DNA of 64,000 nt from an uncultured Pseudomonadota bacterium (GTDB lineage: Bacteria; Pseudomonadota; Gammaproteobacteria; Burkholderiales; JALYOK01): NCBI GenBank assembly GCA_902826775.1, contig CADEHE010000001.1, positions 124,001-188,000 on the forward strand, in the 5' to 3' direction. Shown piece by piece: positions 1-64,000 of the stretch. The first letter of the stretch is position 1, and the number at the start of each line of letters is the position of its first letter. The notes under the pieces were generated by a model. That model worked only from the letters and a program-made list of their open reading frames with translations, was not told the DNA's origin and made no database searches. The position numbers and the translations under genes were made by a program.

Positions 1-1
1 A

Positions 2-580
2 CCGTCAGATGCATTCGTCATTTTTGCGCTTGGCCGCCTAATCGAAAAAAAGGGTTTCGACGACCTGCTCCACGCATTTGCGCAATTGCCCCCGACACTT
101 GCCGTCCGCCCGCCGCATCTGCTACTAGCCGGCGACGGGCCAATGCTAGAACAGTTGCGCCGCCTGTCAGAGTCACTTCACCTTTCCGATAAAGTGCATT
201 GGTTGGGGTGGCAAGACCAGCCGGGCAAGTACTTCTCGCTGGCCGACCTCGTCGTCTGCCCGTCTCGGCACGAACCGCTGGGAAACGTCATTCTCGAGGC
301 ATGGAGTTACAGCAAGCCAGTGCTCTCGACGGCAACCGAGGGGCCAACGGAGCTGATCAAAGATAACGTGAATGGCCTCTTGGTACCAGCGCGCGATCCA
401 TTGGCCTTGGCGGCACGCCTTAAGTCTCTTCTCTCCAGCAGCGATGCTTCGTTGCTACAAGTGGGCATGGAGGGCAAGAAAACCCTTGACGCACGTTTCG
501 GGAAAAGCACAATCGTGAAGTGCTACCTTGAGCTCTACGCGCACTTAGCAAGCACGTCTGCGGGCAAAATGGCTGCCTAA
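2..580 (+). CDS. GT4 glycosyltransferase, 5'-truncated by window edge
   Basis: C-terminal half of a GT-B fold (GT4) glycosyltransferase; the frame is open from base 2, so the start lies outside the window. Visible landmarks are GRLIEKKGFDDLL, the LLLAGDGP nucleotide-sugar strand, and the donor-site helix with SRHEPLGNVILEAWS, in which E-P-x-G-x-V-x-x-E-A is the family's acidic motif. It ends with the usual helix after NGLLVPARDPLALA. It points away from the following minus-strand genes, so it belongs to another transcript of the same polysaccharide locus. Acceptor and sugar cannot be read from the sequence. Confidence 0.9.
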   Translation, partial: PSDAFVIFALGRLIEKKGFDDLLHAFAQLPPTLAVRPPHLLLAGDGPMLEQLRRLSESLHLSDKVHWLGWQDQPGKYFSLADLVVCPSRHEPLGNVILEAWSYSKPVLSTATEGPTELIKDNVNGLLVPARDPLALAARLKSLLSSSDASLLQVGMEGKKTLDARFGKSTIVKCYLELYAHLASTSAGKMAA

Positions 581-658
581 TTTAGATCGAGACTATTTGT
601 TCACGTCACTTCGACAACTCAGAAGTAACAATCTGACGCTCGTAATATGACTCACAAA

Positions 659-1750
659 TTAAACGCACCAGCTGCAAGCCCGAGCGATACGCTCGGCTCG
701 TTTCTCCCAGCTGTGATCTTTAGCGGTCTCGCGTGCCGCCCTCGCGAGCTTCACGGCTAGTTGCCGATCGTTTTGAAGACGGCGGATTGCGCTTTTCCAT
801 GCTCCGATATCATTAGCGGTAACCAACAGAGCGTTTTGCTCGTGTGTAAGGACCTCCCGAATCGCGGGTAGATCGCTGGCAACGATGGGGCGCCCTGCCG
901 CTAGCGCTTCGAAGAGTTTCATTGGACTCATCGAACCCGCAGTCGCGATTTCGGCTTGATAGGGCAGCAAGACAATATCTGACTGCGCGTACCAACCGGG
1001 AACTTGATAGTGAGGCACGAAGGGCTTGGGTGTAAGCAGTGGGGGAGATATATAGCCCTGCGCCGCCTCCCCGATCATGGTCACCCGCCCCACTCCATCG
1101 TGTGCAAGCTGTTCGAGAATCGTCATCCCGCGCTCATGGGCAAGCGTGCCTATATAAACAAAATGGGGGCTGTTTAGTCGGGCTGGATCAAATTCAGGAA
1201 CATCGGCGTAAGCCGCCAGATCTACAGCACTAGGCGCTACCACGACTCTCTTTGCGTCTGCGCCTGCGCGCAACAATGTACCTGCCGCCGAATGACTAAT
1301 TGGCACCAGCCTTTGAATGATACCTTTGCGATGCCAGGCAACAACCGACCGTAAGAGTCCAGCGCGATCCAAGTCACCGACTGCGTCGTGCACTTCGAGA
1401 ACATGCGGTAAACGCAGCATCACCAGCATTCGGCTAAATTCCGGTGATCGAACGTATATCGCTCGCGCTTGCGCAAGGTAGGCGCGCCGAAACACAAAAA
1501 AAGGCCAAAACTTGAAGCGAGTGTGCAGCAACTGCGTAGGGCTGATGACTAGTGGGCTCGCGATACCAAGATCGCGAAGCCGGTCCGGCAAAGCCAGCCT
1601 GGGATCCAATGGTGGCATAAACAACTGCGTATTGATGCCGATGCTTTGAAACGCCGCAGCAGTATGGAGAGTTTGTATTAGGTTGGCGCGATTGCGATGC
1701 AATCGACTGCGACTAATGTAGATCAGGTCCTTAGCGTGCGCGCTAGACAT
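659..1750 (-). CDS. GT4 glycosyltransferase
   Basis: Predicted cytosolic GT-B glycosyltransferase of 363 aa. The N-terminal acceptor domain contains VRSPEFSRML and VLEVHDAVGDLDR; the C-terminal donor domain contains FVYIGTLAHERGMTI and the acidic donor motif SPMKLFEALAAGRPIVASD. The family motif E-x7-E is represented only loosely, with the second acidic residue at KLFEAL. It is separated by 19 bp from the upstream sulfotransferase on the same strand, so the two are probably co-transcribed. Base composition here (up to about 2.7 kb) looks more AT-rich than in the following genes, which is common in exchanged surface-glycan genes. Substrate unknown. Confidence 0.88.
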   Translation of the reverse strand: MSSAHAKDLIYISRSRLHRNRANLIQTLHTAAAFQSIGINTQLFMPPLDPRLALPDRLRDLGIASPLVISPTQLLHTRFKFWPFFVFRRAYLAQARAIYVRSPEFSRMLVMLRLPHVLEVHDAVGDLDRAGLLRSVVAWHRKGIIQRLVPISHSAAGTLLRAGADAKRVVVAPSAVDLAAYADVPEFDPARLNSPHFVYIGTLAHERGMTILEQLAHDGVGRVTMIGEAAQGYISPPLLTPKPFVPHYQVPGWYAQSDIVLLPYQAEIATAGSMSPMKLFEALAAGRPIVASDLPAIREVLTHEQNALLVTANDIGAWKSAIRRLQNDRQLAVKLARAARETAKDHSWEKRAERIARACSWCV

Positions 1751-1769
1751 TGTTGCGAGATACTGCAGC

Positions 1770-2672
1770 TCAGCGGTATCCCATTGTCCGGTTCATCTCC
1801 CCCCCAATTTTGTCAAACTCAGATAGTGTTGCCGTGGCCAATTCAGTCTTCCATCGTTCATCCAGTTGGAAACCGGGCACTCCATGCGTGTGGTATTCCC
1901 GTGCATTGGTATATTTCTGAAGATCTTCATGCGATTTCCCCGAAGCGGTACGACTCTCTATGATTGGCCCTAAATTCCCTCCCAATAGATGGCTAGGGTA
2001 CAGGTAGTAGGCAAGCATCCGCACGTCAAATTCAAGCCCAAGAAAAGCACATAGGCGCTCGCAGTGTGTCTTAGGCGCCAATACAAGATCTTCGTAGTGC
2101 AACACCATAACATCTTGACTCGGCTTATTCGCAACGTATTCTCTGGTTCTGGCCGCAGTCGAGACGATCTTCTCTGCTTGAACATTCATCGAAGTACCAT
2201 ACTTTCTGATATACGAACCAACAACCGCTCGCAAATCACGCTGGAGCCATATGAACTTGGACTCTACTCCTGGAGCGCGTGCATTCCACTCTGCCCACTC
2301 CAAATCTTTGGATGTATCCACGGCCAACGTCAAGTTAGGCCTACCCGCCATGATGCGCGCATGAACCGCACACGGTGCCAGAGTTTCATCGCGTTTGCGC
2401 ATGGCCAAAGCTCGCACACGCTCGATCCCCCAACCCTTATTGCTTAAGCACCACCTCTTGAAAGCGCCGCAATTGAGGCGAACAAGCTCAAGTATTGACT
2501 CGCTCCAAATTGGGCAAGTGCTGTCGCCGCAGTACAAGCAACCTAACGGCAATCCGGTGCGCACTGGAGCGGGTATCTCTTCAATGTGCTGCACTTTCGG
2601 ATGGGCGCCGAGCACGTTGCCCAACAAGGTGCTTCCCGAATGGCCTGGGCAAAGGACAAATGCAAGTTTCAT
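1770..2672 (-). CDS. PAPS-dependent sulfotransferase family protein
   Basis: About 300 aa. It opens with MKLAFVLCPGHSGSTLLG, a 5'-phosphosulfate binding loop of the sulfotransferase superfamily (P-G-H-S-G-S-T). A later stretch FIWLQRDLRAVVGSYIRKYG carries the arginine/serine 3'-phosphate site (R-D-x-R-x-x-x-x-S). I chose the ATG at 2672 over a TTG four codons upstream because the conserved strand starts immediately after it. Inferred role: transfer of sulfate from PAPS to a sugar of the polysaccharide made by the neighbouring glycosyltransferases. The acceptor is unknown. A PAPS-producing kinase is not in this window. Confidence 0.82.
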   Translation of the reverse strand: MKLAFVLCPGHSGSTLLGNVLGAHPKVQHIEEIPAPVRTGLPLGCLYCGDSTCPIWSESILELVRLNCGAFKRWCLSNKGWGIERVRALAMRKRDETLAPCAVHARIMAGRPNLTLAVDTSKDLEWAEWNARAPGVESKFIWLQRDLRAVVGSYIRKYGTSMNVQAEKIVSTAARTREYVANKPSQDVMVLHYEDLVLAPKTHCERLCAFLGLEFDVRMLAYYLYPSHLLGGNLGPIIESRTASGKSHEDLQKYTNAREYHTHGVPGFQLDERWKTELATATLSEFDKIGGEMNRTMGYR

Positions 2673-2753
2673 TATCAAATGCAAACGACGAGCGCACTCG
2701 ACGTTTGGGTGAACGACGATACCGTATCGCGATAGGCCAAGATACTATCGACT

Positions 2754-4565
2754 TTATGCAATCCAATGATATACATCTTCGTCCGGTGATGGGATGCTCG
2801 ACTGATCAACAAGTGTCCGATGCCAGATTCCAAATTGAATTACCCCCCACAACGCCCTGCTCGCATCACCCCTCGCCTGCTGCCTGTCCACCAACCAAGT
2901 TAAACCTTCCGGCTTGAACCAGCGGCGCATCGCTTCGTTCTTCTGCAGCGCTTCGGCCACGCCCGCCAACCGCTCGCCGCGCAGCCACTCGCCGACCGGC
3001 ACATGAAAGCCGGTCTTCGCGCGCGCGAGATGATCGCGCGGCAGCACGCGCTCGGCCCAGCGCTTCAAAAACCATTTGCCTTCGCCCTCGCGCACCTTGA
3101 GGCGATCGGGCAACGCAAAACCGAACTCCACCACGCGATGATCCAAGAACGGCACCCTGCCCTCAACGCCGAACGCCATAAGCATGCGGTCGGCCTTGAC
3201 CAACAGATCATCCGGAAGCGCCGTCACTAAATCGGTGTACTGGCAGCGGCGCAGATGACCCCATCCGCTCGGCGCGCTGCGCCATACCTCGGCAAAAGCG
3301 GTGTCTGCCTCAGCTTGCGCGGCACTTAATTCAGGACCGAACAATTGCCGCGACCAGCTTGAGCGCCACTGATTTCCTGTGCGAAAGCCTCCGCTGCCCG
3401 GTTTGATGAGGGATTTCGCCCAGCGCTCGATGAGCGGCACTTTGTAGCGCCGGTAACCGGCGAACGCTTCGTCGCCACCCTCGCCGCTGAATACCACCTT
3501 GAGTTCTTTTCCGGCGGCCTCGGCCAGAGCGCCGGTGGGCAGACAAGCGTAATCGCGCATGAGTTCGTCGCACGCCCACACGGTATGCGGCAACCTGCGC
3601 CATAGCGCTTCTTGATCCAGCTCCACTGCGCTGTGCCGGGTGCTGAACTGTGTGGCGACGCGCTGCGCGGGCGCGACTTCATCTTGCATGCGTGCGCCCT
3701 TGAAGCCCATGGTGAAAGTGCGCAGCGGCTGCTTCTGGTAGCGATGCAGCATCGCCGCGAGGATGCCGGAGTCCACACCGCCGGAGAGGAACAAACCATA
3801 AGGAACGTCCGAACGGATGTGCTCGCGCATGACTTGTTCCATCAGTGCGTCGAACTCCTCGATTGCCGCTGCGAGCGTCATCTCGCGCGGCGCAACGTCC
3901 AACGCCGACCAGTAGCGCCACTGCCGCACGCGCAAGTCGGCGTCAATCGATAGCGCGGTGCCGGGCGGCACGCGTTTAATGCCTCTGACGATGGTTTGTT
4001 CGCCGATACTGAACTGGTGCAGCAAGAATTGCAGCAATGCCTGCGTGTTGATTTCCGGCTTGGGCAGCAACGGCAACAGCGCCTTGATTTCGGAAGCAAA
4101 CGCGATGCGATCGGGCAGCTCGACGTAGTACAGCGGCTTGATGCCAAGGCGATCGCGCGCCAGCACCAAGCGCTTTTCTTTGGCATCGTAGAGGGCGAAG
4201 GCAAACATGCCGTGCAGTCGGCGCAAGAAATCATCGCCATCCACGGCGTAGGCATGCAAGATCGTTTCCGAATCCGAATGCGTCAGAAAGTTGCAGCCAC
4301 GCTGCTTGAGTTCGGCGGTAAGCTCGACGTAGTTGTAAATCTCGCCGTTGGCAACAAGCCAGTAGCGCTCATCCGCGTCGTGCAGCGGCTGCCAGCCGCC
4401 TTCAAGATCGATGATGGACAAGCGCGTATGCACCAGCCCGACGCGATCGATGATTTTGGTGCGCGCGCCATCCGGACCGCGATGTGCAAGCCGCGCGGCC
4501 ATGCGATCGAGCAGTTGCGCCTCAGGCGGGGCCGCGCGCGTGATGAAGCCCGCGATGCCGCACAT
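2754..4565 (-). CDS. asnB: Asparagine synthase (glutamine-hydrolysing) family amidotransferase
   Basis: 603 aa, the usual length for AsnB. Cys2 after the initiator Met (MCGIAGF) is the glutaminase nucleophile; the N-terminal class II glutaminase domain covers about 1-215 with RLAHRGPDG and NGEIYNY. The synthetase domain has the PP-loop SGGVDS at 261-266 and GEGGDEAFAGYRRY. All catalytic residues appear intact. The setting between sulfotransferases and glycosyltransferases suggests amidation of a sugar or uronic acid (as seen for WbpS-type and exosortase-associated paralogues) rather than general asparagine synthesis; this is inference from neighbours. Confidence 0.88.
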   Translation of the reverse strand: MCGIAGFITRAAPPEAQLLDRMAARLAHRGPDGARTKIIDRVGLVHTRLSIIDLEGGWQPLHDADERYWLVANGEIYNYVELTAELKQRGCNFLTHSDSETILHAYAVDGDDFLRRLHGMFAFALYDAKEKRLVLARDRLGIKPLYYVELPDRIAFASEIKALLPLLPKPEINTQALLQFLLHQFSIGEQTIVRGIKRVPPGTALSIDADLRVRQWRYWSALDVAPREMTLAAAIEEFDALMEQVMREHIRSDVPYGLFLSGGVDSGILAAMLHRYQKQPLRTFTMGFKGARMQDEVAPAQRVATQFSTRHSAVELDQEALWRRLPHTVWACDELMRDYACLPTGALAEAAGKELKVVFSGEGGDEAFAGYRRYKVPLIERWAKSLIKPGSGGFRTGNQWRSSWSRQLFGPELSAAQAEADTAFAEVWRSAPSGWGHLRRCQYTDLVTALPDDLLVKADRMLMAFGVEGRVPFLDHRVVEFGFALPDRLKVREGEGKWFLKRWAERVLPRDHLARAKTGFHVPVGEWLRGERLAGVAEALQKNEAMRRWFKPEGLTWLVDRQQARGDASRALWGVIQFGIWHRTLVDQSSIPSPDEDVYHWIA

Positions 4566-4714
4566 CTATCGGGCGCGCTGCAATGAAACTGGCAAATGCG
4601 GGCGCGCGCTGATCACTGCGAAAATGCCACCGCATCGTATACTCTTGGAGACTATGTGTTTGACTGCCGCCAACATTCTTATTTACAGGGTGGTACTTAT
4701 AACCGTATAACTCG

Positions 4715-5380
4715 CTAAGGTTCGGGGTCGAAGCGATAGCCGAACAACTCGATATCGCGTTGAAAGCGCTGCGCGATCAGTTCGGCGAGAGCCCCGTCGT
4801 AATAGCTGCGGTAGTCTTTCTTGCGATCTTTCGCTTCGCGCCGATGCGGCAATTGCGGCGTGACGATGCCAATGCGCTTGCACGCTTCAGCGAAATCATC
4901 GTGCAGGCGTTCGTAGCGGCCGATGAAATCGACGATCACTTTGCCGTGCAGGTCGACCAGATAATCCGATTGTAGTTCGATCGAGGTGTCGATGTGAAAC
5001 TGGTAGGGGCGATCCGGATCGAGTTTCCAGCGTACGAACGAAACGAAATCCGGTGTATGTGCAACCAGGTGCGGCCGCTCGCGCTTCAGATGATGGAACG
5101 AGCTGACTTGCAAATCCCAGGGGTTGCGCACGAACACGAACTTGAACAGCTTTTCGTACAACTCGCGCGGCAGCATCTCCTTCGCCGCGATCGCTTTGGC
5201 GTGGCGCGGAAACTTCGCGCCGATCCTGTGCCCGGTCCAGCCACTTAAGCGGCTGCAGATGAACTGCGGCAGGTACATCGGATCGCGCCAGCGGTAGCGC
5301 TGCAGCGCATCGCGGATGCTGGTGCCGCCCGTTTTGGCGGTGTGCACGAACAAGAAGTTGTACTTGAGCGAAAGCAGCAT
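4715..5380 (-). CDS. Sulfotransferase family 2-type protein
   Basis: 221 aa. The N-terminus NFLFVHTAKTGGTSIRDAL is the P-loop-like PAPS 5'-phosphosulfate site typical of the carbohydrate sulfotransferase family 2, followed by VFVRNPWDLQVSSFHHLKRE, the 3'-phosphate binding segment (R-N-P-x-x-x-x-x-S). It has no signal peptide or membrane anchor, so it should act in the cytosol on lipid-linked or nucleotide-activated sugars. The next minus-strand glycosyltransferase begins upstream after a 15-bp gap, indicating one operon. Second sulfotransferase of the cluster and unrelated in detail to the one at 1770-2672. Confidence 0.85.
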   Translation of the reverse strand: MLLSLKYNFLFVHTAKTGGTSIRDALQRYRWRDPMYLPQFICSRLSGWTGHRIGAKFPRHAKAIAAKEMLPRELYEKLFKFVFVRNPWDLQVSSFHHLKRERPHLVAHTPDFVSFVRWKLDPDRPYQFHIDTSIELQSDYLVDLHGKVIVDFIGRYERLHDDFAEACKRIGIVTPQLPHRREAKDRKKDYRSYYDGALAELIAQRFQRDIELFGYRFDPEP

Positions 5381-5395
5381 GTGGCGCGAAGCGTA

Positions 5396-6532
5396 TCAGG
5401 TCAACCCGAGGATTTCCAAGTAGCGCTGCCCGCTGGCGGCTTGCGTGTATTCGCTTGTAGCCGCGCGCAACAACTCGGGCGGCGCGGGGTGATCCAGCGC
5501 ACCGAGCATCGCTCGCGCCAGCGCCTGCACGTCGCCGACCGGCACCAGCGGCGCCACCTCACCGCCGCGCAGAATTTCGCGCGGTCCGCTCGGACAATCG
5601 GTTGCCACCACCGGCGTGCCCAACGCGAGCGCTTCCGTCAGCACATTGGGCGATCCCTCCCAGCGCGAAGACAACACAAACAAACGCGCACGCGCCATAT
5701 AGGCGTAGGGGTTGTCGACGTGGCCGGGCATTGATACGTCGGCGCTCATGCCCAGCTCTTGTGCCAGTGCGGTGAGCGCGGCGCGCTTGCCGCCGTCGCC
5801 CAAAATAACCAAACGCGCGGGCCGTTGGCTGCGGACAACGGCGAAGGCGCGCAGCAAGGTGGCAAAGTCCTTCTGCTCGGTGAGCCGGCCGGCGCCAAGG
5901 ATCACGGGCGTGCCGCCGGCAATGAACCAATCCGGCACCGGCGCCTGCGCTTGCGCTTGCATGCGCGGGGTCACCACCGGATTGCGGATCACGCTGATGC
6001 GCTCGCGCGGCAAGCCGGTGAGCTTGGCCGTGTCTTCGGCTACGCCTTCCGACACTGCCACCACATGATCGACCTGCCCATACGCACGCTGCAGCGGCAG
6101 GCAGCGGAACCAGCGTTGCAGCGGATGCTTGTGCGCCAGCGCCTCCGACAGATTGGTGCCGAGGCGCCCGACCAAGCGAATATCGACGCCAGCGCGCTTG
6201 CGCGCGCGCACTGCAGCGCGGATGGCGCGATCCTTGGCAGCCAACATCACCAGCGGCGGCAGGTCGCTCGCCGCAGTGCGGCGCCGCCGCGCTTCATAGC
6301 CGCGCAAATACGCCACGATCGCCGGCACTGCGGTCATGTTGTGCTCGGCTTTTAAATCGATCAGCCGCACATTGAGCGGAATTGCGTTGGACGGCGCGGC
6401 ATGCGCGCGTATGGCGAGCAAGTCGACGCGCACACCTTGCTCGACGAACCAAGGCAGCAAGTTGAGCACCATGCGCTCGACGCCACCCGCGCCGGAAAAA
6501 GACAGGAGCACAGCCAAGCGCCGCTCGCTCAT
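5396..6532 (-). CDS. GT4 glycosyltransferase
   Basis: 378 aa GT-B enzyme. The N-terminal domain begins RLAVLLSFSGAGGVERMVLNLL, matching the glycine-rich G-G-V-E-R start of GT4 enzymes. The donor domain has ILGAGRLTEQKDFATLLRAF, LVILGDGGKR and the acidic loop SSRWEGSPNVLTEALALGTP, where E-G-x-x-x-V-x-x-E-A is complete. The stop overlaps nothing, but its start overlaps the stop of the next minus-strand gene upstream by ATGA (6529-6532), so translation is coupled. Part of the polysaccharide/LPS operon. Confidence 0.9.
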   Translation of the reverse strand: MSERRLAVLLSFSGAGGVERMVLNLLPWFVEQGVRVDLLAIRAHAAPSNAIPLNVRLIDLKAEHNMTAVPAIVAYLRGYEARRRRTAASDLPPLVMLAAKDRAIRAAVRARKRAGVDIRLVGRLGTNLSEALAHKHPLQRWFRCLPLQRAYGQVDHVVAVSEGVAEDTAKLTGLPRERISVIRNPVVTPRMQAQAQAPVPDWFIAGGTPVILGAGRLTEQKDFATLLRAFAVVRSQRPARLVILGDGGKRAALTALAQELGMSADVSMPGHVDNPYAYMARARLFVLSSRWEGSPNVLTEALALGTPVVATDCPSGPREILRGGEVAPLVPVGDVQALARAMLGALDHPAPPELLRAATSEYTQAASGQRYLEILGLT

Positions 6533-7680
6533 GTATGCACCTTCACTGCCGGGTTTGCAGCCGATCTAGTAGTGGCGGTGCCCAGCACTTCCTGATAAAC
6601 GCGGTAGTTGCCGGCCACCATCGCCGGCAAGGAAAACTCAGCCTCCACCAACTGTCTGCCCGCCGCGCCACAGCGGCGGCGCAGATCAGCATTGCTTAGC
6701 AATTCGATCATGGCACTGCCCAACGCCTGCTTATCCCCCGGTGGAATCAAACGGCCGGTAATCCCATCGCGCACGATTTCCGGCATGCCGCCGGCGTCAC
6801 TGGCAATGATGGGCACCGCGCAGGCGGCCGCCTCAAGCAACGAAACGCCCAAGCCTTCCATCAAGGCGGGATGAACGACCAGGTCCAGGCTCGGCAATAT
6901 CTTCTCCATATCGGTTCGAAAACCGGCAAACAGCACGCGCTCACTCAGCCCGCGCTCGGCACATAAGCGGCGCATCTCTTCCGCCAGCGGGCCTTGGCCG
7001 AACAACAATATGCGCGTGTTCGGTGCGCGCTGCAGCACGCTCGGCAGCGCCTCGATCAGCACGCGGTGCCCCTTGCGCTCGATGAACTGTGCCAACATGC
7101 CCACGGCGAGTTCACCCTCGCGCAGACCGAACTCGCGCACAAACCAGGCGCGCTGCTCGGCCGCCGCCGCTGGCTGAAAGCGTTCCGTGTCGACCGCGCT
7201 GGGCACACAGACGATTTTCTCCTGAGCAACGCCCGCCTGCTCGATCAACACTTGGCGTATGCCCTGCGAAATTGTGATGACGCGCCGGTACAAGCCGTAC
7301 TTGAACTTCACCAGCCAACGCTTTTCCGGGTTGTCGACGCGGCGGCTGAGGATAGCGGGCACAGCCTCGCGCTTCGCCGCCAAGCCCGCCCAAATATCGG
7401 CGCCACGGCGGCTGTGCACGTGGACGAGATCGGCGTGCTCCGCGCGCAGCACGCGGCGCACGCGTGCGCGCATGCGAATATCCGCGTCGCCGCTCATTGG
7501 AATGGCATAGACTTTTGCCGCAATATCTTGCGCCGCAGCGGCAATTGCGCTGCCCGCCGGGCACACCAAAATGTGCCGATCACCCGGCGTGCCCATGGCG
7601 CGCAGTCCACGCAGCAATTGCAGCACTTGCACCGCGCCGCCGTACAAGTGCGTACCGGCTTCGACGTGAACGACGATCAT
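6529..7680 (-). CDS. GT4 glycosyltransferase
   Basis: 383 aa when started at the ATG at 7680, which overlaps the stop codon of the upstream GT9 gene (ATGA at 7677-7680). The frame stays open 35 codons further upstream, but that extension lies inside the GT9 gene and lacks family similarity. Motifs: VEAGTHLYGGAVQVLQLLRG at the N-terminus, LVHVHSRRGADIWAGL, and donor-site HPALMEGLGVSLLEAAACAVP with complete E-G-x-G-x-x-x-x-E-A. Coupled translation on both sides implies that the three enzymes at 5.4-8.7 kb are made together. Confidence 0.9.
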   Translation of the reverse strand: MIVVHVEAGTHLYGGAVQVLQLLRGLRAMGTPGDRHILVCPAGSAIAAAAQDIAAKVYAIPMSGDADIRMRARVRRVLRAEHADLVHVHSRRGADIWAGLAAKREAVPAILSRRVDNPEKRWLVKFKYGLYRRVITISQGIRQVLIEQAGVAQEKIVCVPSAVDTERFQPAAAAEQRAWFVREFGLREGELAVGMLAQFIERKGHRVLIEALPSVLQRAPNTRILLFGQGPLAEEMRRLCAERGLSERVLFAGFRTDMEKILPSLDLVVHPALMEGLGVSLLEAAACAVPIIASDAGGMPEIVRDGITGRLIPPGDKQALGSAMIELLSNADLRRRCGAAGRQLVEAEFSLPAMVAGNYRVYQEVLGTATTRSAANPAVKVHT

Positions 7681-8726
7681 GCGCGCAGCAACGACTCGGC
7701 GGCTTGCCAAACGCCTTCCGCCGTATGCGTCCGCATGCAATCGAAGCGGCCGTCGCAAGTCGGATGGCGCCGGCACGGCGAACACGGCAGCGCCTCGTAC
7801 AAAATCTTTACGCTTGGGCTGCAGGCATCGAGATAGGGGCGCGTGGAGCCGAACAGCGCCAAGGTCGGCGTGCGCATGGCAATAGCGATATGCGTCAGTC
7901 CGGTGTCTACGCCTAACGCCAATGCGGCGCCGCGCAATATTGCCGCCGCTTCGCGCAAGCTGGTCTTGCCTGCCAGGTTGAGTATCGCGCCGTCGGCCGC
8001 AGCGGTGATCCGCCCAGCGGCCAGCGCATCGCCCGGTCCGCCCAGCATGACGACCTGGCGCACGGCGCGGCTTGATGCGATCTGCTGTCCGGCCAGACGT
8101 GCCAGTTCAACCCAGCGTTCCTCGAACCAATGCTTTTGCGGCCGCGTAGTGAACGGGCAGATGACGATATAGTTGTCGCCGACGCCGGCTGTGAGCAGAA
8201 TCCGCCAGGCCGCAGCGGCGTCGGCTTCGTCCACGGCAATGTCCATGGCGAACTGTTGTTCCGGCAAGCCGAGCGCTCCGGTGAGTTGCCGGTATTCAGA
8301 GCCGATGCGTGGATCGCCGCGCTGATGCGGCACTACTTGCGACATCAGCCACTGGCTGCCTTCCTTCGAGCGCAAGCCGATGCGCCGCGCCGCGCCGCTG
8401 ATGAACGCCAGCAGCCCGCTCTTGAGCAAGCCCTGCAGGTCAATTGCCGTATCGAAACTGCGCGCGCGCAGTTGCGCGCGAAATTCGCGTACCGCCCGCC
8501 ACAGCTCGCCTAAGCGCCGCTCGCGCCAGAGTTTCAGCCACGCAGCACGCGGCCAGACGATAACCTCGTTCAAGCGCGGATTCGCGCGCAGCAAATCCGC
8601 GGCCGCAGGCTCAGCCAGCCAGGCGATGTGCGCGTCGGGGTGCGCGGCGCGCAAAGGCGGCAGCAGGCCCGAAGCCATCGCCACGTCGCCGATCGCGCTC
8701 AAACGAATGAGGAGGATGCGCTGCAT
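7677..8726 (-). CDS. waaC: GT9 heptosyltransferase-like glycosyltransferase
   Basis: 349 aa from the ATG at 8726; the longer open frame to 8849 precedes the conserved start QRILLIRLSAIGDVAMASG, which is the classic beginning of ADP-heptose:LPS heptosyltransferases. Further motifs are AIDLQGLLKSGLLAF, LGGPGD, and LGVDTGLTHIAIAMRTP (the D-T-G-x-x-H donor site). It most resembles heptosyltransferase I (WaaC) in motif layout, but WaaF or another GT9 cannot be excluded. It would add heptose to the lipid A-Kdo core on the cytoplasmic face. First gene of the minus-strand operon; it diverges from rpoH. Confidence 0.8.
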   Translation of the reverse strand: MQRILLIRLSAIGDVAMASGLLPPLRAAHPDAHIAWLAEPAAADLLRANPRLNEVIVWPRAAWLKLWRERRLGELWRAVREFRAQLRARSFDTAIDLQGLLKSGLLAFISGAARRIGLRSKEGSQWLMSQVVPHQRGDPRIGSEYRQLTGALGLPEQQFAMDIAVDEADAAAAWRILLTAGVGDNYIVICPFTTRPQKHWFEERWVELARLAGQQIASSRAVRQVVMLGGPGDALAAGRITAAADGAILNLAGKTSLREAAAILRGAALALGVDTGLTHIAIAMRTPTLALFGSTRPYLDACSPSVKILYEALPCSPCRRHPTCDGRFDCMRTHTAEGVWQAAESLLRA

Positions 8727-8943
8727 GATTTGGGAGAACCGGAGCTTACTATGCTCTGCGTGCAACGGCAGTATCGGGGTGATCTCAATTACTGGCCCCC
8801 GCTCATGCGGCGGGACGCAGCATGCGAACGCCTCCATGTCGTTAGCCAAATCAGCCAGTCACTCTGGTTTTGGCAACACCTAAGGACAGCTCTGCGCCGG
8901 CGTCCAGCCCCTCGCAACAGCCCCCAGTTATAGCCTTAACCTA

Positions 8944-8972
8944 TTGTTTATAAAATACATTATCTATATAAC
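8944..8972 (+). promoter_or_regulatory. Candidate sigma-70 promoter for rpoH
   Basis: TTGTTT (8944-8949) and TATAAC (8967-8972) are separated by 17 bp in the AT-rich stretch between the divergent GT9 gene and rpoH. The -10 box matches 5 of 6 consensus bases, the -35 only 3 of 6. Transcription would start near 8979, placing the CIRCE palindrome about 25 nt downstream, a normal position for HrcA repression. Confidence 0.45.
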
Positions 8973-9004
8973 TCGGCCAGGCCCGAGGGGAACTTTTCCG
9001 CTCC

Positions 9005-9031
9005 GTAGCACTCTCATGTAGCGAGTGCTAA
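9005..9031 (+). promoter_or_regulatory. CIRCE operator (HrcA site) upstream of rpoH
   Basis: The arms GTAGCACTC (9005-9013) and GAGTGCTAA (9023-9031) are separated by exactly 9 nt. The CIRCE consensus is TTAGCACTC-N9-GAGTGCTAA, so 17 of 18 arm bases match, with one mismatch at the first position. CIRCE is bound by the heat-shock repressor HrcA. The site lies 29 nt before the rpoH start codon and just upstream of the ribosome binding site AAGGAGG (9043-9049). Confidence 0.9.
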
Positions 9032-9059
9032 AATCGGCACCGTAAGGAGGATTCAAAGT

Positions 9060-9917
9060 ATGACCACGATGACGTTGCCCGTCCCGAGCTTGTCCGCGAG
9101 TGCCGCAAGCTTGGAGAACTACATCCAAAGCGTGAATCGGTTTCCGATTCTCACGGCGGAGCAGGAGTTCGAGTACGGTCGCCGTTTGAAGTACGAGAAC
9201 GACCTCGGCGCTGCGCGCGAATTGATTCTCTCGCATCTGCGTCTGGTCGTTGCCACCGCGCGCCAGTATCTGGGCTACGGCCTGCCACACGCGGACCTGA
9301 TTCAGGAAGGCAACATCGGCTTAATGAAAGCAGTGCGCCGTTTCGACCCAGACCGCGGCGTGCGCTTGGTTTCGTTCGCGCTGCATTGGATACGCGCGGA
9401 AATGCATGAGTACATCATCCGCAATTGGCGCATGGTGAAGATCGCGACCACCAAGGCGCAGCGTAAATTGTTCTTCAATTTGCGCAGCTTGAAGCAATCG
9501 CTCAAAGCGCTCACGCAAAAGGAGACACAGGCAATGGCGCACGAGCTCGGCGTCAAACCCGAGGAAGTGAGCGAAATGGAAATGCGCCTGCACGGCGGCG
9601 ACGTGGCTTTGGACCCGGCGCCCGGCGAAGACGAGAGCGATTGGGTCAGCCCGGTCGCTTACCTGGCCGATCCGGGCGCGGAACCGACCGCTCAGATCGA
9701 GCGCAAAGAACGCGATGAGCTCGCCAGTGGCGGCTTGCAGCGCGCGTTGGCAATACTGGATGCACGCAGCCGCCGCATCATCGAAGCGCGTTGGCTAGCG
9801 GAAGATCGCGAAGCGACGCTGCACGAACTTGCTGCGGAGTACGGCATTTCGGCCGAGCGCGTGCGCCAGATCGAGGCGAAAGCGCTGGAGAAGATGCGCG
9901 GCGCGCTCAGTAACTAA
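9060..9917 (+). CDS. rpoH: RNA polymerase heat-shock sigma factor sigma-32
   Basis: 285 aa, normal length for RpoH. Region 1.2/2 covers LENYIQSVNRFPILTAEQE through LIQEGNIGLMKAVRRFDPDRG and the -10 reading segment LVSFALHWIRAEMHEYI. The RpoH box (about 135-145) is QRKLFFNLRSLK, specific to sigma-32. Region 4.2 at the C-terminus has LHELAAEYGISAERVRQIE, which recognises the -35. Ribosome binding site AAGGAGG lies 10 nt before the ATG. It directs RNA polymerase to chaperone and protease genes. The CIRCE element upstream suggests that HrcA represses its transcription in addition to any post-translational control. An intrinsic terminator follows. Confidence 0.97.
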   Translation: MTTMTLPVPSLSASAASLENYIQSVNRFPILTAEQEFEYGRRLKYENDLGAARELILSHLRLVVATARQYLGYGLPHADLIQEGNIGLMKAVRRFDPDRGVRLVSFALHWIRAEMHEYIIRNWRMVKIATTKAQRKLFFNLRSLKQSLKALTQKETQAMAHELGVKPEEVSEMEMRLHGGDVALDPAPGEDESDWVSPVAYLADPGAEPTAQIERKERDELASGGLQRALAILDARSRRIIEARWLAEDREATLHELAAEYGISAERVRQIEAKALEKMRGALSN

Positions 9918-9952
9918 GCTCGCAACTGGCGCGGATCAGGCGTTCTGATACG

Positions 9953-9984
9953 AAACCCGCGGTCGCAAGGCCGTGGGTTTTTTG
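9953..9984 (+). terminator. Intrinsic terminator after rpoH
   Basis: A 10-bp stem (9953-9962 with 9971-9980, one G-T pair) closes an 8-nt loop and ends in six T residues (9978-9983). It lies 36 nt past the rpoH stop codon and insulates it from the next gene. Confidence 0.85.
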
Positions 9985-10054
9985 TTTGGCGATGGCGTTC
10001 CTCGCTCCTACTGCGCGATAATCCGCGCTCTTGCCGTCTCGCTAAGGCTCACTC

Positions 10055-10915
10055 ATGAATGCCCTCATTCGCCCTCGCCGCAGTTTATTGTTTGTTCCCG
10101 GACTGCGCCCCGAGCGCTACTTGAAGGCGCTCGAAGCCGGCGCGGATATCGTCTGCGTCGATATCGAAGACGCCGTGGCACTGCCGAAGAAGGCGGAAGC
10201 ACGTGCGCTAACCTTGCCGCTGTACCAACAAAGCGGCCCGCCCAGTGTCGAGCGCATGCTGCGCATCAACGGGCTTTCCACGCCGGATGGCCTCAAAGAT
10301 TTGACAGCGCTGCTTGAATGCGACGCGCCACCGCAGGCAATCATGATCCCCAAAGTGCGCTCGGCGCAAGAAATTCAAATCATCGATCGCTTGCTGCAAG
10401 GCAAATGTCGCGCGGTGCGCTTCTGCGTCATCATCGAAACCAACGAGGGCTTGGAGAACGCGATCGCGATTGCGAAGGCGAGCGCGCGCATCGATTCCAT
10501 GATCCTCGGTGCGGTGGACATGAGCGCGGACCTGCGCTGCGAGAAGAGTTGGGAACCGCTGCTCTACGCGCGCTCGCGCTTGGTGCACGCGGCGGCGAGC
10601 GCGGGCATTGACCTGCTCGACGTGCCGTTTTTGAATTTGGACGATCCCGACGGCCTGCGCCGTGAGGCGCAGGGTTGCGCGCGTCTCGGCTTTACCGGCA
10701 AGGCGTCGATTCATCCGAACCAAATCGCGATTATCAACGAGGCGTTCACACCGAGCGCGGCCTTTATCGAAAAGGCGAGCAAATGCGTCGCGGCGTTTGA
10801 AAAAGAGCCAAGCGGTTTGGTGGTGGTCGACAACGAGTTGATCGAGTTGCCGGTTATCCGCTCCATGCAGCGCGCGCTCGCCATCGCGGAGCGCGTTAGT
10901 GCGAACGCCTTGTGA
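10055..10915 (+). CDS. CitE-like HpcH/HpaI family lyase
   Basis: 286 aa TIM-barrel protein of the citrate lyase beta-subunit/malyl-CoA lyase family. It opens with RRSLLFVPGLRPERYLKAL; VCVDIEDAV carries the metal-binding acidic pair, MIPKVRSAQEI and CVIIETNEGLENA the next conserved strands, and KASIHPNQIAIIN the C-terminal signature. No citrate lyase alpha/gamma subunits are nearby, so it is a stand-alone CitE-like protein acting on a CoA thioester such as malyl-CoA or citramalyl-CoA; the exact substrate is open. Its last codons form the first unit of a 33-bp tandem repeat that continues past the stop. Confidence 0.88.
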   Translation: MNALIRPRRSLLFVPGLRPERYLKALEAGADIVCVDIEDAVALPKKAEARALTLPLYQQSGPPSVERMLRINGLSTPDGLKDLTALLECDAPPQAIMIPKVRSAQEIQIIDRLLQGKCRAVRFCVIIETNEGLENAIAIAKASARIDSMILGAVDMSADLRCEKSWEPLLYARSRLVHAAASAGIDLLDVPFLNLDDPDGLRREAQGCARLGFTGKASIHPNQIAIINEAFTPSAAFIEKASKCVAAFEKEPSGLVVVDNELIELPVIRSMQRALAIAERVSANAL

Positions 10916-11020
10916 TATTCGGAGCGCGTTAGTGCGAACACCTCTTGATATTCGGAGCGCGTCAGCGAAAACGCCTTGTGATCACCCGGAGCACGTGAAT
11001 ACGATCGCCTCTTTGGGATT
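10888..11020 (+). repeat. 33-bp tandem repeat starting inside the CitE-like gene
   Basis: Three clear units start at 10888, 10921 and 10954 (period 33), each opening with GGAGCGCGT; a fourth, degenerate unit starts at 10988. Unit 1 encodes the C-terminus ERVSANAL and the stop codon; units 2 and 3 lie downstream of the stop. Units 1 and 2 differ at only a few bases. This looks like slippage or duplication of the gene's 3' end. Confidence 0.85.
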
Positions 11021-11103
11021 GGCTCGGGGCAAGCGAATCATCCGACAGTATTGCCTCATGAATTAGGAAAGTGTTTGATTACTAGACAGTACTAGGGTCT
11101 CTA

Positions 11104-11826
11104 TTGGGATTTTTTGACTTCTACCGCCTCTCTGCCGGAGCCGCGTTCTTGCGGCGACAAGCGCTCGCGCTTGCAGTCGGCGCGGTAGCGATCTTGCTGT
11201 TTTTCCAGTTGACCGACGCCGATCGCTCGATCGCACAATGGTTTTTCGACCCGGCGCGCAACCAGTTTCCGCTCAAAAGTAATTGGCTGCTGGAGAAAAT
11301 TTTCCATCGAGCGGCGCGCGCTACGAGCGTGCTATGCGCGCTGGCAGTAGTGATAGCGGTAATCACCGCTTGGCTGTTTCCGCGACGTTTTGCGCGCTTG
11401 GCGCGTTGGCGCGCGGAACTAAGCTTTGTGGCGATCGCGCTGGTGGCCGCCCCTGCCGTGGTCGGCGCGCTCAAGCACTACAGCACCCATGCGTGCCCAT
11501 GGGACGTGGCGCAGTTCGGCGGCAGCGAACCGTTTCGCCATCTGTTCGAGCCGCTGCGCGCGCCGTTCAGTGCGGAAGGCTGTGTCCCCGCGGCGCATCC
11601 GGTATCGGGGTTTGCTTGGCTGGCGCCCGCATTGGCGCTGTACCCGCAGCGCCGCACGTTGGCTCGCGCCTGGTGGTGGGCCGCGCTTGTGCTCGGCCTG
11701 GGTCTAGGATTTGTGCAGATGATGCGCGGGGCGCATTTCCTCTCGCACGTGCTCTGGTCCGCTTGGGTAGTATGGGCGCTGGATATCGCCCTCCTATACA
11801 TAGCGCGAATTCGGCGCGACGCTTAA
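11104..11826 (+). CDS. PAP2 superfamily membrane phosphatase
   Basis: 240 aa with about five transmembrane segments. PAP2 motifs are recognisable: KHYSTHACPWD (variant K-x6-R-P site), HPVSGFA (variant P-S-G-H, with S-G retained) and RGAHFLSHVLWSAW (R-G-x-H-F-x-S-H). This arrangement, with RGAHFLSH, is typical of the inner-membrane PAP2 proteins that dephosphorylate lipid phosphates such as lipid A or undecaprenyl pyrophosphate. The start is TTG at 11104; no ATG precedes the first membrane segment. Stand-alone gene; the next gene lies beyond a REP repeat and on the other strand. Confidence 0.82.
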   Translation: MGFFDFYRLSAGAAFLRRQALALAVGAVAILLFFQLTDADRSIAQWFFDPARNQFPLKSNWLLEKIFHRAARATSVLCALAVVIAVITAWLFPRRFARLARWRAELSFVAIALVAAPAVVGALKHYSTHACPWDVAQFGGSEPFRHLFEPLRAPFSAEGCVPAAHPVSGFAWLAPALALYPQRRTLARAWWWAALVLGLGLGFVQMMRGAHFLSHVLWSAWVVWALDIALLYIARIRRDA

Positions 11827-11852
11827 CTGTCACGCATCGATCAGCGAGCAAC

Positions 11853-11955
11853 GTAGGGCGCAATCCCATTGCGCCGAATGGGGCAGCCAACGATCTCGGA
11901 AATCTCAATCTGGAAACGGGCCGTGACCATTCGGCGCAATGGGATTGCGCCCTAC
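11853..11955. repeat. REP-type inverted repeat pair (29-bp arms)
   Basis: Perfect 29-bp inverted repeat: 11853-11881 pairs with 11927-11955 around a 45-nt spacer. Each arm contains the internally palindromic core GGCGCAATCCCATTGCGCC, so it can also fold by itself. The form (two head-to-head palindromic units between convergent genes) is that of REP dimers mobilised by RAYT transposases. It also could terminate transcription from both flanking genes. Confidence 0.8.
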
Positions 11956-12002
11956 AGCTCTGCGCGGGGACGACAGACGTTTAATGTGAGCTTAACAACG
12001 CG

Positions 12003-14003
12003 TCATTGCGGTTGTGTACGTGCTTCGTTCGCCGCGAGCGCGTGATAGATGCGCTGGCGCAGCAGATAGTCAGCGCCTTGATAGTAGCCGAGCGCTTCGC
12101 GCACGAGATCTTCGTGGCCGCTTTCGGGTTCCAGCGCCGCGCCGTCGGCGCCAACGCGGTAGACCTGTACGCGCTTCTTCGGTGCAAACACGACCAGTCG
12201 CCTGACGCCGTCCTCGCCTAAGCGCAAGTAGCCGATTTCTTGGTAGTTGGCGATGAAAGCGCGCTGCTCCTCGCCGACTTTCGGGAAGAGCAGATCGTGG
12301 CCGAGAAACAGGCTCGGATAGCTCCTGCCGAGTAGGCCGAGCAGGGTGGGTGCAATGTCGATCTGGCTGGCCAGTTGCTCGACGCGCCCCGGTTTCACGT
12401 ACTTCGGTGCGTACACCAGTGCCGGGATGTGAAACTTGGGAATCGACAGCCGTTCCTTGCCGGCGCTGCTGGCGCAGTGGTCGGCGACGACGACGAAGAT
12501 GGTGTCGTCAAACCACGGCTTGGCACGCGCTTGCTCGATGAACTTGCCGATGGCGTAGTCGGTGTATTTCACCGCGCCGTTGCGTCCCGTTTTCGATGGG
12601 ATGTCGATGCGTCCTTCCGGATAGGTGTACGGGCGGTGGTTGGAAGTCGTCATGACATGCGCGAGCAGCGGTTTGCGCGCGGCGTGCGCTTGGTCGAGTT
12701 CCTCCAATGTGCGGTTGAGCAAGTACTCGTCCGCCACGCCCCAGATGTTGGCGAAGCCCACTTTCTCGCGCGGCATCGAGCTACGATCGATGATTTCGTA
12801 GCCGTTGGCGGCGAAGTAGGCGTTCATGTTGTCGAAGTAGCCGAAGCCACCATAGATAAACTGGGTGGCATAGCCGCGCTCGCGCAGCACCGAACCGAGT
12901 GTGAACAGTTGATCGTTGTTGCGCCGGCGCACCACCGATTGTCCCGGCAGCGGCGGCAGCGCGGCGGAGAGCGCCTCCAGCCCGCGCACGGTACGCGTGC
13001 CGATGGCGTACAGGTTGGTGAACAGCAGGCCGTCTTGCGCCAAGCGGTCGAGGTGCGGGGTCAAGTTCTTCTTGTTGCCGAACACGCCGAGATAATCGGC
13101 GCTCAAACTCTCGACGGTGATCAGCACGATGTTCGGGCGTTTCTCCGCACCGAACGCCGGCACTTGCGCGGGGGCAACCGTCGCCGCTGCGTGCCGCGGC
13201 CCTTGCTGATGCGGGCGGGCGTGCGCGGATTCATCGATCTCGTGCTGGACGCGGCGCTTGGCTTCGGCTTCCGGTAAGTTGGCGTAGAAGCGCTTGAAAT
13301 CGAGTTCGTTCAGGCGATAGGCTTGGAAGAACGAATACACGCCATTGGCGGCGAGTTCGTTGTTGTAAGTGTTGCTGGAACGATCCTTCAGGCCGCCGTC
13401 GAAGACGTTGGCGAGCGCGACCGCGCCAAGCAACATGCACGCCGCGCCGGCGGCACGCACGCGCAGGCGCATCGGTTGGTATTGCCGCGGCGCCCAAACG
13501 CGTCCGATGAGCCAGGAGATGACCACCGCCGCGGTGCCTACACCGAGCAGAATCGGCGTCAACGGATAGGATTCCACGATATTGCCGATCACTTCTTGCG
13601 TGTACACCAAGTAGTCGACCGCAATAAAGTTGAAGCGCACGCCAAACTCCAGCCAGAACGTAATTTCGGCAGCGAGCACGAAAATCAGCAGGAAGGCGAG
13701 CAGCGCGTATTGCACGTAACGAACCCAGCGGTAGGCGCGTGCGGCGCCCAGGCGATTGCCGAGCAGCACAGAGAAAATCGCGACCACGGCGGCGGCGTAA
13801 AACGCCGCGACTAGATCGAACACGAAACCGCGCCCGAATATGGACAGCAACTCGGCCGGCGCCGGCTCGATTTCGCTCCACGCCATCGCCAACAACACGC
13901 AGCGGCTGAGCAAGCCAATGAAGAAAAAGCCTAAGAATACGGTGGCTGGAAAATGAAATGCGCTGTCGCGCAGCCAGGCGACGATTTGACGTGCAGTTCT
14001 CAA
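12003..14003 (-). CDS. LTA synthase family membrane sulfatase/phosphoglycerol transferase
   Basis: About 666 aa. Five N-terminal transmembrane helices (roughly to residue 200) are followed by a periplasmic alkaline-phosphatase-fold domain starting RPNIVLITVESLSADYLG. The conserved threonine nucleophile lies in GTRTVRGLEALS; metal-binding DNMNAYFAANGY and VVVADHCASS follow. Known relatives are LtaS and the osmoregulated-glucan phosphoglycerol transferase OpgB. In a Gram-negative cell the likely job is adding phosphoglycerol or phosphoethanolamine to a periplasmic glycan. I prefer the TTG at 14003, which has GGAG five bases upstream, over a GTG at 14048 with a distant ribosome binding site. Confidence 0.85.
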   Translation of the reverse strand: MRTARQIVAWLRDSAFHFPATVFLGFFFIGLLSRCVLLAMAWSEIEPAPAELLSIFGRGFVFDLVAAFYAAAVVAIFSVLLGNRLGAARAYRWVRYVQYALLAFLLIFVLAAEITFWLEFGVRFNFIAVDYLVYTQEVIGNIVESYPLTPILLGVGTAAVVISWLIGRVWAPRQYQPMRLRVRAAGAACMLLGAVALANVFDGGLKDRSSNTYNNELAANGVYSFFQAYRLNELDFKRFYANLPEAEAKRRVQHEIDESAHARPHQQGPRHAAATVAPAQVPAFGAEKRPNIVLITVESLSADYLGVFGNKKNLTPHLDRLAQDGLLFTNLYAIGTRTVRGLEALSAALPPLPGQSVVRRRNNDQLFTLGSVLRERGYATQFIYGGFGYFDNMNAYFAANGYEIIDRSSMPREKVGFANIWGVADEYLLNRTLEELDQAHAARKPLLAHVMTTSNHRPYTYPEGRIDIPSKTGRNGAVKYTDYAIGKFIEQARAKPWFDDTIFVVVADHCASSAGKERLSIPKFHIPALVYAPKYVKPGRVEQLASQIDIAPTLLGLLGRSYPSLFLGHDLLFPKVGEEQRAFIANYQEIGYLRLGEDGVRRLVVFAPKKRVQVYRVGADGAALEPESGHEDLVREALGYYQGADYLLRQRIYHALAANEARTQPQ

Positions 14004-14178
14004 TATGTCTCCGATGTGCGATTGCCTGCGGCTTGAGCGGCAGGTCACAACTATGTGAGGTTACTCCTATAGGCTTGCGATAGCCTGACGGCAGTGCCAT
14101 CCTCTTTATACAGGGCGGTGTAGGCCTTGTACAATGAGATTCATTCTAACCATTCAGGCCATACTCACTGATATTATG

Positions 14179-14784
14179 TTAGGAGGTGAGTAGCGCCCGC
14201 AAGTCCTCGGCGATTTTTTCGGGTGTGGCGCCCGATGCAATGAACAGGCGCAAGCGTCCTTGCGGGTCGAATACATAAGCGCCGACCGTGTGATCGACGT
14301 TGTAGTTGCCGGTGGCGCTGTCGACGCTTTGCTTTTCGAAAAAGATGCGAAACTGCTGCGCGGTCTTGCGCGTCGCCTCAACGTCGGTGTACAAGCCGAG
14401 GAAGCTCGGATCAAAGCCCGTCACATATTGCTTCAGCACTTCGGGTTTGTCGCGCTCCGGGTCGAGCGTAAAAAACACCAGCTGTACGCGTTGGGCATCG
14501 CTGCCGAGTAGTTGCAGAACTTTCTTGAAACTGGCCAGGGCAGTTGGGCAATAGTCGGGGCAGTTGGTAAAACCGAAAAAGAACAACACCACTTTGCCGT
14601 TAAAGTCGGCCAGCGTGCGTGATTTGCCGTCGTGATCAGTGAGCGCGAAATCTTTGCCGTAGTCGGCGCCGGTGACGTCAATGCTGTTGAACTTACTCTG
14701 CGGCCCGGCTTGGCGCTGATCGCAAGCGCAGAGCGCAACGAGCGTCGCAAGCAGTACGGCGAGAAATCGGGAGCGCACTACCAA
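14179..14784 (-). CDS. SCO1/SenC copper chaperone for cytochrome oxidase
   Basis: 201 aa thioredoxin-fold protein. The N-terminus carries a lipoprotein-like signal ending LCAC (Cys21). The copper site is complete: CPDYC (Cys74, Cys78) and His164 in [15 protein letters not shown]1 delivers copper to the CuA site of subunit II in the periplasm. It overlaps the 3' end of the upstream ctaB by 7 bp, so the two are translated together. Last gene of the oxidase assembly operon. Confidence 0.93.
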
Positions 14785-15671
14785 CGGATGTAGTGATCAA
14801 CCAGCAAAGCGGCGAACAACAAGGAAAGGTAAATAATGGAGTAGGCGAAAGTCTGCTTCGCCAAAGCATCGCTGTAGTTGCGCCATATCCGCAGCGCGTA
14901 ATAAAGGAACACGCCGTTCAACACGATGCTCGCGACGAGGTAGATGTAACGGCTCATGCCGGTGGCGAACGGTAACAACGCGATGCCGGCGAGAATCACG
15001 GTGTAAAGCAGCAAGTGCAGCCGCGTGTAGCGATCGCCGTGAGTCACCGGCAGCATCGGCACGCCGGCCTTTGCATACTCGTTCTTGCGGTACAGCGCGA
15101 GCGCCCAAAAGTGCGGCGGCGTCCAGGCGAATATGATCAGAAATAACAGCAGCGCGTCGTGCGCAACTTCGCCGGTCACCGCGGTCCACCCCAGCACCGG
15201 CGGCATGGCGCCGGAAGCACCGCCGATGACGATGTTCTGCGGCGTGGCGGGTTTCAGCACAATGGTGTAAATGATGGCGTAGCCGACGAAGGTCGCGGCG
15301 GTCAACCACATCGTCAAGGCGTTCACCTGCGTATACAGCATGTACATGCCGATGGCGCCAAGGACGCTGGCGAAGGCGAGCGTTTGCGTGGAAGTAAGCG
15401 TACCGCGCACCAGCGGCCGTGCGCGTGTGCGTGCCATCACCGCATCGATCTTTTGTTCGACCAAGCAGTTGATCGCCGCCGCCGCCCCCGCGACGAGCGC
15501 GATGCCGAACGTGCCGAACACAAGCACACGCAAATCGACCATACCCGGAGTGGCCAGGAACATGCCGATCACCGCGGTGAAGACGATGAGCGACACCACG
15601 CGCGGCTTGGTCAGCTGCAGAAACTGGCCGAACAGGCTCGCTGGGGCGTGGAAGACGATTGAATTTGCCAT
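14778..15671 (-). CDS. ctaB: Protoheme IX farnesyltransferase (heme O synthase)
   Basis: 297 aa UbiA-type integral membrane enzyme that attaches farnesyl to heme B to give heme O. It shows [19 protein letters not shown] at the N-terminus, the aspartate-rich prenyl-diphosphate site around [19 protein letters not shown], and [14 protein letters not shown]. About nine membrane helices. Its usual partner ctaA (heme A synthase) should precede it in betaproteobacterial clusters; only 94 bp separate it from the SCO-like gene, so ctaA is not here. Confidence 0.95.
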
Positions 15672-15765
15672 GACCTTGCTTCGTTACTTCTTACTATGAG
15701 GGCGCGGACGAGCCGCATCAGAGAGCGCAATTATACGCGTTGACGGCGCCCCGCTCCAACCGCTC

Positions 15766-16371
15766 TCAGTCCGGCGCCGAGACCTTCAACAGACGTTGCA
15801 GATCCTTGATTATGCGCCCGGGGTCCGCTTGCGGCGGGTAGCGCATCATCAGTTGCCCGATGGGGTCGATCAGGTAAATGCGGGTCGCAGCGTCGGCTGT
15901 GCTGAGCGCTGGCGGCAGCGTTGCCGCGTCGACTACGCGCAAGAAATGCGTACCGGCGTAGTCGCGCGCCAAATCGGCGGCTAGGGGTTGATCGTCGAGC
16001 ACCAGGAAAACCCGCTCGACCTGGTCCATGTGCTTACCTTGCGCGGTGCGGACCTGGCGCAGGTCGTAAAGCTTGGTGCGGCACACCTGCGCACAGGCCC
16101 CGGAATCCAGATGGAGCATCACCCATTTGCCGCGCAGGGCTTCGAGTGCGGCAACCGAGCCATCTGCAGCGCGCAATGCAAGCTTGGGCAGGGGCGTCGG
16201 CGGCAGGAATTCGCCATAGTTGGTGGTTTTTGTCGGACGCCAAAAATTGAAAACGATGATCGCCGCCACCAGCGGCGCGGCGAATATAGCGAACACCGTC
16301 AGCAAGATCAACTTACTTTTGCGTCGGCTAGCCGGCTGGTGCGCGGTTTCGTTTGAATTTGAAGATGACAT
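15766..16371 (-). CDS. SCO-like membrane-anchored thioredoxin-fold protein
   Basis: 201 aa from the ATG at 16371, with one N-terminal transmembrane anchor (about 19-43) and a periplasmic thioredoxin-like domain. A cysteine pair in the pattern CAQVC (Cys93, Cys97) sits where SCO1 has its copper cysteines, but the downstream copper histidine motif is not visible, so a redox role is as likely as copper carriage. This unnamed gene is regularly found between SURF1 and ctaA/ctaB in betaproteobacterial cytochrome oxidase loci. Its start lies 44 bp inside the SURF1 gene. Confidence 0.8.
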   Translation of the reverse strand: MSSSNSNETAHQPASRRKSKLILLTVFAIFAAPLVAAIIVFNFWRPTKTTNYGEFLPPTPLPKLALRAADGSVAALEALRGKWVMLHLDSGACAQVCRTKLYDLRQVRTAQGKHMDQVERVFLVLDDQPLAADLARDYAGTHFLRVVDAATLPPALSTADAATRIYLIDPIGQLMMRYPPQADPGRIIKDLQRLLKVSAPD

Positions 16372-17083
16372 AGAGCACGAGTGCAGTCGCGGCAAGCGCG
16401 AACCATTGAAAGGCGTAACCGTAGTGCCGCAGTATGCCGAACTCCGGCTCGGCTTTCACGCGCACTAAACCCTGCGCGGACTCACCTTGCTGCACTACAA
16501 CGAGCGGTAGTAGATCGATACCATTGCGCTCCCGAAAGCGCTGCGCGGTAAAGTTCTGCCAGACTTTTCCTTGGACGGTTTCTGTCGAAAGCTCTAGCAG
16601 GGAACGGTCCGACCGATCCACGATACCATTTACAGTAACTACTCCTGATTCTTTCGGGATCTCAGGTTCAGCGGGATACTCCCTGCCACGCTTGATCCAA
16701 CCGCGGTTAATCATGACCAATCGTCCGCCTGCCTCAATGCGTAGCGGTGTCAGCACGTGGTAGCCCGCTTCACCCGCGTTTAATTGGTTGTCGAGCAAGA
16801 TCTCGTAGCGCGGGTCGAACTCACCGGTAACACGCACCCGCTGATAGCGCTCGGCATGCGGGTCCGCGCCGCGCAGTTCGACCGGCGCCGCGCTGCGCAT
16901 GCGTTCGTATTGCGCTTGCAGCACTTCCTTCTGATGAGCGCGGTCGAGCTGCCAAAATCCCAGCCGGACGGTAACGGCTATAGTAATCGCGGCGGCAACG
17001 GCAGGTATCCAGCTTGCCCGAGATACGTTATCCGGGGCCGGGCTGCGGCTAGAGGATGTTTGCGGTGCCAAGAGCGGCAGCAT
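16328..17083 (-). CDS. SURF1 family cytochrome oxidase biogenesis protein
   Basis: 251 aa, with two transmembrane helices at the ends (about 25-45 and 222-240) around a periplasmic domain, the standard SURF1 layout. Signature stretches are RLGFWQLDRAHQKE, YQRVRVTGEFDPRYEILLDN, GYHVLTPL and MINRGWIKRG. It helps to insert heme A into subunit I. The start faces the plus-strand twin-membrane gene with only 35 bp between the two start codons, so its promoter must lie inside that neighbour or further upstream. Confidence 0.93.
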   Translation of the reverse strand: MLPLLAPQTSSSRSPAPDNVSRASWIPAVAAAITIAVTVRLGFWQLDRAHQKEVLQAQYERMRSAAPVELRGADPHAERYQRVRVTGEFDPRYEILLDNQLNAGEAGYHVLTPLRIEAGGRLVMINRGWIKRGREYPAEPEIPKESGVVTVNGIVDRSDRSLLELSTETVQGKVWQNFTAQRFRERNGIDLLPLVVVQQGESAQGLVRVKAEPEFGILRHYGYAFQWFALAATALVLYVIFKFKRNRAPAG

Positions 17084-17118
17084 ACACTGCGTTTATTGCT
17101 TGCAACGAGGATCGTCCG

Positions 17119-17313
17119 GTGCGCATCTTCATCTTCATCGCCATACTCTTGATCGTCGGCAGCCTATTTAGCGCGCTGTTCTTCATGGTGAAAGATCACA
17201 ACGGCTCTGATCGGATGTTGCGCGCGCTGACACTGCGCATCAGTTTGTCAATACTGCTATTCATCATCCTCGGCATTTGCTTTCATCTGGGTTATCTGCC
17301 GCTTAAGAACTGA
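17119..17313 (+). CDS. Twin transmembrane protein (DUF2909 family)
   Basis: 64 aa, almost entirely two hydrophobic helices separated by VKDHNGSDRMLRALTLRISL, the family's conserved loop. I chose the GTG at 17119 because family members begin directly with the first helix; an open extension to 17056 reads into the SURF1 start region. It occurs next to cytochrome oxidase subunit III genes in betaproteobacteria and its function is unknown. Here it is encoded on the strand opposite to all its neighbours. Confidence 0.8.
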   Translation: MRIFIFIAILLIVGSLFSALFFMVKDHNGSDRMLRALTLRISLSILLFIILGICFHLGYLPLKN

Positions 17314-17331
17314 GGCGATAAACAGCGGAGG

Positions 17332-17367
17332 AAAAAAACAAAACGCCGCACGCGGTTACGTGCGGCG
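17332..17367 (-). terminator. Intrinsic terminator of ctaE
   Basis: A perfect 9-bp GC stem (17344-17352 with 17359-17367, loop CGGTTA) is followed on the minus strand by TTTTGTTTTTTT. It lies 22 bp after the ctaE stop codon. It separates the ctaC-D-G-E transcript from the SURF1-ctaB-SCO1 genes, which therefore need their own promoter. Confidence 0.85.
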
Positions 17368-17389
17368 CTCAGTTTGCGAAATTGCCGCT

Positions 17390-18250
17390 TTACCCGACGA
17401 TCGCGTAGACGAAAATGAATAGTCCGATCCAAACCACGTCGACGAAGTGCCAATACCACGACACCGCTTCAAAAGCGAAGTGATTGTGCGGCTTGAAATG
17501 ACCTTTGATGCAGCGGAACAAAATCACGATCAGCATGATCGTTCCGATGGTCACGTGGAAGCCGTGGAAGCCGGTCAACATGAAGAACGTCGCCCCGTAG
17601 ATTCCTTTGCCCAAGGTTAAGCCGAGTTCCTTGTAGGCATGGATGTACTCTTCCGCTTGAAAGAACAAAAACAGGCACCCAAGCGCTACGGTAGCAGCAA
17701 GCCACAAGATTAGCTGCGAGCGATTGTTCTTCTTGAGCGCCCAATGCGCGAGAGTGATGGTCAGGCCGGATGTCAGCAGAATGACGGTGTTCCAGAACGG
17801 CACGCCCCATGCGCCGATGGTCTTGAAGGCACCGGCGTCGTAGGGGCCGGCAGTGGGCCACGTCGGCGTGTAGTTCGGCCACAGCAGTTTGTTGTCGATG
17901 TCGCCGAGCCATGGCACGGACAACGTGCGAGCGTAGTACAGCGCGCCGAAGAACGCCGCAAAGAACATCACTTCCGAGAAGATGAACCAGCTCATGCTCC
18001 AGCGGTAGGACATATCGACTTGCTTGTTGTACTTGCCGCTCTCGCTTTCACCGGCTACTTGGCCAAACCAGCCGACCATCATGTACACCAAGAAAGCCAA
18101 GCCAACGAGCATGACCCAAAGGCCGGTTTTGGTGCCACTCAAAAACCAAATGAAGCCCGATGCCATCAGAAACAGCGCGATCGATCCCTTGATAGGCCAA
18201 GACGAAGGCTCAGGTAAATAGTAGCCGCCGCTTTGTTGAGAATTCGCCAC
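17390..18250 (-). CDS. ctaE: Cytochrome c oxidase subunit III
   Basis: 286 aa with seven membrane helices; typical for CoxC/CtaE. Conserved features are MSWFIFSEVMFFAAFFGALYY, the central LLTSGLTITLAHWAL, TGFHGFHVTIGTIML and the C-terminal VSWYWHFVDVVWIGLF. Structural subunit of the aa3-type terminal oxidase in the inner membrane. It follows ctaG and the DUF2970 gene on the same strand and is closed by a terminator. Confidence 0.96.
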   Translation of the reverse strand: MANSQQSGGYYLPEPSSWPIKGSIALFLMASGFIWFLSGTKTGLWVMLVGLAFLVYMMVGWFGQVAGESESGKYNKQVDMSYRWSMSWFIFSEVMFFAAFFGALYYARTLSVPWLGDIDNKLLWPNYTPTWPTAGPYDAGAFKTIGAWGVPFWNTVILLTSGLTITLAHWALKKNNRSQLILWLAATVALGCLFLFFQAEEYIHAYKELGLTLGKGIYGATFFMLTGFHGFHVTIGTIMLIVILFRCIKGHFKPHNHFAFEAVSWYWHFVDVVWIGLFIFVYAIVG

Positions 18251-18307
18251 CGCTTTTCCCCTCTACAAAATTGTTCAAATCAACGAAATTTTAACTTACC
18301 CAAGCTG

Positions 18308-18481
18308 TTAGCTGGTAACGAACTTGACCAGCATAACCAAAGCAAAAATAAACACTGCCGCACTTAGCAAACCCGCAATGATCACGTGACTGATCTTCAG
18401 ATTCTCGGAGTCCCAGTCGTGGTCTTTACCCTTGCGCACACCGAAGAAGCTCCAGAAAACGGCTTTGACGGCCTTGAACAT
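18308..18481 (-). CDS. DUF2970 family small membrane protein
   Basis: 57 aa: a conserved soluble start MFKAVKAVFWSFFGVRKG and then a single transmembrane helix (about 31-52) after NLKISHVIIAG. It matches the DUF2970 pattern (FWSFFGVRK...) found between ctaG and ctaE in betaproteobacterial oxidase operons. Its start lies 3 bp beyond the ctaG stop, so they are translated together. Function unknown; presumably oxidase assembly or stability. Confidence 0.85.
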   Translation of the reverse strand: MFKAVKAVFWSFFGVRKGKDHDWDSENLKISHVIIAGLLSAAVFIFALVMLVKFVTS

Positions 18482-18484
18482 AGG

Positions 18485-19033
18485 CTAGCCCTTGGGCGGC
18501 GCAGCTTGCGCGGTGACATCGAAAAACGTATACGAAAGCGTCACGGTGTCGATATCGCGCGGCAACTCCGGAGTTAGCATGAAGGTAACCGGCATTTGCC
18601 GCGTTTCCGCAACCTCAAAGGTCTGCGAGGTAAAGCAGAAACATTCGACCTTCTTGAAGTGCTGGGCGGCCGCAACCGGGCCGTAACTTGCCCTCGCTTG
18701 GGCTACGACCTTACGCCCGGTGTTGTTGACCACGCGGTACATCACCTGGGTCAATTCACCTGGATGAACCCTCAACGTAGTTTTGAGCGGCTCAAACTGC
18801 CATGAAAGGGAACCGTTGTTATTCGCAACAAACTCCACGGTCACCCAGCGGGAAGTGTCGATTTGGGAATTGGCCACAGAATCCGCGCTGCGGGTTTGCG
18901 CGATGCCGGTCACCTCGCAAATCTTGCGATAAAGCGGCACCAGCGCCCATCCAAAGCCGGCCATGATGACCACGATGGTTAGCAGTTTGCGCAACATGGC
19001 GCGGTTCTGCCGATCGAGCGAGGCCGCGCTCAT
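18485..19033 (-). CDS. ctaG: Cytochrome c oxidase assembly protein CtaG/Cox11
   Basis: 182 aa. One N-terminal membrane anchor followed by an immunoglobulin-like periplasmic domain. The copper-binding motif is present as KKVECFCFTSQ (E-C-F-C-F). VPLYRKICEVTGIA near the N-terminus is the family signature with a third conserved cysteine. It delivers copper to CuB of subunit I. The start codon overlaps the stop of the 32-aa gene upstream (ATGA). Confidence 0.96.
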   Translation of the reverse strand: MSAASLDRQNRAMLRKLLTIVVIMAGFGWALVPLYRKICEVTGIAQTRSADSVANSQIDTSRWVTVEFVANNNGSLSWQFEPLKTTLRVHPGELTQVMYRVVNNTGRKVVAQARASYGPVAAAQHFKKVECFCFTSQTFEVAETRQMPVTFMLTPELPRDIDTVTLSYTFFDVTAQAAPPKG

Positions 19034-19128
19034 AGCCTGCTAAGAATCGTGTACATGAAAACGAAGAGCACGAAAGCCACTAACCCGGCTGCGGTGAGAA
19101 TCGCCTTCTTGCGGGCGGCTTGAGTCAT
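19030..19128 (-). CDS. Cytochrome oxidase small assembly protein (32 aa)
   Basis: The peptide starts MTQAARKKAILTAAG, then has one membrane helix of about 18 residues and ends ILSRL. Its size, position between ctaD and ctaG, and basic-then-hydrophobic layout fit the tiny cytochrome oxidase assembly protein annotated at this place in betaproteobacteria. The stop codon overlaps the ctaG start by ATGA, supporting real translation. Confidence 0.72.
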   Translation of the reverse strand: MTQAARKKAILTAAGLVAFVLFVFMYTILSRL

Positions 19129-19188
19129 GCGTATGCGCTCTTGAGACAGCGCGGGGGCGACAATGCCCCCGCCACTTCAGTTGTTACG

Positions 19189-20814
19189 CTAGCGCAAAAC
19201 CGGCGGGGTTTCAAACGAGTGGTATGGCGCCGGGCTGGGCAAGTGCGTCCATTCGAGCGAGTCTGCACCTTCCCATTGCTTCTGAGCAGCTTTTTGTCCG
19301 CCTTTAATGCACTTGAGCACGATGTAAAGGAACAGCAATTGACTCGGACCGAGGATAAACGCGCCGATCGAAGACCACATGTTCCACTCGGCAAACTGGA
19401 GCGGGTAGTCGGCGTAGCGGCGCACCATACCCGCCAAACCCAGGAAGTGCTGTGGGAAGAACGTAATATTGAAGCTGATGGTGGTTAGCCAGAAATGCCA
19501 TTTGCCCAGCTTTTCGTCGTACATGTTGCCGGTAAACTTGGGCAGCCAGAAGTAAACACCTCCGAAAATGGAGTAGAGCGCGCCCGAAAACAGCACATAG
19601 TGGAAGTGCGCGACGACATAGTAAGTATTGTGGATCGACACATCGATCGGGGTCATCGAGCACACCAAGCCGCTGAACCCCCCAATCGTGAATAGGGCGA
19701 TGAAGCCGACCGCCCACAACATCGGCGTTTCGAAAGTCAGTTCACCCTTCCACATGGTGGCGACCCAGTTGAACACTTTTACGCCCGTCGGCACGGAAAT
19801 CAGCATAGTGGCCAACATGAAGAACAGCTGCGCGGTCACCGGCATACCGACGGTGAACATGTGATGGCCCCAAACGATGAACGACAGAATCGCGATGGAT
19901 GCCGTGGCGTACACCATGGAAGAGTAGCCGAACAAAGGCTTACGCGAGAACGCCGGCACGATCTGCGAAACGATCCCGAACGCCGGCAGAATCATGATGT
20001 AGACCTCGGGGTGACCGAAGAACCAGAACACGTGCATGAACATGGTGGGATCGCCACCGCCGGCCGCATTGAAGAAGTTAGTGCCGAAGTGCCGGTCGGT
20101 CAAGAGCATGGTCACCGCGCCCGCCAACACCGGCATAACGGCGATCAGCAGGTAGGCCGTGATGAGCCAGGTCCAGATGAACAGCGGCATCTTCATGAGC
20201 GTCATGCCCGGGGCGCGCATGTTCAGGATCGTGGTGATGATGTTGATCGACCCCATGATCGACGAAGCGCCGAGTATGTGCACGGCGAAAATCGTCATGT
20301 CGGCGGCAATGCCGTTTTGGATGTATAGCGGCGGATAGAGCGTCCAGCCGCTACCGGTGGCCCCGCCCGGCACGAAGAATGATCCCACTAGCAAAATCGC
20401 CGCCGGGGGCAACAACCAGAAACTCCAGTTGTTCATACGCGGGAAGGCCATATCCGGTGCACCAATCTGCATCGGCACGAGCCAGTTGGCGAAGCCGACG
20501 AACGCCGGCATGATGGCGCCAAACACCATGATGAGGCCATGCATGGTGGTTAGACCGTTAAAGACTTCGGGATTGACGACCTGGATACCCGGCTGGAACA
20601 ACTCGGCACGAATAATCAGCGCCAATGCGCCGCCTGAAAGCAGCATGATGAAACTGAACCACAGGTACAGAGTGCCGATATCCTTGTGGTTGGTCGACTT
20701 AACCCAGCGCATCAACCCGGTCGGGTGATGGTCGTGATGATCGCCGTGGCCGTGAGAGTGATCGCCATGCCCCTGGACATGTTCGTTCTTTCCGTGTGTA
20801 TGTGCTTGTGCCAT
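19189..20814 (-). CDS. ctaD: Cytochrome c oxidase subunit I
   Basis: 541 aa with 12 membrane helices. The catalytic core is intact: WFFGHPEVYIMILPAFG (CuB and cross-linked His-Tyr), HHMFTVGMPV, and HFHYVLFSG with the heme ligands. STNHKDIGTLYLWFS marks the start of helix I. Residues 3-31 are an extra histidine-rich tail (12 His of about 29 residues, e.g. HGDHSHGHGDHHDHH), probably metal-binding and on the cytoplasmic side. Binuclear heme a3-CuB site for oxygen reduction. Lies 19 bp downstream of ctaC. Confidence 0.97.
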   Translation of the reverse strand: MAQAHTHGKNEHVQGHGDHSHGHGDHHDHHPTGLMRWVKSTNHKDIGTLYLWFSFIMLLSGGALALIIRAELFQPGIQVVNPEVFNGLTTMHGLIMVFGAIMPAFVGFANWLVPMQIGAPDMAFPRMNNWSFWLLPPAAILLVGSFFVPGGATGSGWTLYPPLYIQNGIAADMTIFAVHILGASSIMGSINIITTILNMRAPGMTLMKMPLFIWTWLITAYLLIAVMPVLAGAVTMLLTDRHFGTNFFNAAGGGDPTMFMHVFWFFGHPEVYIMILPAFGIVSQIVPAFSRKPLFGYSSMVYATASIAILSFIVWGHHMFTVGMPVTAQLFFMLATMLISVPTGVKVFNWVATMWKGELTFETPMLWAVGFIALFTIGGFSGLVCSMTPIDVSIHNTYYVVAHFHYVLFSGALYSIFGGVYFWLPKFTGNMYDEKLGKWHFWLTTISFNITFFPQHFLGLAGMVRRYADYPLQFAEWNMWSSIGAFILGPSQLLFLYIVLKCIKGGQKAAQKQWEGADSLEWTHLPSPAPYHSFETPPVLR

Positions 20815-20833
20815 CGTGACTCTCCGTTAAACC

Positions 20834-21643
20834 TTAGCTCTGAGCGGCTTTGGTTTCTTCGACCCAAGCCTTGTACTCGTCGTCGCTGACCGCCCGCACT
20901 ACGATTGGCATGTAAGCGTGCTCTTTACCGCAGATTTGCGAACATTGGCCGCGATAGACGCCGGGCTTTTCGACGTTGATATAGGTGTCTTTGATGAAGC
21001 CAGGAATGCCGTATTGGTTGACCGCCAAATCGGGCACGTACCAGCCGTGAATAACGTCGTTCGACGTTACCAGAAGGCGGATTTTCTTGTTGACCGGTAC
21101 TACCACCTCTTTGTCGACTTCGACTACGTAGTGCTCGCCTTTGGGCGCGTTGGCTTCGATCTGATCGCGCGGCGTCGACATCTTGCTATAAAAAGAAATG
21201 CCGTCTTGCAAGTAATCGTATTTCCACTGCCATTGATGCGCAGTGATTTTGATGGTCATGTCAGGATTGCTGGTATCGCGGATCGCCAACAAACCGCCGG
21301 TTGCTTTTACCGCCATGACGCCGATGATGATGAAAGGTATGACTGTCCATACGATCTCGACGGTTGTGTTCTCGTGAAAGTGCTCCGCTTTGTGACCGAC
21401 TGACTTGCGATGTTTGAGAATGGAGTAAAACATCGCGCCGAACACCACCACGAAGATCCCGAAACAGATCCACAGCACGAACATGTGAAGATCGTAGTTA
21501 TTGCGGGCGTTTGCAGTCGCGCCGAGTGGGAGATTGAGTACATCGTAGCCGGCCGATGCCACTGTGGCCGATAAGCCCGCCGCGCCGGCCATCAGCGCGG
21601 CAACGAGTTTCTTCTGCTCCATTCGACTCCCTATAGTCTTCAT
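20834..21643 (-). CDS. ctaC: Cytochrome c oxidase subunit II
   Basis: 269 aa: signal peptide (cleavage near ASA, about 31), two membrane helices and a periplasmic cupredoxin domain. The CuA ligands are all visible: His199 in NDVIHGWYVP and the motif CSQICGKEHAYM (Cys234, Cys238, His242, Met245). The electron-entry tryptophan motif is HQWQWKYDY. There is no fused C-terminal cytochrome c domain, so it takes electrons from a separate cytochrome c. First structural gene of the operon, directly after a DUF2244 gene. Confidence 0.96.
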   Translation of the reverse strand: MKTIGSRMEQKKLVAALMAGAAGLSATVASAGYDVLNLPLGATANARNNYDLHMFVLWICFGIFVVVFGAMFYSILKHRKSVGHKAEHFHENTTVEIVWTVIPFIIIGVMAVKATGGLLAIRDTSNPDMTIKITAHQWQWKYDYLQDGISFYSKMSTPRDQIEANAPKGEHYVVEVDKEVVVPVNKKIRLLVTSNDVIHGWYVPDLAVNQYGIPGFIKDTYINVEKPGVYRGQCSQICGKEHAYMPIVVRAVSDDEYKAWVEETKAAQS

Positions 21644-21652
21644 TGTCCTAAC

Positions 21653-22120
21653 CTACCCTCGCACTACTCTGATGCGAGGCTTTAACTCCTGTGCCCAATC
21701 CATGCGCTCTTCATCGCTCATGAGACGACCAATCGCAACCTGCCGCCCCTTGAAGCGCAACGCCAAATCGCAGCGCCACCCGGACTGCCGGCAAACCACC
21801 TGTGCCCACTCCGGATTAAATTCCAGCTGGCTCACGCGTCGCGCGGTACGCGCTTCAAATCGCCCATTTCCTTGGGCAATCTCGAGCCGCTCGTAATCTT
21901 CCTCGTGCGCTCGCACCAGCTTAAAGGCGAGTAGCACGCACAGCACCTCCAGCCCGGCAAACGGCATCACTAACCACGCACCCTGCAACGCGGCATAGCT
22001 GGCCAACAGCACGACCAACGTAGAGATCGAAAAAAGAAACAATCTGCGGCCAGCTGCAGACAAAGATCGATTGCGACCCTTAGTCCGAATGTACGGCTGA
22101 GGCAAAGTGCCTGATTCCAC
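21653..22120 (-). CDS. DUF2244 family membrane protein
   Basis: 155 aa. Two closely spaced transmembrane helices (about 27-65, around LFLFSISTLVVLLASYAAL and LVMPFAGLEVLCVLLAF) are followed by a soluble basic domain with YERLEIAQGNGRFEA. This is the DUF2244 pattern (integral membrane protein often preceding coxB in proteobacteria). GTG start. It ends 9 bp before ctaC and is likely part of the oxidase transcript. Function unknown. Confidence 0.8.
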   Translation of the reverse strand: MESGTLPQPYIRTKGRNRSLSAAGRRLFLFSISTLVVLLASYAALQGAWLVMPFAGLEVLCVLLAFKLVRAHEEDYERLEIAQGNGRFEARTARRVSQLEFNPEWAQVVCRQSGWRCDLALRFKGRQVAIGRLMSDEERMDWAQELKPRIRVVRG

Positions 22121-22226
22121 GCGCGCATCCCCCGCTCTAACCCGGCGCCCAGCAAGGCGTGCCTTGGTTTTGCCGCCCGAACGATATCACAAGCGCCCTA
22201 GCCCGGACAAGGAGATTGCCTGCGTG

Positions 22227-22421
22227 TTAGCTATTGTCGGCCACGTCTTGCGCTTCTGAATCGTCTTCCTCAGCCGCGATGCGATAGGACTCTGTCGCCC
22301 ATTGGCCTAAATCCATCAGCTTACAGCGCTCAGAGCAGAAGGGTCGGTACCGGTTGGCTGAGTCGAACCGTGCTTGCCTGCCGCAGCTGGGGCATTTGAC
22401 GGTCGGAGAACGCCGTTCCAA
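22227..22421 (-). CDS. yacG: DNA gyrase inhibitor YacG
   Basis: 64 aa zinc protein. Four cysteines form the site: CPSCG near the N-terminus and FCSERCKLMDLG, the strongly conserved YacG block, followed by WATESYRI. In E. coli it binds GyrB and inhibits gyrase. It follows zapD by 18 bp, in the common coaE-zapD-yacG order. Confidence 0.93.
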   Translation of the reverse strand: MERRSPTVKCPSCGRQARFDSANRYRPFCSERCKLMDLGQWATESYRIAAEEDDSEAQDVADNS

Positions 22422-22439
22422 TGGACGACTCGTACAAGA

Positions 22440-23195
22440 CTACAGGTTGCAGAAAGTAAGTTCGAACTTTACGTCGCCATCGTAAAGGTGGGGCCGCTCG
22501 GCGGTGGCTGTTGTCATAAAGCGTACATTTAAGACGTATTTGTTCGCGCTGATCTCCGGTACGCAGGGCATGGAATCAGACAGACTCACCCGCAGCATCT
22601 GCGCGAGTTTCTGCGGTGGAGATTGTTGAAAGGTGCCTTGGTGCGCAACCAACGATAGCGCCTTGCCGCTCTCGCGCAACAACTTCAGAACAATGCGCAA
22701 CGCGTCGCGTATTGGATAGGTCGGCTCGAACCACGCGTGTAAGTCGCGCTTGCGGATCTCGGGGCTTTGGTGCAACCAATAGTGGTAGGAGGGAACATCG
22801 AACTCGCACACGCCGCCCGGAATACTGGAGCGCTGCTTGATGCCCATCATCCATTCGTTGTCGCGCAAGTGCTGTCCAAACTTGCCCGCCGACGCAAGCA
22901 GGCTGGTGGCGGTGCGTTCGATGCTGCGCAACACCTCCTGCAATACCGGTTGCTCCACCGTCGGGTTGCCCCGCAAGCCTTCTAGCCCTTGGCGCTGACG
23001 CTCCAACTCTTGCAGCAATTCGGACTTGAGATCTGCGCGCGTGGCCACATCGAGAATCTCGAACATCGCGCGCAAAGCGGCGTGGTGGTCGTGACTATCC
23101 GAGCGATCCGCAAACAACTGCGCTTTCTCGTACAGATCCTCGAGACGCAGTAACGCACGAATTTTTTCGTTCAGAGGATAGTCGTAGACAATCAC
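22440..23195 (-). CDS. zapD: Cell division protein ZapD
   Basis: 251 aa, the family length. It begins YDYPLNEKIRALLRLEDLY, the diagnostic ZapD start; FELTFCNL at the C-terminus also matches. The alpha-helical N-terminal half and beta-rich C-terminal half act together in bundling FtsZ filaments at midcell. Between coaE and yacG, as in most beta- and gammaproteobacteria. Confidence 0.93.
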   Translation of the reverse strand: MIVYDYPLNEKIRALLRLEDLYEKAQLFADRSDSHDHHAALRAMFEILDVATRADLKSELLQELERQRQGLEGLRGNPTVEQPVLQEVLRSIERTATSLLASAGKFGQHLRDNEWMMGIKQRSSIPGGVCEFDVPSYHYWLHQSPEIRKRDLHAWFEPTYPIRDALRIVLKLLRESGKALSLVAHQGTFQQSPPQKLAQMLRVSLSDSMPCVPEISANKYVLNVRFMTTATAERPHLYDGDVKFELTFCNL

Positions 23196-23256
23196 AGCGC
23201 GAGGGCAGCGCAGAAAACCTCATTGTGACCGATGGGCTCGTTTTTTACAATTGAAC

Positions 23257-23907
23257 TCATGTGAGCTTCCCTGGCTGGCCCGGCGCAACGCATGAGCGCT
23301 CCGACGCGAGACGCCGGTAGCGAAGATCCAATTCGCGCACTTGCACATCTAGAGCCGAGCGATCAAGGCCGTTATCGATGACGTCGTCGGCACGGGCCAC
23401 TCGAGCTTCGCGCGAGATCTGCGCTGCCATGATCGCGCGCACCTCGGATTCACTCAGCGCACTGCGCTGCATTACACGCTGAATTTGGACTTGCTCCGGA
23501 CAATCCACAACGAGTATGCGGTCTATCAAGTCCTGGTAGGCTTTTCTCTCCAACAGCAATGGTACAACAAGGAGCAGGTAGGGCTCAGATCGCGCAAAGA
23601 TGCTTTGACGCACACCCGCCTCAATGAGGGGATGGGTGATCCGCTCCAATTCGATTCTTGCTGCCGCGTTATTGAAAACCAACGCGCGCATTTTTGCGCG
23701 GTTTAGACTGCCGTCAGCGTTAAAGTAGATCTCGCCAAACTTAGTGCGCAAAGCGGCGATGGCCGCACCATTCGGAGCCGTGATTTCATGGGCGATTACG
23801 TCCGTGTCAACGACGCCGGCGCCGAGCGCTTGAAAACCCTCAGCAACGGTGCTCTTGCCGCTGCCGATGCCTCCGGTGAGCCCGATCACGAGCGGGCGTC
23901 GGACCAT
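23257..23907 (-). CDS. coaE: Dephospho-CoA kinase
   Basis: 216 aa from the ATG at 23907; a TTG 10 codons upstream adds a non-conserved tail. The P-loop is GLTGGIGSGKSTV, followed by VDTDVIAHEI, RLRALVF-like LID region (KMRALVFNNAAARIELERITHP) and LLLVVPLLLE. It phosphorylates dephospho-CoA, the last step of CoA synthesis. Its start lies 31 bp after the pilD stop, the standard pilD-coaE order. Confidence 0.95.
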   Translation of the reverse strand: MVRRPLVIGLTGGIGSGKSTVAEGFQALGAGVVDTDVIAHEITAPNGAAIAALRTKFGEIYFNADGSLNRAKMRALVFNNAAARIELERITHPLIEAGVRQSIFARSEPYLLLVVPLLLERKAYQDLIDRILVVDCPEQVQIQRVMQRSALSESEVRAIMAAQISREARVARADDVIDNGLDRSALDVQVRELDLRYRRLASERSCVAPGQPGKLT

Positions 23908-23938
23908 TCCGGAAGCGTGCCCGCGCCGGGCAGGCAAA

Positions 23939-24820
23939 CTAAACGTTGCTCAAATACCAATCCAGGATCGACTGGCCCTTGAGCAAGGCGATCAATCCGC
24001 CGCCGGCGAGGTAGGGACCGAACGGGATCGGCACTTCGCGGCCGCGTCGAGCCAGAATAATCAGCCCCACGCCCACCGCAGCCCCCACTACGGATGAAAG
24101 CAGAATGATGATTGGAAGACTCTTCCAGCCGAGCCATGCCCCCAACGCCGCTAGTAACTTGAAGTCGCCGTAGCCCATGCCCTCCTTCTTGGTCACGAGC
24201 TTGAAGAGCCAGTATACGCTCCAAAGGATGAGGTATCCGGCTACCGCGCCGGCTAAGGCCGATCGCAAGTCTGTAAACACACCGAAGCTGTTCACCATCA
24301 GTCCGAGCCAAAGCAGCGGCTGCGTAATGCTGTCCGGCAGTAATTGAGTATCAAAATCGATCAGCGTCAGCGCAACCAAGGCCCAGACCAAAACGAGGGC
24401 GGTTAGCGCTTGCGCGCCAAAGCCAAAGCGCCACGCAACCAATGCACTGAGCAATCCCGTGGCAAGTTCGACGATCGGGTAGCGTGCGCCGATCGGTTTT
24501 TGGCAGCCTTTACAACGGCCGCGCAGCTGCAAATAGCTGAGCACCGGGATGTTTTCCAGGGCACGAATAGGGCGCGCACAGCTTGGGCAAGCCGAGCGCG
24601 GCACAACCAAATTAAAGACGGGGGGTAACGCGCTAGCGGCAGTAGAGGGGGTCGATGGTGTGCAATTGGGCAGAATGTCTGCGCATTGCGCGCGCCATTC
24701 ACGCTCCATCATTTTCGGGAGCCGGTACGCCACGACGTTGAGGAAACTGCCTATCAGCAAGCCAAGCACAGCGGCAACGCTCACCCAAACACCGGGGAGG
24801 TTTTGTAGCGCGTCGATCAC
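23939..24820 (-). CDS. pilD: Type IV prepilin peptidase/N-methyltransferase
   Basis: 293 aa from a GTG at 24820 (upstream GAAAGG). Polytopic aspartyl protease of the GxGD type: catalytic aspartates in TLIDFDTQLLPD and GYGDFKLLAALGAWLG. The cytoplasmic loop has the four-cysteine zinc site CPSCARPI...CKGCQKPI. It cleaves and N-methylates prepilins. It sits 31 bp after pilC. Confidence 0.95.
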   Translation of the reverse strand: MIDALQNLPGVWVSVAAVLGLLIGSFLNVVAYRLPKMMEREWRAQCADILPNCTPSTPSTAASALPPVFNLVVPRSACPSCARPIRALENIPVLSYLQLRGRCKGCQKPIGARYPIVELATGLLSALVAWRFGFGAQALTALVLVWALVALTLIDFDTQLLPDSITQPLLWLGLMVNSFGVFTDLRSALAGAVAGYLILWSVYWLFKLVTKKEGMGYGDFKLLAALGAWLGWKSLPIIILLSSVVGAAVGVGLIILARRGREVPIPFGPYLAGGGLIALLKGQSILDWYLSNV

Positions 24821-24851
24821 AGTGCGTGCCTTTCTCGAATGGATGCGCGCG

Positions 24852-26084
24852 CTATACCACTTGCCCCATCTTGAAGATCGGCAAATACATTGCCACAACC
24901 ATGCCACCAATCAACGTTCCGAGCACGACCATGATGATGGGCTCCATCAGACTGCTGAGCGCTTCGACCGCGTCGTCAACCTCAGCTTCAAAAAAGTCAG
25001 CCACTTTGCTCAACATCGCGTCAAGCGCACCCGACTCTTCGCCGATTGCGGCCATTTGCAGCACCATGTTGGGAAACACATCTGCGTTCTGCATCGCAAC
25101 AGTAAGACTGGTGCCAGTGCTTACTTCGTTCTGAATCCTCTTCGTTGCTTGATAGAACACGTCGTTGCCAGCGGCACCGCCGACCGAATCGAGCGCCTCA
25201 ACAAGGGGCACTCCAGCCGCGAACATGGTTGACAAGGTCCGTGCCCAACGGGCAATCGCCGCTTTCTTGAAAAGCTCGCCGAAGATGGGCATTCGTAACA
25301 TGAGCCGATCCATGAGCGCCTGCAGTTTCTTGGATCGCTTAAGGGCGTAAAAGAAGCCATACAGCGTGCCGCCGATCGAGCCGAAGATGAGCCACCAGTA
25401 CTTGACGAATACGTTCGACATATTGATGACGATCTGCGTCGGAACGGGCAAATCCGCCCCGAAGTTACTGAAGAGTTCTTGGAAGGCGGGAATGACGAAG
25501 ATCATGATGACTGCAGTAATGACAAACGCCGCGACTATCACAGCCGTCGGGTAAAACAAGGCCGACTTGATCTTGCTTTTAATCGCTAAGATCTTCTCTT
25601 TGTATGTCGCCAACCTATCGAGCAAGTTATCGAGTATGCCCGCCTGTTCACCGGCACCGACTAAGTTACAGAAAAGATCGTCGAAATAGAGCGGGTGCTT
25701 ACGGAAAGCCTGGTTTAAGCTGGAACCCGTTTCCACGTCCGTCTTGATGTCCATCAACAGCCGCGACACCGACGCGTTACTGTGACCTTTACCAACAATA
25801 TCAAAAGCTTGCAGCAGAGGGACGCCCGATTTCATCATCGTCGCGAGTTGGCGCGTGAACAGCGTCACATCCTTCTCAGTGATCTTCTTGCCGCCACGCG
25901 AAGACTGCTTCTTGATCTTGGTCGCATTGATGCCCTGGCGCCGCAGGGTGGCGTTAACCATGGCCTCGCCGCCAGCACGAATCTCGCCTTTGATCAGCTT
26001 GCCGGTTCGGTCACGCCCTTCCCACAAGTAATTGTGGAGCTTAACGTCCTTGATCTGCGGCTTCTTTGCGGCGACTGTTGCCAT
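24852..26084 (-). CDS. pilC: Type IV pilus inner membrane platform protein
   Basis: 410 aa, family length. Two GspF repeats: FTRQLATMMKSGVPLLQAFDI (about 72-92) and ARTLSTMFAAGVPLVEALD (about 280-298); each is followed by membrane helices. The N-terminal part YLWEGRDRTGKLIKGEIRA is characteristic of PilC. It forms the platform on which the PilB/PilT motors act. PilB is not immediately upstream as in pilBCD clusters; the preceding minus-strand gene is a CorC-type transporter. Confidence 0.95.
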   Translation of the reverse strand: MATVAAKKPQIKDVKLHNYLWEGRDRTGKLIKGEIRAGGEAMVNATLRRQGINATKIKKQSSRGGKKITEKDVTLFTRQLATMMKSGVPLLQAFDIVGKGHSNASVSRLLMDIKTDVETGSSLNQAFRKHPLYFDDLFCNLVGAGEQAGILDNLLDRLATYKEKILAIKSKIKSALFYPTAVIVAAFVITAVIMIFVIPAFQELFSNFGADLPVPTQIVINMSNVFVKYWWLIFGSIGGTLYGFFYALKRSKKLQALMDRLMLRMPIFGELFKKAAIARWARTLSTMFAAGVPLVEALDSVGGAAGNDVFYQATKRIQNEVSTGTSLTVAMQNADVFPNMVLQMAAIGEESGALDAMLSKVADFFEAEVDDAVEALSSLMEPIIMVVLGTLIGGMVVAMYLPIFKMGQVV

Positions 26085-26197
26085 ATGTATCTCTTTACTT
26101 TGCCACCTGTAAACGGACTGTGGATATTGCGCCGAAATATGCCCGTTGGCAAGAGGCCATAGCTGTTAAGAATTGTTGCCAAATGAAGATGTTAGCG

Positions 26198-27478
26198 CTA
26201 CAGGGCCAGCGGCAGTTGTCGCGAGTGAATGCGCACGACTTTCACCATGCGATCCTGGGTCTGAACAATCTCTATCGGATAGCCGTCGATTTTCAGACTT
26301 GTGCCCGGTTCGGGAATGTCTTCCAAGTGCTCCAGAATCAATCCGTTGACGGTTTTTGGACCTTCAAGATTGAACTTGAGCCCCAGCTTGCGATTGAGTT
26401 CGCGCACCAAGGCGCCACCCTCGACCAATAGCTCGCCCGTTTTGGCGTCGCCTTCGAGCAGACCCTGGACGCGCGTGCCCTTGCCGAATTCACCAACGAT
26501 CTCCTCCATGATGTCCTCAACAGTCACCAAGCCCTGCAATTCGCCGTACTCATCGACCACTAACGCGATCCGGCTCTTGGTTGCCTGGAAGTTCTGTAAC
26601 TGAGTCAGCAGCGGGGTGCCGGCCGGGACGAAATACGGCGGCTGCAAAATTTCCTGCAGCGCCTCTTTGGTAAGTTCATTGTTCTCAGCTTGGTGCAGCA
26701 CTTTGCGCACGTGCAGTATGCCGATGATCTCGTCCAGCTCGCCGCGATACACTGGCTGTAGCGTATGGTGCACGGTAGCCAAGCGCGCGCGGATGGCGTC
26801 GATGTCGTCGTCCAAGTCGATCGCCTCGATCTGGTTGCGCGGGGTCATGGTGTCGTCCACCGTGATCTTTTGCAGTTCGAACAGGTTGAGCAGGATCGAT
26901 TGGTGCTTGGCGGGAATATAGTGCGCTCCTTCCAACACCAAGGTGCGCAACTCTTCCAGCGTGAGTTTGTGTTCCTGCTCTTGCTCGCTCGGCTTGAGGC
27001 GCAACAACGCCAGCAGCGCGTTGACAAAGAGATTGACGAACCAAACGATCGGGTAAACGACGGTCAGTAGCGGCGCGAGAAAATAAGCCGCTGGCAGCGC
27101 AATCTTTTCAGCGTACGCCGCGCCGATCACTTTAGGGGTGATCTCACTAACCACGAGAATGGCGAAGGTAACCGCGAGCGTTGCAATGCTGAGAGCCAGT
27201 TCCCCATTGCCGAACAAGCGCACGGCGATCACGGTGACCAGCGTCGCTGAGGCGGCGTTAATCAGGTTGTTTCCGAGCAGAATTACCCCGAGCAGCTTGT
27301 CGGTGCGCTCGAGCAGCGATACGGTGAGCTTCGCCGCGCGGCTTCCCTGGCTAGCCAAGTGGCGCAGGCGAAACCGGTTAATGGCCATCATGCTGGTCTC
27401 GGCTATGGAGAAAAAGCCAGAAACCACCAGCAACACCGCCAGCCAAATCAGCAGCGTCTGCGTCGAGAATTCGTCCAA
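26198..27478 (-). CDS. HlyC/CorC family (CNNM/YfjD-type) transporter
   Basis: 426 aa. N-terminal DUF21 (CNNM) membrane domain (about 1-190) with SGFFSIAETSMMAINRFRLRH, then two CBS domains (MTPRNQIEAIDLDDD; LVVDEYGELQGLVTVEDI) and a C-terminal CorC_HlyC domain with VNGLILEHLEDIPEPG. Members are linked to Mg/Co efflux or divalent cation homeostasis. Followed on the same strand by pilC after 113 bp. Confidence 0.9.
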   Translation of the reverse strand: MDEFSTQTLLIWLAVLLVVSGFFSIAETSMMAINRFRLRHLASQGSRAAKLTVSLLERTDKLLGVILLGNNLINAASATLVTVIAVRLFGNGELALSIATLAVTFAILVVSEITPKVIGAAYAEKIALPAAYFLAPLLTVVYPIVWFVNLFVNALLALLRLKPSEQEQEHKLTLEELRTLVLEGAHYIPAKHQSILLNLFELQKITVDDTMTPRNQIEAIDLDDDIDAIRARLATVHHTLQPVYRGELDEIIGILHVRKVLHQAENNELTKEALQEILQPPYFVPAGTPLLTQLQNFQATKSRIALVVDEYGELQGLVTVEDIMEEIVGEFGKGTRVQGLLEGDAKTGELLVEGGALVRELNRKLGLKFNLEGPKTVNGLILEHLEDIPEPGTSLKIDGYPIEIVQTQDRMVKVVRIHSRQLPLAL

Positions 27479-27534
27479 CTTAGGGGCAGACTAGAGTAGG
27501 AGTCGGCAAAGTATTGGGACGGCGCCGCAGCCTG

Positions 27535-28377
27535 TCAAGCACGTTTGAGGACCACTTCCAGCACGAACTTGCTGCCGACATATGCGAGCAGCAACAGCGC
27601 GAACCCGAGCAGGGTGAGCCGCACGGCCTTGCGCCCGCGCCAGCCATAGCGCCAATGCCCCAGTAACAGCACTGCAAAAACCAGCCAGGACAGAATGCCG
27701 AACACCACCTTGTGAGTGAACTGAAACGGCTTACCGAACCACGCCTCCGAAAACAGGATGCCGCTTGCCAGACTCAGCGTCAGCATGATGAATCCGAAGC
27801 TCAGCAACTGGAACAGCAGCCGCTGCATCGGCACCAAAGGCGGCAGTTCTTGTAGCCATGCCGCCATCACGCCGCCGTGCAAGCCTTTGTCGAGCGCCGC
27901 CATCAATAGCGCGTGCAATGCGGCGATCGTGAGCACGCTGTAAGCCAGAATTGACAAGAACAAATGCACGTGAAAACTGGTCATGCCGCTGTACGGCAAT
28001 ACTTGCGAATGCGGCAGCAGCACCGGCAACAACACCGCCACAGCGGCAACGGGCAGAATCAAGTTGCTGAGTGGCCCTATGCGCAGCGAGAAATGCGCAA
28101 TCCAATAAATTAGCAGTGCAAGCCACACGATTAGCGAGACGGCATAGCCGACACCTAGATTCATGCCCGCCTCGGTGAATATGCCGCGATACAGCAGATA
28201 TGTATGCAGCAGCAAAACTAGCGGGATGCCGAAGTTGCGTGCCCGAACCGCGCTCGACTGCGCTCGCGGGGCCGTGCTCGGAAACGTCGCGACCGGCCGC
28301 GCTAGGCCCAGCCGAGTTCCGGCAACACAGTAGATTGCAAGGCCAACGTACAGCAGGGCGGTGATAAGATATAGCAA
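27535..28377 (-). CDS. CcsA/YpjD-type cytochrome c assembly family membrane protein
   Basis: 280 aa with eight predicted membrane helices. It matches the YpjD/CcsA-like group located upstream of ffh in many proteobacteria: FHVHLFLSILAYSVLTIAALHAL and LTHKVVFGILSWLVFAVLLLG-type segments, with conserved histidines. The tryptophan-rich WWD heme motif of true CcsA/CcmC is not visible, so a direct role in heme handling is unproven. Divergent from ffh. Confidence 0.82.
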   Translation of the reverse strand: MLYLITALLYVGLAIYCVAGTRLGLARPVATFPSTAPRAQSSAVRARNFGIPLVLLLHTYLLYRGIFTEAGMNLGVGYAVSLIVWLALLIYWIAHFSLRIGPLSNLILPVAAVAVLLPVLLPHSQVLPYSGMTSFHVHLFLSILAYSVLTIAALHALLMAALDKGLHGGVMAAWLQELPPLVPMQRLLFQLLSFGFIMLTLSLASGILFSEAWFGKPFQFTHKVVFGILSWLVFAVLLLGHWRYGWRGRKAVRLTLLGFALLLLAYVGSKFVLEVVLKRA

Positions 28378-28483
28378 CGTTCAGCTCTCAGAGTAGACGC
28401 GACGCGCGCCACACACTGGACTTGCAGTCTACACCAAAGCCTTTCCCCCAGCTTCCCTTGTGTCCCAGCCTGGATAGACCCAC

Positions 28484-29836
28484 ATGCTCGACAACTTGAC
28501 TCAACGCCTCGCCGGCGTGATCAAAACGCTGCGCGGTCAAGCGCGCATCACCGAAGAAAATGTGCAGGATGCATTGCGCGAAGTGCGCATGGCCCTGTTG
28601 GAAGCCGATGTTGCTCTGCCGGTGGTCAAAGACTTCATTGCGCAGGTGAAAGAGAAGGCGCTCGGCCGCGAAGTTCAGCAGAGCTTATCGCCTGGCCAAG
28701 CGCTGGTCGGGGTGGTCCACGCGGAACTGACGCGGCTCATGGGCGAAAGCAACGCTGCGCTCAATTTCGCCACGGTGCCGCCGGCCGTATTCTTAATGGC
28801 AGGTTTGCAAGGCTCGGGCAAGACAACTAGCAGCGGCAAGCTGGCCAAGTACCTGAAGGAACAACTCAACAAGAAGGTCTTGCTGGTGAGTTGCGACGTC
28901 TACCGTCCGGCCGCGATCGAGCAGTTGCGCGTGTTGGGCGAGCAGCTCGAAGTCGACTTCCTGCCGGTGGAGCCGAGCGAAAAGCCGGAGAAGATCGCGG
29001 TGCGCGCGCTCGATCATGCGCGCCGTCACTTTTACGACGTGCTTATTGTCGACACCGCCGGGCGGCTCGCGATCGATGAGCAAATGATGGCCGAAATCAA
29101 ACTGCTGCACGCCGCGCTTAATCCAATTGAGACGCTATTCGTGGTCGATGCCATGCAAGGTCAGGACGCGGTCAATGTCGCGCGCGCGTTCGGCGAGGCG
29201 CTGCCCTTGACCGGCGTGATTCTAACCAAGCTGGATGGCGATTCACGCGGCGGCGCCGCACTTTCGGTGCGCCACGTGACGCAAAAACCGATTAAGTTTG
29301 TCGGCGTCGGCGAAAAGTTGGCGGCACTCGAACCTTTCCACCCGGAGCGTATGGCGCAGCGCGTGCTGGGCATGGGCGATGTGCTTAGCTTGATCGAGGA
29401 AGCGCATCGCAAAGTCGATCATGAAGAGGCGCAGAAACTCGCGCAGAAGATCAAGAAGGGCAAAGATTTCGACCTGGAAGACTTCCGCTCACAGTTACTG
29501 CAGATGAAGAAAATGGGCGGCGTCAGCGCCATGCTCGACAAGCTGCCGGCGCAACTCGGCAAACTCGCCGCGGAGGCGCCGCAATTCGAAGACAAGGCGG
29601 TGCGCCGGCTCATCGGCGTGATCGACTCGATGACGCCGCAAGAGCGGCGGTTTCCGGCGCTCATCAAAGCCGCGCGCAAGCGCCGCATCGCAACTGGCGC
29701 TGGGGTACAGGTACAAGAGGTCAATCGCTTGCTCAACCAATTTGAGCAAGTACAGAAAATGATGAAGAGCATGGCGAAAGGCGGCATGGCAAAGCTCATG
29801 CGCGGCATGAAGGGTATGCTGCCGGGCATGCGTTGA
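28484..29836 (+). CDS. ffh: Signal recognition particle protein Ffh
   Basis: 450 aa, full length. N domain about 1-90, GTPase domain with GLQGSGKTTSSGKLA (G1), DVYRPAAIEQL (G2), DTAGRL (G3), TKLDGDSRGG (G4) and GVGEK; the methionine-rich M domain ends MKSMAKGGMAKLMRGMKG. It binds 4.5S RNA and hydrophobic signal sequences and docks with FtsY. Transcribed divergently from the ypjD-like gene, a common arrangement. Confidence 0.98.
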   Translation: MLDNLTQRLAGVIKTLRGQARITEENVQDALREVRMALLEADVALPVVKDFIAQVKEKALGREVQQSLSPGQALVGVVHAELTRLMGESNAALNFATVPPAVFLMAGLQGSGKTTSSGKLAKYLKEQLNKKVLLVSCDVYRPAAIEQLRVLGEQLEVDFLPVEPSEKPEKIAVRALDHARRHFYDVLIVDTAGRLAIDEQMMAEIKLLHAALNPIETLFVVDAMQGQDAVNVARAFGEALPLTGVILTKLDGDSRGGAALSVRHVTQKPIKFVGVGEKLAALEPFHPERMAQRVLGMGDVLSLIEEAHRKVDHEEAQKLAQKIKKGKDFDLEDFRSQLLQMKKMGGVSAMLDKLPAQLGKLAAEAPQFEDKAVRRLIGVIDSMTPQERRFPALIKAARKRRIATGAGVQVQEVNRLLNQFEQVQKMMKSMAKGGMAKLMRGMKGMLPGMR

Positions 29837-29942
29837 GCCGTTAACACTCTGCCGCGTTAGGTTACTGCGGGCTCTATAACTCCGTAAGTATTTGCCATAA
29901 AGACTTGCAGACGAAACCAGTCATGAGTATTCGTTGCAAGCC

Positions 29943-30317
29943 GTGAATTTCCTCGCCGACCTGATACTGGTTTTGCACCTGCTTCTCGCGCTGTTCATCG
30001 TCGGCGGTCTGCTGCTAACGTGGATCGGGGCGCAGCAGCGCTGGCGCTGGGTCAAGAACTACTGGTTTCGCAGCGCGCACCTGTTCGCGATCATCTTTGT
30101 CGCCGCGGAAACACTGCTCGGAGTGGTGTGTCCGCTCACCACGCTGGAGGACATGTTGCGCGGAAATAACACTGCCGCACAGGGATTCATCGAGCGCTGG
30201 GTGGGCCGCGTGTTGTTCTACGACTTGCCGGTTTGGATCTTCAATCTCGGCTACCTGACGTTCGCCGCGCTCACGATTCACGCTTGGCGCCGCGTGCCGC
30301 CGCAAAAACGCGCCTAG
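29943..30317 (+). CDS. DUF2784 family membrane protein
   Basis: About 124 aa with four hydrophobic segments; the start LADLILVLHLLLALFIVGG and the middle ETLLGVVCPLTTLED (conserved cysteine) match DUF2784. The GTG at 29943 is chosen since family members begin shortly before LADL; a TTG three codons earlier is possible. The stop codon overlaps the stop of convergent plsY (CTAG at 30314-30317). Function unknown. Confidence 0.8.
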   Translation: MNFLADLILVLHLLLALFIVGGLLLTWIGAQQRWRWVKNYWFRSAHLFAIIFVAAETLLGVVCPLTTLEDMLRGNNTAAQGFIERWVGRVLFYDLPVWIFNLGYLTFAALTIHAWRRVPPQKRA

Positions 30318-30922
30318 CCTTGGTTGGATTTGCCGAACCCGCTCTCGGCACCCTTGAAGAGCTTCTCGATGTTGTCTTTGTGGCGCCAAATCAATAAAGC
30401 CAGCATGCTTAACAGCGACCACAAGGTGGTCCCAGGACCGAAGAAGTAGATCGAAGCGAAGGTAGTCACCACGATGGCGATAAGCGCCGAAAGCGACGAG
30501 ATGCGCGTGACAACGAACACTATCGCCCAGGCCGCCGCCGCGATCAAGGCCACACGCCAATCTAACGGCAACAGTACTCCCAAAGCGGTGGCCACGCCCT
30601 TGCCGCCGCGAAACTGGTAATAGAGCGGAAACAGGTGTCCTAAAAACACGGCGAGCAGCGCGAGCGGCACGGCGTCCTCGTGCAGCGCAAAACGTTTGGC
30701 CACATACATCGCAGCCGCCACCGCAACGAAGCCTTTTGCGGCATCGCCGACCAGCGTCAAAGCCGCCGCGCGCTTGTTGCCGGTGCGCGCAACGTTGGTG
30801 GCGCCCGGGTTCCCCGAACCGTAAGTGCGCGGATCGGGCAAGCCAAACGCTTTGCTGACGATCGAGGCGAACGACAGCGAGCCGATCAAATATGCACCGA
30901 GGACAACAAGCGCGGTCAACAT
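30314..30922 (-). CDS. plsY: Acyl-phosphate glycerol-3-phosphate acyltransferase
   Basis: 202 aa from the ATG at 30922; the open frame continues upstream but without PlsY similarity. Multi-pass membrane enzyme with the three cytoplasmic motifs: AYLIGSLSFASIVSK, GSGNPGATNVART (motif 1) and FRGGKGVATALGVL (motif 2, glycerol-3-phosphate/acyl-phosphate site). It makes lysophosphatidic acid from acyl-phosphate. Lies downstream of the amtB terminator, so it has its own promoter. Confidence 0.95.
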   Translation of the reverse strand: MLTALVVLGAYLIGSLSFASIVSKAFGLPDPRTYGSGNPGATNVARTGNKRAAALTLVGDAAKGFVAVAAAMYVAKRFALHEDAVPLALLAVFLGHLFPLYYQFRGGKGVATALGVLLPLDWRVALIAAAAWAIVFVVTRISSLSALIAIVVTTFASIYFFGPGTTLWSLLSMLALLIWRHKDNIEKLFKGAESGFGKSNQG

Positions 30923-30985
30923 GGCGCGCAGTATACAGGCGGGCGAGCAGCAGCAGCCGCAGCTTCTCCCACAAGGATTGTGCGC

Positions 30986-31015
30986 AACAAAAAAGGGGCG
31001 CCCAGCGGGCGCCCC
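30986..31015 (-). terminator. Intrinsic terminator of amtB
   Basis: Perfect 9-bp stem GGGGCGCCC/GGGCGCCCC with a 3-nt loop (30995-31015), followed on the minus strand by TTTTTTGTTG. It starts 30 bp after the amtB stop codon. Confidence 0.85.
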
Positions 31016-31044
31016 AATCTTGGGAGAACGGCAGAGAAAGCCGG

Positions 31045-32577
31045 CTACGCGTAGTAGGCGCTTTCCCCGTGTGAGGTTACGTCCAGGCCTTCGCGCTCCT
31101 CTTCTTCCGGCACGCGCAGTCCGATCACGGCGTCGACTATCTTGTAGGCGACAAAGGCGACCACCGCCGACCAAACCACGGTGATGCCCACGCCCCACAA
31201 TTGGCTCACCAATTGAGTGCCGATGGAGTAGTTTGGATTCACACCGTTAGCCACGTAGTCCCACACACCGGTGCCACCCAAACTCGGCGCGGCGAAGATA
31301 CCGGTGCCAAGCGCACCCACGATCCCGCCCACACCATGCACGCCGAACACATCGAGCGAATCATCGTAGCGGAACATGCGCTTCAAACCGGTCACGGCCC
31401 AGAAGCAGACGATGCCCGCGATCAAGCCGAGCATGATCGAGCCCATCGGACCGACAAAGCCGCAGGCCGGGGTAATCGCCACCAAGCCCGCGACCGCGCC
31501 CGAAGCAGCGCCCAACATAGACGGCTTGCCTTTGGACATCCACTCGACAAACATCCACGCCAGCGCGGCCGCAGCGGTTGCGAGCAGCGTGTTGACGAAC
31601 ACCAGCGCTGCCAAACCGGTGGCTTCCAAGTTCGAGCCGACGTTAAAGCCGAACCAACCCACCCAAAGCAACGAAGCGCCAATCATAGTCATCGTCAAAC
31701 TGTGCGGCGGCATCGCTTCGCGCCCGTAGCCGATGCGCTTGCCGATCACTATGGCACCAACCAACGCCGCGATACCTGCGTTAATGTGCACCACCGTTCC
31801 ACCGGCAAAATCCAGAGCGCCCTTTTGCCAGATGAAACCAGCGATAGCGTTGGCGGCTTCGGCTGCTTTGGCGTCGGTGTACGCATCGGGGCCGGCCCAG
31901 AACCAAACCATGTGCGCAACCGGCAGGTAGGAGAACGTGAACCAAATAGCCAAGAACCACAGCACCGCGGAAAATTTCACGCGTTCCGCGAAGGCGCCGA
32001 TGATGAGCGCCGGCGTGATCGCGGCGAAGGTCAGCTGAAACACCAAATAGATGTATTCCGGCACGACGACGCCCTTGCTGAACGTGGCGACCACCGAGTC
32101 CGGCGTGATGCCGTGCAAGAACATTCTGCCCAGGCCACCGAAGAACGCGTTGCCTTCGGTGAACGCGACGCTATAGCCGTACACCGCCCAAAGAATCGCC
32201 ATCACGCAGAAAGTAACGAACACCTGCATTAGCACCGAGAGCATGTTCTTGGTGCGCACCAGCCCGCCGTAAAAAAGCGCGAGCCCCGGAATCGTCATCA
32301 AAATGACGAACGCCGTAGCCACGATCATCCACGCCGTGTCACCTTTGTTCGGCGTCGGCGCCGGAGCGGCGGCAGGCGCGCTGGCCTCAGGCGCGGGTGC
32401 GCTCGTGTCTGCCGCCGCGGCGGGCGCCGGTGCCGCCTCGGTAGGAGCGGGGGCGGCGGTGTCGGCAGGTGCCGCAGCGGCGGGCGCAACATCAGTCTTA
32501 GCGGGTTCTTCCGCAAACGCGACGCTCGCGCACAGCAATGCGCACATGAAAGCGAGCAAGCTTGTTAGTCTTCTCAT
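31045..32577 (-). CDS. amtB: Ammonium transporter
   Basis: 510 aa from the ATG at 32577, which has AAGAAGGAAA before it; longer readings enter the glnK spacer. Signal peptide (about 1-22), then an alanine/proline-rich periplasmic tail (about 23-82), then eleven membrane helices of the Amt/MEP/Rh fold. Landmarks: DFAGGTVVHINAGIAALVGA with the pore histidine, and DDSLDVFGVHGVGGIVGA with the second histidine of the pore. The low-complexity tail is longer than in E. coli AmtB. Gated by GlnK encoded just upstream. Confidence 0.96.
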   Translation of the reverse strand: MRRLTSLLAFMCALLCASVAFAEEPAKTDVAPAAAAPADTAAPAPTEAAPAPAAAADTSAPAPEASAPAAAPAPTPNKGDTAWMIVATAFVILMTIPGLALFYGGLVRTKNMLSVLMQVFVTFCVMAILWAVYGYSVAFTEGNAFFGGLGRMFLHGITPDSVVATFSKGVVVPEYIYLVFQLTFAAITPALIIGAFAERVKFSAVLWFLAIWFTFSYLPVAHMVWFWAGPDAYTDAKAAEAANAIAGFIWQKGALDFAGGTVVHINAGIAALVGAIVIGKRIGYGREAMPPHSLTMTMIGASLLWVGWFGFNVGSNLEATGLAALVFVNTLLATAAAALAWMFVEWMSKGKPSMLGAASGAVAGLVAITPACGFVGPMGSIMLGLIAGIVCFWAVTGLKRMFRYDDSLDVFGVHGVGGIVGALGTGIFAAPSLGGTGVWDYVANGVNPNYSIGTQLVSQLWGVGITVVWSAVVAFVAYKIVDAVIGLRVPEEEEREGLDVTSHGESAYYA

Positions 32578-32590
32578 GATCGTTTCCTTC

Positions 32591-32938
<348 letters not shown>

Positions 32939-32979
32939 TTAGGTCGCGGTCAGAGTGCAAGCCCGCCGCGCGCCGATCC

Positions 32980-33702
32980 TTAAAAAGTTTTCTTTACCGA
33001 CAGCACTAGCGTGGAGTTGGCGATGTTCTTGCCGTCTACGCTCACGTTCTCGTCGGTATCCACATAACTCAACCCCAACAGAAAGCCGTTCCAATCGTAG
33101 GTTGCACCGATCGACCAATCTTGAATGTCGTCGTCGCCCACCACGTCGTCGATCTTTTGCAAGCCGTAGTGCGCGGTCAGCGTGACTTTGTCCATAAGCG
33201 GATAGTTGGCATTGCCCTCCAGGTAGTAGGAACCGTCGCCCTTATCCACGCCGAAGAAGTCCGTAAGCGAGTAGGACAACTTGCCGCCGATCCATTTGTA
33301 ATTCAGTCCGCCGTAGACTTCGAAGGTGTTGTACTTCTGGCTGCCGGCGTTCGCTCCGGGATAGAAGTAATAGATGCCGCCAACGTTGTAGCCGATGTCC
33401 TTGGTCAAGCTACCGGCGTAGCCGCCATAGAAATCCCACTCCAAACTGCCGTCTTCATAAAGCTTGCCGCTTACATTCGACGCCCACGTGCCGAGGTAGA
33501 TGCCGCTCGCGTGCGCATAGTCGAAGCCACCTTGCAGCGCAGGCTGTTTCTGCGTTTGCGATACGCCGCGGAAGCGGTAATCGCTGGCGAAGCCTAGATT
33601 GCCAGTCAGCGTGTGCGGCGACTTGGCTTCCTCCGCCGCGTACGCGGAGGACAGGGCGCTAAAGGCGATAGCGGCAGCCGCAGCGATAAGTTTCGAATCC
33701 AT
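32980..33702 (-). CDS. TIGR02001-type outer membrane protein
   Basis: 240 aa with a signal peptide ending AYAAEE. The mature part starts LTGNLGFASDYRFRGVSQT, the signature of the TIGR02001 (gcw_chp) family, and has amphipathic beta-strands throughout, ending with a phenylalanine (VKKTF) as beta-barrel proteins do. Commonly located upstream of glnK-amtB in betaproteobacteria; presumably a nitrogen-regulated porin or channel. GGAAGG ribosome binding site. Expressed from a sigma-54 promoter. Confidence 0.88.
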   Translation of the reverse strand: MDSKLIAAAAAIAFSALSSAYAAEEAKSPHTLTGNLGFASDYRFRGVSQTQKQPALQGGFDYAHASGIYLGTWASNVSGKLYEDGSLEWDFYGGYAGSLTKDIGYNVGGIYYFYPGANAGSQKYNTFEVYGGLNYKWIGGKLSYSLTDFFGVDKGDGSYYLEGNANYPLMDKVTLTAHYGLQKIDDVVGDDDIQDWSIGATYDWNGFLLGLSYVDTDENVSVDGKNIANSTLVLSVKKTF

Positions 33703-33737
33703 ACGTTTACCTTCCGGGGTCTAGATGAAGTGAGTTG

Positions 33738-33753
33738 AGCAGGTTGCATGCCA
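33738..33753 (-). promoter_or_regulatory. Sigma-54 promoter for the OMP-glnK-amtB operon
   Basis: On the minus strand the site reads TGGCATGCAACCTGCT. The sigma-54 consensus is TGGCACG-N4-TTGCW; 10 of its 12 specified positions match, including the invariant GG (-24) and GC (-12) at the correct spacing. Transcription would begin near 33727, about 25 nt before the ATG. This agrees with NtrC control of nitrogen-uptake genes. I did not find a clear NtrC enhancer palindrome upstream. Confidence 0.75.
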
Positions 33754-33934
33754 TGCGAAACAATCTTTATTAATCAATGAATTAAGTGTGGACCAGGGGA
33801 GCCTCGCTTAACTCATGCCCCGTTATAGGGCTTGATCAATTGACTAACGCACCACATTGGTGCGGCCGATGCGAGACCAAGAAACGACGAATCGATTTGC
33901 TACACTAGGCGCTCGCCTTTCGATGGAGCTCGCG

Positions 33935-34171
33935 ATGCTCAACGCCAAATTCCTCGACGAACTCTCCGCCAAAATGAGCGAGTTGATCGCGCAAAGTCCG
34001 CTCAAGGACGTTGAGAAAAACACGCGCGCCATGATGGGCAGCATGTTCACCAAACTTGATTTGGTGACACGCGAAGAATTCGATGTGCAGCAGCAGGTGC
34101 TGGCGCGCACGCGCGAGAAACTTGAATTGCTGGAAAAGCGCGTGGCCGAATTAGAAGCGCGCAAAGGCTAG
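33935..34171 (+). CDS. ubiK: Ubiquinone biosynthesis accessory factor UbiK
   Basis: 78 aa coiled-coil protein (YqiC/BMFP family): MLNAKFLDELSAKMSELI at the start, then EKNTRAMMGSMFTKLDLVTREEFDVQQQVL and a terminal heptad helix LELLEKRVAELEA. The ATG at 33935 is preceded by TGGAGCT at the right distance; other in-frame ATGs lie upstream. It aids the Ubi complex in aerobic ubiquinone synthesis. It is often located directly before comM, as here. Confidence 0.88.
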   Translation: MLNAKFLDELSAKMSELIAQSPLKDVEKNTRAMMGSMFTKLDLVTREEFDVQQQVLARTREKLELLEKRVAELEARKG

Positions 34172-34338
34172 CCTGCACCGGCACGCCAACGCTGGTCTAC
34201 GCGCCTAATTTGCCGCTCTTTTCGGACGAATCGATTGCGGCTCACACAGGCGTGCATCTGCGGACTGCCGGAAGCAACAGCGCCCACCCCCGCTGCACCG
34301 GCTGCGGGCTGACTTTGCCCAGGCTTGAGCGCTTCTGA

Positions 34339-35841
34339 ATGTCGGTTGCCGTCCTCTATAGCCGCGCCTTGGACGGTGTCGACGCACCGCTAGTCACCGT
34401 CGAAGCGCACTTGGCGAACGGGCTGCCGAGTTTCACCATCGTCGGCCTACCCGAAGCGGAAGTGAAAGAAGCGCGCGACCGTGTGCGCGCGGCGCTGCAA
34501 AATGCCCGCTTCGAATTCCCGCAACGGCGCGTGACCGTCAACTTGGCGCCAGCGGATCTGCCGAAAGAATCCGGCCGCTTCGACTTGCCGATCGCGCTCG
34601 GCATTCTGGCCGCCTCAGGGCAAATCCCCGCGGACAAATTACAGGACTACGAATTCGCCGGCGAGCTCGCCCTTACTGGGCAGTTGCGCCCGATCCGCGG
34701 GGCGCTGGCGATGACTTACCGCGCTACGCGCGACGGTCGCGCTTTCATACTGCCAAAAGAATCCGCCCATGAATCAAGTTTCGTGCGCGCGGCAGAGATA
34801 TACCCCGCAGAGAATCTGCTACAAGTGTGCGCGCATTTGGCCGGGCGCGAGAGCCTGGCGCGCCACAGCGCAAGCACACAAGCGCCCGCGCCGAGCTATC
34901 CGGACTTAAACGAAGTCAAAGGCCAATCCCACGCCAAGCGCGCGCTCGAAATCGCCGCGGCCGGCGCGCACAGCCTGCTGATGAGCGGGCCGCCCGGCAC
35001 CGGCAAATCCATGCTCGCCGCGCGCCTGCCCGGCATCTTGCCGCCGATGAGCGAAGACGATGCGCTGGAAAGCGCAGCGATCCAGTCGCTCGGCAGCAGC
35101 GGCTTTCGTGTCGATCACTTCGCCGTGCGGCCTTACCGCGCACCGCATCACACCGCCTCATCGGTGGCGCTGGTGGGCGGCGGCAGCAACCCGCGACCCG
35201 GTGAGATCTCGCTCGCGCATCATGGCGTTTTGTTCCTCGATGAATTGCCCGAGTTCGAACGCAGCGTGCTAGAAGTGCTGCGCGAACCGCTCGAATCCGG
35301 CCGCATCCACATCTCGCGCGCCGCACGCCAAGCCGAGTTCCCTGCCAAGTTTCAGTTAATTGCCGCGATGAACCCCTGCCCGTGCGGCTATCTCGGCCAC
35401 CCGAACGGCAGATGCCGCTGCACGCCCGATCAAATCGCACGCTATCGCAGCAAAATTTCCGGTCCGCTGCTCGATCGCATCGACCTGCAGATCGAAGTGC
35501 CGGCCGTGCCGGTCGACGAACTTGCCGGGCGAGCCGAAGGCGAGAGCAGTGCCACTGTACGCGAGCGCGTCGCCGCGGCGCGCGAACGGCAAATCACGCG
35601 CCAAGGCAAACCCAACGCACAGCTCGGCCCGAAAGAAATCGAAACGCACGTCACGGCAGATGCCGATGCGGAAACGTTGCTGCGCCACGCCATCAGCCGC
35701 TTGAATTTATCGGCCCGCGCCTACCACCGCGTTATGAAAGTCGCGCAAACGATCGCGGATTTAGCGGGCAGTGAACGCTGCACGAAAGCGCACGTGGCGG
35801 AGGCGATTCAGTATCGGCGAGGGCTTTCTACAACGGCTTAA
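34339..35841 (+). CDS. comM: Magnesium chelatase-like AAA+ ATPase ComM (YifB)
   Basis: 500 aa, full length. N-terminal ChlI-like domain (VTVEAHLANGLPSFTIVGLPE), Walker A GPPGTGKSMLA, Walker B LFLDELPEF, the zinc-like NPCPCGYLGHPNGRCRCT stretch and a C-terminal Mg_chelatase_C domain. ComM is a branch-migration helicase acting in natural transformation. The last 125 codons are nearly duplicated at 37816-38190, about 2.36 kb downstream. The stop overlaps the convergent dgt gene by 14 bp. Confidence 0.96.
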   Translation: MSVAVLYSRALDGVDAPLVTVEAHLANGLPSFTIVGLPEAEVKEARDRVRAALQNARFEFPQRRVTVNLAPADLPKESGRFDLPIALGILAASGQIPADKLQDYEFAGELALTGQLRPIRGALAMTYRATRDGRAFILPKESAHESSFVRAAEIYPAENLLQVCAHLAGRESLARHSASTQAPAPSYPDLNEVKGQSHAKRALEIAAAGAHSLLMSGPPGTGKSMLAARLPGILPPMSEDDALESAAIQSLGSSGFRVDHFAVRPYRAPHHTASSVALVGGGSNPRPGEISLAHHGVLFLDELPEFERSVLEVLREPLESGRIHISRAARQAEFPAKFQLIAAMNPCPCGYLGHPNGRCRCTPDQIARYRSKISGPLLDRIDLQIEVPAVPVDELAGRAEGESSATVRERVAAARERQITRQGKPNAQLGPKEIETHVTADADAETLLRHAISRLNLSARAYHRVMKVAQTIADLAGSERCTKAHVAEAIQYRRGLSTTA

Positions 35842-37246
35842 AGATAGACTGCCCTGTTTGTTTTAGGCGAGCATGGAACTCTAGAGCGTAAAGATCCGTC
35901 ATCCCCGCAACGAAGTCTGAGATTAGACGTGCTCGCTCATCTGTATTGGGAAAAGATTCATACGTCTGTCGAAAATCATCGGGCAGTAAGAGATGCCCTT
36001 CCTCGGAATGAAGCGTTTCGAATATCGTCTTTACTAGCTCGTAGCCGCGGAATTCGACAACTTTCAGCCGCGGTGACATTATGATGACCTCATAGGTTAA
36101 GTGCTTTAACACCTCCACCTGGCGCCGCATTGAGGGCTCGAGATCCACCACCGTAAGCGCCGGAAACGTAGTATTTATGCCGTCCACAATACAAACGCCG
36201 CCAAGAAATCGATTGACCAGGCCAGCGGTAAACTCGCTTCTAACATACCCGTTGGTTGCCACTCGTTGGGACGCATCGTAGGCCTCAACAGCATTTTTAG
36301 GAGTCTTTGTTGTCGCATCGTCGTAAATGACATCACTCAGCAGTTCTCCCACAATGCTGATCACGCCGTCTCTATCTAGACTATTGGCGACTGGTAGCGC
36401 TCGATTCGCTTTTGCTGCGATTCGATCCACCAGCCCTGGATTATTAACTAAGGTGGAAAGCAGTCTCAGCGGAGAAACAAAGCCAGCCTTAAGCGCGTCT
36501 TCGAAATCATAGGTTGAATACGCAATGTCATCCGCCGTGTCCATGATCGAGCATTCAATAGTCTTGAACTTGCTGGGCTTTTGGGCCTTCCAGCCCGGCG
36601 CTACGGACCTTTTAATCCTATCCACGAGGCTTTTCTCAGAGCAGTAGTATCCTTTCTCTAACGGGCTACCCTTGCGACGTTTTCGCGCGATCTCGTGATC
36701 GTACTTCAGCACAGCAGCGAGCGTTCGGTAAGTTAGATTGAGGCCTACGCGGCGATCCCTACCGTCAGCGTCTGCCACTTGGCTGAATTTCTCCTCTCCC
36801 TCAGCCCTCTTTTCTAGACGCGCTAAGATACGCAGGGTCTGCGCATTGCCCTCAAAGCCGCCATATACCTTCATGCAATCATCAAGAGCCTTTTCCCCGT
36901 TGTGTCCGAAAGGTGGATGGCCCAGGTCGTGTGCTAATGCCGCCACCTCGACGAGGTCGCAGTCGATCGTTTGACCACCTTTAAAATTGGACGCGTTTAG
37001 GCGAAGCGCGATACTTTTCGCGATCTGCGCTACTTCGATCGAGTGGGTAAGCCTGTTGCGAAAGAAATCTGATTCTGTTCCTGGAAAAAGCTGGGTCTTG
37101 CCCTGAAGCCGCCTAAAGGCAGGAGAATGCACAAGGCGACCGTAGTCGCGTCTGAATTCGCTTCTGTACTCTGCACTTCCAGGACGCGGCGGAGTAGAGA
37201 TTTCTCGGGCCCTGTCCTTTCCAGAGTAAAGCGGAGCTCGGGCCAT
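35828..37246 (-). CDS. dgt: Deoxyguanosinetriphosphate triphosphohydrolase family protein
   Basis: 472 aa HD-domain protein. The start FRRDYGRLVHSPAFRRLQGK and NRLTHSIEVAQIAKSIA are Dgt signatures; the metal site is ALAHDLGHPPFGHNGEKAL (H-D-x-x-H). DTADDIAYSTYDFEDA adds the second conserved acidic motif. It hydrolyses dGTP to deoxyguanosine and triphosphate; relatives act in dNTP control and phage defence. Base composition is visibly more AT-rich than comM and GST on each side, and the gene is bracketed by two copies of the comM 3' end, both signs of insertion. Confidence 0.92.
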   Translation of the reverse strand: MARAPLYSGKDRAREISTPPRPGSAEYRSEFRRDYGRLVHSPAFRRLQGKTQLFPGTESDFFRNRLTHSIEVAQIAKSIALRLNASNFKGGQTIDCDLVEVAALAHDLGHPPFGHNGEKALDDCMKVYGGFEGNAQTLRILARLEKRAEGEEKFSQVADADGRDRRVGLNLTYRTLAAVLKYDHEIARKRRKGSPLEKGYYCSEKSLVDRIKRSVAPGWKAQKPSKFKTIECSIMDTADDIAYSTYDFEDALKAGFVSPLRLLSTLVNNPGLVDRIAAKANRALPVANSLDRDGVISIVGELLSDVIYDDATTKTPKNAVEAYDASQRVATNGYVRSEFTAGLVNRFLGGVCIVDGINTTFPALTVVDLEPSMRRQVEVLKHLTYEVIIMSPRLKVVEFRGYELVKTIFETLHSEEGHLLLPDDFRQTYESFPNTDERARLISDFVAGMTDLYALEFHARLKQTGQSIFKPL

Positions 37247-37269
37247 CTGTCGCTCTATCGGGGTGATAA

Positions 37270-37422
37270 TTACTTGCTCTTGCCTTTGTTGCCCTGGACA
37301 GGTTTGATTGCGGCGTTCTGTTTTGTTTGCGGTGTCTTTCCCACAAAAATATGATCATAGGGCTTCATAGCTTCTCGTGCTAGCTTACTAGCCAACTTCA
37401 GCGCATCGACTTCCTTAGACAT
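37270..37422 (-). CDS. Small hypothetical protein upstream of dgt (50 aa)
   Basis: 50 codons starting MSKEVDALKLASKLAREAMK and ending with a lysine-rich tail (GNKGKSK). It has no signal peptide or membrane helix and is strongly basic. GGGGGTAGC precedes the ATG. It ends 23 bp before the dgt start on the same strand and shares dgt's AT-richer composition, so the two probably arrived and are expressed together. I do not recognise a family. Confidence 0.5.
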   Translation of the reverse strand: MSKEVDALKLASKLAREAMKPYDHIFVGKTPQTKQNAAIKPVQGNKGKSK

Positions 37423-37473
37423 AAAGCTACCCCCGAGTGTAATTCTCCGATGGATTATAAGGGTCTACCCAGA

Positions 37474-37745
37474 CTACGCAACATTTAATGAGTGCTTAGG
37501 CAGGGCAACTCGATAGCCCACACGCGGGAAATGCACGCACACTTCCTCAACGCGCGCCTCGTGCCGCAGGATCGAGACGATGTCGCGATCGATTCTGTGC
37601 AGCACGCCTTCCACGCTCGGCTCACCGCTATCGAGATCGGGCGTGACCCTCACGCGCTAGCCGGGGCGCAGCTCTTGCGGATCGGCGTCATGGTACATGA
37701 GGCGCGGGCGATTTCGATGGCTCCGCCCAAACTCATATCGCGCGG
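37474..37745 (-). pseudogene. Decayed 3' end of a glutathione S-transferase-like gene
   Basis: The minus strand encodes RVTPDLDSGEPSVEGVL and VEEVCVHFPRVGYRVAL, resembling the C-terminal extension (V-H-F-P-R-x-G-Y-R-V) found in one group of GST-like proteins. An in-frame TAG interrupts the frame after DADPQELRPG, and the matching upstream stretch GGAIEIARAS is in another frame. No N-terminal GST domain is present. Assignment rests on memory of the family motif; it is unrelated to the intact GST at 38357. Confidence 0.45.
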
Positions 37746-37815
37746 CTAGCCATGGCTGATTGTCTCCACGCGTTGGCTCCGCGCATGCAAGCGCGCAAAT
37801 GGCGCAAGCGGTGTC

Positions 37816-38190
37816 GGTCCACTGCTCGATCGCATTGATTTGCAGATCGAAGTGCCGGCCGTGCCGGTCGACGAACTTGCCGGGCGAGCCGAAGGCGAGA
37901 GCAGTGCCACTGTACGCGAGCGCGTTGCGGCAGCGCGCGATCGCCAAATCACGCGCCAAGGCAAACCCAACGCGCAACTCGGCCCCAAGGAAATCGACAC
38001 TCGCGTCGACGCGGACGCCGATGCGGAAACGTTACTGCGCCAAGCCATCAGCCGCTTGAATTTGTCGGCGCGTGCGTACCACCGCGTCATGAAAGTCGCG
38101 CGCTCGATCGCGGATTTGGCCGGCAGCGCGCAAGTAACCAAAGTGCAGGTGGCAGAGGCGATTCAGTATCGGCGTGGATTGAGCAATTGA
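37816..38190 (+). pseudogene. Duplicated 3' fragment of comM
   Basis: Reads GPLLDRIDLQIEVPAVPVDE to a stop, the last 124 codons of ComM, without the ATPase domain. Aligned to 35461-35841 it has no indels up to the last two codons; by my hand count about 46 of 360 positions differ (roughly 87% identity), with the first 120 bp the most similar. There is no start codon or ribosome binding site of its own, so it is a remnant. See the comM entry. Confidence 0.9.
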
Positions 38191-38356
38191 TCCGCCGCCC
38201 GGCTTGACGCGTTGATCCGATGGGGACGCTGGAAAGCAGGCGTTTCAGTAGTTGGCGCGCGAGTTAGAAGCGCCAGCATAGCCCGCCTGCGGCGTTTCCT
38301 GTTAGAGTGGCTTTGCTGTTACATACACAACTAATTAGTCCGGAGGAGCTACCCAC

Positions 38357-38995
38357 ATGAAACTCTATTACGATCCCATTACAGTAAACTGCCGCAAGGT
38401 TTTGGCTGGTTTCGACCTTATCGGCGCGCCTTACGAAACCGTTAAGATGGATTACTTCGGCGGCGACCACAAGAAGCCCGACTACACCGCGCTCAACGGC
38501 AATCAGTCGATGCCGATGATGATCGACGGCGACTTCTCGCTGTGGGAATCCAACGCGATTCTGCAATACGCCGCCGACAAGCACGGCGCCGCAGGCGTCT
38601 ACCCGAAAGACTTGCAGACCCGCGCGGACATCAACCGCTGGCATCTGTGGGAATCGAGCGCGTGGTTCCCCAGCGCTTACGTTTACTTAGTGGAAAACGT
38701 CGTCAAGCCGGTCTTAGGTCAGCAGCCAGATGCGAAAGTGTTGGAAGCACAAGCGCCCAACTTTAATAAACTGGCGGGCGTGCTCGATCAGCGCTTGGCC
38801 AAGCAGCCCTGGATCGCGGGTCAGAACGTGACCCTTGCCGATATCGTGGTCATGGCGCCGATCCATTTGCATCCGTGGCAAAAGTTGCCGCTCGAGCCAT
38901 ATAAGCACGTGCGCCGCTGGATGGCGCAAGTGGAAGATCTGCCCTGCTGGAAGAAGACCGATCCCGCACCGATCATTGGTTTGAAAAAACCCTGA
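38357..38995 (+). CDS. Glutathione S-transferase family protein
   Basis: 212 aa. N-terminal thioredoxin fold (about 1-80): KLYYDPITVNCRKVLAGFDL with a possible activating Ser/Cys near residue 12, GNQSMPMMIDGDFSLWESNAIL containing the cis-proline and the E-S-N glutathione gamma-glutamyl site. Helical C-terminal domain with ITLADI-like NVTLADIVVMAPI. Theta-like bacterial GST; substrate unknown. A good ribosome binding site (CGGAGGAG) precedes the ATG. Confidence 0.92.
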   Translation: MKLYYDPITVNCRKVLAGFDLIGAPYETVKMDYFGGDHKKPDYTALNGNQSMPMMIDGDFSLWESNAILQYAADKHGAAGVYPKDLQTRADINRWHLWESSAWFPSAYVYLVENVVKPVLGQQPDAKVLEAQAPNFNKLAGVLDQRLAKQPWIAGQNVTLADIVVMAPIHLHPWQKLPLEPYKHVRRWMAQVEDLPCWKKTDPAPIIGLKKP

Positions 38996-39433
38996 CAACC
39001 TGCTTAACGGGCGGCGCAATGCGCGCTGCCCGAGTGAGCACCGCGAAGTTTCGGCCGCAGCCATTCGCGCTGCTGCCCGCCTCTCTCTCCTGGTTTTTCC
39101 CGCGCAATTCTGCCGCGAAAGCGCTGGTCTAAGACCTTGGTCTTACACCGTTTATCCTGCGCCAAATACCCCATACCGCTCAGTGGATACGCCGAGAACC
39201 GGCTTTACACCTTATTGCTAGACAATTACTCCAGATATTGACGCTCGCGAGGCGTAAGACTTAGGTGCAATTTTCAAGCACCCACTACACGCCTACGATG
39301 CACATCATGGAATCGCGGCATGAATGAACCAGCGGCGGCTCCTAAGGAAAGCACCGCATCCAACACGCAGTGCGCCGCGTAAAGGCGAAGCAAGTTCTGA
39401 AGTTTTTTGTTCACCCACTTTGAGGAGATGACC
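38996..39433. other. 438-bp intergenic region before the NPLxP genes
   Basis: Contains a 10-bp hairpin right after the GST stop (39008-39032, no T tract), an 11-bp palindrome GGTCTAAGACC (39126-39136) that might be an operator, and one copy of the repeated MESRHE leader element (39307-39353). After that element a short open frame lacks a good start and ends at 39382. No convincing promoter was found. Confidence 0.5.
39307..39353 (+). repeat. Leader element, copy 1 (MESRHE mini-ORF and SD box)
   Basis: ATGGAATCGCGGCATGAA encodes MESRHE followed by TGA; 13 bp later comes CCTAAGGAAAGCA. The same two blocks occur at 40397-40434. In this copy the sequence after the SD box (39354 on) has CATCCAACACGCAG where copy 2 has the start codon ATGAACGCAG, then soon CGCCGCGTAA, resembling an acidic-peptide gene with its middle deleted. 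Confidence 0.65.
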
Positions 39434-39697
39434 ATGTTGAAAGCACTTTCTACCGTTGTTGCCGTTTCCGCTTTGTTCGCTGCCGGCGCTGCCAGCGCAG
39501 CTGACAGCAATCCGCTGCACCCCAGCTACACGACCTTCGCCACCAGCATTGATTTCGGCGCGAGCAAAGCGAGCATCAATGTCGCGAAGAATCCGCTCAC
39601 GCCCACTTTCTATCAGTGGAACGCGGCGACAAACAAGGACGGCGACGTGCAAATCGTCATGAACAATCCGCTGCAACCGAACTACAAGCGTTCCTAA
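39434..39697 (+). CDS. Small secreted protein with three NPLxP motifs (copy 1)
   Basis: 87 aa. Signal peptide of about 22 residues with AxA cleavage (AASA/ADS). The mature 65-residue peptide has three motifs: NPLHPSY (26-32), KNPLTPTFYQWN (52-63) and NNPLQPNYK (78-86), separated by less conserved spacers. No cysteines. The ATG at 39434 is chosen because GAGGAG lies 6 nt upstream. A paralogue follows after 49 bp with the same three motifs in order. I recognise no family. Periplasmic or extracellular; the fixed spacing suggests a small folded unit or a precursor that is processed. Confidence 0.82.
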   Translation: MLKALSTVVAVSALFAAGAASAADSNPLHPSYTTFATSIDFGASKASINVAKNPLTPTFYQWNAATNKDGDVQIVMNNPLQPNYKRS

Positions 39698-39746
39698 GCT
39701 CGCACTCGCGCTTTACCTAACTGACTCATCATCGAAAGGAATTGAA

Positions 39747-40007
39747 ATGTTCACCAAAACCATTTCTGTTGTTGCTTTAACTCTTGCTGCCGGCGTTGTT
39801 GGTGCCGCTGAAACCAATCCGCTGCACCCCGGCTACGCACATTTCACCGCGACCGCCAATGTGCAAACCAGCGGCGGCAGCGCTGCAATCGCGAAAAATC
39901 CGCTGACGCCCAGCTTCTATCAATGGAACGTCGCCACGCCCGCGAACGCCAAAGCACCGGTGATCGTGGAAAACAACCCACTGCAACCCGGCTTCAAGCA
40001 TTCGTAA
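39747..40007 (+). CDS. Small secreted protein with three NPLxP motifs (copy 2)
   Basis: 86 aa with a signal peptide (about 1-21, ending VVGAAE). The mature part repeats the layout of the preceding gene: NPLHPGY (24-30), KNPLTPSFYQWN (50-61) and NNPLQPGFKHS (77-86). Spacers differ (e.g. ANVQTSGGSAAIA against DFGASKASINVA), so selection clearly acts on the NPLxP blocks. GAAAGGAATTG precedes the ATG. A strong hairpin follows the gene. Function unknown. Confidence 0.82.
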   Translation: MFTKTISVVALTLAAGVVGAAETNPLHPGYAHFTATANVQTSGGSAAIAKNPLTPSFYQWNVATPANAKAPVIVENNPLQPGFKHS

Positions 40008-40082
40008 CGCAGGCCTCGCCATCAAGCCAGGCAAGCAGAGAGGATCTGCGATGCGTTACTCCGGCGTCCCGTTACTTCGCTC

Positions 40083-40107
40083 GGCGCGATGCTTTTGGCA
40101 TCGCGCC
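40083..40107 (+). terminator. Hairpin after the NPLxP pair, ahead of the acidic peptide gene
   Basis: Perfect 10-bp stem GGCGCGATGC/GCATCGCGCC with loop TTTTG, then TTTAT. It lies 8 nt before the GAAGGAG ribosome binding site of the next small gene, so it is either a leaky terminator of the NPLxP transcript or an attenuator setting the level of the downstream gene. Confidence 0.65.
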
Positions 40108-40127
40108 TTTATCTGGAAGGAGTCAGC

Positions 40128-40292
40128 GTGAATATTAATCTGCAGGAGATACCCGAAGTACCCGAACTCGACGCCACTGAGGACTTCACTGATTTAATGT
40201 GGTCTGACCGGTCTGACCTCGATCTATTTACGCTACTGAGTGAGGCCCGTAAGGAGTTAGCGCATCAAGCAGAGGATCGGCTGGCGGCATAA
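40128..40292 (+). CDS. Small acidic protein ending RLAA (54 aa)
   Basis: GTG start at 40128 with GAAGGAG 5 nt before it. The product reads NINLQEIPEVPELDATEDF, then DLMWSDRSDLDLFTLL, and ends AEDRLAA. Very acidic in the first 35 residues, no signal peptide. The block D-x-M-W-x-D...D-L and the terminal RLAA recur in the gene at 40440, so the two are probably distant paralogues. It could be a leader-type precursor peptide, but no modifying enzyme is adjacent. No family recognised. Confidence 0.6.
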   Translation: MNINLQEIPEVPELDATEDFTDLMWSDRSDLDLFTLLSEARKELAHQAEDRLAA

Positions 40293-40396
40293 CCAACGCA
40301 TGTTTCAAGCGCTCATCATCGGGAAATGAGGCTGTTTCGCGCGCTTTCTCCAACCTTGGCCTAGCGCGGGATAGCCTAGGCTATGGGAGCGTGCGC

Positions 40397-40434
40397 ATGA
40401 AATCGCGGCACGAAACGACATCCTAAGGAAAGCA
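40397..40434 (+). repeat. Leader element, copy 2 (MKSRHETTS mini-ORF and SD box)
   Basis: ATGAAATCGCGGCACGAA encodes MKSRHE and continues to a TAA that overlaps the block CCTAAGGAAAGCA, the ribosome binding site of the acidic gene at 40440. The stop-SD overlap suggests translational coupling. Its match to 39307-39353 is clear in both halves. Confidence 0.65.
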
Positions 40435-40439
40435 TTGCC

Positions 40440-40592
40440 ATGAACGCAGAAGCACCCGAAGCACTGGGGCCGGACGCCATCGACGATACCGACATGATCA
40501 ACATGCTTTGGGAGGATTGCGATCTCGAAGCAATGTTCAGCCAAGCCCTCGAAGACGTCGATGTGAGCAGCGACTACCGTCTCGCTGCGTAG
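40440..40592 (+). CDS. Small acidic protein ending RLAA (50 aa)
   Basis: Starts MNAEAPEALGPDAIDDTDM, then INMLWEDCDLEAMFSQAL, and ends SSDYRLAA. One cysteine, strongly acidic, no signal peptide or membrane helix. AAGGAAAG lies 7 nt before the ATG. Similar in plan to the 54-aa gene upstream (M-L/M-W-x-D, then D-L, terminal RLAA). A 14-bp palindrome ATAGCCTAGGCTAT lies upstream at 40371-40384. Function unknown; confidence in translation comes from the leader and the shared ending. Confidence 0.55.
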   Translation: MNAEAPEALGPDAIDDTDMINMLWEDCDLEAMFSQALEDVDVSSDYRLAA

Positions 40593-40639
40593 CGCGAAAA
40601 ACACCCTCCGCCATGCGGCGCGCTAGCGCCGGCGCCTAA

Positions 40640-41413
40640 CTAGCCGCGATCCAGGCCGTCAGAAACGAGATAGCCGCCGTCCACGGCAATGCACTGCCCG
40701 GTGACGTGATCCGATGCACTCGAGGCAAGATATAAGCAGGTTCCCACCAAGTCCGCCGTGTCGCCAATACGCCCATCCGGCGTGCGCCGTTTGATCGCCT
40801 GCTCGATCCGCGAGCCGCTGAGCTCGGCCGTCATCTCTGTCAGAAAATAACCCGGCGCAACCGCATTCACTTGAATGCCCAGCGGCGCCAACTCCACCGC
40901 ATTAACTTTGGTCAGCGCGATGACGCCGTGCTTCGATACGGTATACGGCACCTGCAGGCCCATGCTCGGCGCAATCAGGCCCAGCACCGACGAGACGTTG
41001 ACGATCTTGCCCGAGCCTTGCTTCTTCATGACTCGCGCGGCGTGCTTGGTGCATAAAAATGGCCCGGTGAGATTGGTGTTCATGACGCGATCCCACGCCG
41101 ATCTTTCCAACTCCATCACCGAAACCCGGTTGACGGTCCCAGCGTTGTTCACCAAGATATCCAGCCGCCCGTAGCGCGCCAGCACGCCCGCGACGGCACG
41201 CTCCACCGACGCCTCGTCGGTCACGTCGAGTTCGTACCCGCTCGCATCGCCGCCAAGCGCGGCCACCACCTCGGCATTGCGCTGCGCGCGCCGCGCGCCG
41301 ATTGCAACCTGGGCGCCCGCGTCGCGAAATGCGAACGCCAACTCGCGGCCGATGCCGCTGTTGCCGCCGGTGATCAGTGCCACGCGGCCCGCTAGCGAAA
41401 AGAGCTTACTCAT
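40640..41413 (-). CDS. Short-chain dehydrogenase/reductase
   Basis: 257 aa classical SDR with a Rossmann fold. Cofactor site TGGNSGIGREL (T-G-x3-G-x-G), structural NNAG, catalytic serine in VNVSSVLG and YTVSKHG (Y-x3-K). QCIAVDGGYLVSDG near the C-terminus matches 3-oxoacyl-ACP reductase-like or gluconate 5-dehydrogenase-like SDRs. The residue after the second beta strand is basic (GARRAQRN), suggesting NADP preference. Substrate unknown. Followed downstream by intergenic DNA; an MFS transporter gene lies upstream on the same strand. Confidence 0.9.
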   Translation of the reverse strand: MSKLFSLAGRVALITGGNSGIGRELAFAFRDAGAQVAIGARRAQRNAEVVAALGGDASGYELDVTDEASVERAVAGVLARYGRLDILVNNAGTVNRVSVMELERSAWDRVMNTNLTGPFLCTKHAARVMKKQGSGKIVNVSSVLGLIAPSMGLQVPYTVSKHGVIALTKVNAVELAPLGIQVNAVAPGYFLTEMTAELSGSRIEQAIKRRTPDGRIGDTADLVGTCLYLASSASDHVTGQCIAVDGGYLVSDGLDRG

Positions 41414-41481
41414 GCCTTCTCCAGAGTTGTTGTAATTTCAGATGCGCACGCCGAGCGCAGTGCACAGCGTGCATAGCGCAT

Positions 41482-42774
41482 TCAACCACCGCGCTCCGCG
41501 CGCAGGTCGGATCGGTGCGTCTCGGGGCCGAAGTAGATCGCCATCGCCGTCAGCAGCGACAAGATGATGATGTAAATCGCGACGGGCCATGCGTGCCCGC
41601 CTGTCCACCCCACGAGCGCGGCGGAGATGAACGGCGCGGGCCCGCCAGCCAGTATCGAGCCAAGTTCACGCGCAAACGCAAAGCCGCTGTAGCGCAAGCG
41701 CGTGCTGAACAGCTCGGCAAAATACGCCGCTTGCGGACCGAACATCCCCGCTACCCCGACTGACAATGCCAGCACCAAAGCCAGCGCAATGAGCGCGGGC
41801 ATCTTAGTATCGACCAGCCAGAAAAAAGGGAAAGCGAACAACGCCGAAAAAATCGCCGCCCCCATGTACACCGGCCGCCGGCCGATGCGATCGGAGAGCG
41901 CGGAAAACATCGGGATGGTAAGCAGCGAAAGCGCATAGGCCAACATCAACCCCATCAGCCCAACGCTGCGCGGCAGCTGTAGTTGTTTGGTTATGTAATT
42001 CAACGCGAACGTGCCGAACAAGAAACCTAAGCCGTTTTCGGCGAGCCGCGCGCCGAGTACGACAAGAAACTCGCGCGGATGTCTTCTGATCGCTTCCAGC
42101 ACCGGTGCGCGGATCACTTCGCGTTTTTGCGCCGCCTCTTGAAAAACCGGAGACTCCTGCACCTGTGCCCGGATGAAGATGCCGAAACCAATCAGCACTA
42201 CGCTCAACAAGAACGGCACGCGCCAACCCCAGGCTAAGAAATCTTCCTTGGATAGCAACGCGTCGACCAGCGCGAATACGCCAGCGGCAAGCAGCAGTCC
42301 TGCCGTCACACCGATTGGCGCCCAACTGCCGAAGAAGCCGCGCTTGCCTGGCGGCGCATGCTCCACCGCTAACAACACCGCGCCGCCGTACTCGGCGCCG
42401 GCGCCGAAGCCCTGCACCAGGCGCAGTAGCACCAACAGCACCGGTGCGAACACCCCGACTTGCTCATAGGTCGGCAGCAGGCCGATCAGAAAAGTCCCGA
42501 CACCGACCAGCAGCAAGGTGATAACCAGCACCGGTTTGCGACCGAGCTTGTCGCCGAGATGCCCGAACACCAATCCGCCAAACGGGCGTGCGAAGAAGCC
42601 GACGCCAAAAGTCGCGAAGGACGCTAACGTGGCGCTGGCCGGATCGAGCTTTGGAAAAAACAACTCGCCAAAAACCAGCGCGGCCGCGGTGCCGTAGATG
42701 AAGAAGTCGTACCACTCGAGGGCGGAGCCGACCGAGGATGCGACTAAAACCCTACGCAGGTTGCGGTCCATCAT
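41482..42774 (-). CDS. MFS transporter of the metabolite:H+ symporter type
   Basis: 430 aa, twelve membrane helices. SALEWYDFFIYGTAAALVFG in helix 1 and GHLGDKLGRKPVLV in loop 2-3 are typical of the MHS group (ShiA, ProP, KgtP relatives), as are ARPFGGLVFGHLGD and LVQGFGAGAEYGGA. These import organic acids or compatible solutes with protons. Substrate cannot be told. Sits 68 bp upstream of the SDR, so the two may form an uptake-oxidation pair. Confidence 0.9.
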   Translation of the reverse strand: MMDRNLRRVLVASSVGSALEWYDFFIYGTAAALVFGELFFPKLDPASATLASFATFGVGFFARPFGGLVFGHLGDKLGRKPVLVITLLLVGVGTFLIGLLPTYEQVGVFAPVLLVLLRLVQGFGAGAEYGGAVLLAVEHAPPGKRGFFGSWAPIGVTAGLLLAAGVFALVDALLSKEDFLAWGWRVPFLLSVVLIGFGIFIRAQVQESPVFQEAAQKREVIRAPVLEAIRRHPREFLVVLGARLAENGLGFLFGTFALNYITKQLQLPRSVGLMGLMLAYALSLLTIPMFSALSDRIGRRPVYMGAAIFSALFAFPFFWLVDTKMPALIALALVLALSVGVAGMFGPQAAYFAELFSTRLRYSGFAFARELGSILAGGPAPFISAALVGWTGGHAWPVAIYIIILSLLTAMAIYFGPETHRSDLRAERGG

Positions 42775-42970
42775 CTCCTTCGCGAAGCGATCTTGGTATT
42801 CCCGGTTGGTTTCAGAGAAGGGCGAGCACCCAGCGCTCGATGCAGCTTAACACGAACCATTGCCGCTGAAGTCGCCGTCCGCCATAATGCGCCAGCGTTG
42901 CGGCTGCGCGGCTCACGAACCAAGCCGCGCCGGCGTTACCTTCTGTAGAACCTCCAATCGTGCGTCCCCA

Positions 42971-44518
42971 ATGGCCTCCGAACAACAGCAACAAAGCACC
43001 AGTGCGCGAGCTCATCCGGAGCACGGTGCGGCAGTCGCCTTCTCCGCTTTTCTGGGTCACACACCCGCTTGGTACAAATGGACCGTGCTCGCCTTTTTGG
43101 TGAGCAACCCTGTGGTGCTCGCCCTTTTCGGCCCGGTGCCTGCCAGTTGGCTTCTGCTTCTCGAGTTCATTTTTACCCTCGCCCTTGCGCTTAAGTGTTA
43201 CCCGCTTATGCCGGGCGGCTTGCTCGCCCTGGAGGCGTTGCTCTTAGGGTTGGCCACCTCAGCGCAGGTTTACGAGGAGGTCAAAGCCGGCTTACCGGTC
43301 ATCCTGCTAGTCATCTTCATGGTTGCGGGCGTGCACTTTCTGCGCGACTTCTTGTTCTTGATCGTCAGTCGTGTCCTCCTCGGCATCTCCTCGCGCATGC
43401 TGCTCGCCTTGATGCTATCGGTCACGATGGCATTCTTGTCCGCATTCTTGGACGCGCTGACTTTGCTCGCGGTGCTGATCACGACCATGGGCGGGTTCTA
43501 CGAAGCCTATCACCGCAGCGCTTCTGGTCGCGGCAGCATGGCGGCTCACGATATTCATGACGACGACGCCGTGCAGGCCGCGCACCGTCTCGAACTGGAG
43601 CAATTTCGGGCGTTTCTGCGCTCGATGGTAATGCATGCCGCGGTCGGCACCACGCTCGGCGGCATCTGGACACTAGTCGGCGAGCCACAGAACCTCGTTA
43701 TCGGCGCCAGCGCCGGCTGGGGCTTCGCCGAATACGCGCGTCAGGTGTCCCCGGTAACGCTACCGGTCCTGATCGTGGGTTTAGGTACATGCCTCGTGCT
43801 CGAGCGCTCCGGCTGGTTTGGCTACGGCCACGCGCTACCGGTCGGCGTGCGGCGCACGTTGGAAGCACAACAACGCGAGATTGCCAGCCGGCGTAACCCA
43901 CGCGAGCGGCTGCAGATCGCAGCGCAAGCACTTGCCGCCCTTGCTTTGGTTGCAGCTTTAGCACTGCACTTAGCTGAGATCGGATTGATCGGGCTCGCAC
44001 TATTGGTCGTTGCTGCCGCCATGAACGGCGTCAACGACGAGCATCGCGTCGCACGCGCCTTCCACGAAGGCATGCCGTTCGCGTCGCTGTTGGTCGTGTT
44101 CTTCGCCATCGTTGCCGTTATCCATGCCCAGCACCTGTTTCAACCCGTGGTCGAGTGGGTACTGTCATTGAGCGGGCAAGCACAGGCCCTTATGCTCTAC
44201 ATCACCAACGGCATCCTTTCGGCGGTGAGTGATAACGTGTTCGTCGCCACCATCTACGCCAGCCAGTTCAAGGAAGCCTTCGACGCCGGGCTAATCACGC
44301 GCGAAGCGTTCGATGTGCACTCGGTGGCCATAGCCATCGGCACCAATGTTCCGAGCATGGCTACGCCGAACGGCCAAGCGGCGTTCCTGTTTCTGCTCAC
44401 ATCGACGCTCGCCATCGTGCTACGGCTTTCTTACTTGCGCATGGTTTGGATGGCACTGCCCTATGTCGTCACGACCAGCTTGACCGGCTACGTGGCGATT
44501 GCGGCGTTGGCGCAGTAG
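42971..44518 (+). CDS. nhaB: Na+/H+ antiporter NhaB
   Basis: 515 aa from the ATG at 42971 (the upstream extension is not conserved). Family start FLGHTPAWYKWTVLAFLVSNP, then DFLFLIVSRVLLGISSRMLLALMLS and SAFLDALTLLAVLITTM, with the conserved aspartate, TLGGIWTLVGEPQNLVIG and SDNVFVATIYASQFK. About 12 membrane helices. It exchanges Na+ for protons and supports pH and salt tolerance. Confidence 0.92.
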   Translation: MASEQQQQSTSARAHPEHGAAVAFSAFLGHTPAWYKWTVLAFLVSNPVVLALFGPVPASWLLLLEFIFTLALALKCYPLMPGGLLALEALLLGLATSAQVYEEVKAGLPVILLVIFMVAGVHFLRDFLFLIVSRVLLGISSRMLLALMLSVTMAFLSAFLDALTLLAVLITTMGGFYEAYHRSASGRGSMAAHDIHDDDAVQAAHRLELEQFRAFLRSMVMHAAVGTTLGGIWTLVGEPQNLVIGASAGWGFAEYARQVSPVTLPVLIVGLGTCLVLERSGWFGYGHALPVGVRRTLEAQQREIASRRNPRERLQIAAQALAALALVAALALHLAEIGLIGLALLVVAAAMNGVNDEHRVARAFHEGMPFASLLVVFFAIVAVIHAQHLFQPVVEWVLSLSGQAQALMLYITNGILSAVSDNVFVATIYASQFKEAFDAGLITREAFDVHSVAIAIGTNVPSMATPNGQAAFLFLLTSTLAIVLRLSYLRMVWMALPYVVTTSLTGYVAIAALAQ

Positions 44519-44813
44519 CCCCCGCGAAAGCTCCGCCTTATCCCCCATCGCTTGCACTAGCGCCACGGAAATGTTCACTGGCATACCCCGTGCTATTGGA
44601 TTAGTTCGCTGCAAGATCGGATACCCTGGCATCGATTAGCCTCTAGAGCCGGTTGCATTGAGGCTAGTGAACGATCTAGCGCCAAGCGAGCTTCTTGTGC
44701 GCTTGATCAGGTCAATATCTGTTCTATTTGGCTTAGCCGCTCAAGCGGGTACCATTAGCGATCACAACAGCACAAAGCACGCCATTTCTCGCGTGCGCAA
44801 GGCCGGTTTTCAA

Positions 44814-46079
44814 TTGACTGCTCCTACGCCTATCGATTCCAGCGCGACCTTACGTTTAGCGCGCGCCACGCCGCGCTGGCAATTGGTCGCCATTCTCGCC
44901 GGCCTCGCGATGTTGGGGCCGTTCGCGATCGATACCTACATGCCCTCGTTTCGCGCTATCGGCGCGAGCTTGAACGCGACAGCGCTGCAAGTGCAGCAAA
45001 CGTTGAGCGCCTACCTGCTAGCGTTTGCCTTCATGCTACTGTTCCATGGCGCACTGTCGGACGCATTTGGACGGCGCTCGATCATCCTTTGGTCGCTCAT
45101 CGCGTTTCTGATCGGCTCGATCGGCTGCGCGCTGTCCTTCAATATCGAAACGCTCTGGCTGTTTCGCGCCGTGCAGGGCGGCGCGGCGGGCGCCGGCATG
45201 GTGGTGGGCCGCGCGATGGTGCGCGATTTGTTTCACGGACACGACGCGCAGCGGATTATGTCCTACATCACGCTGGTGTTTGGGCTGGCGCCGGCGATCG
45301 CGCCGATCATCGGCGGCTGGCTGCAGGTCGGCTTGGGCTGGCATTCTATTTTTGTGTTTCTCTCGTTGATCACCGTGGCGTTGTTTTGGCTTACTTGGTC
45401 AAAACTGCCGGAATCCCTGCCTACCAGTCAGCGCACCCAGTTTCATCCTATCGTGCTGCTGCGCAGCTACCGCAGCGTGTTCACCAATGCGCATTTTCTG
45501 TTGCTGGCGGGTGCGGTCGGCTTCAATTTCGCGGCGTTTTTTCTGTACATCGCCGCGGCGCCTGTGTTCATCATGGATTTGCTCGGTTTGGGCGAGCATC
45601 AATTTGCTTGGCTCTTTATACCGGGCATCGTCGGCATTATGAGCGGTGCCTACATTTCGGGCCGCGTTGCCGGAAGATTGACGCCAGAGCGCAGCATCCG
45701 CTTGGGCTACCTCATCCTCGGCGCGGCGGCTGGCCTCAACTTGCTGTATAACTTGCTGCTGCCGCTGCGGCTGCCTTGGGCGGTTGTCTTTATCGGCCTC
45801 TACACAGTGGGAATGTCGATCGCCATGCCAAGCATTTCGATTTTGATTCTGGATATGTTTCCGCGCACCCGCGGCATGGCTGCCTCGCTGCAAGCGTTTT
45901 TGTCCAGCATGCTTAACGCGGGTGTGTCAGGTCTGCTCGCGCCTGCTCTATCGCATTCGCGCCAAGCGCTCGCGCTTGGCATGATGTCGCTGTTGACCGT
46001 GGGGTTCATCTGTTGGTCGGGCTACCAAAGCTTGCGCGCTGCGTCATTGACGGAAAAGGCGAATAGCGGCAACAGATGA
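44814..46079 (+). CDS. Bcr/CflA family drug efflux MFS transporter
   Basis: About 421 aa with twelve helices. GPFAIDTYMPSFRAIGASL in the first helix, ALSDAFGRRSIILWSL (motif A) and AVQGGAAGAGMVVGRAMVRDLF are diagnostic of the Bcr/CflA group. The start is uncertain: the frame is open to a TTG at 44658, but the TTG at 44814 gives the normal 20-residue lead into helix 1. The stop overlaps the next start by ATGA (46076-46079). Confidence 0.88.
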   Translation: MTAPTPIDSSATLRLARATPRWQLVAILAGLAMLGPFAIDTYMPSFRAIGASLNATALQVQQTLSAYLLAFAFMLLFHGALSDAFGRRSIILWSLIAFLIGSIGCALSFNIETLWLFRAVQGGAAGAGMVVGRAMVRDLFHGHDAQRIMSYITLVFGLAPAIAPIIGGWLQVGLGWHSIFVFLSLITVALFWLTWSKLPESLPTSQRTQFHPIVLLRSYRSVFTNAHFLLLAGAVGFNFAAFFLYIAAAPVFIMDLLGLGEHQFAWLFIPGIVGIMSGAYISGRVAGRLTPERSIRLGYLILGAAAGLNLLYNLLLPLRLPWAVVFIGLYTVGMSIAMPSISILILDMFPRTRGMAASLQAFLSSMLNAGVSGLLAPALSHSRQALALGMMSLLTVGFICWSGYQSLRAASLTEKANSGNR

Positions 46080-47110
46080 GCGCTCACTCTGCCCACAGCG
46101 GCTGGCATGAAGAACAGCGCAGTGCGTTCTTGTACCGCGTGTTGGCGGGCCAAGAAACCGACCCGACGCGCAAGCAGCTGTTCGGCCGTCTGGCGGAAGA
46201 AGCACTGGAACAAGCGGGCATGTGGGCACGCGGCGAATCGGCCGCTGCCTCTTGGCGTTTTACTCCCGACGCGCGCACGCGATTGGTCGCCGCTTTGGTG
46301 CGCCGCTTCGGCATTCGCGCGATGCGCCCGGCGCTCGCTGCGATGAAAGTGCGCGGCATGTCGGTGTACTCGCACAGTGGCGACGGCATCCATCCCATGC
46401 CGCAGTCCGTCGAGGATATCGGCAAGCGGCATAAATCGGTCCAGGGCGGCAATCTGCGCGCAGCGATTTTCGGTGTCAATGACGGCCTCGTCTCCAACGC
46501 CAGCTTGATTATGGGCATTGCCGGCGCCAACGCGGAGCAGCACACCCTGCTTCTCGCGGGGGTTGCGGGCTTGGTTGCCGGCGCCTTTTCCATGGCTTCG
46601 GGCGAGTACGTTTCGGTGCGCTCGCAGCGCGAATTGTTCGAATATCAGATTGGTTTGGAGCGCGACGAGCTGGAGAAATATCCGGACGAAGAAGCCGCTG
46701 AGCTTGCGCTGATTTATGCCGCGCGCGGCGTGCCGCTTGCCGAGGCGAAACGCTTTTCCGACAGCTTGATCGCCCAGCCCCAGCACGCGCTCGACACCCT
46801 AGCGCGCGAAGAACTCGGTCTCAATCCGGATGAACTCGGCTCGCCTTGGGGGGCGGCAGTGTCGTCATTCACCGCCTTCGCGATCGGCGCGGCGATCCCG
46901 TTGCTGCCGTTCCTGCTCGCGCAAGGCAAAACGGCGCTCGCCGTTTCGATTGCCGCTTCCGCGATTACTTTGCTCGGAGTCGGTGCGGCACTGAGCCTGT
47001 TTACCGGGCGCGGCGCAGTGCGCAGCGGGCTACGCATGTTAGCCATCGGCCTGGCGGCGGGCGCGCTGACGTACTTGATCGGCAAAATCGTCGGCGTCAG
47101 TCTGGCGTGA
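46076..47110 (+). CDS. VIT1/CCC1 family transporter with ferritin-like N-terminal domain
   Basis: 344 aa. Residues about 1-110 form a helical ferritin/rubrerythrin-like domain (QRSAFLYRVLAGQETDPTRK); residues about 125-344 hold the VIT1 domain with NLRAAIFGVNDGLVSNASLI, MASGEYVSVRSQRELFE, the metal-rich cytoplasmic E-rich helices (ERDELEKYPDEEAAEL) and five membrane helices. Family members move Fe2+ or Mn2+ out of the cytosol or into stores. Its start overlaps the stop of the Bcr/CflA gene. Confidence 0.9.
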   Translation: MSAHSAHSGWHEEQRSAFLYRVLAGQETDPTRKQLFGRLAEEALEQAGMWARGESAAASWRFTPDARTRLVAALVRRFGIRAMRPALAAMKVRGMSVYSHSGDGIHPMPQSVEDIGKRHKSVQGGNLRAAIFGVNDGLVSNASLIMGIAGANAEQHTLLLAGVAGLVAGAFSMASGEYVSVRSQRELFEYQIGLERDELEKYPDEEAAELALIYAARGVPLAEAKRFSDSLIAQPQHALDTLAREELGLNPDELGSPWGAAVSSFTAFAIGAAIPLLPFLLAQGKTALAVSIAASAITLLGVGAALSLFTGRGAVRSGLRMLAIGLAAGALTYLIGKIVGVSLA

Positions 47111-47241
47111 CTTCGCTGCTAAAATAGCGCGTTGCGCCAAAGGTTCTCTACATCTGCCGCTCTAGAACATCGCACCGCGCCAGCGCCTACCGCAAGACGC
47201 GCCGGGCCGGCTAATTTTAATCAAAGGATTAAGGCCACATC

Positions 47242-48249
47242 GTGGATTCACGCACGCAACTGCTTAAACACGTTCTCTCGCAGCGCATTATGGTGCTGGA
47301 CGGCGCAATGGGTACCATGATTCAAGCCTATAAGCTCGGGGAGAAAGACTATCGCGGCGCCCGCTTTGCTGATTTCGCGCATGACGTCAAAGGCAACAAC
47401 GACCTGCTCACTTTGACGCAACCGCACCTCATTCGGGAAATCCACGCCAAGTATCTGAAAGCCGGCGCCGACATTATTGAGACCAACACGTTCAACTCGA
47501 CTTCGATCTCCATGGCCGACTATTCCATGGAGCACTTGGCACGCGAGCTGAATTTCGCCGCCGCTAAGCTGGCGCGCGGGGTGGCCGACGAATACACGGA
47601 GAAAACGCCGGAGAAACCACGCTTCGTCGCCGGGGTGCTCGGGCCAACTAACCGGACGGCGTCGATCGCGCCGAACGTGAACGACCCGGGCTTTCGCAAC
47701 ATCACGTTCGACCAACTCGTCGCGGCGTACACCGAAGCCGTCGATGGCTTGGTGACGGGCGGGGCGGATCTCCTGATGATCGAGACGATCTTCGACACGC
47801 TCAACGCCAAGGCAGCGATTTTTGCCGTCGAAAGTTATTTCGATGCGCACAACCTGCGTCTACCGCTGATGATCTCCGGCACGATCACCGACCAATCCGG
47901 CCGCACGCTGTCCGGCCAAACCGGCGAAGCTTTTTGGAACTCAGTACGTCATGCGCGCCCACTGTCGATCGGCCTAAATTGCGCGCTCGGGGCGCAACAA
48001 CTCCGGCCTTATGTGGAAGAACTCGCCCACGTCGCCGACACGTATGTATCGGCGCATCCAAACGCGGGTTTGCCAAACGCCATGGGCGAGTACGACGAAA
48101 CGCCGGAGCAGACGGCAAGTTTTATCCGCGATTGGGCCAAGCAGGGGTGGATCAATCTGACCGGCGGTTGCTGCGGCACGACGCCGGTGCATATTGCGGC
48201 GATTGCTCAGGCGGTGGCAGGGCTGCCACCACGGCGGTTGGCTGCATGA
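47242..48249 (+). CDS. metH: Methionine synthase, homocysteine-binding part
   Basis: 335 aa: only the N-terminal Hcy-binding barrel of MetH. It contains [32 protein letters not shown] (first zinc cysteine) and [12 protein letters not shown] (second and third zinc cysteines). The remaining domains are encoded 96 bp downstream as a separate gene, the split arrangement familiar from betaproteobacteria. It activates homocysteine for methylation by methylcobalamin bound to the partner. Ribosome binding site AAAGGATTAAGG. Confidence 0.95.
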
Positions 48250-48276
48250 CGCGGTGAAAGACACCCCCACCCCAAC

Positions 48277-48298
48277 CCTTCCCCTTCGAGGGGGAAGG
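48277..48298. repeat. Hairpin between the two metH genes
   Basis: Stem CCTTCCCC/GGGGAAGG around a TTCGAG loop. The C-rich flanks (CACCCCCACCCCAACCCTT) plus this hairpin are of a common intergenic repeat form in proteobacteria. It could reduce or time expression of the downstream half, but no T tract follows. Confidence 0.6.
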
Positions 48299-48345
48299 AA
48301 CTGGTCATCGCCTTCGCTCATGCACGCCTTCGCTCCTCACCTTAA

Positions 48346-51048
<2,703 letters not shown>

Positions 51049-51357
51049 GAACCTTGTTCGCCCGTAGCGATCGAAACGGTAACGTGGCTGCTATTCCCGT
51101 GCGGCAACACTGTATACTGGCTATAGGAAATACTTATTGATAGCTTAGGTGGCTGTTTACCATGGTATATATATGGGAGTACGCTCTGATAGGGACGTCA
51201 TCCTGACGCCGGGCGAACCCGGCTACGGTTGCTGCACTGACGGATGCTTGCTACCGTTGCGCCTTTATTGATTCACATAACCACAACGCGTTGCACTGAG
51301 GCATAGGAAGAAGCGGGCCCCAGCCGGAAATCCCAGCTTCTATAACGAGGACAATCA
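51049..51357 (+). promoter_or_regulatory. 309-bp leader region of the methanol-oxidation locus
   Basis: AT-rich stretch at 51137-51174 (TTGATA, later TATATATAT) may hold a promoter, but spacing is not ideal. A GNRA-type hairpin GCCGGG-CGAA-CCCGGC lies at 51208-51223. The last 15 bp carry the ribosome binding site ACGAGGA before the beta-propeller gene. No gene seen. Lanthanide-dependent control acts on xox loci in known methylotrophs, but no specific operator can be named. Confidence 0.35.
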
Positions 51358-52434
51358 ATGAAATTTCGCCAAACTAGCTTCACTCTCACCGCACTAGCAA
51401 CTGCAATCACTTTGGCTTGGGCCGCGCCCGCAGGCGCCGAAGCCAGCAAACCGGTCGCTTATGTCAGCAGTCAAGACACCGGCGTCAGCATCATTTCCCT
51501 AGACACGCTTGAGCCTATCGGCATGGTGGAGACAGAAGCCAAAGGCCCGCGCGGCATCGGCGTCACCGCGGACGGCAAATACTTAGTCACAGCCAATCGC
51601 GGCGGCGCGGACGCGACCGTGTTCGACATTGCCGCCAACAAAGTCGTGAAGCACATCCCGATCGGCAAGAACCCGGAATTCGTGCGCGTCAAGGGCAACT
51701 ACGCCTTTGTGACGTTTGAACCGAGTTCAAAGGGCGGTCCCCCGCCTAAGCCGGGTTCGGCCGAAGCAAAAGAAGACGACGATGACGACGAACCAAAGGT
51801 GCCCGCCAAGATTGCCGTCGTCGATCTTAAGCAGCTCAAAGTCATCCGCAATATCACCAGCGGGCCCGAAACAGAAGGCATCGAGTTCACCCCTGACGGT
51901 AAGCGCATGCTCGTCACCAACGAAGCCGATAACACGGTTACGGTGCACAGCATAAGAACCGGCAAACGGCTTAAAACGATCGACACGCACAAGCACGGCG
52001 ATCGCCCACGCGGCGTGAAGGTATCGCCGGACGGCTCCACCTACGTCGTCACGCTGGAATACGGCGACAAGGTCATGGTGCTCGACAAGGACTTCAATTT
52101 CGTGAAAACCTTCGCGACCGGCAAGACGCCGTATGGAATTTCCTTTGATCGCGCGGGCAAACGCCTATTCGTCGCTGCCTCCAAAGAGAAACAGTTGCAA
52201 GTGTTCGATGCTAAGTCGTTCGAACTCATCAAGGCTATCCCAACTGCCGAGCGCTGCTGGCACTTCACCTTTACGCCGGACGACAGCAAGATCCTGGTGG
52301 CATGTGGCCGCTCAGACAATGTACTGATATTCGACGCGACCACCTACGAGAAAATAAAGGAGTTGCCGGTCAAAGGCATGCCTTGGGGTGTGATCTCCTC
52401 ACCCAAGGCAATGGGAAGCTTGGACCAACCCTAA
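51358..52434 (+). CDS. PQQ-associated YVTN beta-propeller protein
   Basis: 358 aa: signal peptide (cleaved after AGA, about 29) and a seven-bladed propeller of YVTN type, with repeats such as VTADGKYLVTANRGGADATV, FTPDGKRMLVTNEADNTV and VSPDGSTYVVTLEYGDKV. An acidic insert (EAKEDDDDDEPK, about 135-146) lies between blades. The type matches the beta-propeller protein linked to PQQ-dependent catabolism. Periplasmic; it precedes xoxF by 241 bp with a separate promoter between. Role perhaps scaffold or cofactor/metal handling. Confidence 0.88.
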   Translation: MKFRQTSFTLTALATAITLAWAAPAGAEASKPVAYVSSQDTGVSIISLDTLEPIGMVETEAKGPRGIGVTADGKYLVTANRGGADATVFDIAANKVVKHIPIGKNPEFVRVKGNYAFVTFEPSSKGGPPPKPGSAEAKEDDDDDEPKVPAKIAVVDLKQLKVIRNITSGPETEGIEFTPDGKRMLVTNEADNTVTVHSIRTGKRLKTIDTHKHGDRPRGVKVSPDGSTYVVTLEYGDKVMVLDKDFNFVKTFATGKTPYGISFDRAGKRLFVAASKEKQLQVFDAKSFELIKAIPTAERCWHFTFTPDDSKILVACGRSDNVLIFDATTYEKIKELPVKGMPWGVISSPKAMGSLDQP

Positions 52435-52522
52435 AGTCGCCTCTGTTGCAGCGAAGCCCGGTGCGCTGCATGGCGCCGGCTCGCGAGAGAAGTCCCCTCA
52501 ATTCTGCAAAATGTTGCAAATC

Positions 52523-52551
52523 TTGACCGACTATGCATTAGCCGGTAAAAA
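52523..52551 (+). promoter_or_regulatory. Candidate xoxF promoter
   Basis: TTGACC (52523-52528; 5 of 6 to the -35 consensus) and TAAAAA (52546-52551; 4 of 6 to the -10) with a 17-bp spacer. The transcript would have a 5' leader of about 120 nt before the AGGAGG ribosome binding site and ATG at 52676. Confidence 0.45.
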
Positions 52552-52675
52552 CTCCCGCAGGAGCGAGGAATAAGTCCCGATTGGGTAGGGTCGGGGTCGC
52601 TTTGGGCTGCGCCCTTAAGCAGCTCGGTTCAGTAGTTGTCCTAAACCCAAAGCTCAAATGAAATAGGAGGATGGT

Positions 52676-54481
52676 ATGGTTCTCAACAAGCAGTTGAAGG
52701 CACTGCCGTTGGCCCTCGCACTCGCCGCTCCCGGCGCCGTGTTGGCCAATGCCGACCTGGAAGCGGCAATAGCCAACCCGGGCAACTGGGCTGCTCAAGC
52801 CGGTGACATGTTCAACCAACGCTACAGCAAACTGACGCAGATTAATAACAAGAACGTCGGCAAGATGAAGGTGGCATGGACATTCTCCACCGGCGTTTTG
52901 CGCGGCCACGAAGGCTCGCCGCTGGTCGTCGGCAACATGATGTACATCCACTCGGCTTTCCCGAACAAGGTGTTCGCGGTCGATCTCGACCAAGAGCAAA
53001 AAATTGTTTGGAAGTACGAGCCGAAGCAAGATCCCGCGGTCATCCCGCAGATGTGCTGCGACACCGTCAACCGCGGTTTGGCTTATGCAGAAGGCAAAAT
53101 ATTTCTGCAGCAGGCCGACTCGAACTTGGTTGCATTCGACGCCAAAACTGGCAAAGTGATCTGGTCCGTCAAAAACGGCGACCCCAAGCTCGGCATGGTC
53201 AACACTAATGCGCCGCACGTATTCAAAGACAAGGTGGTCACCGGTATCTCTGGTGGCGAGTGGGGGGTCCAGGGCTTTATCGCGGCCTACGACATCAACA
53301 CCGGCAAACTGGCATGGAAAGGCATGTCGGTTGGGCCAGACGATCAGCTGTTGATGGATCCCGAGAAATCGATGACCTGGACCGACGGCAAGATGGCGCC
53401 GGTCGGCAAAGACTCTTCCCTGAAAACCTGGAAAGGCGACATGTGGAAGATCGGCGGCGGCACGACGTGGGGCTGGTATTCCTACGACAAAGCGCTGAAC
53501 GCACTGTTCTACGGCAGCGGCAACCCCGGCACCTGGAATCCGTCGCAGCGCCCCGGCGACAACAAGTGGTCGATGTCGATCTGGTCGCGTGACGTCGATA
53601 CCGGCAAGGTCAACTGGGTCTACCAAATGACGCCGTTCGATGAGTGGGATTTCGACGGCGTAAACGAAATGATCCTGGCGGATTTCCCGGTCAAGGGCAA
53701 GATGACCAAGGCGCTGGTGCACTTCGATCGCAACGGCTTTGCCTACACCATGGATCGTGTTACAGGCGCGCTGCTGGTCGCCGAGAAGTATGACCCGGCG
53801 GTGAACTGGGCCACGCACGTCGACATGAAGACCGGCCGTCCGCAAGTGGTATCGAAGTACTCCACCGCGCAAAACGGTCCGGACGTCAACAGCAAAGGCA
53901 TCTGCCCGGCGGCGTTGGGCACGAAAGACCAGCAACCTGCTGCGTACAACCCGAAGAACAAAATGTTCTACGTGCCGACCAACCACGTCTGCATGGACTA
54001 CGAACCGTTCAAGGTTGAGTACACCGCAGGCCAGCCGTACGTAGGCGCGACGCTGTCGATGTTCCCGGCGCCGAACAGCCACGGCGGCATGGGCAACTTC
54101 ATCATGTGGGATGCCGGTACCGGCAAGATCAAGCAATCCAAAGCCGAGAAATTCTCGGTGTGGTCGGGTGTGCTGACTACTGCCGGCAACATCGCTTGCT
54201 ACGGCACGCTGGAAGGCTACTTGAAGTGCGTTGATGCGAATAACATCAACAAAGAGCTGTACAAGTTCAAGACCCCCTCCGGCATTATCGGCAACGTGTT
54301 CACCTACACGCACAAAGGCAAGCAATACATCGGCGTCTACTCGGGCATCGGCGGCTGGGCCGGCATCGGCATGGCAGCGGGCCTCGAGAAAGACAGCGAC
54401 GGCCTCGGTGCAGTGGGTGGTTACAAAGATCTGAAGAACCACACAGATCTGGGTGGCAGCTTGACGATCTTCTCGCTGTAA
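52676..54481 (+). CDS. xoxF: Lanthanide-dependent PQQ methanol dehydrogenase XoxF
   Basis: 601 aa with a signal peptide (about 1-25) and an eight-bladed PQQ propeller. The vicinal disulfide Cys127-Cys128 (MCCDT) is present. Metal ligands visible: Glu195 (GGEWGV), Asn283 ([10 protein letters not shown]), catalytic Asp325 and the additional Asp327 in [10 protein letters not shown]. Asp at the last position is the mark of lanthanide enzymes; calcium MxaF has Ala there. Trp propeller-docking repeats run through the chain. It oxidises methanol (and often formaldehyde) in the periplasm. AGGAGG precedes the ATG; a strong terminator follows. Confidence 0.96.
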
Positions 54482-54520
54482 AAAGGTCAACGCGTCACTG
54501 AGCAATTCGTTGTAAAAAAT

Positions 54521-54556
54521 GGCATCCCGGCAGTCGCCGGGATGCCGTTTTCTTTT
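54521..54556 (+). terminator. Strong intrinsic terminator after xoxF
   Basis: Perfect 11-bp stem GGCATCCCGGC/GCCGGGATGCC with an AGTC loop (54521-54546), followed by GTTTTCTTTT. It begins 40 bp after the xoxF stop and before the cytochrome gene, so most transcripts would carry xoxF alone. Confidence 0.9.
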
Positions 54557-54615
54557 GAGAGGCGCCGCGCAAAAGCGGGCCCGAATAAGACAATTCTTCG
54601 AGGAGTTTGAGCCCT

Positions 54616-55245
54616 ATGAAACGCGTTACCGCTGATCGCACCAGCCGAGTCGGTCGCCTTTGCCTGCTAACCACCCTAGCCATGTTCGCCGTGGGGCCGC
54701 TAACTGTTACCGCCTCCGAGGATGCGAAAACGGCAACGCAGAAACAAAAGCGCAAGAGCAAACCTAAAGGCAAACCGCTCGCCCCTGCTGCTGCCACCGC
54801 GGGCGCTGCCGCTGCTGCGGCGACCCCAGCCGCCCCAGCAACCCCGGCGGCTCCGGCGGCTCCGGCAGAAGCGGCAAAACCCGCTGAACCTGCTGCTGCC
54901 GCAGAAGGTCAAAACATCGTCAAGACGGATCTGTACACGGTGGTCGACGGCGTGCGTGTCGATGAAAAGACGATGAATGGTTTTCGCGCGTGGCGCGGCG
55001 CGGCGTGCGATCGCTGTCACGGCGCAAACCAAGAAGGAATGGTCGGCCCATCGTTGTTGGAAAGTCTAAAGCGGCTGACGCGCGAGGAGTTCAAGACAAC
55101 GATCACCAACGGGCGCCTGGAGAAAGGCATGCCGAGCTTCAACACCAGCGAGCAGGTCATGAAGAACATCGACAATCTGTACAACTACCTCAAGGGGCGC
55201 TCCGACGGTGCGATTGCCAAAGCGAAAGTGCTGCCGCTGGATTAG
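54616..55245 (+). CDS. xoxG: c-type cytochrome (XoxG-like electron acceptor)
   Basis: 209 aa from the ATG at 54616 (GAGGAG upstream). Signal peptide, then a lysine-rich stretch (41-54) and a long alanine/proline linker (about 55-97), then one class I cytochrome c domain with CDRCH (131-135) and likely axial Met172 in EKGMPSF. Placed directly after xoxF, as XoxG is, it would take electrons from PQQ. The A/P linker is unusual and could tether the heme domain to the membrane if the signal peptide is not cleaved. Confidence 0.82.
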   Translation: MKRVTADRTSRVGRLCLLTTLAMFAVGPLTVTASEDAKTATQKQKRKSKPKGKPLAPAAATAGAAAAAATPAAPATPAAPAAPAEAAKPAEPAAAAEGQNIVKTDLYTVVDGVRVDEKTMNGFRAWRGAACDRCHGANQEGMVGPSLLESLKRLTREEFKTTITNGRLEKGMPSFNTSEQVMKNIDNLYNYLKGRSDGAIAKAKVLPLD

Positions 55246-55337
55246 GCTTGAGGCGCGCGAGCGCACGCATGCCGGAGACGGTCGAATCATGCGGGCTACC
55301 AAATACTCTAAGGAGCAAGGCCTGATAAGCCTCATTC

Positions 55338-56189
55338 ATGGTCATTCATAAACATATTCTCTTAGTAGTGTCTTTAGTTGCTGCGTCGTTCGGCACCGCC
55401 CTCGCACAGGACGACGAACGCAAAGCGCTGCGCGTCTGCCAAGATCCCAACAACCTTCCCTTCGCAAACGCCAAGGGCGAGGGTATCGAGAACAAACTCG
55501 CGGAGCTGGTCGGCAAGGAACTGAAGCTGCCAGTGGAGTATTTTTCGTTTCCGCAACGCATGGGCTTTTTGCGCAATACCTTGCGCTTCAAGCTGCCGGG
55601 CGAGAACTATCGCTGCGATGTGGTCATGGGTTGGCCACCCGCCGATGGGGCAGTACTGGCCACGAAGCCGTACTACCGCTCCACTTATGCTTTGGTGTTT
55701 CCAAAAAACGGCAAGCTCGCTGCGGTCAAGAGTGGCGCGGATTTTCTCGCGTTACCCAAGGAAGTGATCGCAAACCTCAAGATCGGCGTCATGGATCGCT
55801 CGCCTGCTTCACAATGGCTGGCGCGCCACAATCTGGTCGATCAAGGCGTGCCGTTTCGCATGCTCAATGCCGATCCGTCGCACTACGCGGGCAAGATCAT
55901 TGACGAAAGCCTGGCCAACGGCGACATCGACGTAGCCGTCGTATGGGGGCCGATCGGCGGATACTATGCCAAACGCGTCAAGACCCCGGAGATGGTGGTG
56001 ATTCCGCTCAAGTCCGAAGGACCACAAGTGAAATTCGATTTCGAGATCGCCATGGCGGTGCGCCATCAAGATAAGAAGCTGCGGGACACGCTCGATCAGT
56101 TGATCGACAAGAAGCGGCCGGAAATCTTGGCGATCCTGAAAGAATTCGGCGTACCCGTCGTGGACGATCAGGGTGCTTTGCTTCAATAG
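55338..56189 (+). CDS. xoxJ: XoxJ-like periplasmic substrate-binding fold protein
   Basis: 283 aa with a signal peptide (about 1-23, GTALAQDD). Bilobal solute-binding fold: ALRVCQDPNNLPFANAKGEG is the typical start of quinoprotein dehydrogenase-associated binding proteins (MoxJ/XoxJ), followed by VVMGWPPADGAVLATKPYYR and KIGVMDRSPASQWLAR. In xox operons this protein is thought to help maturation of the apo-dehydrogenase. Its last 17 bp overlap the start of the protease gene. Confidence 0.88.
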   Translation: MVIHKHILLVVSLVAASFGTALAQDDERKALRVCQDPNNLPFANAKGEGIENKLAELVGKELKLPVEYFSFPQRMGFLRNTLRFKLPGENYRCDVVMGWPPADGAVLATKPYYRSTYALVFPKNGKLAAVKSGADFLALPKEVIANLKIGVMDRSPASQWLARHNLVDQGVPFRMLNADPSHYAGKIIDESLANGDIDVAVVWGPIGGYYAKRVKTPEMVVIPLKSEGPQVKFDFEIAMAVRHQDKKLRDTLDQLIDKKRPEILAILKEFGVPVVDDQGALLQ

Positions 56190-57291
56190 ATTGCTTGCCT
56201 TTGCGCCACGAACGCGGAAGCGCTCGCTTCGGGGTTGGGCGCTTGTCGCAGCGCTGGCAGGCACGCCGGCCTTGGCGCAGCAAGCTGCCGCCAAGCTCGA
56301 CGAATTCAGTCCCGAGTTCCGCGCCCTGCGCATTCAAGTTGCGCGCTCGCTCACCAAGATTGAAGTCATCAATCAGGACGGCAGCTATGCGCTGGGCACC
56401 GGCGTCGTGATTGCACCGGGCAAAGCAGTCACCAATTGCCATGTCACGCGCAACGCCGCGCGCATCCAAGCATTGTGGGGCGGTCTGCGCTATGCGGTAA
56501 CGGCGCAGAATGTGGACGCCCAACATGATTTGTGCGTCGTGCATGTGCCACGCCTTGAAGTTGAGGCGGTAAAGATCGCCGGGGGCGCAGCACCGAAATC
56601 TGGGCAATACACCCTCGCCGCCGGTTTCGTCGGCGGCCAAGGCTTGCAAGTCGCGCAGGGAGAAGTCGTTGCACTGCATGCTCTCGACGGTGGCCGGGTA
56701 ATCCAGAGCACGACGGCCTTTACTTCGGGAGCAAGCGGCGGCGGTTTGTTCAACACCAACGGCGAACTACTGGGAATATTGACGTTTCGCCTGCGCGGCG
56801 CCGACGCGCACTACTTTTCAGCGCCGGCGCGTTGGATCTCGACTGCTCTGCTCGACGCGGCAAAAGCCTCCAAGGTCGAACCAATCCGCGCGACCGCGTT
56901 CTGGCAACAGCAAGGCGCTGCGCTGCCATTCTTTCTGCAAGCAGCACCGCTGGAAGCGGGGCGGCAATGGCATGATCTGTTGCGCCTTACAGAACGCTGG
57001 GCCGAGCGCGAACCGCGCAGCGCTGAAGCGTGGTTCATGCGCGGCCACGCTTACACCCAGTTGAATCGCGGCGAAGGCGCGGTGAAAGCTCTGCGCAAAG
57101 CCGTGGAGTTGGATCCTAGTTTTGAAATGGCCTGGTATCGGCTCGGATTGGCGCACAGCGGCGATTGCGACGCGGCTGAGTTGAAGCGCATCGCCAACGT
57201 CCTGGAACGCCTCGACCAACAACTCTCCGCGCGGCTGCTACAGGCCGCGCATTCAAACACCGCCCATCGACCAAAGAGCCTCGCATGCTAA
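56173..57291 (+). CDS. Exported trypsin-like serine protease with TPR repeats
   Basis: 372 aa starting at a GTG inside the xoxJ end (a TTG at 56191 is an alternative). Signal peptide ends GTPALAQ (about 36). Trypsin-like domain about 55-240 with an intact triad: His90 (TNCHVT), Asp119 (QHDLCVV) and Ser188 (SGASGGGLF). C-terminal TPR pair about 285-345 (AWFMRGHAYTQLNRGEGAVKA-type). It may process or quality-check a component of the methanol system; proteases of this sort are not part of the classical core. Function inferred from setting only. Confidence 0.82.
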   Translation: MLCFNRLLAFAPRTRKRSLRGWALVAALAGTPALAQQAAAKLDEFSPEFRALRIQVARSLTKIEVINQDGSYALGTGVVIAPGKAVTNCHVTRNAARIQALWGGLRYAVTAQNVDAQHDLCVVHVPRLEVEAVKIAGGAAPKSGQYTLAAGFVGGQGLQVAQGEVVALHALDGGRVIQSTTAFTSGASGGGLFNTNGELLGILTFRLRGADAHYFSAPARWISTALLDAAKASKVEPIRATAFWQQQGAALPFFLQAAPLEAGRQWHDLLRLTERWAEREPRSAEAWFMRGHAYTQLNRGEGAVKALRKAVELDPSFEMAWYRLGLAHSGDCDAAELKRIANVLERLDQQLSARLLQAAHSNTAHRPKSLAC

Positions 57292-57947
57292 AACGCCTCG
57301 CCACCGCCGTTGCGCTCGCTGCCGCATTATGCGGCAGCGGGTACGCCCAGGAATACTCCGAAGCGGAACGCTTGCTGTTTCTCAACAACCATCTCGAGAA
57401 ACTCAAGCAGCCCATTGCCTTGCGCTATAGCTACAGCAAGCAGGGCAGCCTAGAAAAGCAAACCGACGATACGGCCGTGATGCGGATCAAGTCGGTCAGC
57501 GCCCAATCCGGCAAAGTGGTGAAGGTGGACTACCTGACCGGCGAGCGCAGGATGGACCTGCCCGAAATTGCGGACACTACCGGTAACCCTATACTGCTCA
57601 ACTTCCTCGAGCGGGATACGCGCGAAATGAAGCGCTTGACCGGCGGCAGCGCAAACTACTTCCGCAAACGCATCCGCATCGCCCTCATGGAGAAAGCGCA
57701 GGTCGCAGCCACCACAATCGAGTTCGGCGGCAAGAAGCTGGCGGCCAAAACCGTGACCATCAAACCCTACACGGACGATGTGCTGCGCGCGCGCATCGGC
57801 AAGTTTGAGCAAAAAAGCTATCTTTTTACCGTGTCCGATCAAGTGCCGGGCGAAATATTCGAGATGCGCAGCGTCGTCATGGACCCGGCGCAGAAAGACA
57901 AAATCCTCATCGCAGAAACGGTGCGCTTCGCCGGAGTTGAGAAATGA
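57285..57947 (+). CDS. Exported protein of unknown function in the xox locus (220 aa)
   Basis: Signal peptide ends SGYAQEY (about 21). The mature part is beta-rich and mixed charge, with RYSYSKQGSLEKQTDD and NYFRKRIRIALMEK; no cysteines remain after cleavage, no catalytic motif seen. The start overlaps the protease stop by 7 bp and the stop overlaps the next start by ATGA, so translation is coupled on both sides and it must be needed at similar amounts. Family not recognised. Confidence 0.75.
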   Translation: MLKRLATAVALAAALCGSGYAQEYSEAERLLFLNNHLEKLKQPIALRYSYSKQGSLEKQTDDTAVMRIKSVSAQSGKVVKVDYLTGERRMDLPEIADTTGNPILLNFLERDTREMKRLTGGSANYFRKRIRIALMEKAQVAATTIEFGGKKLAAKTVTIKPYTDDVLRARIGKFEQKSYLFTVSDQVPGEIFEMRSVVMDPAQKDKILIAETVRFAGVEK

Positions 57948-58294
57948 AGCGCGCGTCGTTAGTGCGCATCGCCGCAGCGACCGTATCAATTTCATTGCCG
58001 GCGTGGGCGTTTGGCTTCGACTATCCGACTAAGGACCGCGTGGAGTACGTGCTGGAGTGCATGCAGGAGAAGCCCGACAAGCCGTCTTTCGAGATGATTT
58101 CAAAGTGTTCCTGCGCGCTCGATCACTTGCGCAAGCAACTCTCCTATGCAAAGTTCGTGGAGATGAGCACTTCGATGAAAGCGATTACTATCGCTGGCGA
58201 CCGCAGCCTGCGCGAATCAGAGCCGGCACAAAAACAAGCGCGCACATTCAGAGAGTTGCAGGCCAAGGCCAACAAGGCCTGCTACATCAACTAG
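57944..58294 (+). CDS. Exported cysteine-containing protein of the xox locus (116 aa)
   Basis: Signal peptide (about 1-23), then a helical domain with four cysteines (Cys39, Cys55, Cys57, Cys113): VLECMQEKPDKPSFEMISKC and C-S-C-A-L-D, ending NKACYIN. The spacing would allow two disulfides or a metal site. It starts at the ATGA overlap with the previous gene. Small four-cysteine proteins of this kind occur in methanol-oxidation clusters; I cannot give a name. Confidence 0.72.
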   Translation: MKRASLVRIAAATVSISLPAWAFGFDYPTKDRVEYVLECMQEKPDKPSFEMISKCSCALDHLRKQLSYAKFVEMSTSMKAITIAGDRSLRESEPAQKQARTFRELQAKANKACYIN

Positions 58295-58337
58295 TTTCGC
58301 CGGACGCGGCGCAACGCTCTTCGGGCCGGCCGTGCGG

Positions 58338-59324
58338 ATGATATCCCAGCTACGTGCGCGGCTCGCGCGCGCCCGGCCGCGCTGGCTGATCCGGCTCCGC
58401 TCATGTCCGACCGCGCTGGTGGCCGTGCTGTTTCTGCTGTTCTCGGCGGGTGCGTTCGCGCTCGAGCCGGTAAAGATTGCCGAGGACGTGTACGCGTTCT
58501 ATGGCGCCCGCGGCGAAGTGTCGGCCGCGAACGGCGGGCGCGTCGGCAACAGCGGCTTCATCGTCACAGCGCGCGGCGTCGTGGTAATCGACACCGGCGG
58601 TTCCTACGCACACGCGCGGGAGATGATCGGCGCCATACGCCGCATAACCCCGCAGCGTATCCGCTTCGCCGTTATTACCACGCCGTTCCAAGAATTTCTC
58701 TTTGGCGCGAGTGCGTTTCGTGACATCGGTGCGGTGGTGCTCTCGCACGCGGAAACGGCGAAACTCATTCGCCAGCGCTGTGAGGAATGTCTGGCGCGCA
58801 CGCGCCGCCATGCCGGTGAAGCGCCCTTTGCGGGCACGCGCATCATCATCCCAGACGAGCAGATCGAACACAGCACGCGCTTCAATCTCGGCGGACGCAC
58901 TATCGATCTCTACCACTTCGGCTGGGGCGCGACACCCGGCGATCTCGTCGTGTTTGACCGTCCCAGTGGTACGGCCTTCACCGGCGCACTGCTCTCCGTC
59001 GGCCGTATTCCCGACACGCACGACTGGAACTTCACCGCCGGTTGGCACCGCTCGCTCGATCAATTGCGCGCGCTTGGCGCAACGAAGTTGGTACCGGGCT
59101 ACGGCGAGGCTACTGGCAAGGCGCAGCTTGATCCGGTGCAGCAGTATTTACGCGAACTCATGCTTGCCGTGAAAGCGCAGTTTGACGCGGGCGCATCACT
59201 AAGCGAAGCGGTGGAGCGAACACAACTGCCGAGCTTTGAGCATTGGGATCTCTACGCGCTCACGCATCGCCAGAACGTGCACCGCGTGTACCTCTACCTG
59301 GAACAGCAAGATCTGCAGAGATAA
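58338..59324 (+). CDS. Metallo-beta-lactamase-fold protein with lost zinc ligands
   Basis: 328 aa, signal peptide or anchor (about 22-41). The fold and order match quinoprotein-linked metallohydrolases: VKIAEDVYAFYGARGEV, NSGFIVTARGVVVIDTGGSY, GDLVVF, LVPGYGEATG. But the H-x-H-x-D-H zinc motif reads TPFQEF (115-120) in VITTPFQEFLFG; the later ligands read Ala198 (GWGATPGD, normally H-T-P-G-D), Ala217 (TGALLS, normally T-G-D) and Tyr255 (PGYG, normally P-G-H-G). So it should not bind zinc in the usual way and is probably a structural pseudo-enzyme. Start ATG 58338 or GTG 58332. Confidence 0.82.
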   Translation: MISQLRARLARARPRWLIRLRSCPTALVAVLFLLFSAGAFALEPVKIAEDVYAFYGARGEVSAANGGRVGNSGFIVTARGVVVIDTGGSYAHAREMIGAIRRITPQRIRFAVITTPFQEFLFGASAFRDIGAVVLSHAETAKLIRQRCEECLARTRRHAGEAPFAGTRIIIPDEQIEHSTRFNLGGRTIDLYHFGWGATPGDLVVFDRPSGTAFTGALLSVGRIPDTHDWNFTAGWHRSLDQLRALGATKLVPGYGEATGKAQLDPVQQYLRELMLAVKAQFDAGASLSEAVERTQLPSFEHWDLYALTHRQNVHRVYLYLEQQDLQR

Positions 59325-59333
59325 CGGCTACAT

Positions 59334-59550
59334 TGCCAATTTCGCCGCCATCGCCGATGCGTTGCTTGCAGCGGGAGTAGCCACGAGTATGCCCGTTGCG
59401 GTCTTTCACAACGCCACCTTGTTGAGCCAGCGCACGCTGGTTACAACGCTCGGCGCAGCAGCAGCACGCATCGAGCAGTAAGGCTTGGGCAGCCCGAGCA
59501 TCGTCGTGGTCGGCGAAGTTGTGACGCATGCCTCGGCACCGCACGCAAGC
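59334..59550 (+). pseudogene. 3' fragment of uroporphyrinogen-III C-methyltransferase (SUMT)
   Basis: The frame reads ADALLAAGVATSMPVAVFHN, TLLSQRTLVTTLG and, past an in-frame TAA at 59479-59481, GLGSPSIVVVGEVV. This is the C-terminal end of SUMT/CobA (P-V-A-V-x-x-N, Q-R, G-L-G-S-P-x-I-x-V-V-G-E-V-V). The N-terminal SAM-binding half is missing and one nonsense codon is present, so it is a remnant. Confidence 0.8.
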
Positions 59551-59699
59551 TGCCGTCAGATGGGCCATCGCTTACCGCGGATCAGCCCTGCTAGCCTAGC
59601 GCCCCTAGCAAGCACGACGCGGGTATGCGCCTTTGGAGTGTACAAGGCATTCGGATCTCCTGCTAACATCAGCAATCACCTGGTGAGGAGCTTATCGGC

Positions 59700-60965
59700 A
59701 TGCGCTTCGCGCTTTACGTACTTTGCGTTTTCTCCATATCAGCTTGGTGCCGCGCGGATCAATGCAGTTTCATAGCCCGGGCCGGCGGCAAAGTTTCGCA
59801 ACGCTCGGGCGATTGCAGCCTGGATAGTGCCGCCGAACCGAAGAACGGCCTCGAGCGCTGTGTCACGCGCGAGGGCAAGCAGATCGCCGAATTCCATTGG
59901 AAGGACGGCAAACGCGACGGCCCGGGCTGGTACTACGACTACAACGATCAACGTCTAGAGTTCACTTACCGCGACGATTTGCCGGAGGGTGCGGGCAAGA
60001 TATACAACAAGGCCGGGCAACTCGAGTGCACCATGGAGATGCAGGCGGGCAAAGCGCGCGGCGCGGTGCGGCAGCTACATCCGAACGGCAACCTCGCACA
60101 GGCGTGGCTGTTCGAGAATGGCGCGCAAAGCCAAGCCACCATTCGCCTCACGCCGGAAGGCAAGGTCATGGAACTGCGTTGCGCCCCCGCCTCGTTCACG
60201 CCCGACGATCTGCAGCCCTGCGGCCACGACGGCAATGTTTCCGTCGTGCAGTTGCACGATGGCAAAGGCGTCCCGCTCAAAGGCAAACAAACTTACCGCA
60301 GCGGCAAGCTCATTTCGCTCAATACTTTCGATCGCAAAGGCAATGCCTTGGAGCGCCTATTCGACGCTCCAGGCGATGAGCGCAGCTACGTCGACACGGT
60401 GCGGCACACCAACGGCAAGATCTTGCGCCGTTATAACGTGAAAGACGGGCGGTTACAGGGGTCGTGGCAAGAATTCGCCGAGGACGGCACGCTCAGCGAA
60501 GACACGCTCTACGAACGCGAGCGCAAGATCAAGCAGACGCTCTACTACCGCAACGGCAACATCAAGAAGACCATCGCACCGGCGGGCGAAGGCGCACTCA
60601 AGGTCCAAGAGTTCTGGGACAACGGCAAAGTCAAAGTCAGCGGCACCTACCTAGACTCGCGCAACTGGGAGTACTTGGCGCCGCAGGGTGAAATTAAAGA
60701 GTTTCGCGAAGACGGTTCGCTCGCTGCCGACGCCCTTTTCGTCGAGGGCGAACGCCAGGGCGCGGCGCGCGTTTATCATCGCAACGGGAAAGCGGCGATC
60801 GAATCGGAATACCGGCGCGGGCAGCTAACGAAGATGACTTGCTTCGACCCTACCGGCGCGGTGCAGCTAAGCGAAGAATACTTCGAAGACGGCTCGCGCA
60901 AGTCGAGTTCCAATCTGCGCACAGCCGAAGAGCGCGCCGCTGCCGGGATCTGTCAGGCGAAGTAA
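59700..60965 (+). CDS. Exported MORN-type repeat protein
   Basis: 421 aa, signal peptide (about 1-19, CRADQCS). The rest consists of repeats of the MORN/YwqK type: HWKDGKRDGPGWYYDYNDQR, NGKILRRYNVKDGRLQGSW, EFAEDGTLSEDTLYERERKI, YRNGNIKKT and FREDGSLAADALFVEGERQG. These form long beta-sheets. Cysteines near both ends may form disulfides. GAGGAG precedes the ATG. Periplasmic or surface protein of unknown function; it follows the xox genes but is separated by a pseudogene. Confidence 0.82.
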   Translation: MRFALYVLCVFSISAWCRADQCSFIARAGGKVSQRSGDCSLDSAAEPKNGLERCVTREGKQIAEFHWKDGKRDGPGWYYDYNDQRLEFTYRDDLPEGAGKIYNKAGQLECTMEMQAGKARGAVRQLHPNGNLAQAWLFENGAQSQATIRLTPEGKVMELRCAPASFTPDDLQPCGHDGNVSVVQLHDGKGVPLKGKQTYRSGKLISLNTFDRKGNALERLFDAPGDERSYVDTVRHTNGKILRRYNVKDGRLQGSWQEFAEDGTLSEDTLYERERKIKQTLYYRNGNIKKTIAPAGEGALKVQEFWDNGKVKVSGTYLDSRNWEYLAPQGEIKEFREDGSLAADALFVEGERQGAARVYHRNGKAAIESEYRRGQLTKMTCFDPTGAVQLSEEYFEDGSRKSSSNLRTAEERAAAGICQAK

Positions 60966-61053
60966 GCGCGCTGCCCGCCGTTCGGCCAGCAGGATCAACC
61001 TGCTAGAATCCGCGCGTTCACCAACGTTGCCAAATGCAACGCAAGGCTCACGC

Positions 61054-62406
61054 ATGCACCTGCACATCCTCGGCATCTGCGGCACTTTCATGGGCGGCAT
61101 CGCGGCGATCGCGCGCGAGGCCGGGCACCGGGTGACCGGCTGCGACGCCAACGTCTACCCGCCGATGAGCACGCAGCTGCAGGCGCTGGGCATCGAACTC
61201 ATCGAAGGTTTCGATCCGAAACAAATCGAACTCAAGCCTGACGTGTTCGTCATCGGCAATGTAGTTTCGCGCGGCAATGCGCTGATGGAAGAAATTCTCG
61301 ACCGCGGCTTGGCATTCACTTCCGGTCCGCAGTGGTTGTACGAAAACGTGCTGCGCGGGCGCTGGGTGCTGGCGGTGGCGGGTACCCACGGCAAGACCAC
61401 CACTTCGTCGATGCTGGCGTGGATTCTGGAACACGCGGGACTGCAACCGGGATTTTTGATCGGCGGCATTCCGCAGAATTTTGGCATCTCGGCGCGCCTT
61501 GGCAATTCGAAATTTTTCGTCATCGAAGCCGACGAATACGACACCGCGTTCTTCGACAAGCGCTCGAAGTTCGTGCACTACCATCCGCGCACCGCGATCC
61601 TCAACAACTTGGAATACGACCACGCCGATATCTTCCCGAACCTGGAAGCGATCGAAACGCAGTTCCATCATCTGGTGCGCACGATTCCGCGCAACGGACT
61701 CATTGTCGCCAACGGCACGGATGCGAACTTGGCGCGCGTATTGACGCGCGGCTGCTGGAGCAGCACGGAGTATTTCAATAACAAAAAGAGCTGGTCGCAT
61801 GAATCGAGCAATACCGGTGATTGTATAGAGATTTTTCAAGGTGGCGCACGGTGCGGCGAGTTGCGCTGGCAGGTGCTCGGCGAACACAACGCGATGAACG
61901 CGGTGGCCGCCATTGCCGCCGCACGCCACGCCGCTGTCCCGGTCGCTCAAAGCATCGAAGCGCTTGCCAAGTTCGAAAACGTCAAGCGCCGCATGGAAGT
62001 GCGAGGCGAAGTAAACGGCATCACCGTGTACGACGACTTCGCGCACCACCCCACCGCGATCACCACCACGATTGCGGGTTTGCGCAAAAAAGTCGGCGCC
62101 GCGCGCATCCTCGCTGTGCTGGACCCGCGCTCCAACACCATGAAGCGCGGCGTCTGGGCGAACGAATTAGCGGCAAGCCTGGCCGACGCGCAGTTAGTGT
62201 TCTGCTACACGCTGGGCCTCGGCGACTGGAATCCGCAGGCAGCGCTCGCACCGCTCGGCGACAGGCTATTCCTAAGTGATCAAGTCGATGCGCATGTGGA
62301 AGCGATCGCTCGCGCCGCGCAGCCCGGCGATCACGTGTTGGTCATGAGTAACGGCGGCTTCGGTGGCATACACGAGAAACTGCTGAAGCGGCTCGCAGGA
62401 TATTAA
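61054..62406 (+). CDS. mpl: UDP-N-acetylmuramate:L-alanyl-gamma-D-glutamyl-meso-diaminopimelate ligase
   Basis: 450 aa from the ATG at 61054. MHLHILGICGTFMGGIAAIA is the diagnostic Mpl start (Mur ligases MurC differ here). ATP-binding AGTHGKTTTSSMLAW, then FVIEADEYDTAFFDKRSKF, and the C-terminal domain with DDFAHHPTAI and VLDPRSNTMKRG. It reattaches recycled murein tripeptide to UDP-MurNAc. Stand-alone gene; a hairpin lies 155 bp beyond the stop. Confidence 0.96.
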   Translation: MHLHILGICGTFMGGIAAIAREAGHRVTGCDANVYPPMSTQLQALGIELIEGFDPKQIELKPDVFVIGNVVSRGNALMEEILDRGLAFTSGPQWLYENVLRGRWVLAVAGTHGKTTTSSMLAWILEHAGLQPGFLIGGIPQNFGISARLGNSKFFVIEADEYDTAFFDKRSKFVHYHPRTAILNNLEYDHADIFPNLEAIETQFHHLVRTIPRNGLIVANGTDANLARVLTRGCWSSTEYFNNKKSWSHESSNTGDCIEIFQGGARCGELRWQVLGEHNAMNAVAAIAAARHAAVPVAQSIEALAKFENVKRRMEVRGEVNGITVYDDFAHHPTAITTTIAGLRKKVGAARILAVLDPRSNTMKRGVWANELAASLADAQLVFCYTLGLGDWNPQAALAPLGDRLFLSDQVDAHVEAIARAAQPGDHVLVMSNGGFGGIHEKLLKRLAGY

Positions 62407-62561
62407 CGATCGATCCGGGCGCGGGTGCCCAGGAACCCGTCGCCTTTGCCAAATATCTAACGCTACGTTGCAGCAACTTGGCACGAGTCTCTACCGCGTG
62501 GGCACGCTACGCTTTGCCTACCCTACCTCGCGCCAGCGCGTCGTATCGGCTTAGAAACGAA

Positions 62562-62582
62562 ACGCCCGCGCTAGGCGGGCGT
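62562..62582. terminator. Hairpin between mpl and the convergent DUF3237 gene
   Basis: 8-bp stem ACGCCCGC/GCGGGCGT with a short loop, flanked by A-rich DNA on the left and CGTTT on the right, so it could act on both strands. T tracts are weak, and it lies some distance from both stops. Confidence 0.55.
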
Positions 62583-62660
62583 CGTTTGAGTTCATGCGCA
62601 TTTCAATACACGCCAGCACTTGTGGGCGGACCGAAACGTTGGTCAAGCAACCACAAGTCA

Positions 62661-63203
62661 CTAACGAATGATGAATACGTCATACTTCACATAGCCACCT
62701 TCACCAAGCTTTACCTCCACCACCTTGTTGATGGCCTGGACGCCGTTAAGCCAGGCGTACTTCTCGGAGGAAGTTTGAAACGTGGGTGCGGTGATGAAGT
62801 AAGGTATATCTTTTGTAGTCAAGAGCTCGCCGTTGTTCATCTTCTCACTGCTATCTTTGGAGTGCTGAATGATTCCGTTGTAATTGATGTAGATAAGCTG
62901 ATCATCGTCGGTCTTTAACGTCGCACGGACGTCAAGGCGCAGCACTCCCGAGGGCATGATCCGCAGCCAGTCCGCGCCGGGCGCAATGAATGTACCCTTG
63001 ATCTTTGGTCCCTTCGCCCAACCTCCCGGCTTTACGTTGACGATAAGAAGTGAGTTGTCGACTGCGTAGGGTGGCTCAAGCAAAGCCATGTAGGTCATCA
63101 AGTACTCGGGTTTAAGTTCCGTAGTCTGGGCGCGCGCCACTGGTAACCAAAAAGCCAAGAGAGCTGCCGCGAAAATCCAAAAGATGCGCGTAGGAACTAC
63201 CAT
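62661..63203 (-). CDS. DUF3237 family exported protein
   Basis: 180 aa with a signal peptide (about 1-25, VARAQTTE). The DUF3237 signature SSEKYAWLNGVQAINKVVEV is near the C-terminus, preceded by FITAPTFQT; RGTFIAPGADWLR-like KGTFIAPGADWLRIMP is the conserved middle. Beta-barrel-like fold of unknown function; some relatives are linked to sugar or aromatic metabolism. The base composition is AT-richer than mpl. Stand-alone gene. Confidence 0.85.
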   Translation of the reverse strand: MVVPTRIFWIFAAALLAFWLPVARAQTTELKPEYLMTYMALLEPPYAVDNSLLIVNVKPGGWAKGPKIKGTFIAPGADWLRIMPSGVLRLDVRATLKTDDDQLIYINYNGIIQHSKDSSEKMNNGELLTTKDIPYFITAPTFQTSSEKYAWLNGVQAINKVVEVKLGEGGYVKYDVFIIR

Positions 63204-63572
63204 TTTCTATTCTCCAATCTCGTTGCTATGCGTGATGTTGTGTGCAGACGCCTTGTTTCACACCAGTTTGGCCAGTGCTCTAGCACCGTAAACGAGGTTG
63301 CGGACGTGGGTCAATGGCACAAGAGTACTAGACCGTTTGTACCCCCCCCGAGACCACGCCAGCGCTGCTCTTTGCCAGCAGACCCCCACCCCTACTGCCA
63401 GATGCGCTTCCATTGAGGAGCGATCTGCACCGAAGCCTAACGTTTGTTGCTGTCCAGATCACTGGATGGCAGGTCATGGCGAGCGTCGAATCTTCGTTAG
63501 GGAATCTTCCAACCGCGCTCAAGAGACCAAGCGAGCGAGGAGGGTTGGCAAAGCGCGTGTCCACGCGGAAAT
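63204..63572. other. 369-bp region without recognisable gene
   Basis: No reading frame here resembles a known protein. A C8 run lies at 63342-63349 and C-rich stretches follow near 63384-63396. It adjoins the RAYT remnant, so it may be scarred, non-coding DNA. Confidence 0.4.
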
Positions 63573-63788
63573 TCATTCGCGCTCGCCATACCACGCCTCC
63601 GAGTTCACGCTCACGTCGTTGGGCCAGTCAATCGGCAGCAAGCCCTCGCGCAGAAAGCGATGAACCGAGGCATACGGCCAATCACGCGCTCGCGCGACCA
63701 GCGCATGTTTAACCGAATTAGAATGCATGCAGGCTACATGGGGCTCCAGATCACGCTCATCGCGGATATGATGCTCCCTAAATTGGCT
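63573..63788 (-). pseudogene. RAYT (REP-associated tyrosine transposase) 3' remnant
   Basis: 71 codons encode SQFREHHIRDERDLEPHVAC, NSVKHALVARARDWPYASVH and RFLREGLLPIDW: the C-terminal third of a Y1-type RAYT transposase (F-W-E-H-x-I-R-D-E-x-D, N-P-V-K-H-G-L, D-W-P-x-S-S-x-H-R). The catalytic HUH/tyrosine part is missing; the fragment begins exactly at the stop codon of the next gene upstream. It cannot be active. Confidence 0.8.
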
Positions 63789-64000
63789 CAGCGCACCTCG
63801 AAAGTTGCGCGCGCCTTCAGATTGGTCGGACGGGCCGCACCCGGATCGAAGGCCCGCACTTCGTACTGCCCAGGCGGCAACGCGCGAGTAAATTGGTAGG
63901 TGCCGGAAGCCTTCCCGTCGAAGTAGCACCACTCTCCGTACTGCTCGATCGGCGCATCGGCCCGCGCAATACCCATCCAATCACGCTGCTCGCCAGACAT
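63788..64000 (-). CDS. C-terminus of an unidentified protein, cut by window edge
   Basis: 70 residues visible: WCYFDGKASGTYQFTRALPP, GQYEVRAFDPG and a last strand KARATFEVR. This reads like the final beta-sandwich domain of a secreted protein. The gene continues beyond base 64000; the ATG at the edge is probably internal. Its stop codon coincides with the start of the RAYT fragment. Confidence 0.6.
   Translation of the reverse strand: MSGEQRDWMGIARADAPIEQYGEWCYFDGKASGTYQFTRALPPGQYEVRAFDPGAARPTNLKARATFEVR

Follow-up and report, generated by a model that had tools for sequence, protein, structure and literature searches.

NPLxP-block proteins of one bacterial genome: small exported, cysteine-free forms and an EF-hand branch

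The window (the whole 64,000-nucleotide stretch of DNA that was analysed, which belongs to contig C1 of a 5.4 Mb genome) encodes an adjacent pair of small secreted proteins, P1 and P2, with the same three NPLxP-type blocks. The three-block layout occurs in at least nine proteins of this genome (P1-P9), a count obtained by profile and pattern that may miss more divergent copies, and a tenth protein (P10) has the C-terminal block alone. None of the protein-family libraries searched contains the family, which is lineage-restricted as far as sampled. Its nine members take two forms: cysteine-free proteins of about 65 aa, and longer proteins in which the blocks flank EF-hands. A protein was counted as a member if it has a signal peptide and if three blocks of the type NPLxPx[YF/H] stand at the N-terminus, in the middle and at the C-terminus of its mature form. 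The pair is laid out as follows (window coordinates).

39434..39697, + strand: P1, a secreted small protein of 87 aa (ATG to TAA, stop included), with GAGGAG upstream of the ATG and a positive coding score
39434..39499, + strand: P1 signal peptide, probable cleavage between ASA and AD, placed by rule and hydrophobicity peak
39509..39529, + strand: P1 block 1, NPLHPSY, at residue 26
39590..39610, + strand: P1 block 2, NPLTPTF and then YQWN, at residue 53
39665..39685, + strand: P1 block 3, NPLQPNY, at residue 78, in the C-terminal form NPLxPxYxRS
39747..40007, + strand: P2, a P1 paralogue (49% identical) of 86 aa (ATG to TAA)
39747..39806, + strand: P2 signal peptide, probable cleavage between VGA and AE, placed by rule and hydrophobicity peak
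39816..39836, + strand: P2 block 1, NPLHPGY, at residue 24
39897..39917, + strand: P2 block 2, NPLTPSF and then YQWN, at residue 51
39975..39995, + strand: P2 block 3, NPLQPGF, at residue 77

A ribosome-binding site precedes both genes, and both products begin with a Sec-type signal peptide whose end (AxA or VGA) was recognised by inspection of the residues. The mature proteins are 65-66 aa long, contain no cysteine and carry one (P1) or three (P2) histidines, with the outer blocks at their very ends. More than one NPLxP arose in 0 of 200,000 shuffles for each mature sequence. The first-pass annotation had described two adjacent secreted genes with three common blocks and no cysteines, and its coordinates, signal peptides and exact blocks are all confirmed. 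The structure prediction that it proposed was uninformative for P1 (pLDDT 47, no confident fold); the alignment held six sequences, and the low confidence of the model may stem from this rather than from disorder.

Among P1-P4, dN (Nei-Gojobori) is 0.07-0.14 in the blocks vs 0.23-0.98 in the spacers, a comparison of paralogues within one genome, and synonymous changes are seen in blocks and spacers alike. The blocks are thus conserved as protein, in line with the earlier view that they are under selection and that the spacers have diverged.

A protein search with the pair identified a tandem cluster of P3, P4 and P5 (C1:481250-482170, - strand) and P6 (C7:95806-96099). P7, on C3, was added by profile search, and P8 (C4), P9 (C7) and P10 (C7) were reached through a DNA pattern for NPLxPx[YF]. 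This degenerate pattern, AAYCCNYTNNANCCNNNNTWY, has 21 matches in the genome vs 0 for a reversed control pattern, and never more than six per genome in 398 other genomes of the order, indicating that the expansion is real and private to the lineage within a sample in which this is the sole genome of its family. A further NPLNPKY at C1:382288 was set aside, as it sits within a large unrelated reading frame. Some blocks deviate: block 2 reads SPL in P4 and DPL in P8, and block 3 of P8 ends in H. The earlier description of the proteins as paired holds for P1 and P2, which are adjacent, but is too narrow for a set comprising two-gene and three-gene clusters and single genes, and it missed the EF-hand branch.

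Outside this genome, no relatives of P1 or P2 were found in Pfam, NCBIfam, PHROGs or PDB sequences, nor in plasmids or phages. Two seeded scans of 85k genomes likewise returned none; these scans need short near-exact stretches and could therefore miss distant relatives, and the set may lack the records nearest the source genome. The A1 profile, run against 399 genomes of the order and 340 of the class (about 735 in all), found relatives within the source genome only. Three weak matches in the order set (E 0.001-0.004) were taken as chance, and two of them contain internal stop codons. A literature search for NPLHPSY or NPLHP returned nothing relevant. The proposal that this is a new family, for which a profile search was suggested as a check, is supported in the collections covered here.

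We tentatively read these proteins as a lineage-restricted periplasmic (or secreted) family whose blocks at the N-terminus, middle and C-terminus dock to a shared partner, an explanation that we favour with somewhat less than even confidence. After export, the mature small proteins would stay largely unstructured and would offer their three blocks as docking motifs to one envelope partner. EF-hand (Ca2+-responsive) and metal-island members would contact the same partner through their own blocks, and the small forms could act there as calcium-independent multivalent ligands or competitors. We infer this docking role for the NPLxP blocks, and the evidence is consistent with the first-pass suggestion of a structural or ligand-binding module.

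P7, P8 and P9 (132, 120 and 145 aa) share one layout, a signal peptide and then three blocks that alternate with two EF-hands. An EF-hand was taken as a helix-loop-helix with a DxDxDGxxxxxE loop and a Pfam match above the gathering score. P7 passes this score with EF-hand_1 (32.7 vs 25.4), P8 with EF-hand_5 (41.6 vs 25.9) and P9 with EF-hand_7 (30.9 vs 30). For P1 and P2, even a threshold of E 1 brought no EF-hand match in Pfam, and both fall outside the EF-hand superfamily. A profile-profile comparison matches the small and EF-hand forms (98.2%, E 6e-14) across the signal peptide, block 1 and block 2 only, so that common descent and a shared module are indistinguishable and the link between the two forms consists of the blocks and their order. 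The EF-hand link of the NPLxP set is well supported, and the small forms may have descended from EF-hand forms.

The predicted structure of P8 has a mean pLDDT of about 70-79 per block over residues 51-110, and its nearest solved folds are EF-hand and calmodulin-like domains, none better than E 0.017. Helices span 35-57 and 77-93, each starting from the final proline of block 1 or block 2 (NPLDP and DPLSP, respectively), and block 3 is a free C-terminal tail. This model, the one EF-hand model obtained, supports the prediction that the internal blocks of P8 cap the first helix of each EF-hand. The blocks could be a fold element in which NPLxP caps the entering EF-hand helix and links the pair, with small proteins that lost the metal loops and still fold around the caps. 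We consider this possible but improbable. Both internal blocks of the P8 model directly precede helices, block positions correspond between small and EF-hand forms, and P1 retains a loop-like NKDGDVQI ahead of block 3. However, this remnant is lost in P2-P5 and P1 and P2 have no detected EF-hand, P10 has a C-terminal block yet no EF-hand, and of 23 EF-hand-profile loci inspected across 21 further genomes of the order, none contains NPLxP.

The members lie in differing genomic surroundings, and a single partner common to all is therefore not obvious. P6 belongs to a copper-resistance island, where it follows what we take to be a CusRS-like two-component pair; the island presumably also encodes a CopA-like ATPase, a multicopper oxidase and CusF-like proteins (names read from translations). 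P8 is flanked by two DUF2282 (Buf1 bufferin) genes (L085:4183-4467, - strand, and 7071-7364, + strand), and a DoxX-like gene is also near; no enzyme partner genes for the DUF2282 pair were recognised by eye across 14 kb. The His-rich P10 has an RND efflux set on one side and, on the other, a P-type ATPase accompanied by a MerR-type regulator. P7 is located between creD and a CreC-like kinase, and P9 adjoins sugar-phosphate and glycogen genes. Both P1-P2 and P5-P4-P3 have glutathione-transferase genes nearby, and metal genes are absent from these surroundings. The idea that P5-P4-P3 form one operon with the kinase downstream was rejected, given a GC-rich hairpin seen between them in the sequence.

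Two further features of the window lie on either side of the pair. Upstream, a 360-base segment at 35460-35819, the 3' end of a comM/yifB-like gene (34339-35841), occurs again 2.4 kb downstream at 37815-38174 (315/360 identical), where the copy leaves an open fragment of 116 aa ahead of the glutathione-transferase gene. Downstream, a PQQ methanol dehydrogenase gene (52676-54481, + strand) has a DYDG-like signature (here DFDG) that we take to be that of the lanthanide-dependent XoxF, and it is followed by presumed cytochrome and binding-protein genes.

Several of these contexts would suit metal chaperones or buffers, whether for copper, calcium or lanthanide: the surroundings of P6, P8 and P10, the EF-hands, the lanthanide-type methanol dehydrogenase gene 12 kb off, the histidine within NPLHP and a weak lanmodulin match of P7 (33 bits). 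Such a role is nevertheless unlikely. The mature P1 and P2 lack cysteine and have only their one and three histidines, the x of NPLxP varies across members (H, T, Q, N, D, S or L), and P1-P5 have no metal-gene neighbours. The EF loops of P7-P9 lack the proline that lanmodulin has at loop position 2, and the P7 match is far under the cut-off of 135 bits.

We give slightly less weight again to NPLxPxYxR[SN]-COOH as a tag that sorts or retains envelope proteins, to which the N-terminal and middle copies would be secondary. Every member ends in a C-terminal copy of the block, which is the sole copy in P10; yet P10 ends in RSR, the known carriers number just ten in 5.4 Mb, and block 1 is conserved at least as well as block 3. 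We know of no processing enzyme for such a tag. Sortase- and PEP-CTERM-type signals consist of a C-terminal motif, then a hydrophobic segment and a basic tail. This type of sorting was rejected, as the hydrophobic C-terminal segment is absent (the maximum 15-residue hydropathy beyond residue 26 of P1 and P2 is 0.56-0.57) and the block itself is C-terminal. Barely credible is the first-pass idea of a pro-peptide, an exported precursor of three repeats plus spacers with cleavage at the repeats, here taken as freeing peptides that act as signals. Tandem-repeat pro-peptides have conserved released peptides and conserved processing sites, whereas the spacers here are unlike one another, both inside one protein and from paralogue to paralogue (dN as high as 0.98), and a conserved basic cleavage site beside the blocks is absent. 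Moreover, the first and last blocks form the two ends of the mature protein, and in the longer paralogues blocks at these positions border folded EF-hands.

The sequences upstream of P1 and P5, the first genes of the two small-protein clusters, align across about 170 bases. The elements recognised ahead of P1 are the following (window coordinates).

39130..39145, + strand: palindrome TAAGACCTTGGTCTTA, ACTU-like (CrbR/ErdR-type) site 1, matching the published ACTU list (PMC5715377)
39255..39271, + strand: TAAGACTTAGGTGCAAT, ACTU-like site 2, with identical spacing ahead of the second cluster
39272..39299, + strand: possible promoter TTTCAA-16-TACGAT, placed from the upstream alignment and the published ACTU position
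39307..39321, + strand: leader element ATGGAATCGCGGCAT, with exact pattern matches elsewhere only before P5 and at 40397

In both regions the palindrome (TAAGACCTTGGTCTTA at P1, TAAGACTTTGGTCGTAA at P5) is followed by TAAGACTTNGGTNCAATTTTCAAGC and then GCACAYCATGGAATCGCGGCAT, the latter two at identical spacing. Within the 5.4 Mb, TAAGACYNNGGTNYNA is confined to the upstream regions of the two small-protein clusters. The ACTU motif of CrbR in Pseudomonas fluorescens includes TAAGACCTTGGTCTATC, CTAGACTTACGTCCAAT and others, and acs of that species has its ACTU site at -52 to -36 (PMC5715377). CrbR and ErdR are one protein (PMC12997753). If site 2 is placed as in acs, transcription would start near 39307, eight bases past TACGAT; with this presumptive start, the ACTU sequence and spacing at P1 fit a CrbR/ErdR operator at -52 to -36. 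A sigma-70 consensus scan of the upstream region gave no match. The leader element ATGGAATCGCGGCAT likely lies near the transcript start.

Near the second cluster are a LuxR-type response regulator, for which ErdR ranks second among the NCBIfam matches (118 bits vs a cut-off of 390), and a hybrid kinase that reaches 360 bits with the NahK/ErcS model (cut-off 400). The common upstream region and its ACTU-matching repeats suggest that the two clusters probably respond together. Judged from these sequences, both are probably under a LuxR-type two-component regulator of carbon/energy stress, and ErdR/CrbR-like control of both clusters is a good hypothesis rather than a result.

The leader element occurs at window 39307-39321, at L007:8231-8245 (- strand) and at window 40397-40411, and ATGRAATCGCGGCAY has three exact genome matches, before P1, before P5 and before a small ORF at 40440. 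Near the presumed transcript start, the leader could encode a mini-ORF beginning MESRH or MKSRH that is too short to judge. Just downstream of P2 are two tiny ORFs (window 40128-40292 and 40440-40592, + strand; 54 and 50 aa) that look paralogous, with a local alignment score of 54 vs at most 43 in 500 shuffles. Both are acidic, contain tryptophan and end in RLAA, resembling a ClpXP degron. The second of them has the leader element ATGAAATCGCGGCAC in common with P1 and P5, and a search of the genome found no other copies of this ORF. A strong hairpin, GGCGCGATGCTTTTGGCATCGCGCC (window 40083-40107, + strand), lies just 5' of the first tiny ORF and could be terminator-like or a leader structure. 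An Rfam search of the region gave no match.

Taken furthest, the docking reading that we prefer makes NPLxPx[YF] a lineage-specific envelope docking code. One partner would read the block in three copies on small disordered proteins and on EF-hand sensors, and in a single C-terminal copy on a His-rich protein, and would in this way connect the responses to carbon/energy stress, calcium and metal stress; this extension we regard as rather improbable. The family is missing from the libraries and other genomes searched, yet a single bacterium exports at least nine proteins of this kind. A block common to presumably disordered small proteins and EF-hand sensors offers a clear, testable case of how a lineage may assemble an interaction system of its own in the envelope. 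From the upstream regions, a CrbR/ErdR-like regulon may include a branch of small proteins, and the bacterium also has what we take to be a lanthanide-type methanol dehydrogenase gene.

In the comparison with the CrbS/R (MxtR/ErdR) regulon, the inverted repeats ahead of the clusters agree with the list of published operators and, given the presumptive start, with their promoter position. The known targets of that regulon are, however, acetate and alcohol genes rather than small secreted proteins, and the regulator here is ErdR-like at 118 of the required 390 bits. Bufferins (Buf1, DUF2282) are likewise small and exported, P8 shares its gene group with two genes for DUF2282 proteins, and fusions of EF-hands with bufferins have been published (PMC12452194). 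P1 and P2 differ in having no cysteines and no DUF2282 match, and their identity as bufferins or MNIO-modified RiPP precursors was rejected on these grounds.

Lanmodulin (LanM, NF053806) is defined by the NCBIfam cut-off of 135 bits, four EF-hands and a proline at loop position 2. P7 resembles it as an exported EF-hand protein of similar length with a weak match, but has two clear EF loops, not four. None of the loops of P7-P9 (DADRDG, DSNGDM, DANMDG, DANKDG and DKNKDG) has the proline at position 2; with this residue absent and the score far under the cut-off, lanmodulin identity was rejected. P1 and P2 lack any EF-hand and give no match to the LanM model. Among periplasmic or secreted bacterial EF-hand proteins, of which EfhP of Pseudomonas aeruginosa is an example (PMC12452194), P7-P9 are alike in being exported and in carrying canonical EF loops (EF-hand_1/5/7) above the Pfam cut-offs, whereas P1-P6 are without an EF-hand and the 23 loci of other genomes are without NPLxP. 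We therefore file the NPLxP proteins as small exported proteins tied to the bacterial EF-hand group by a previously unreported block.
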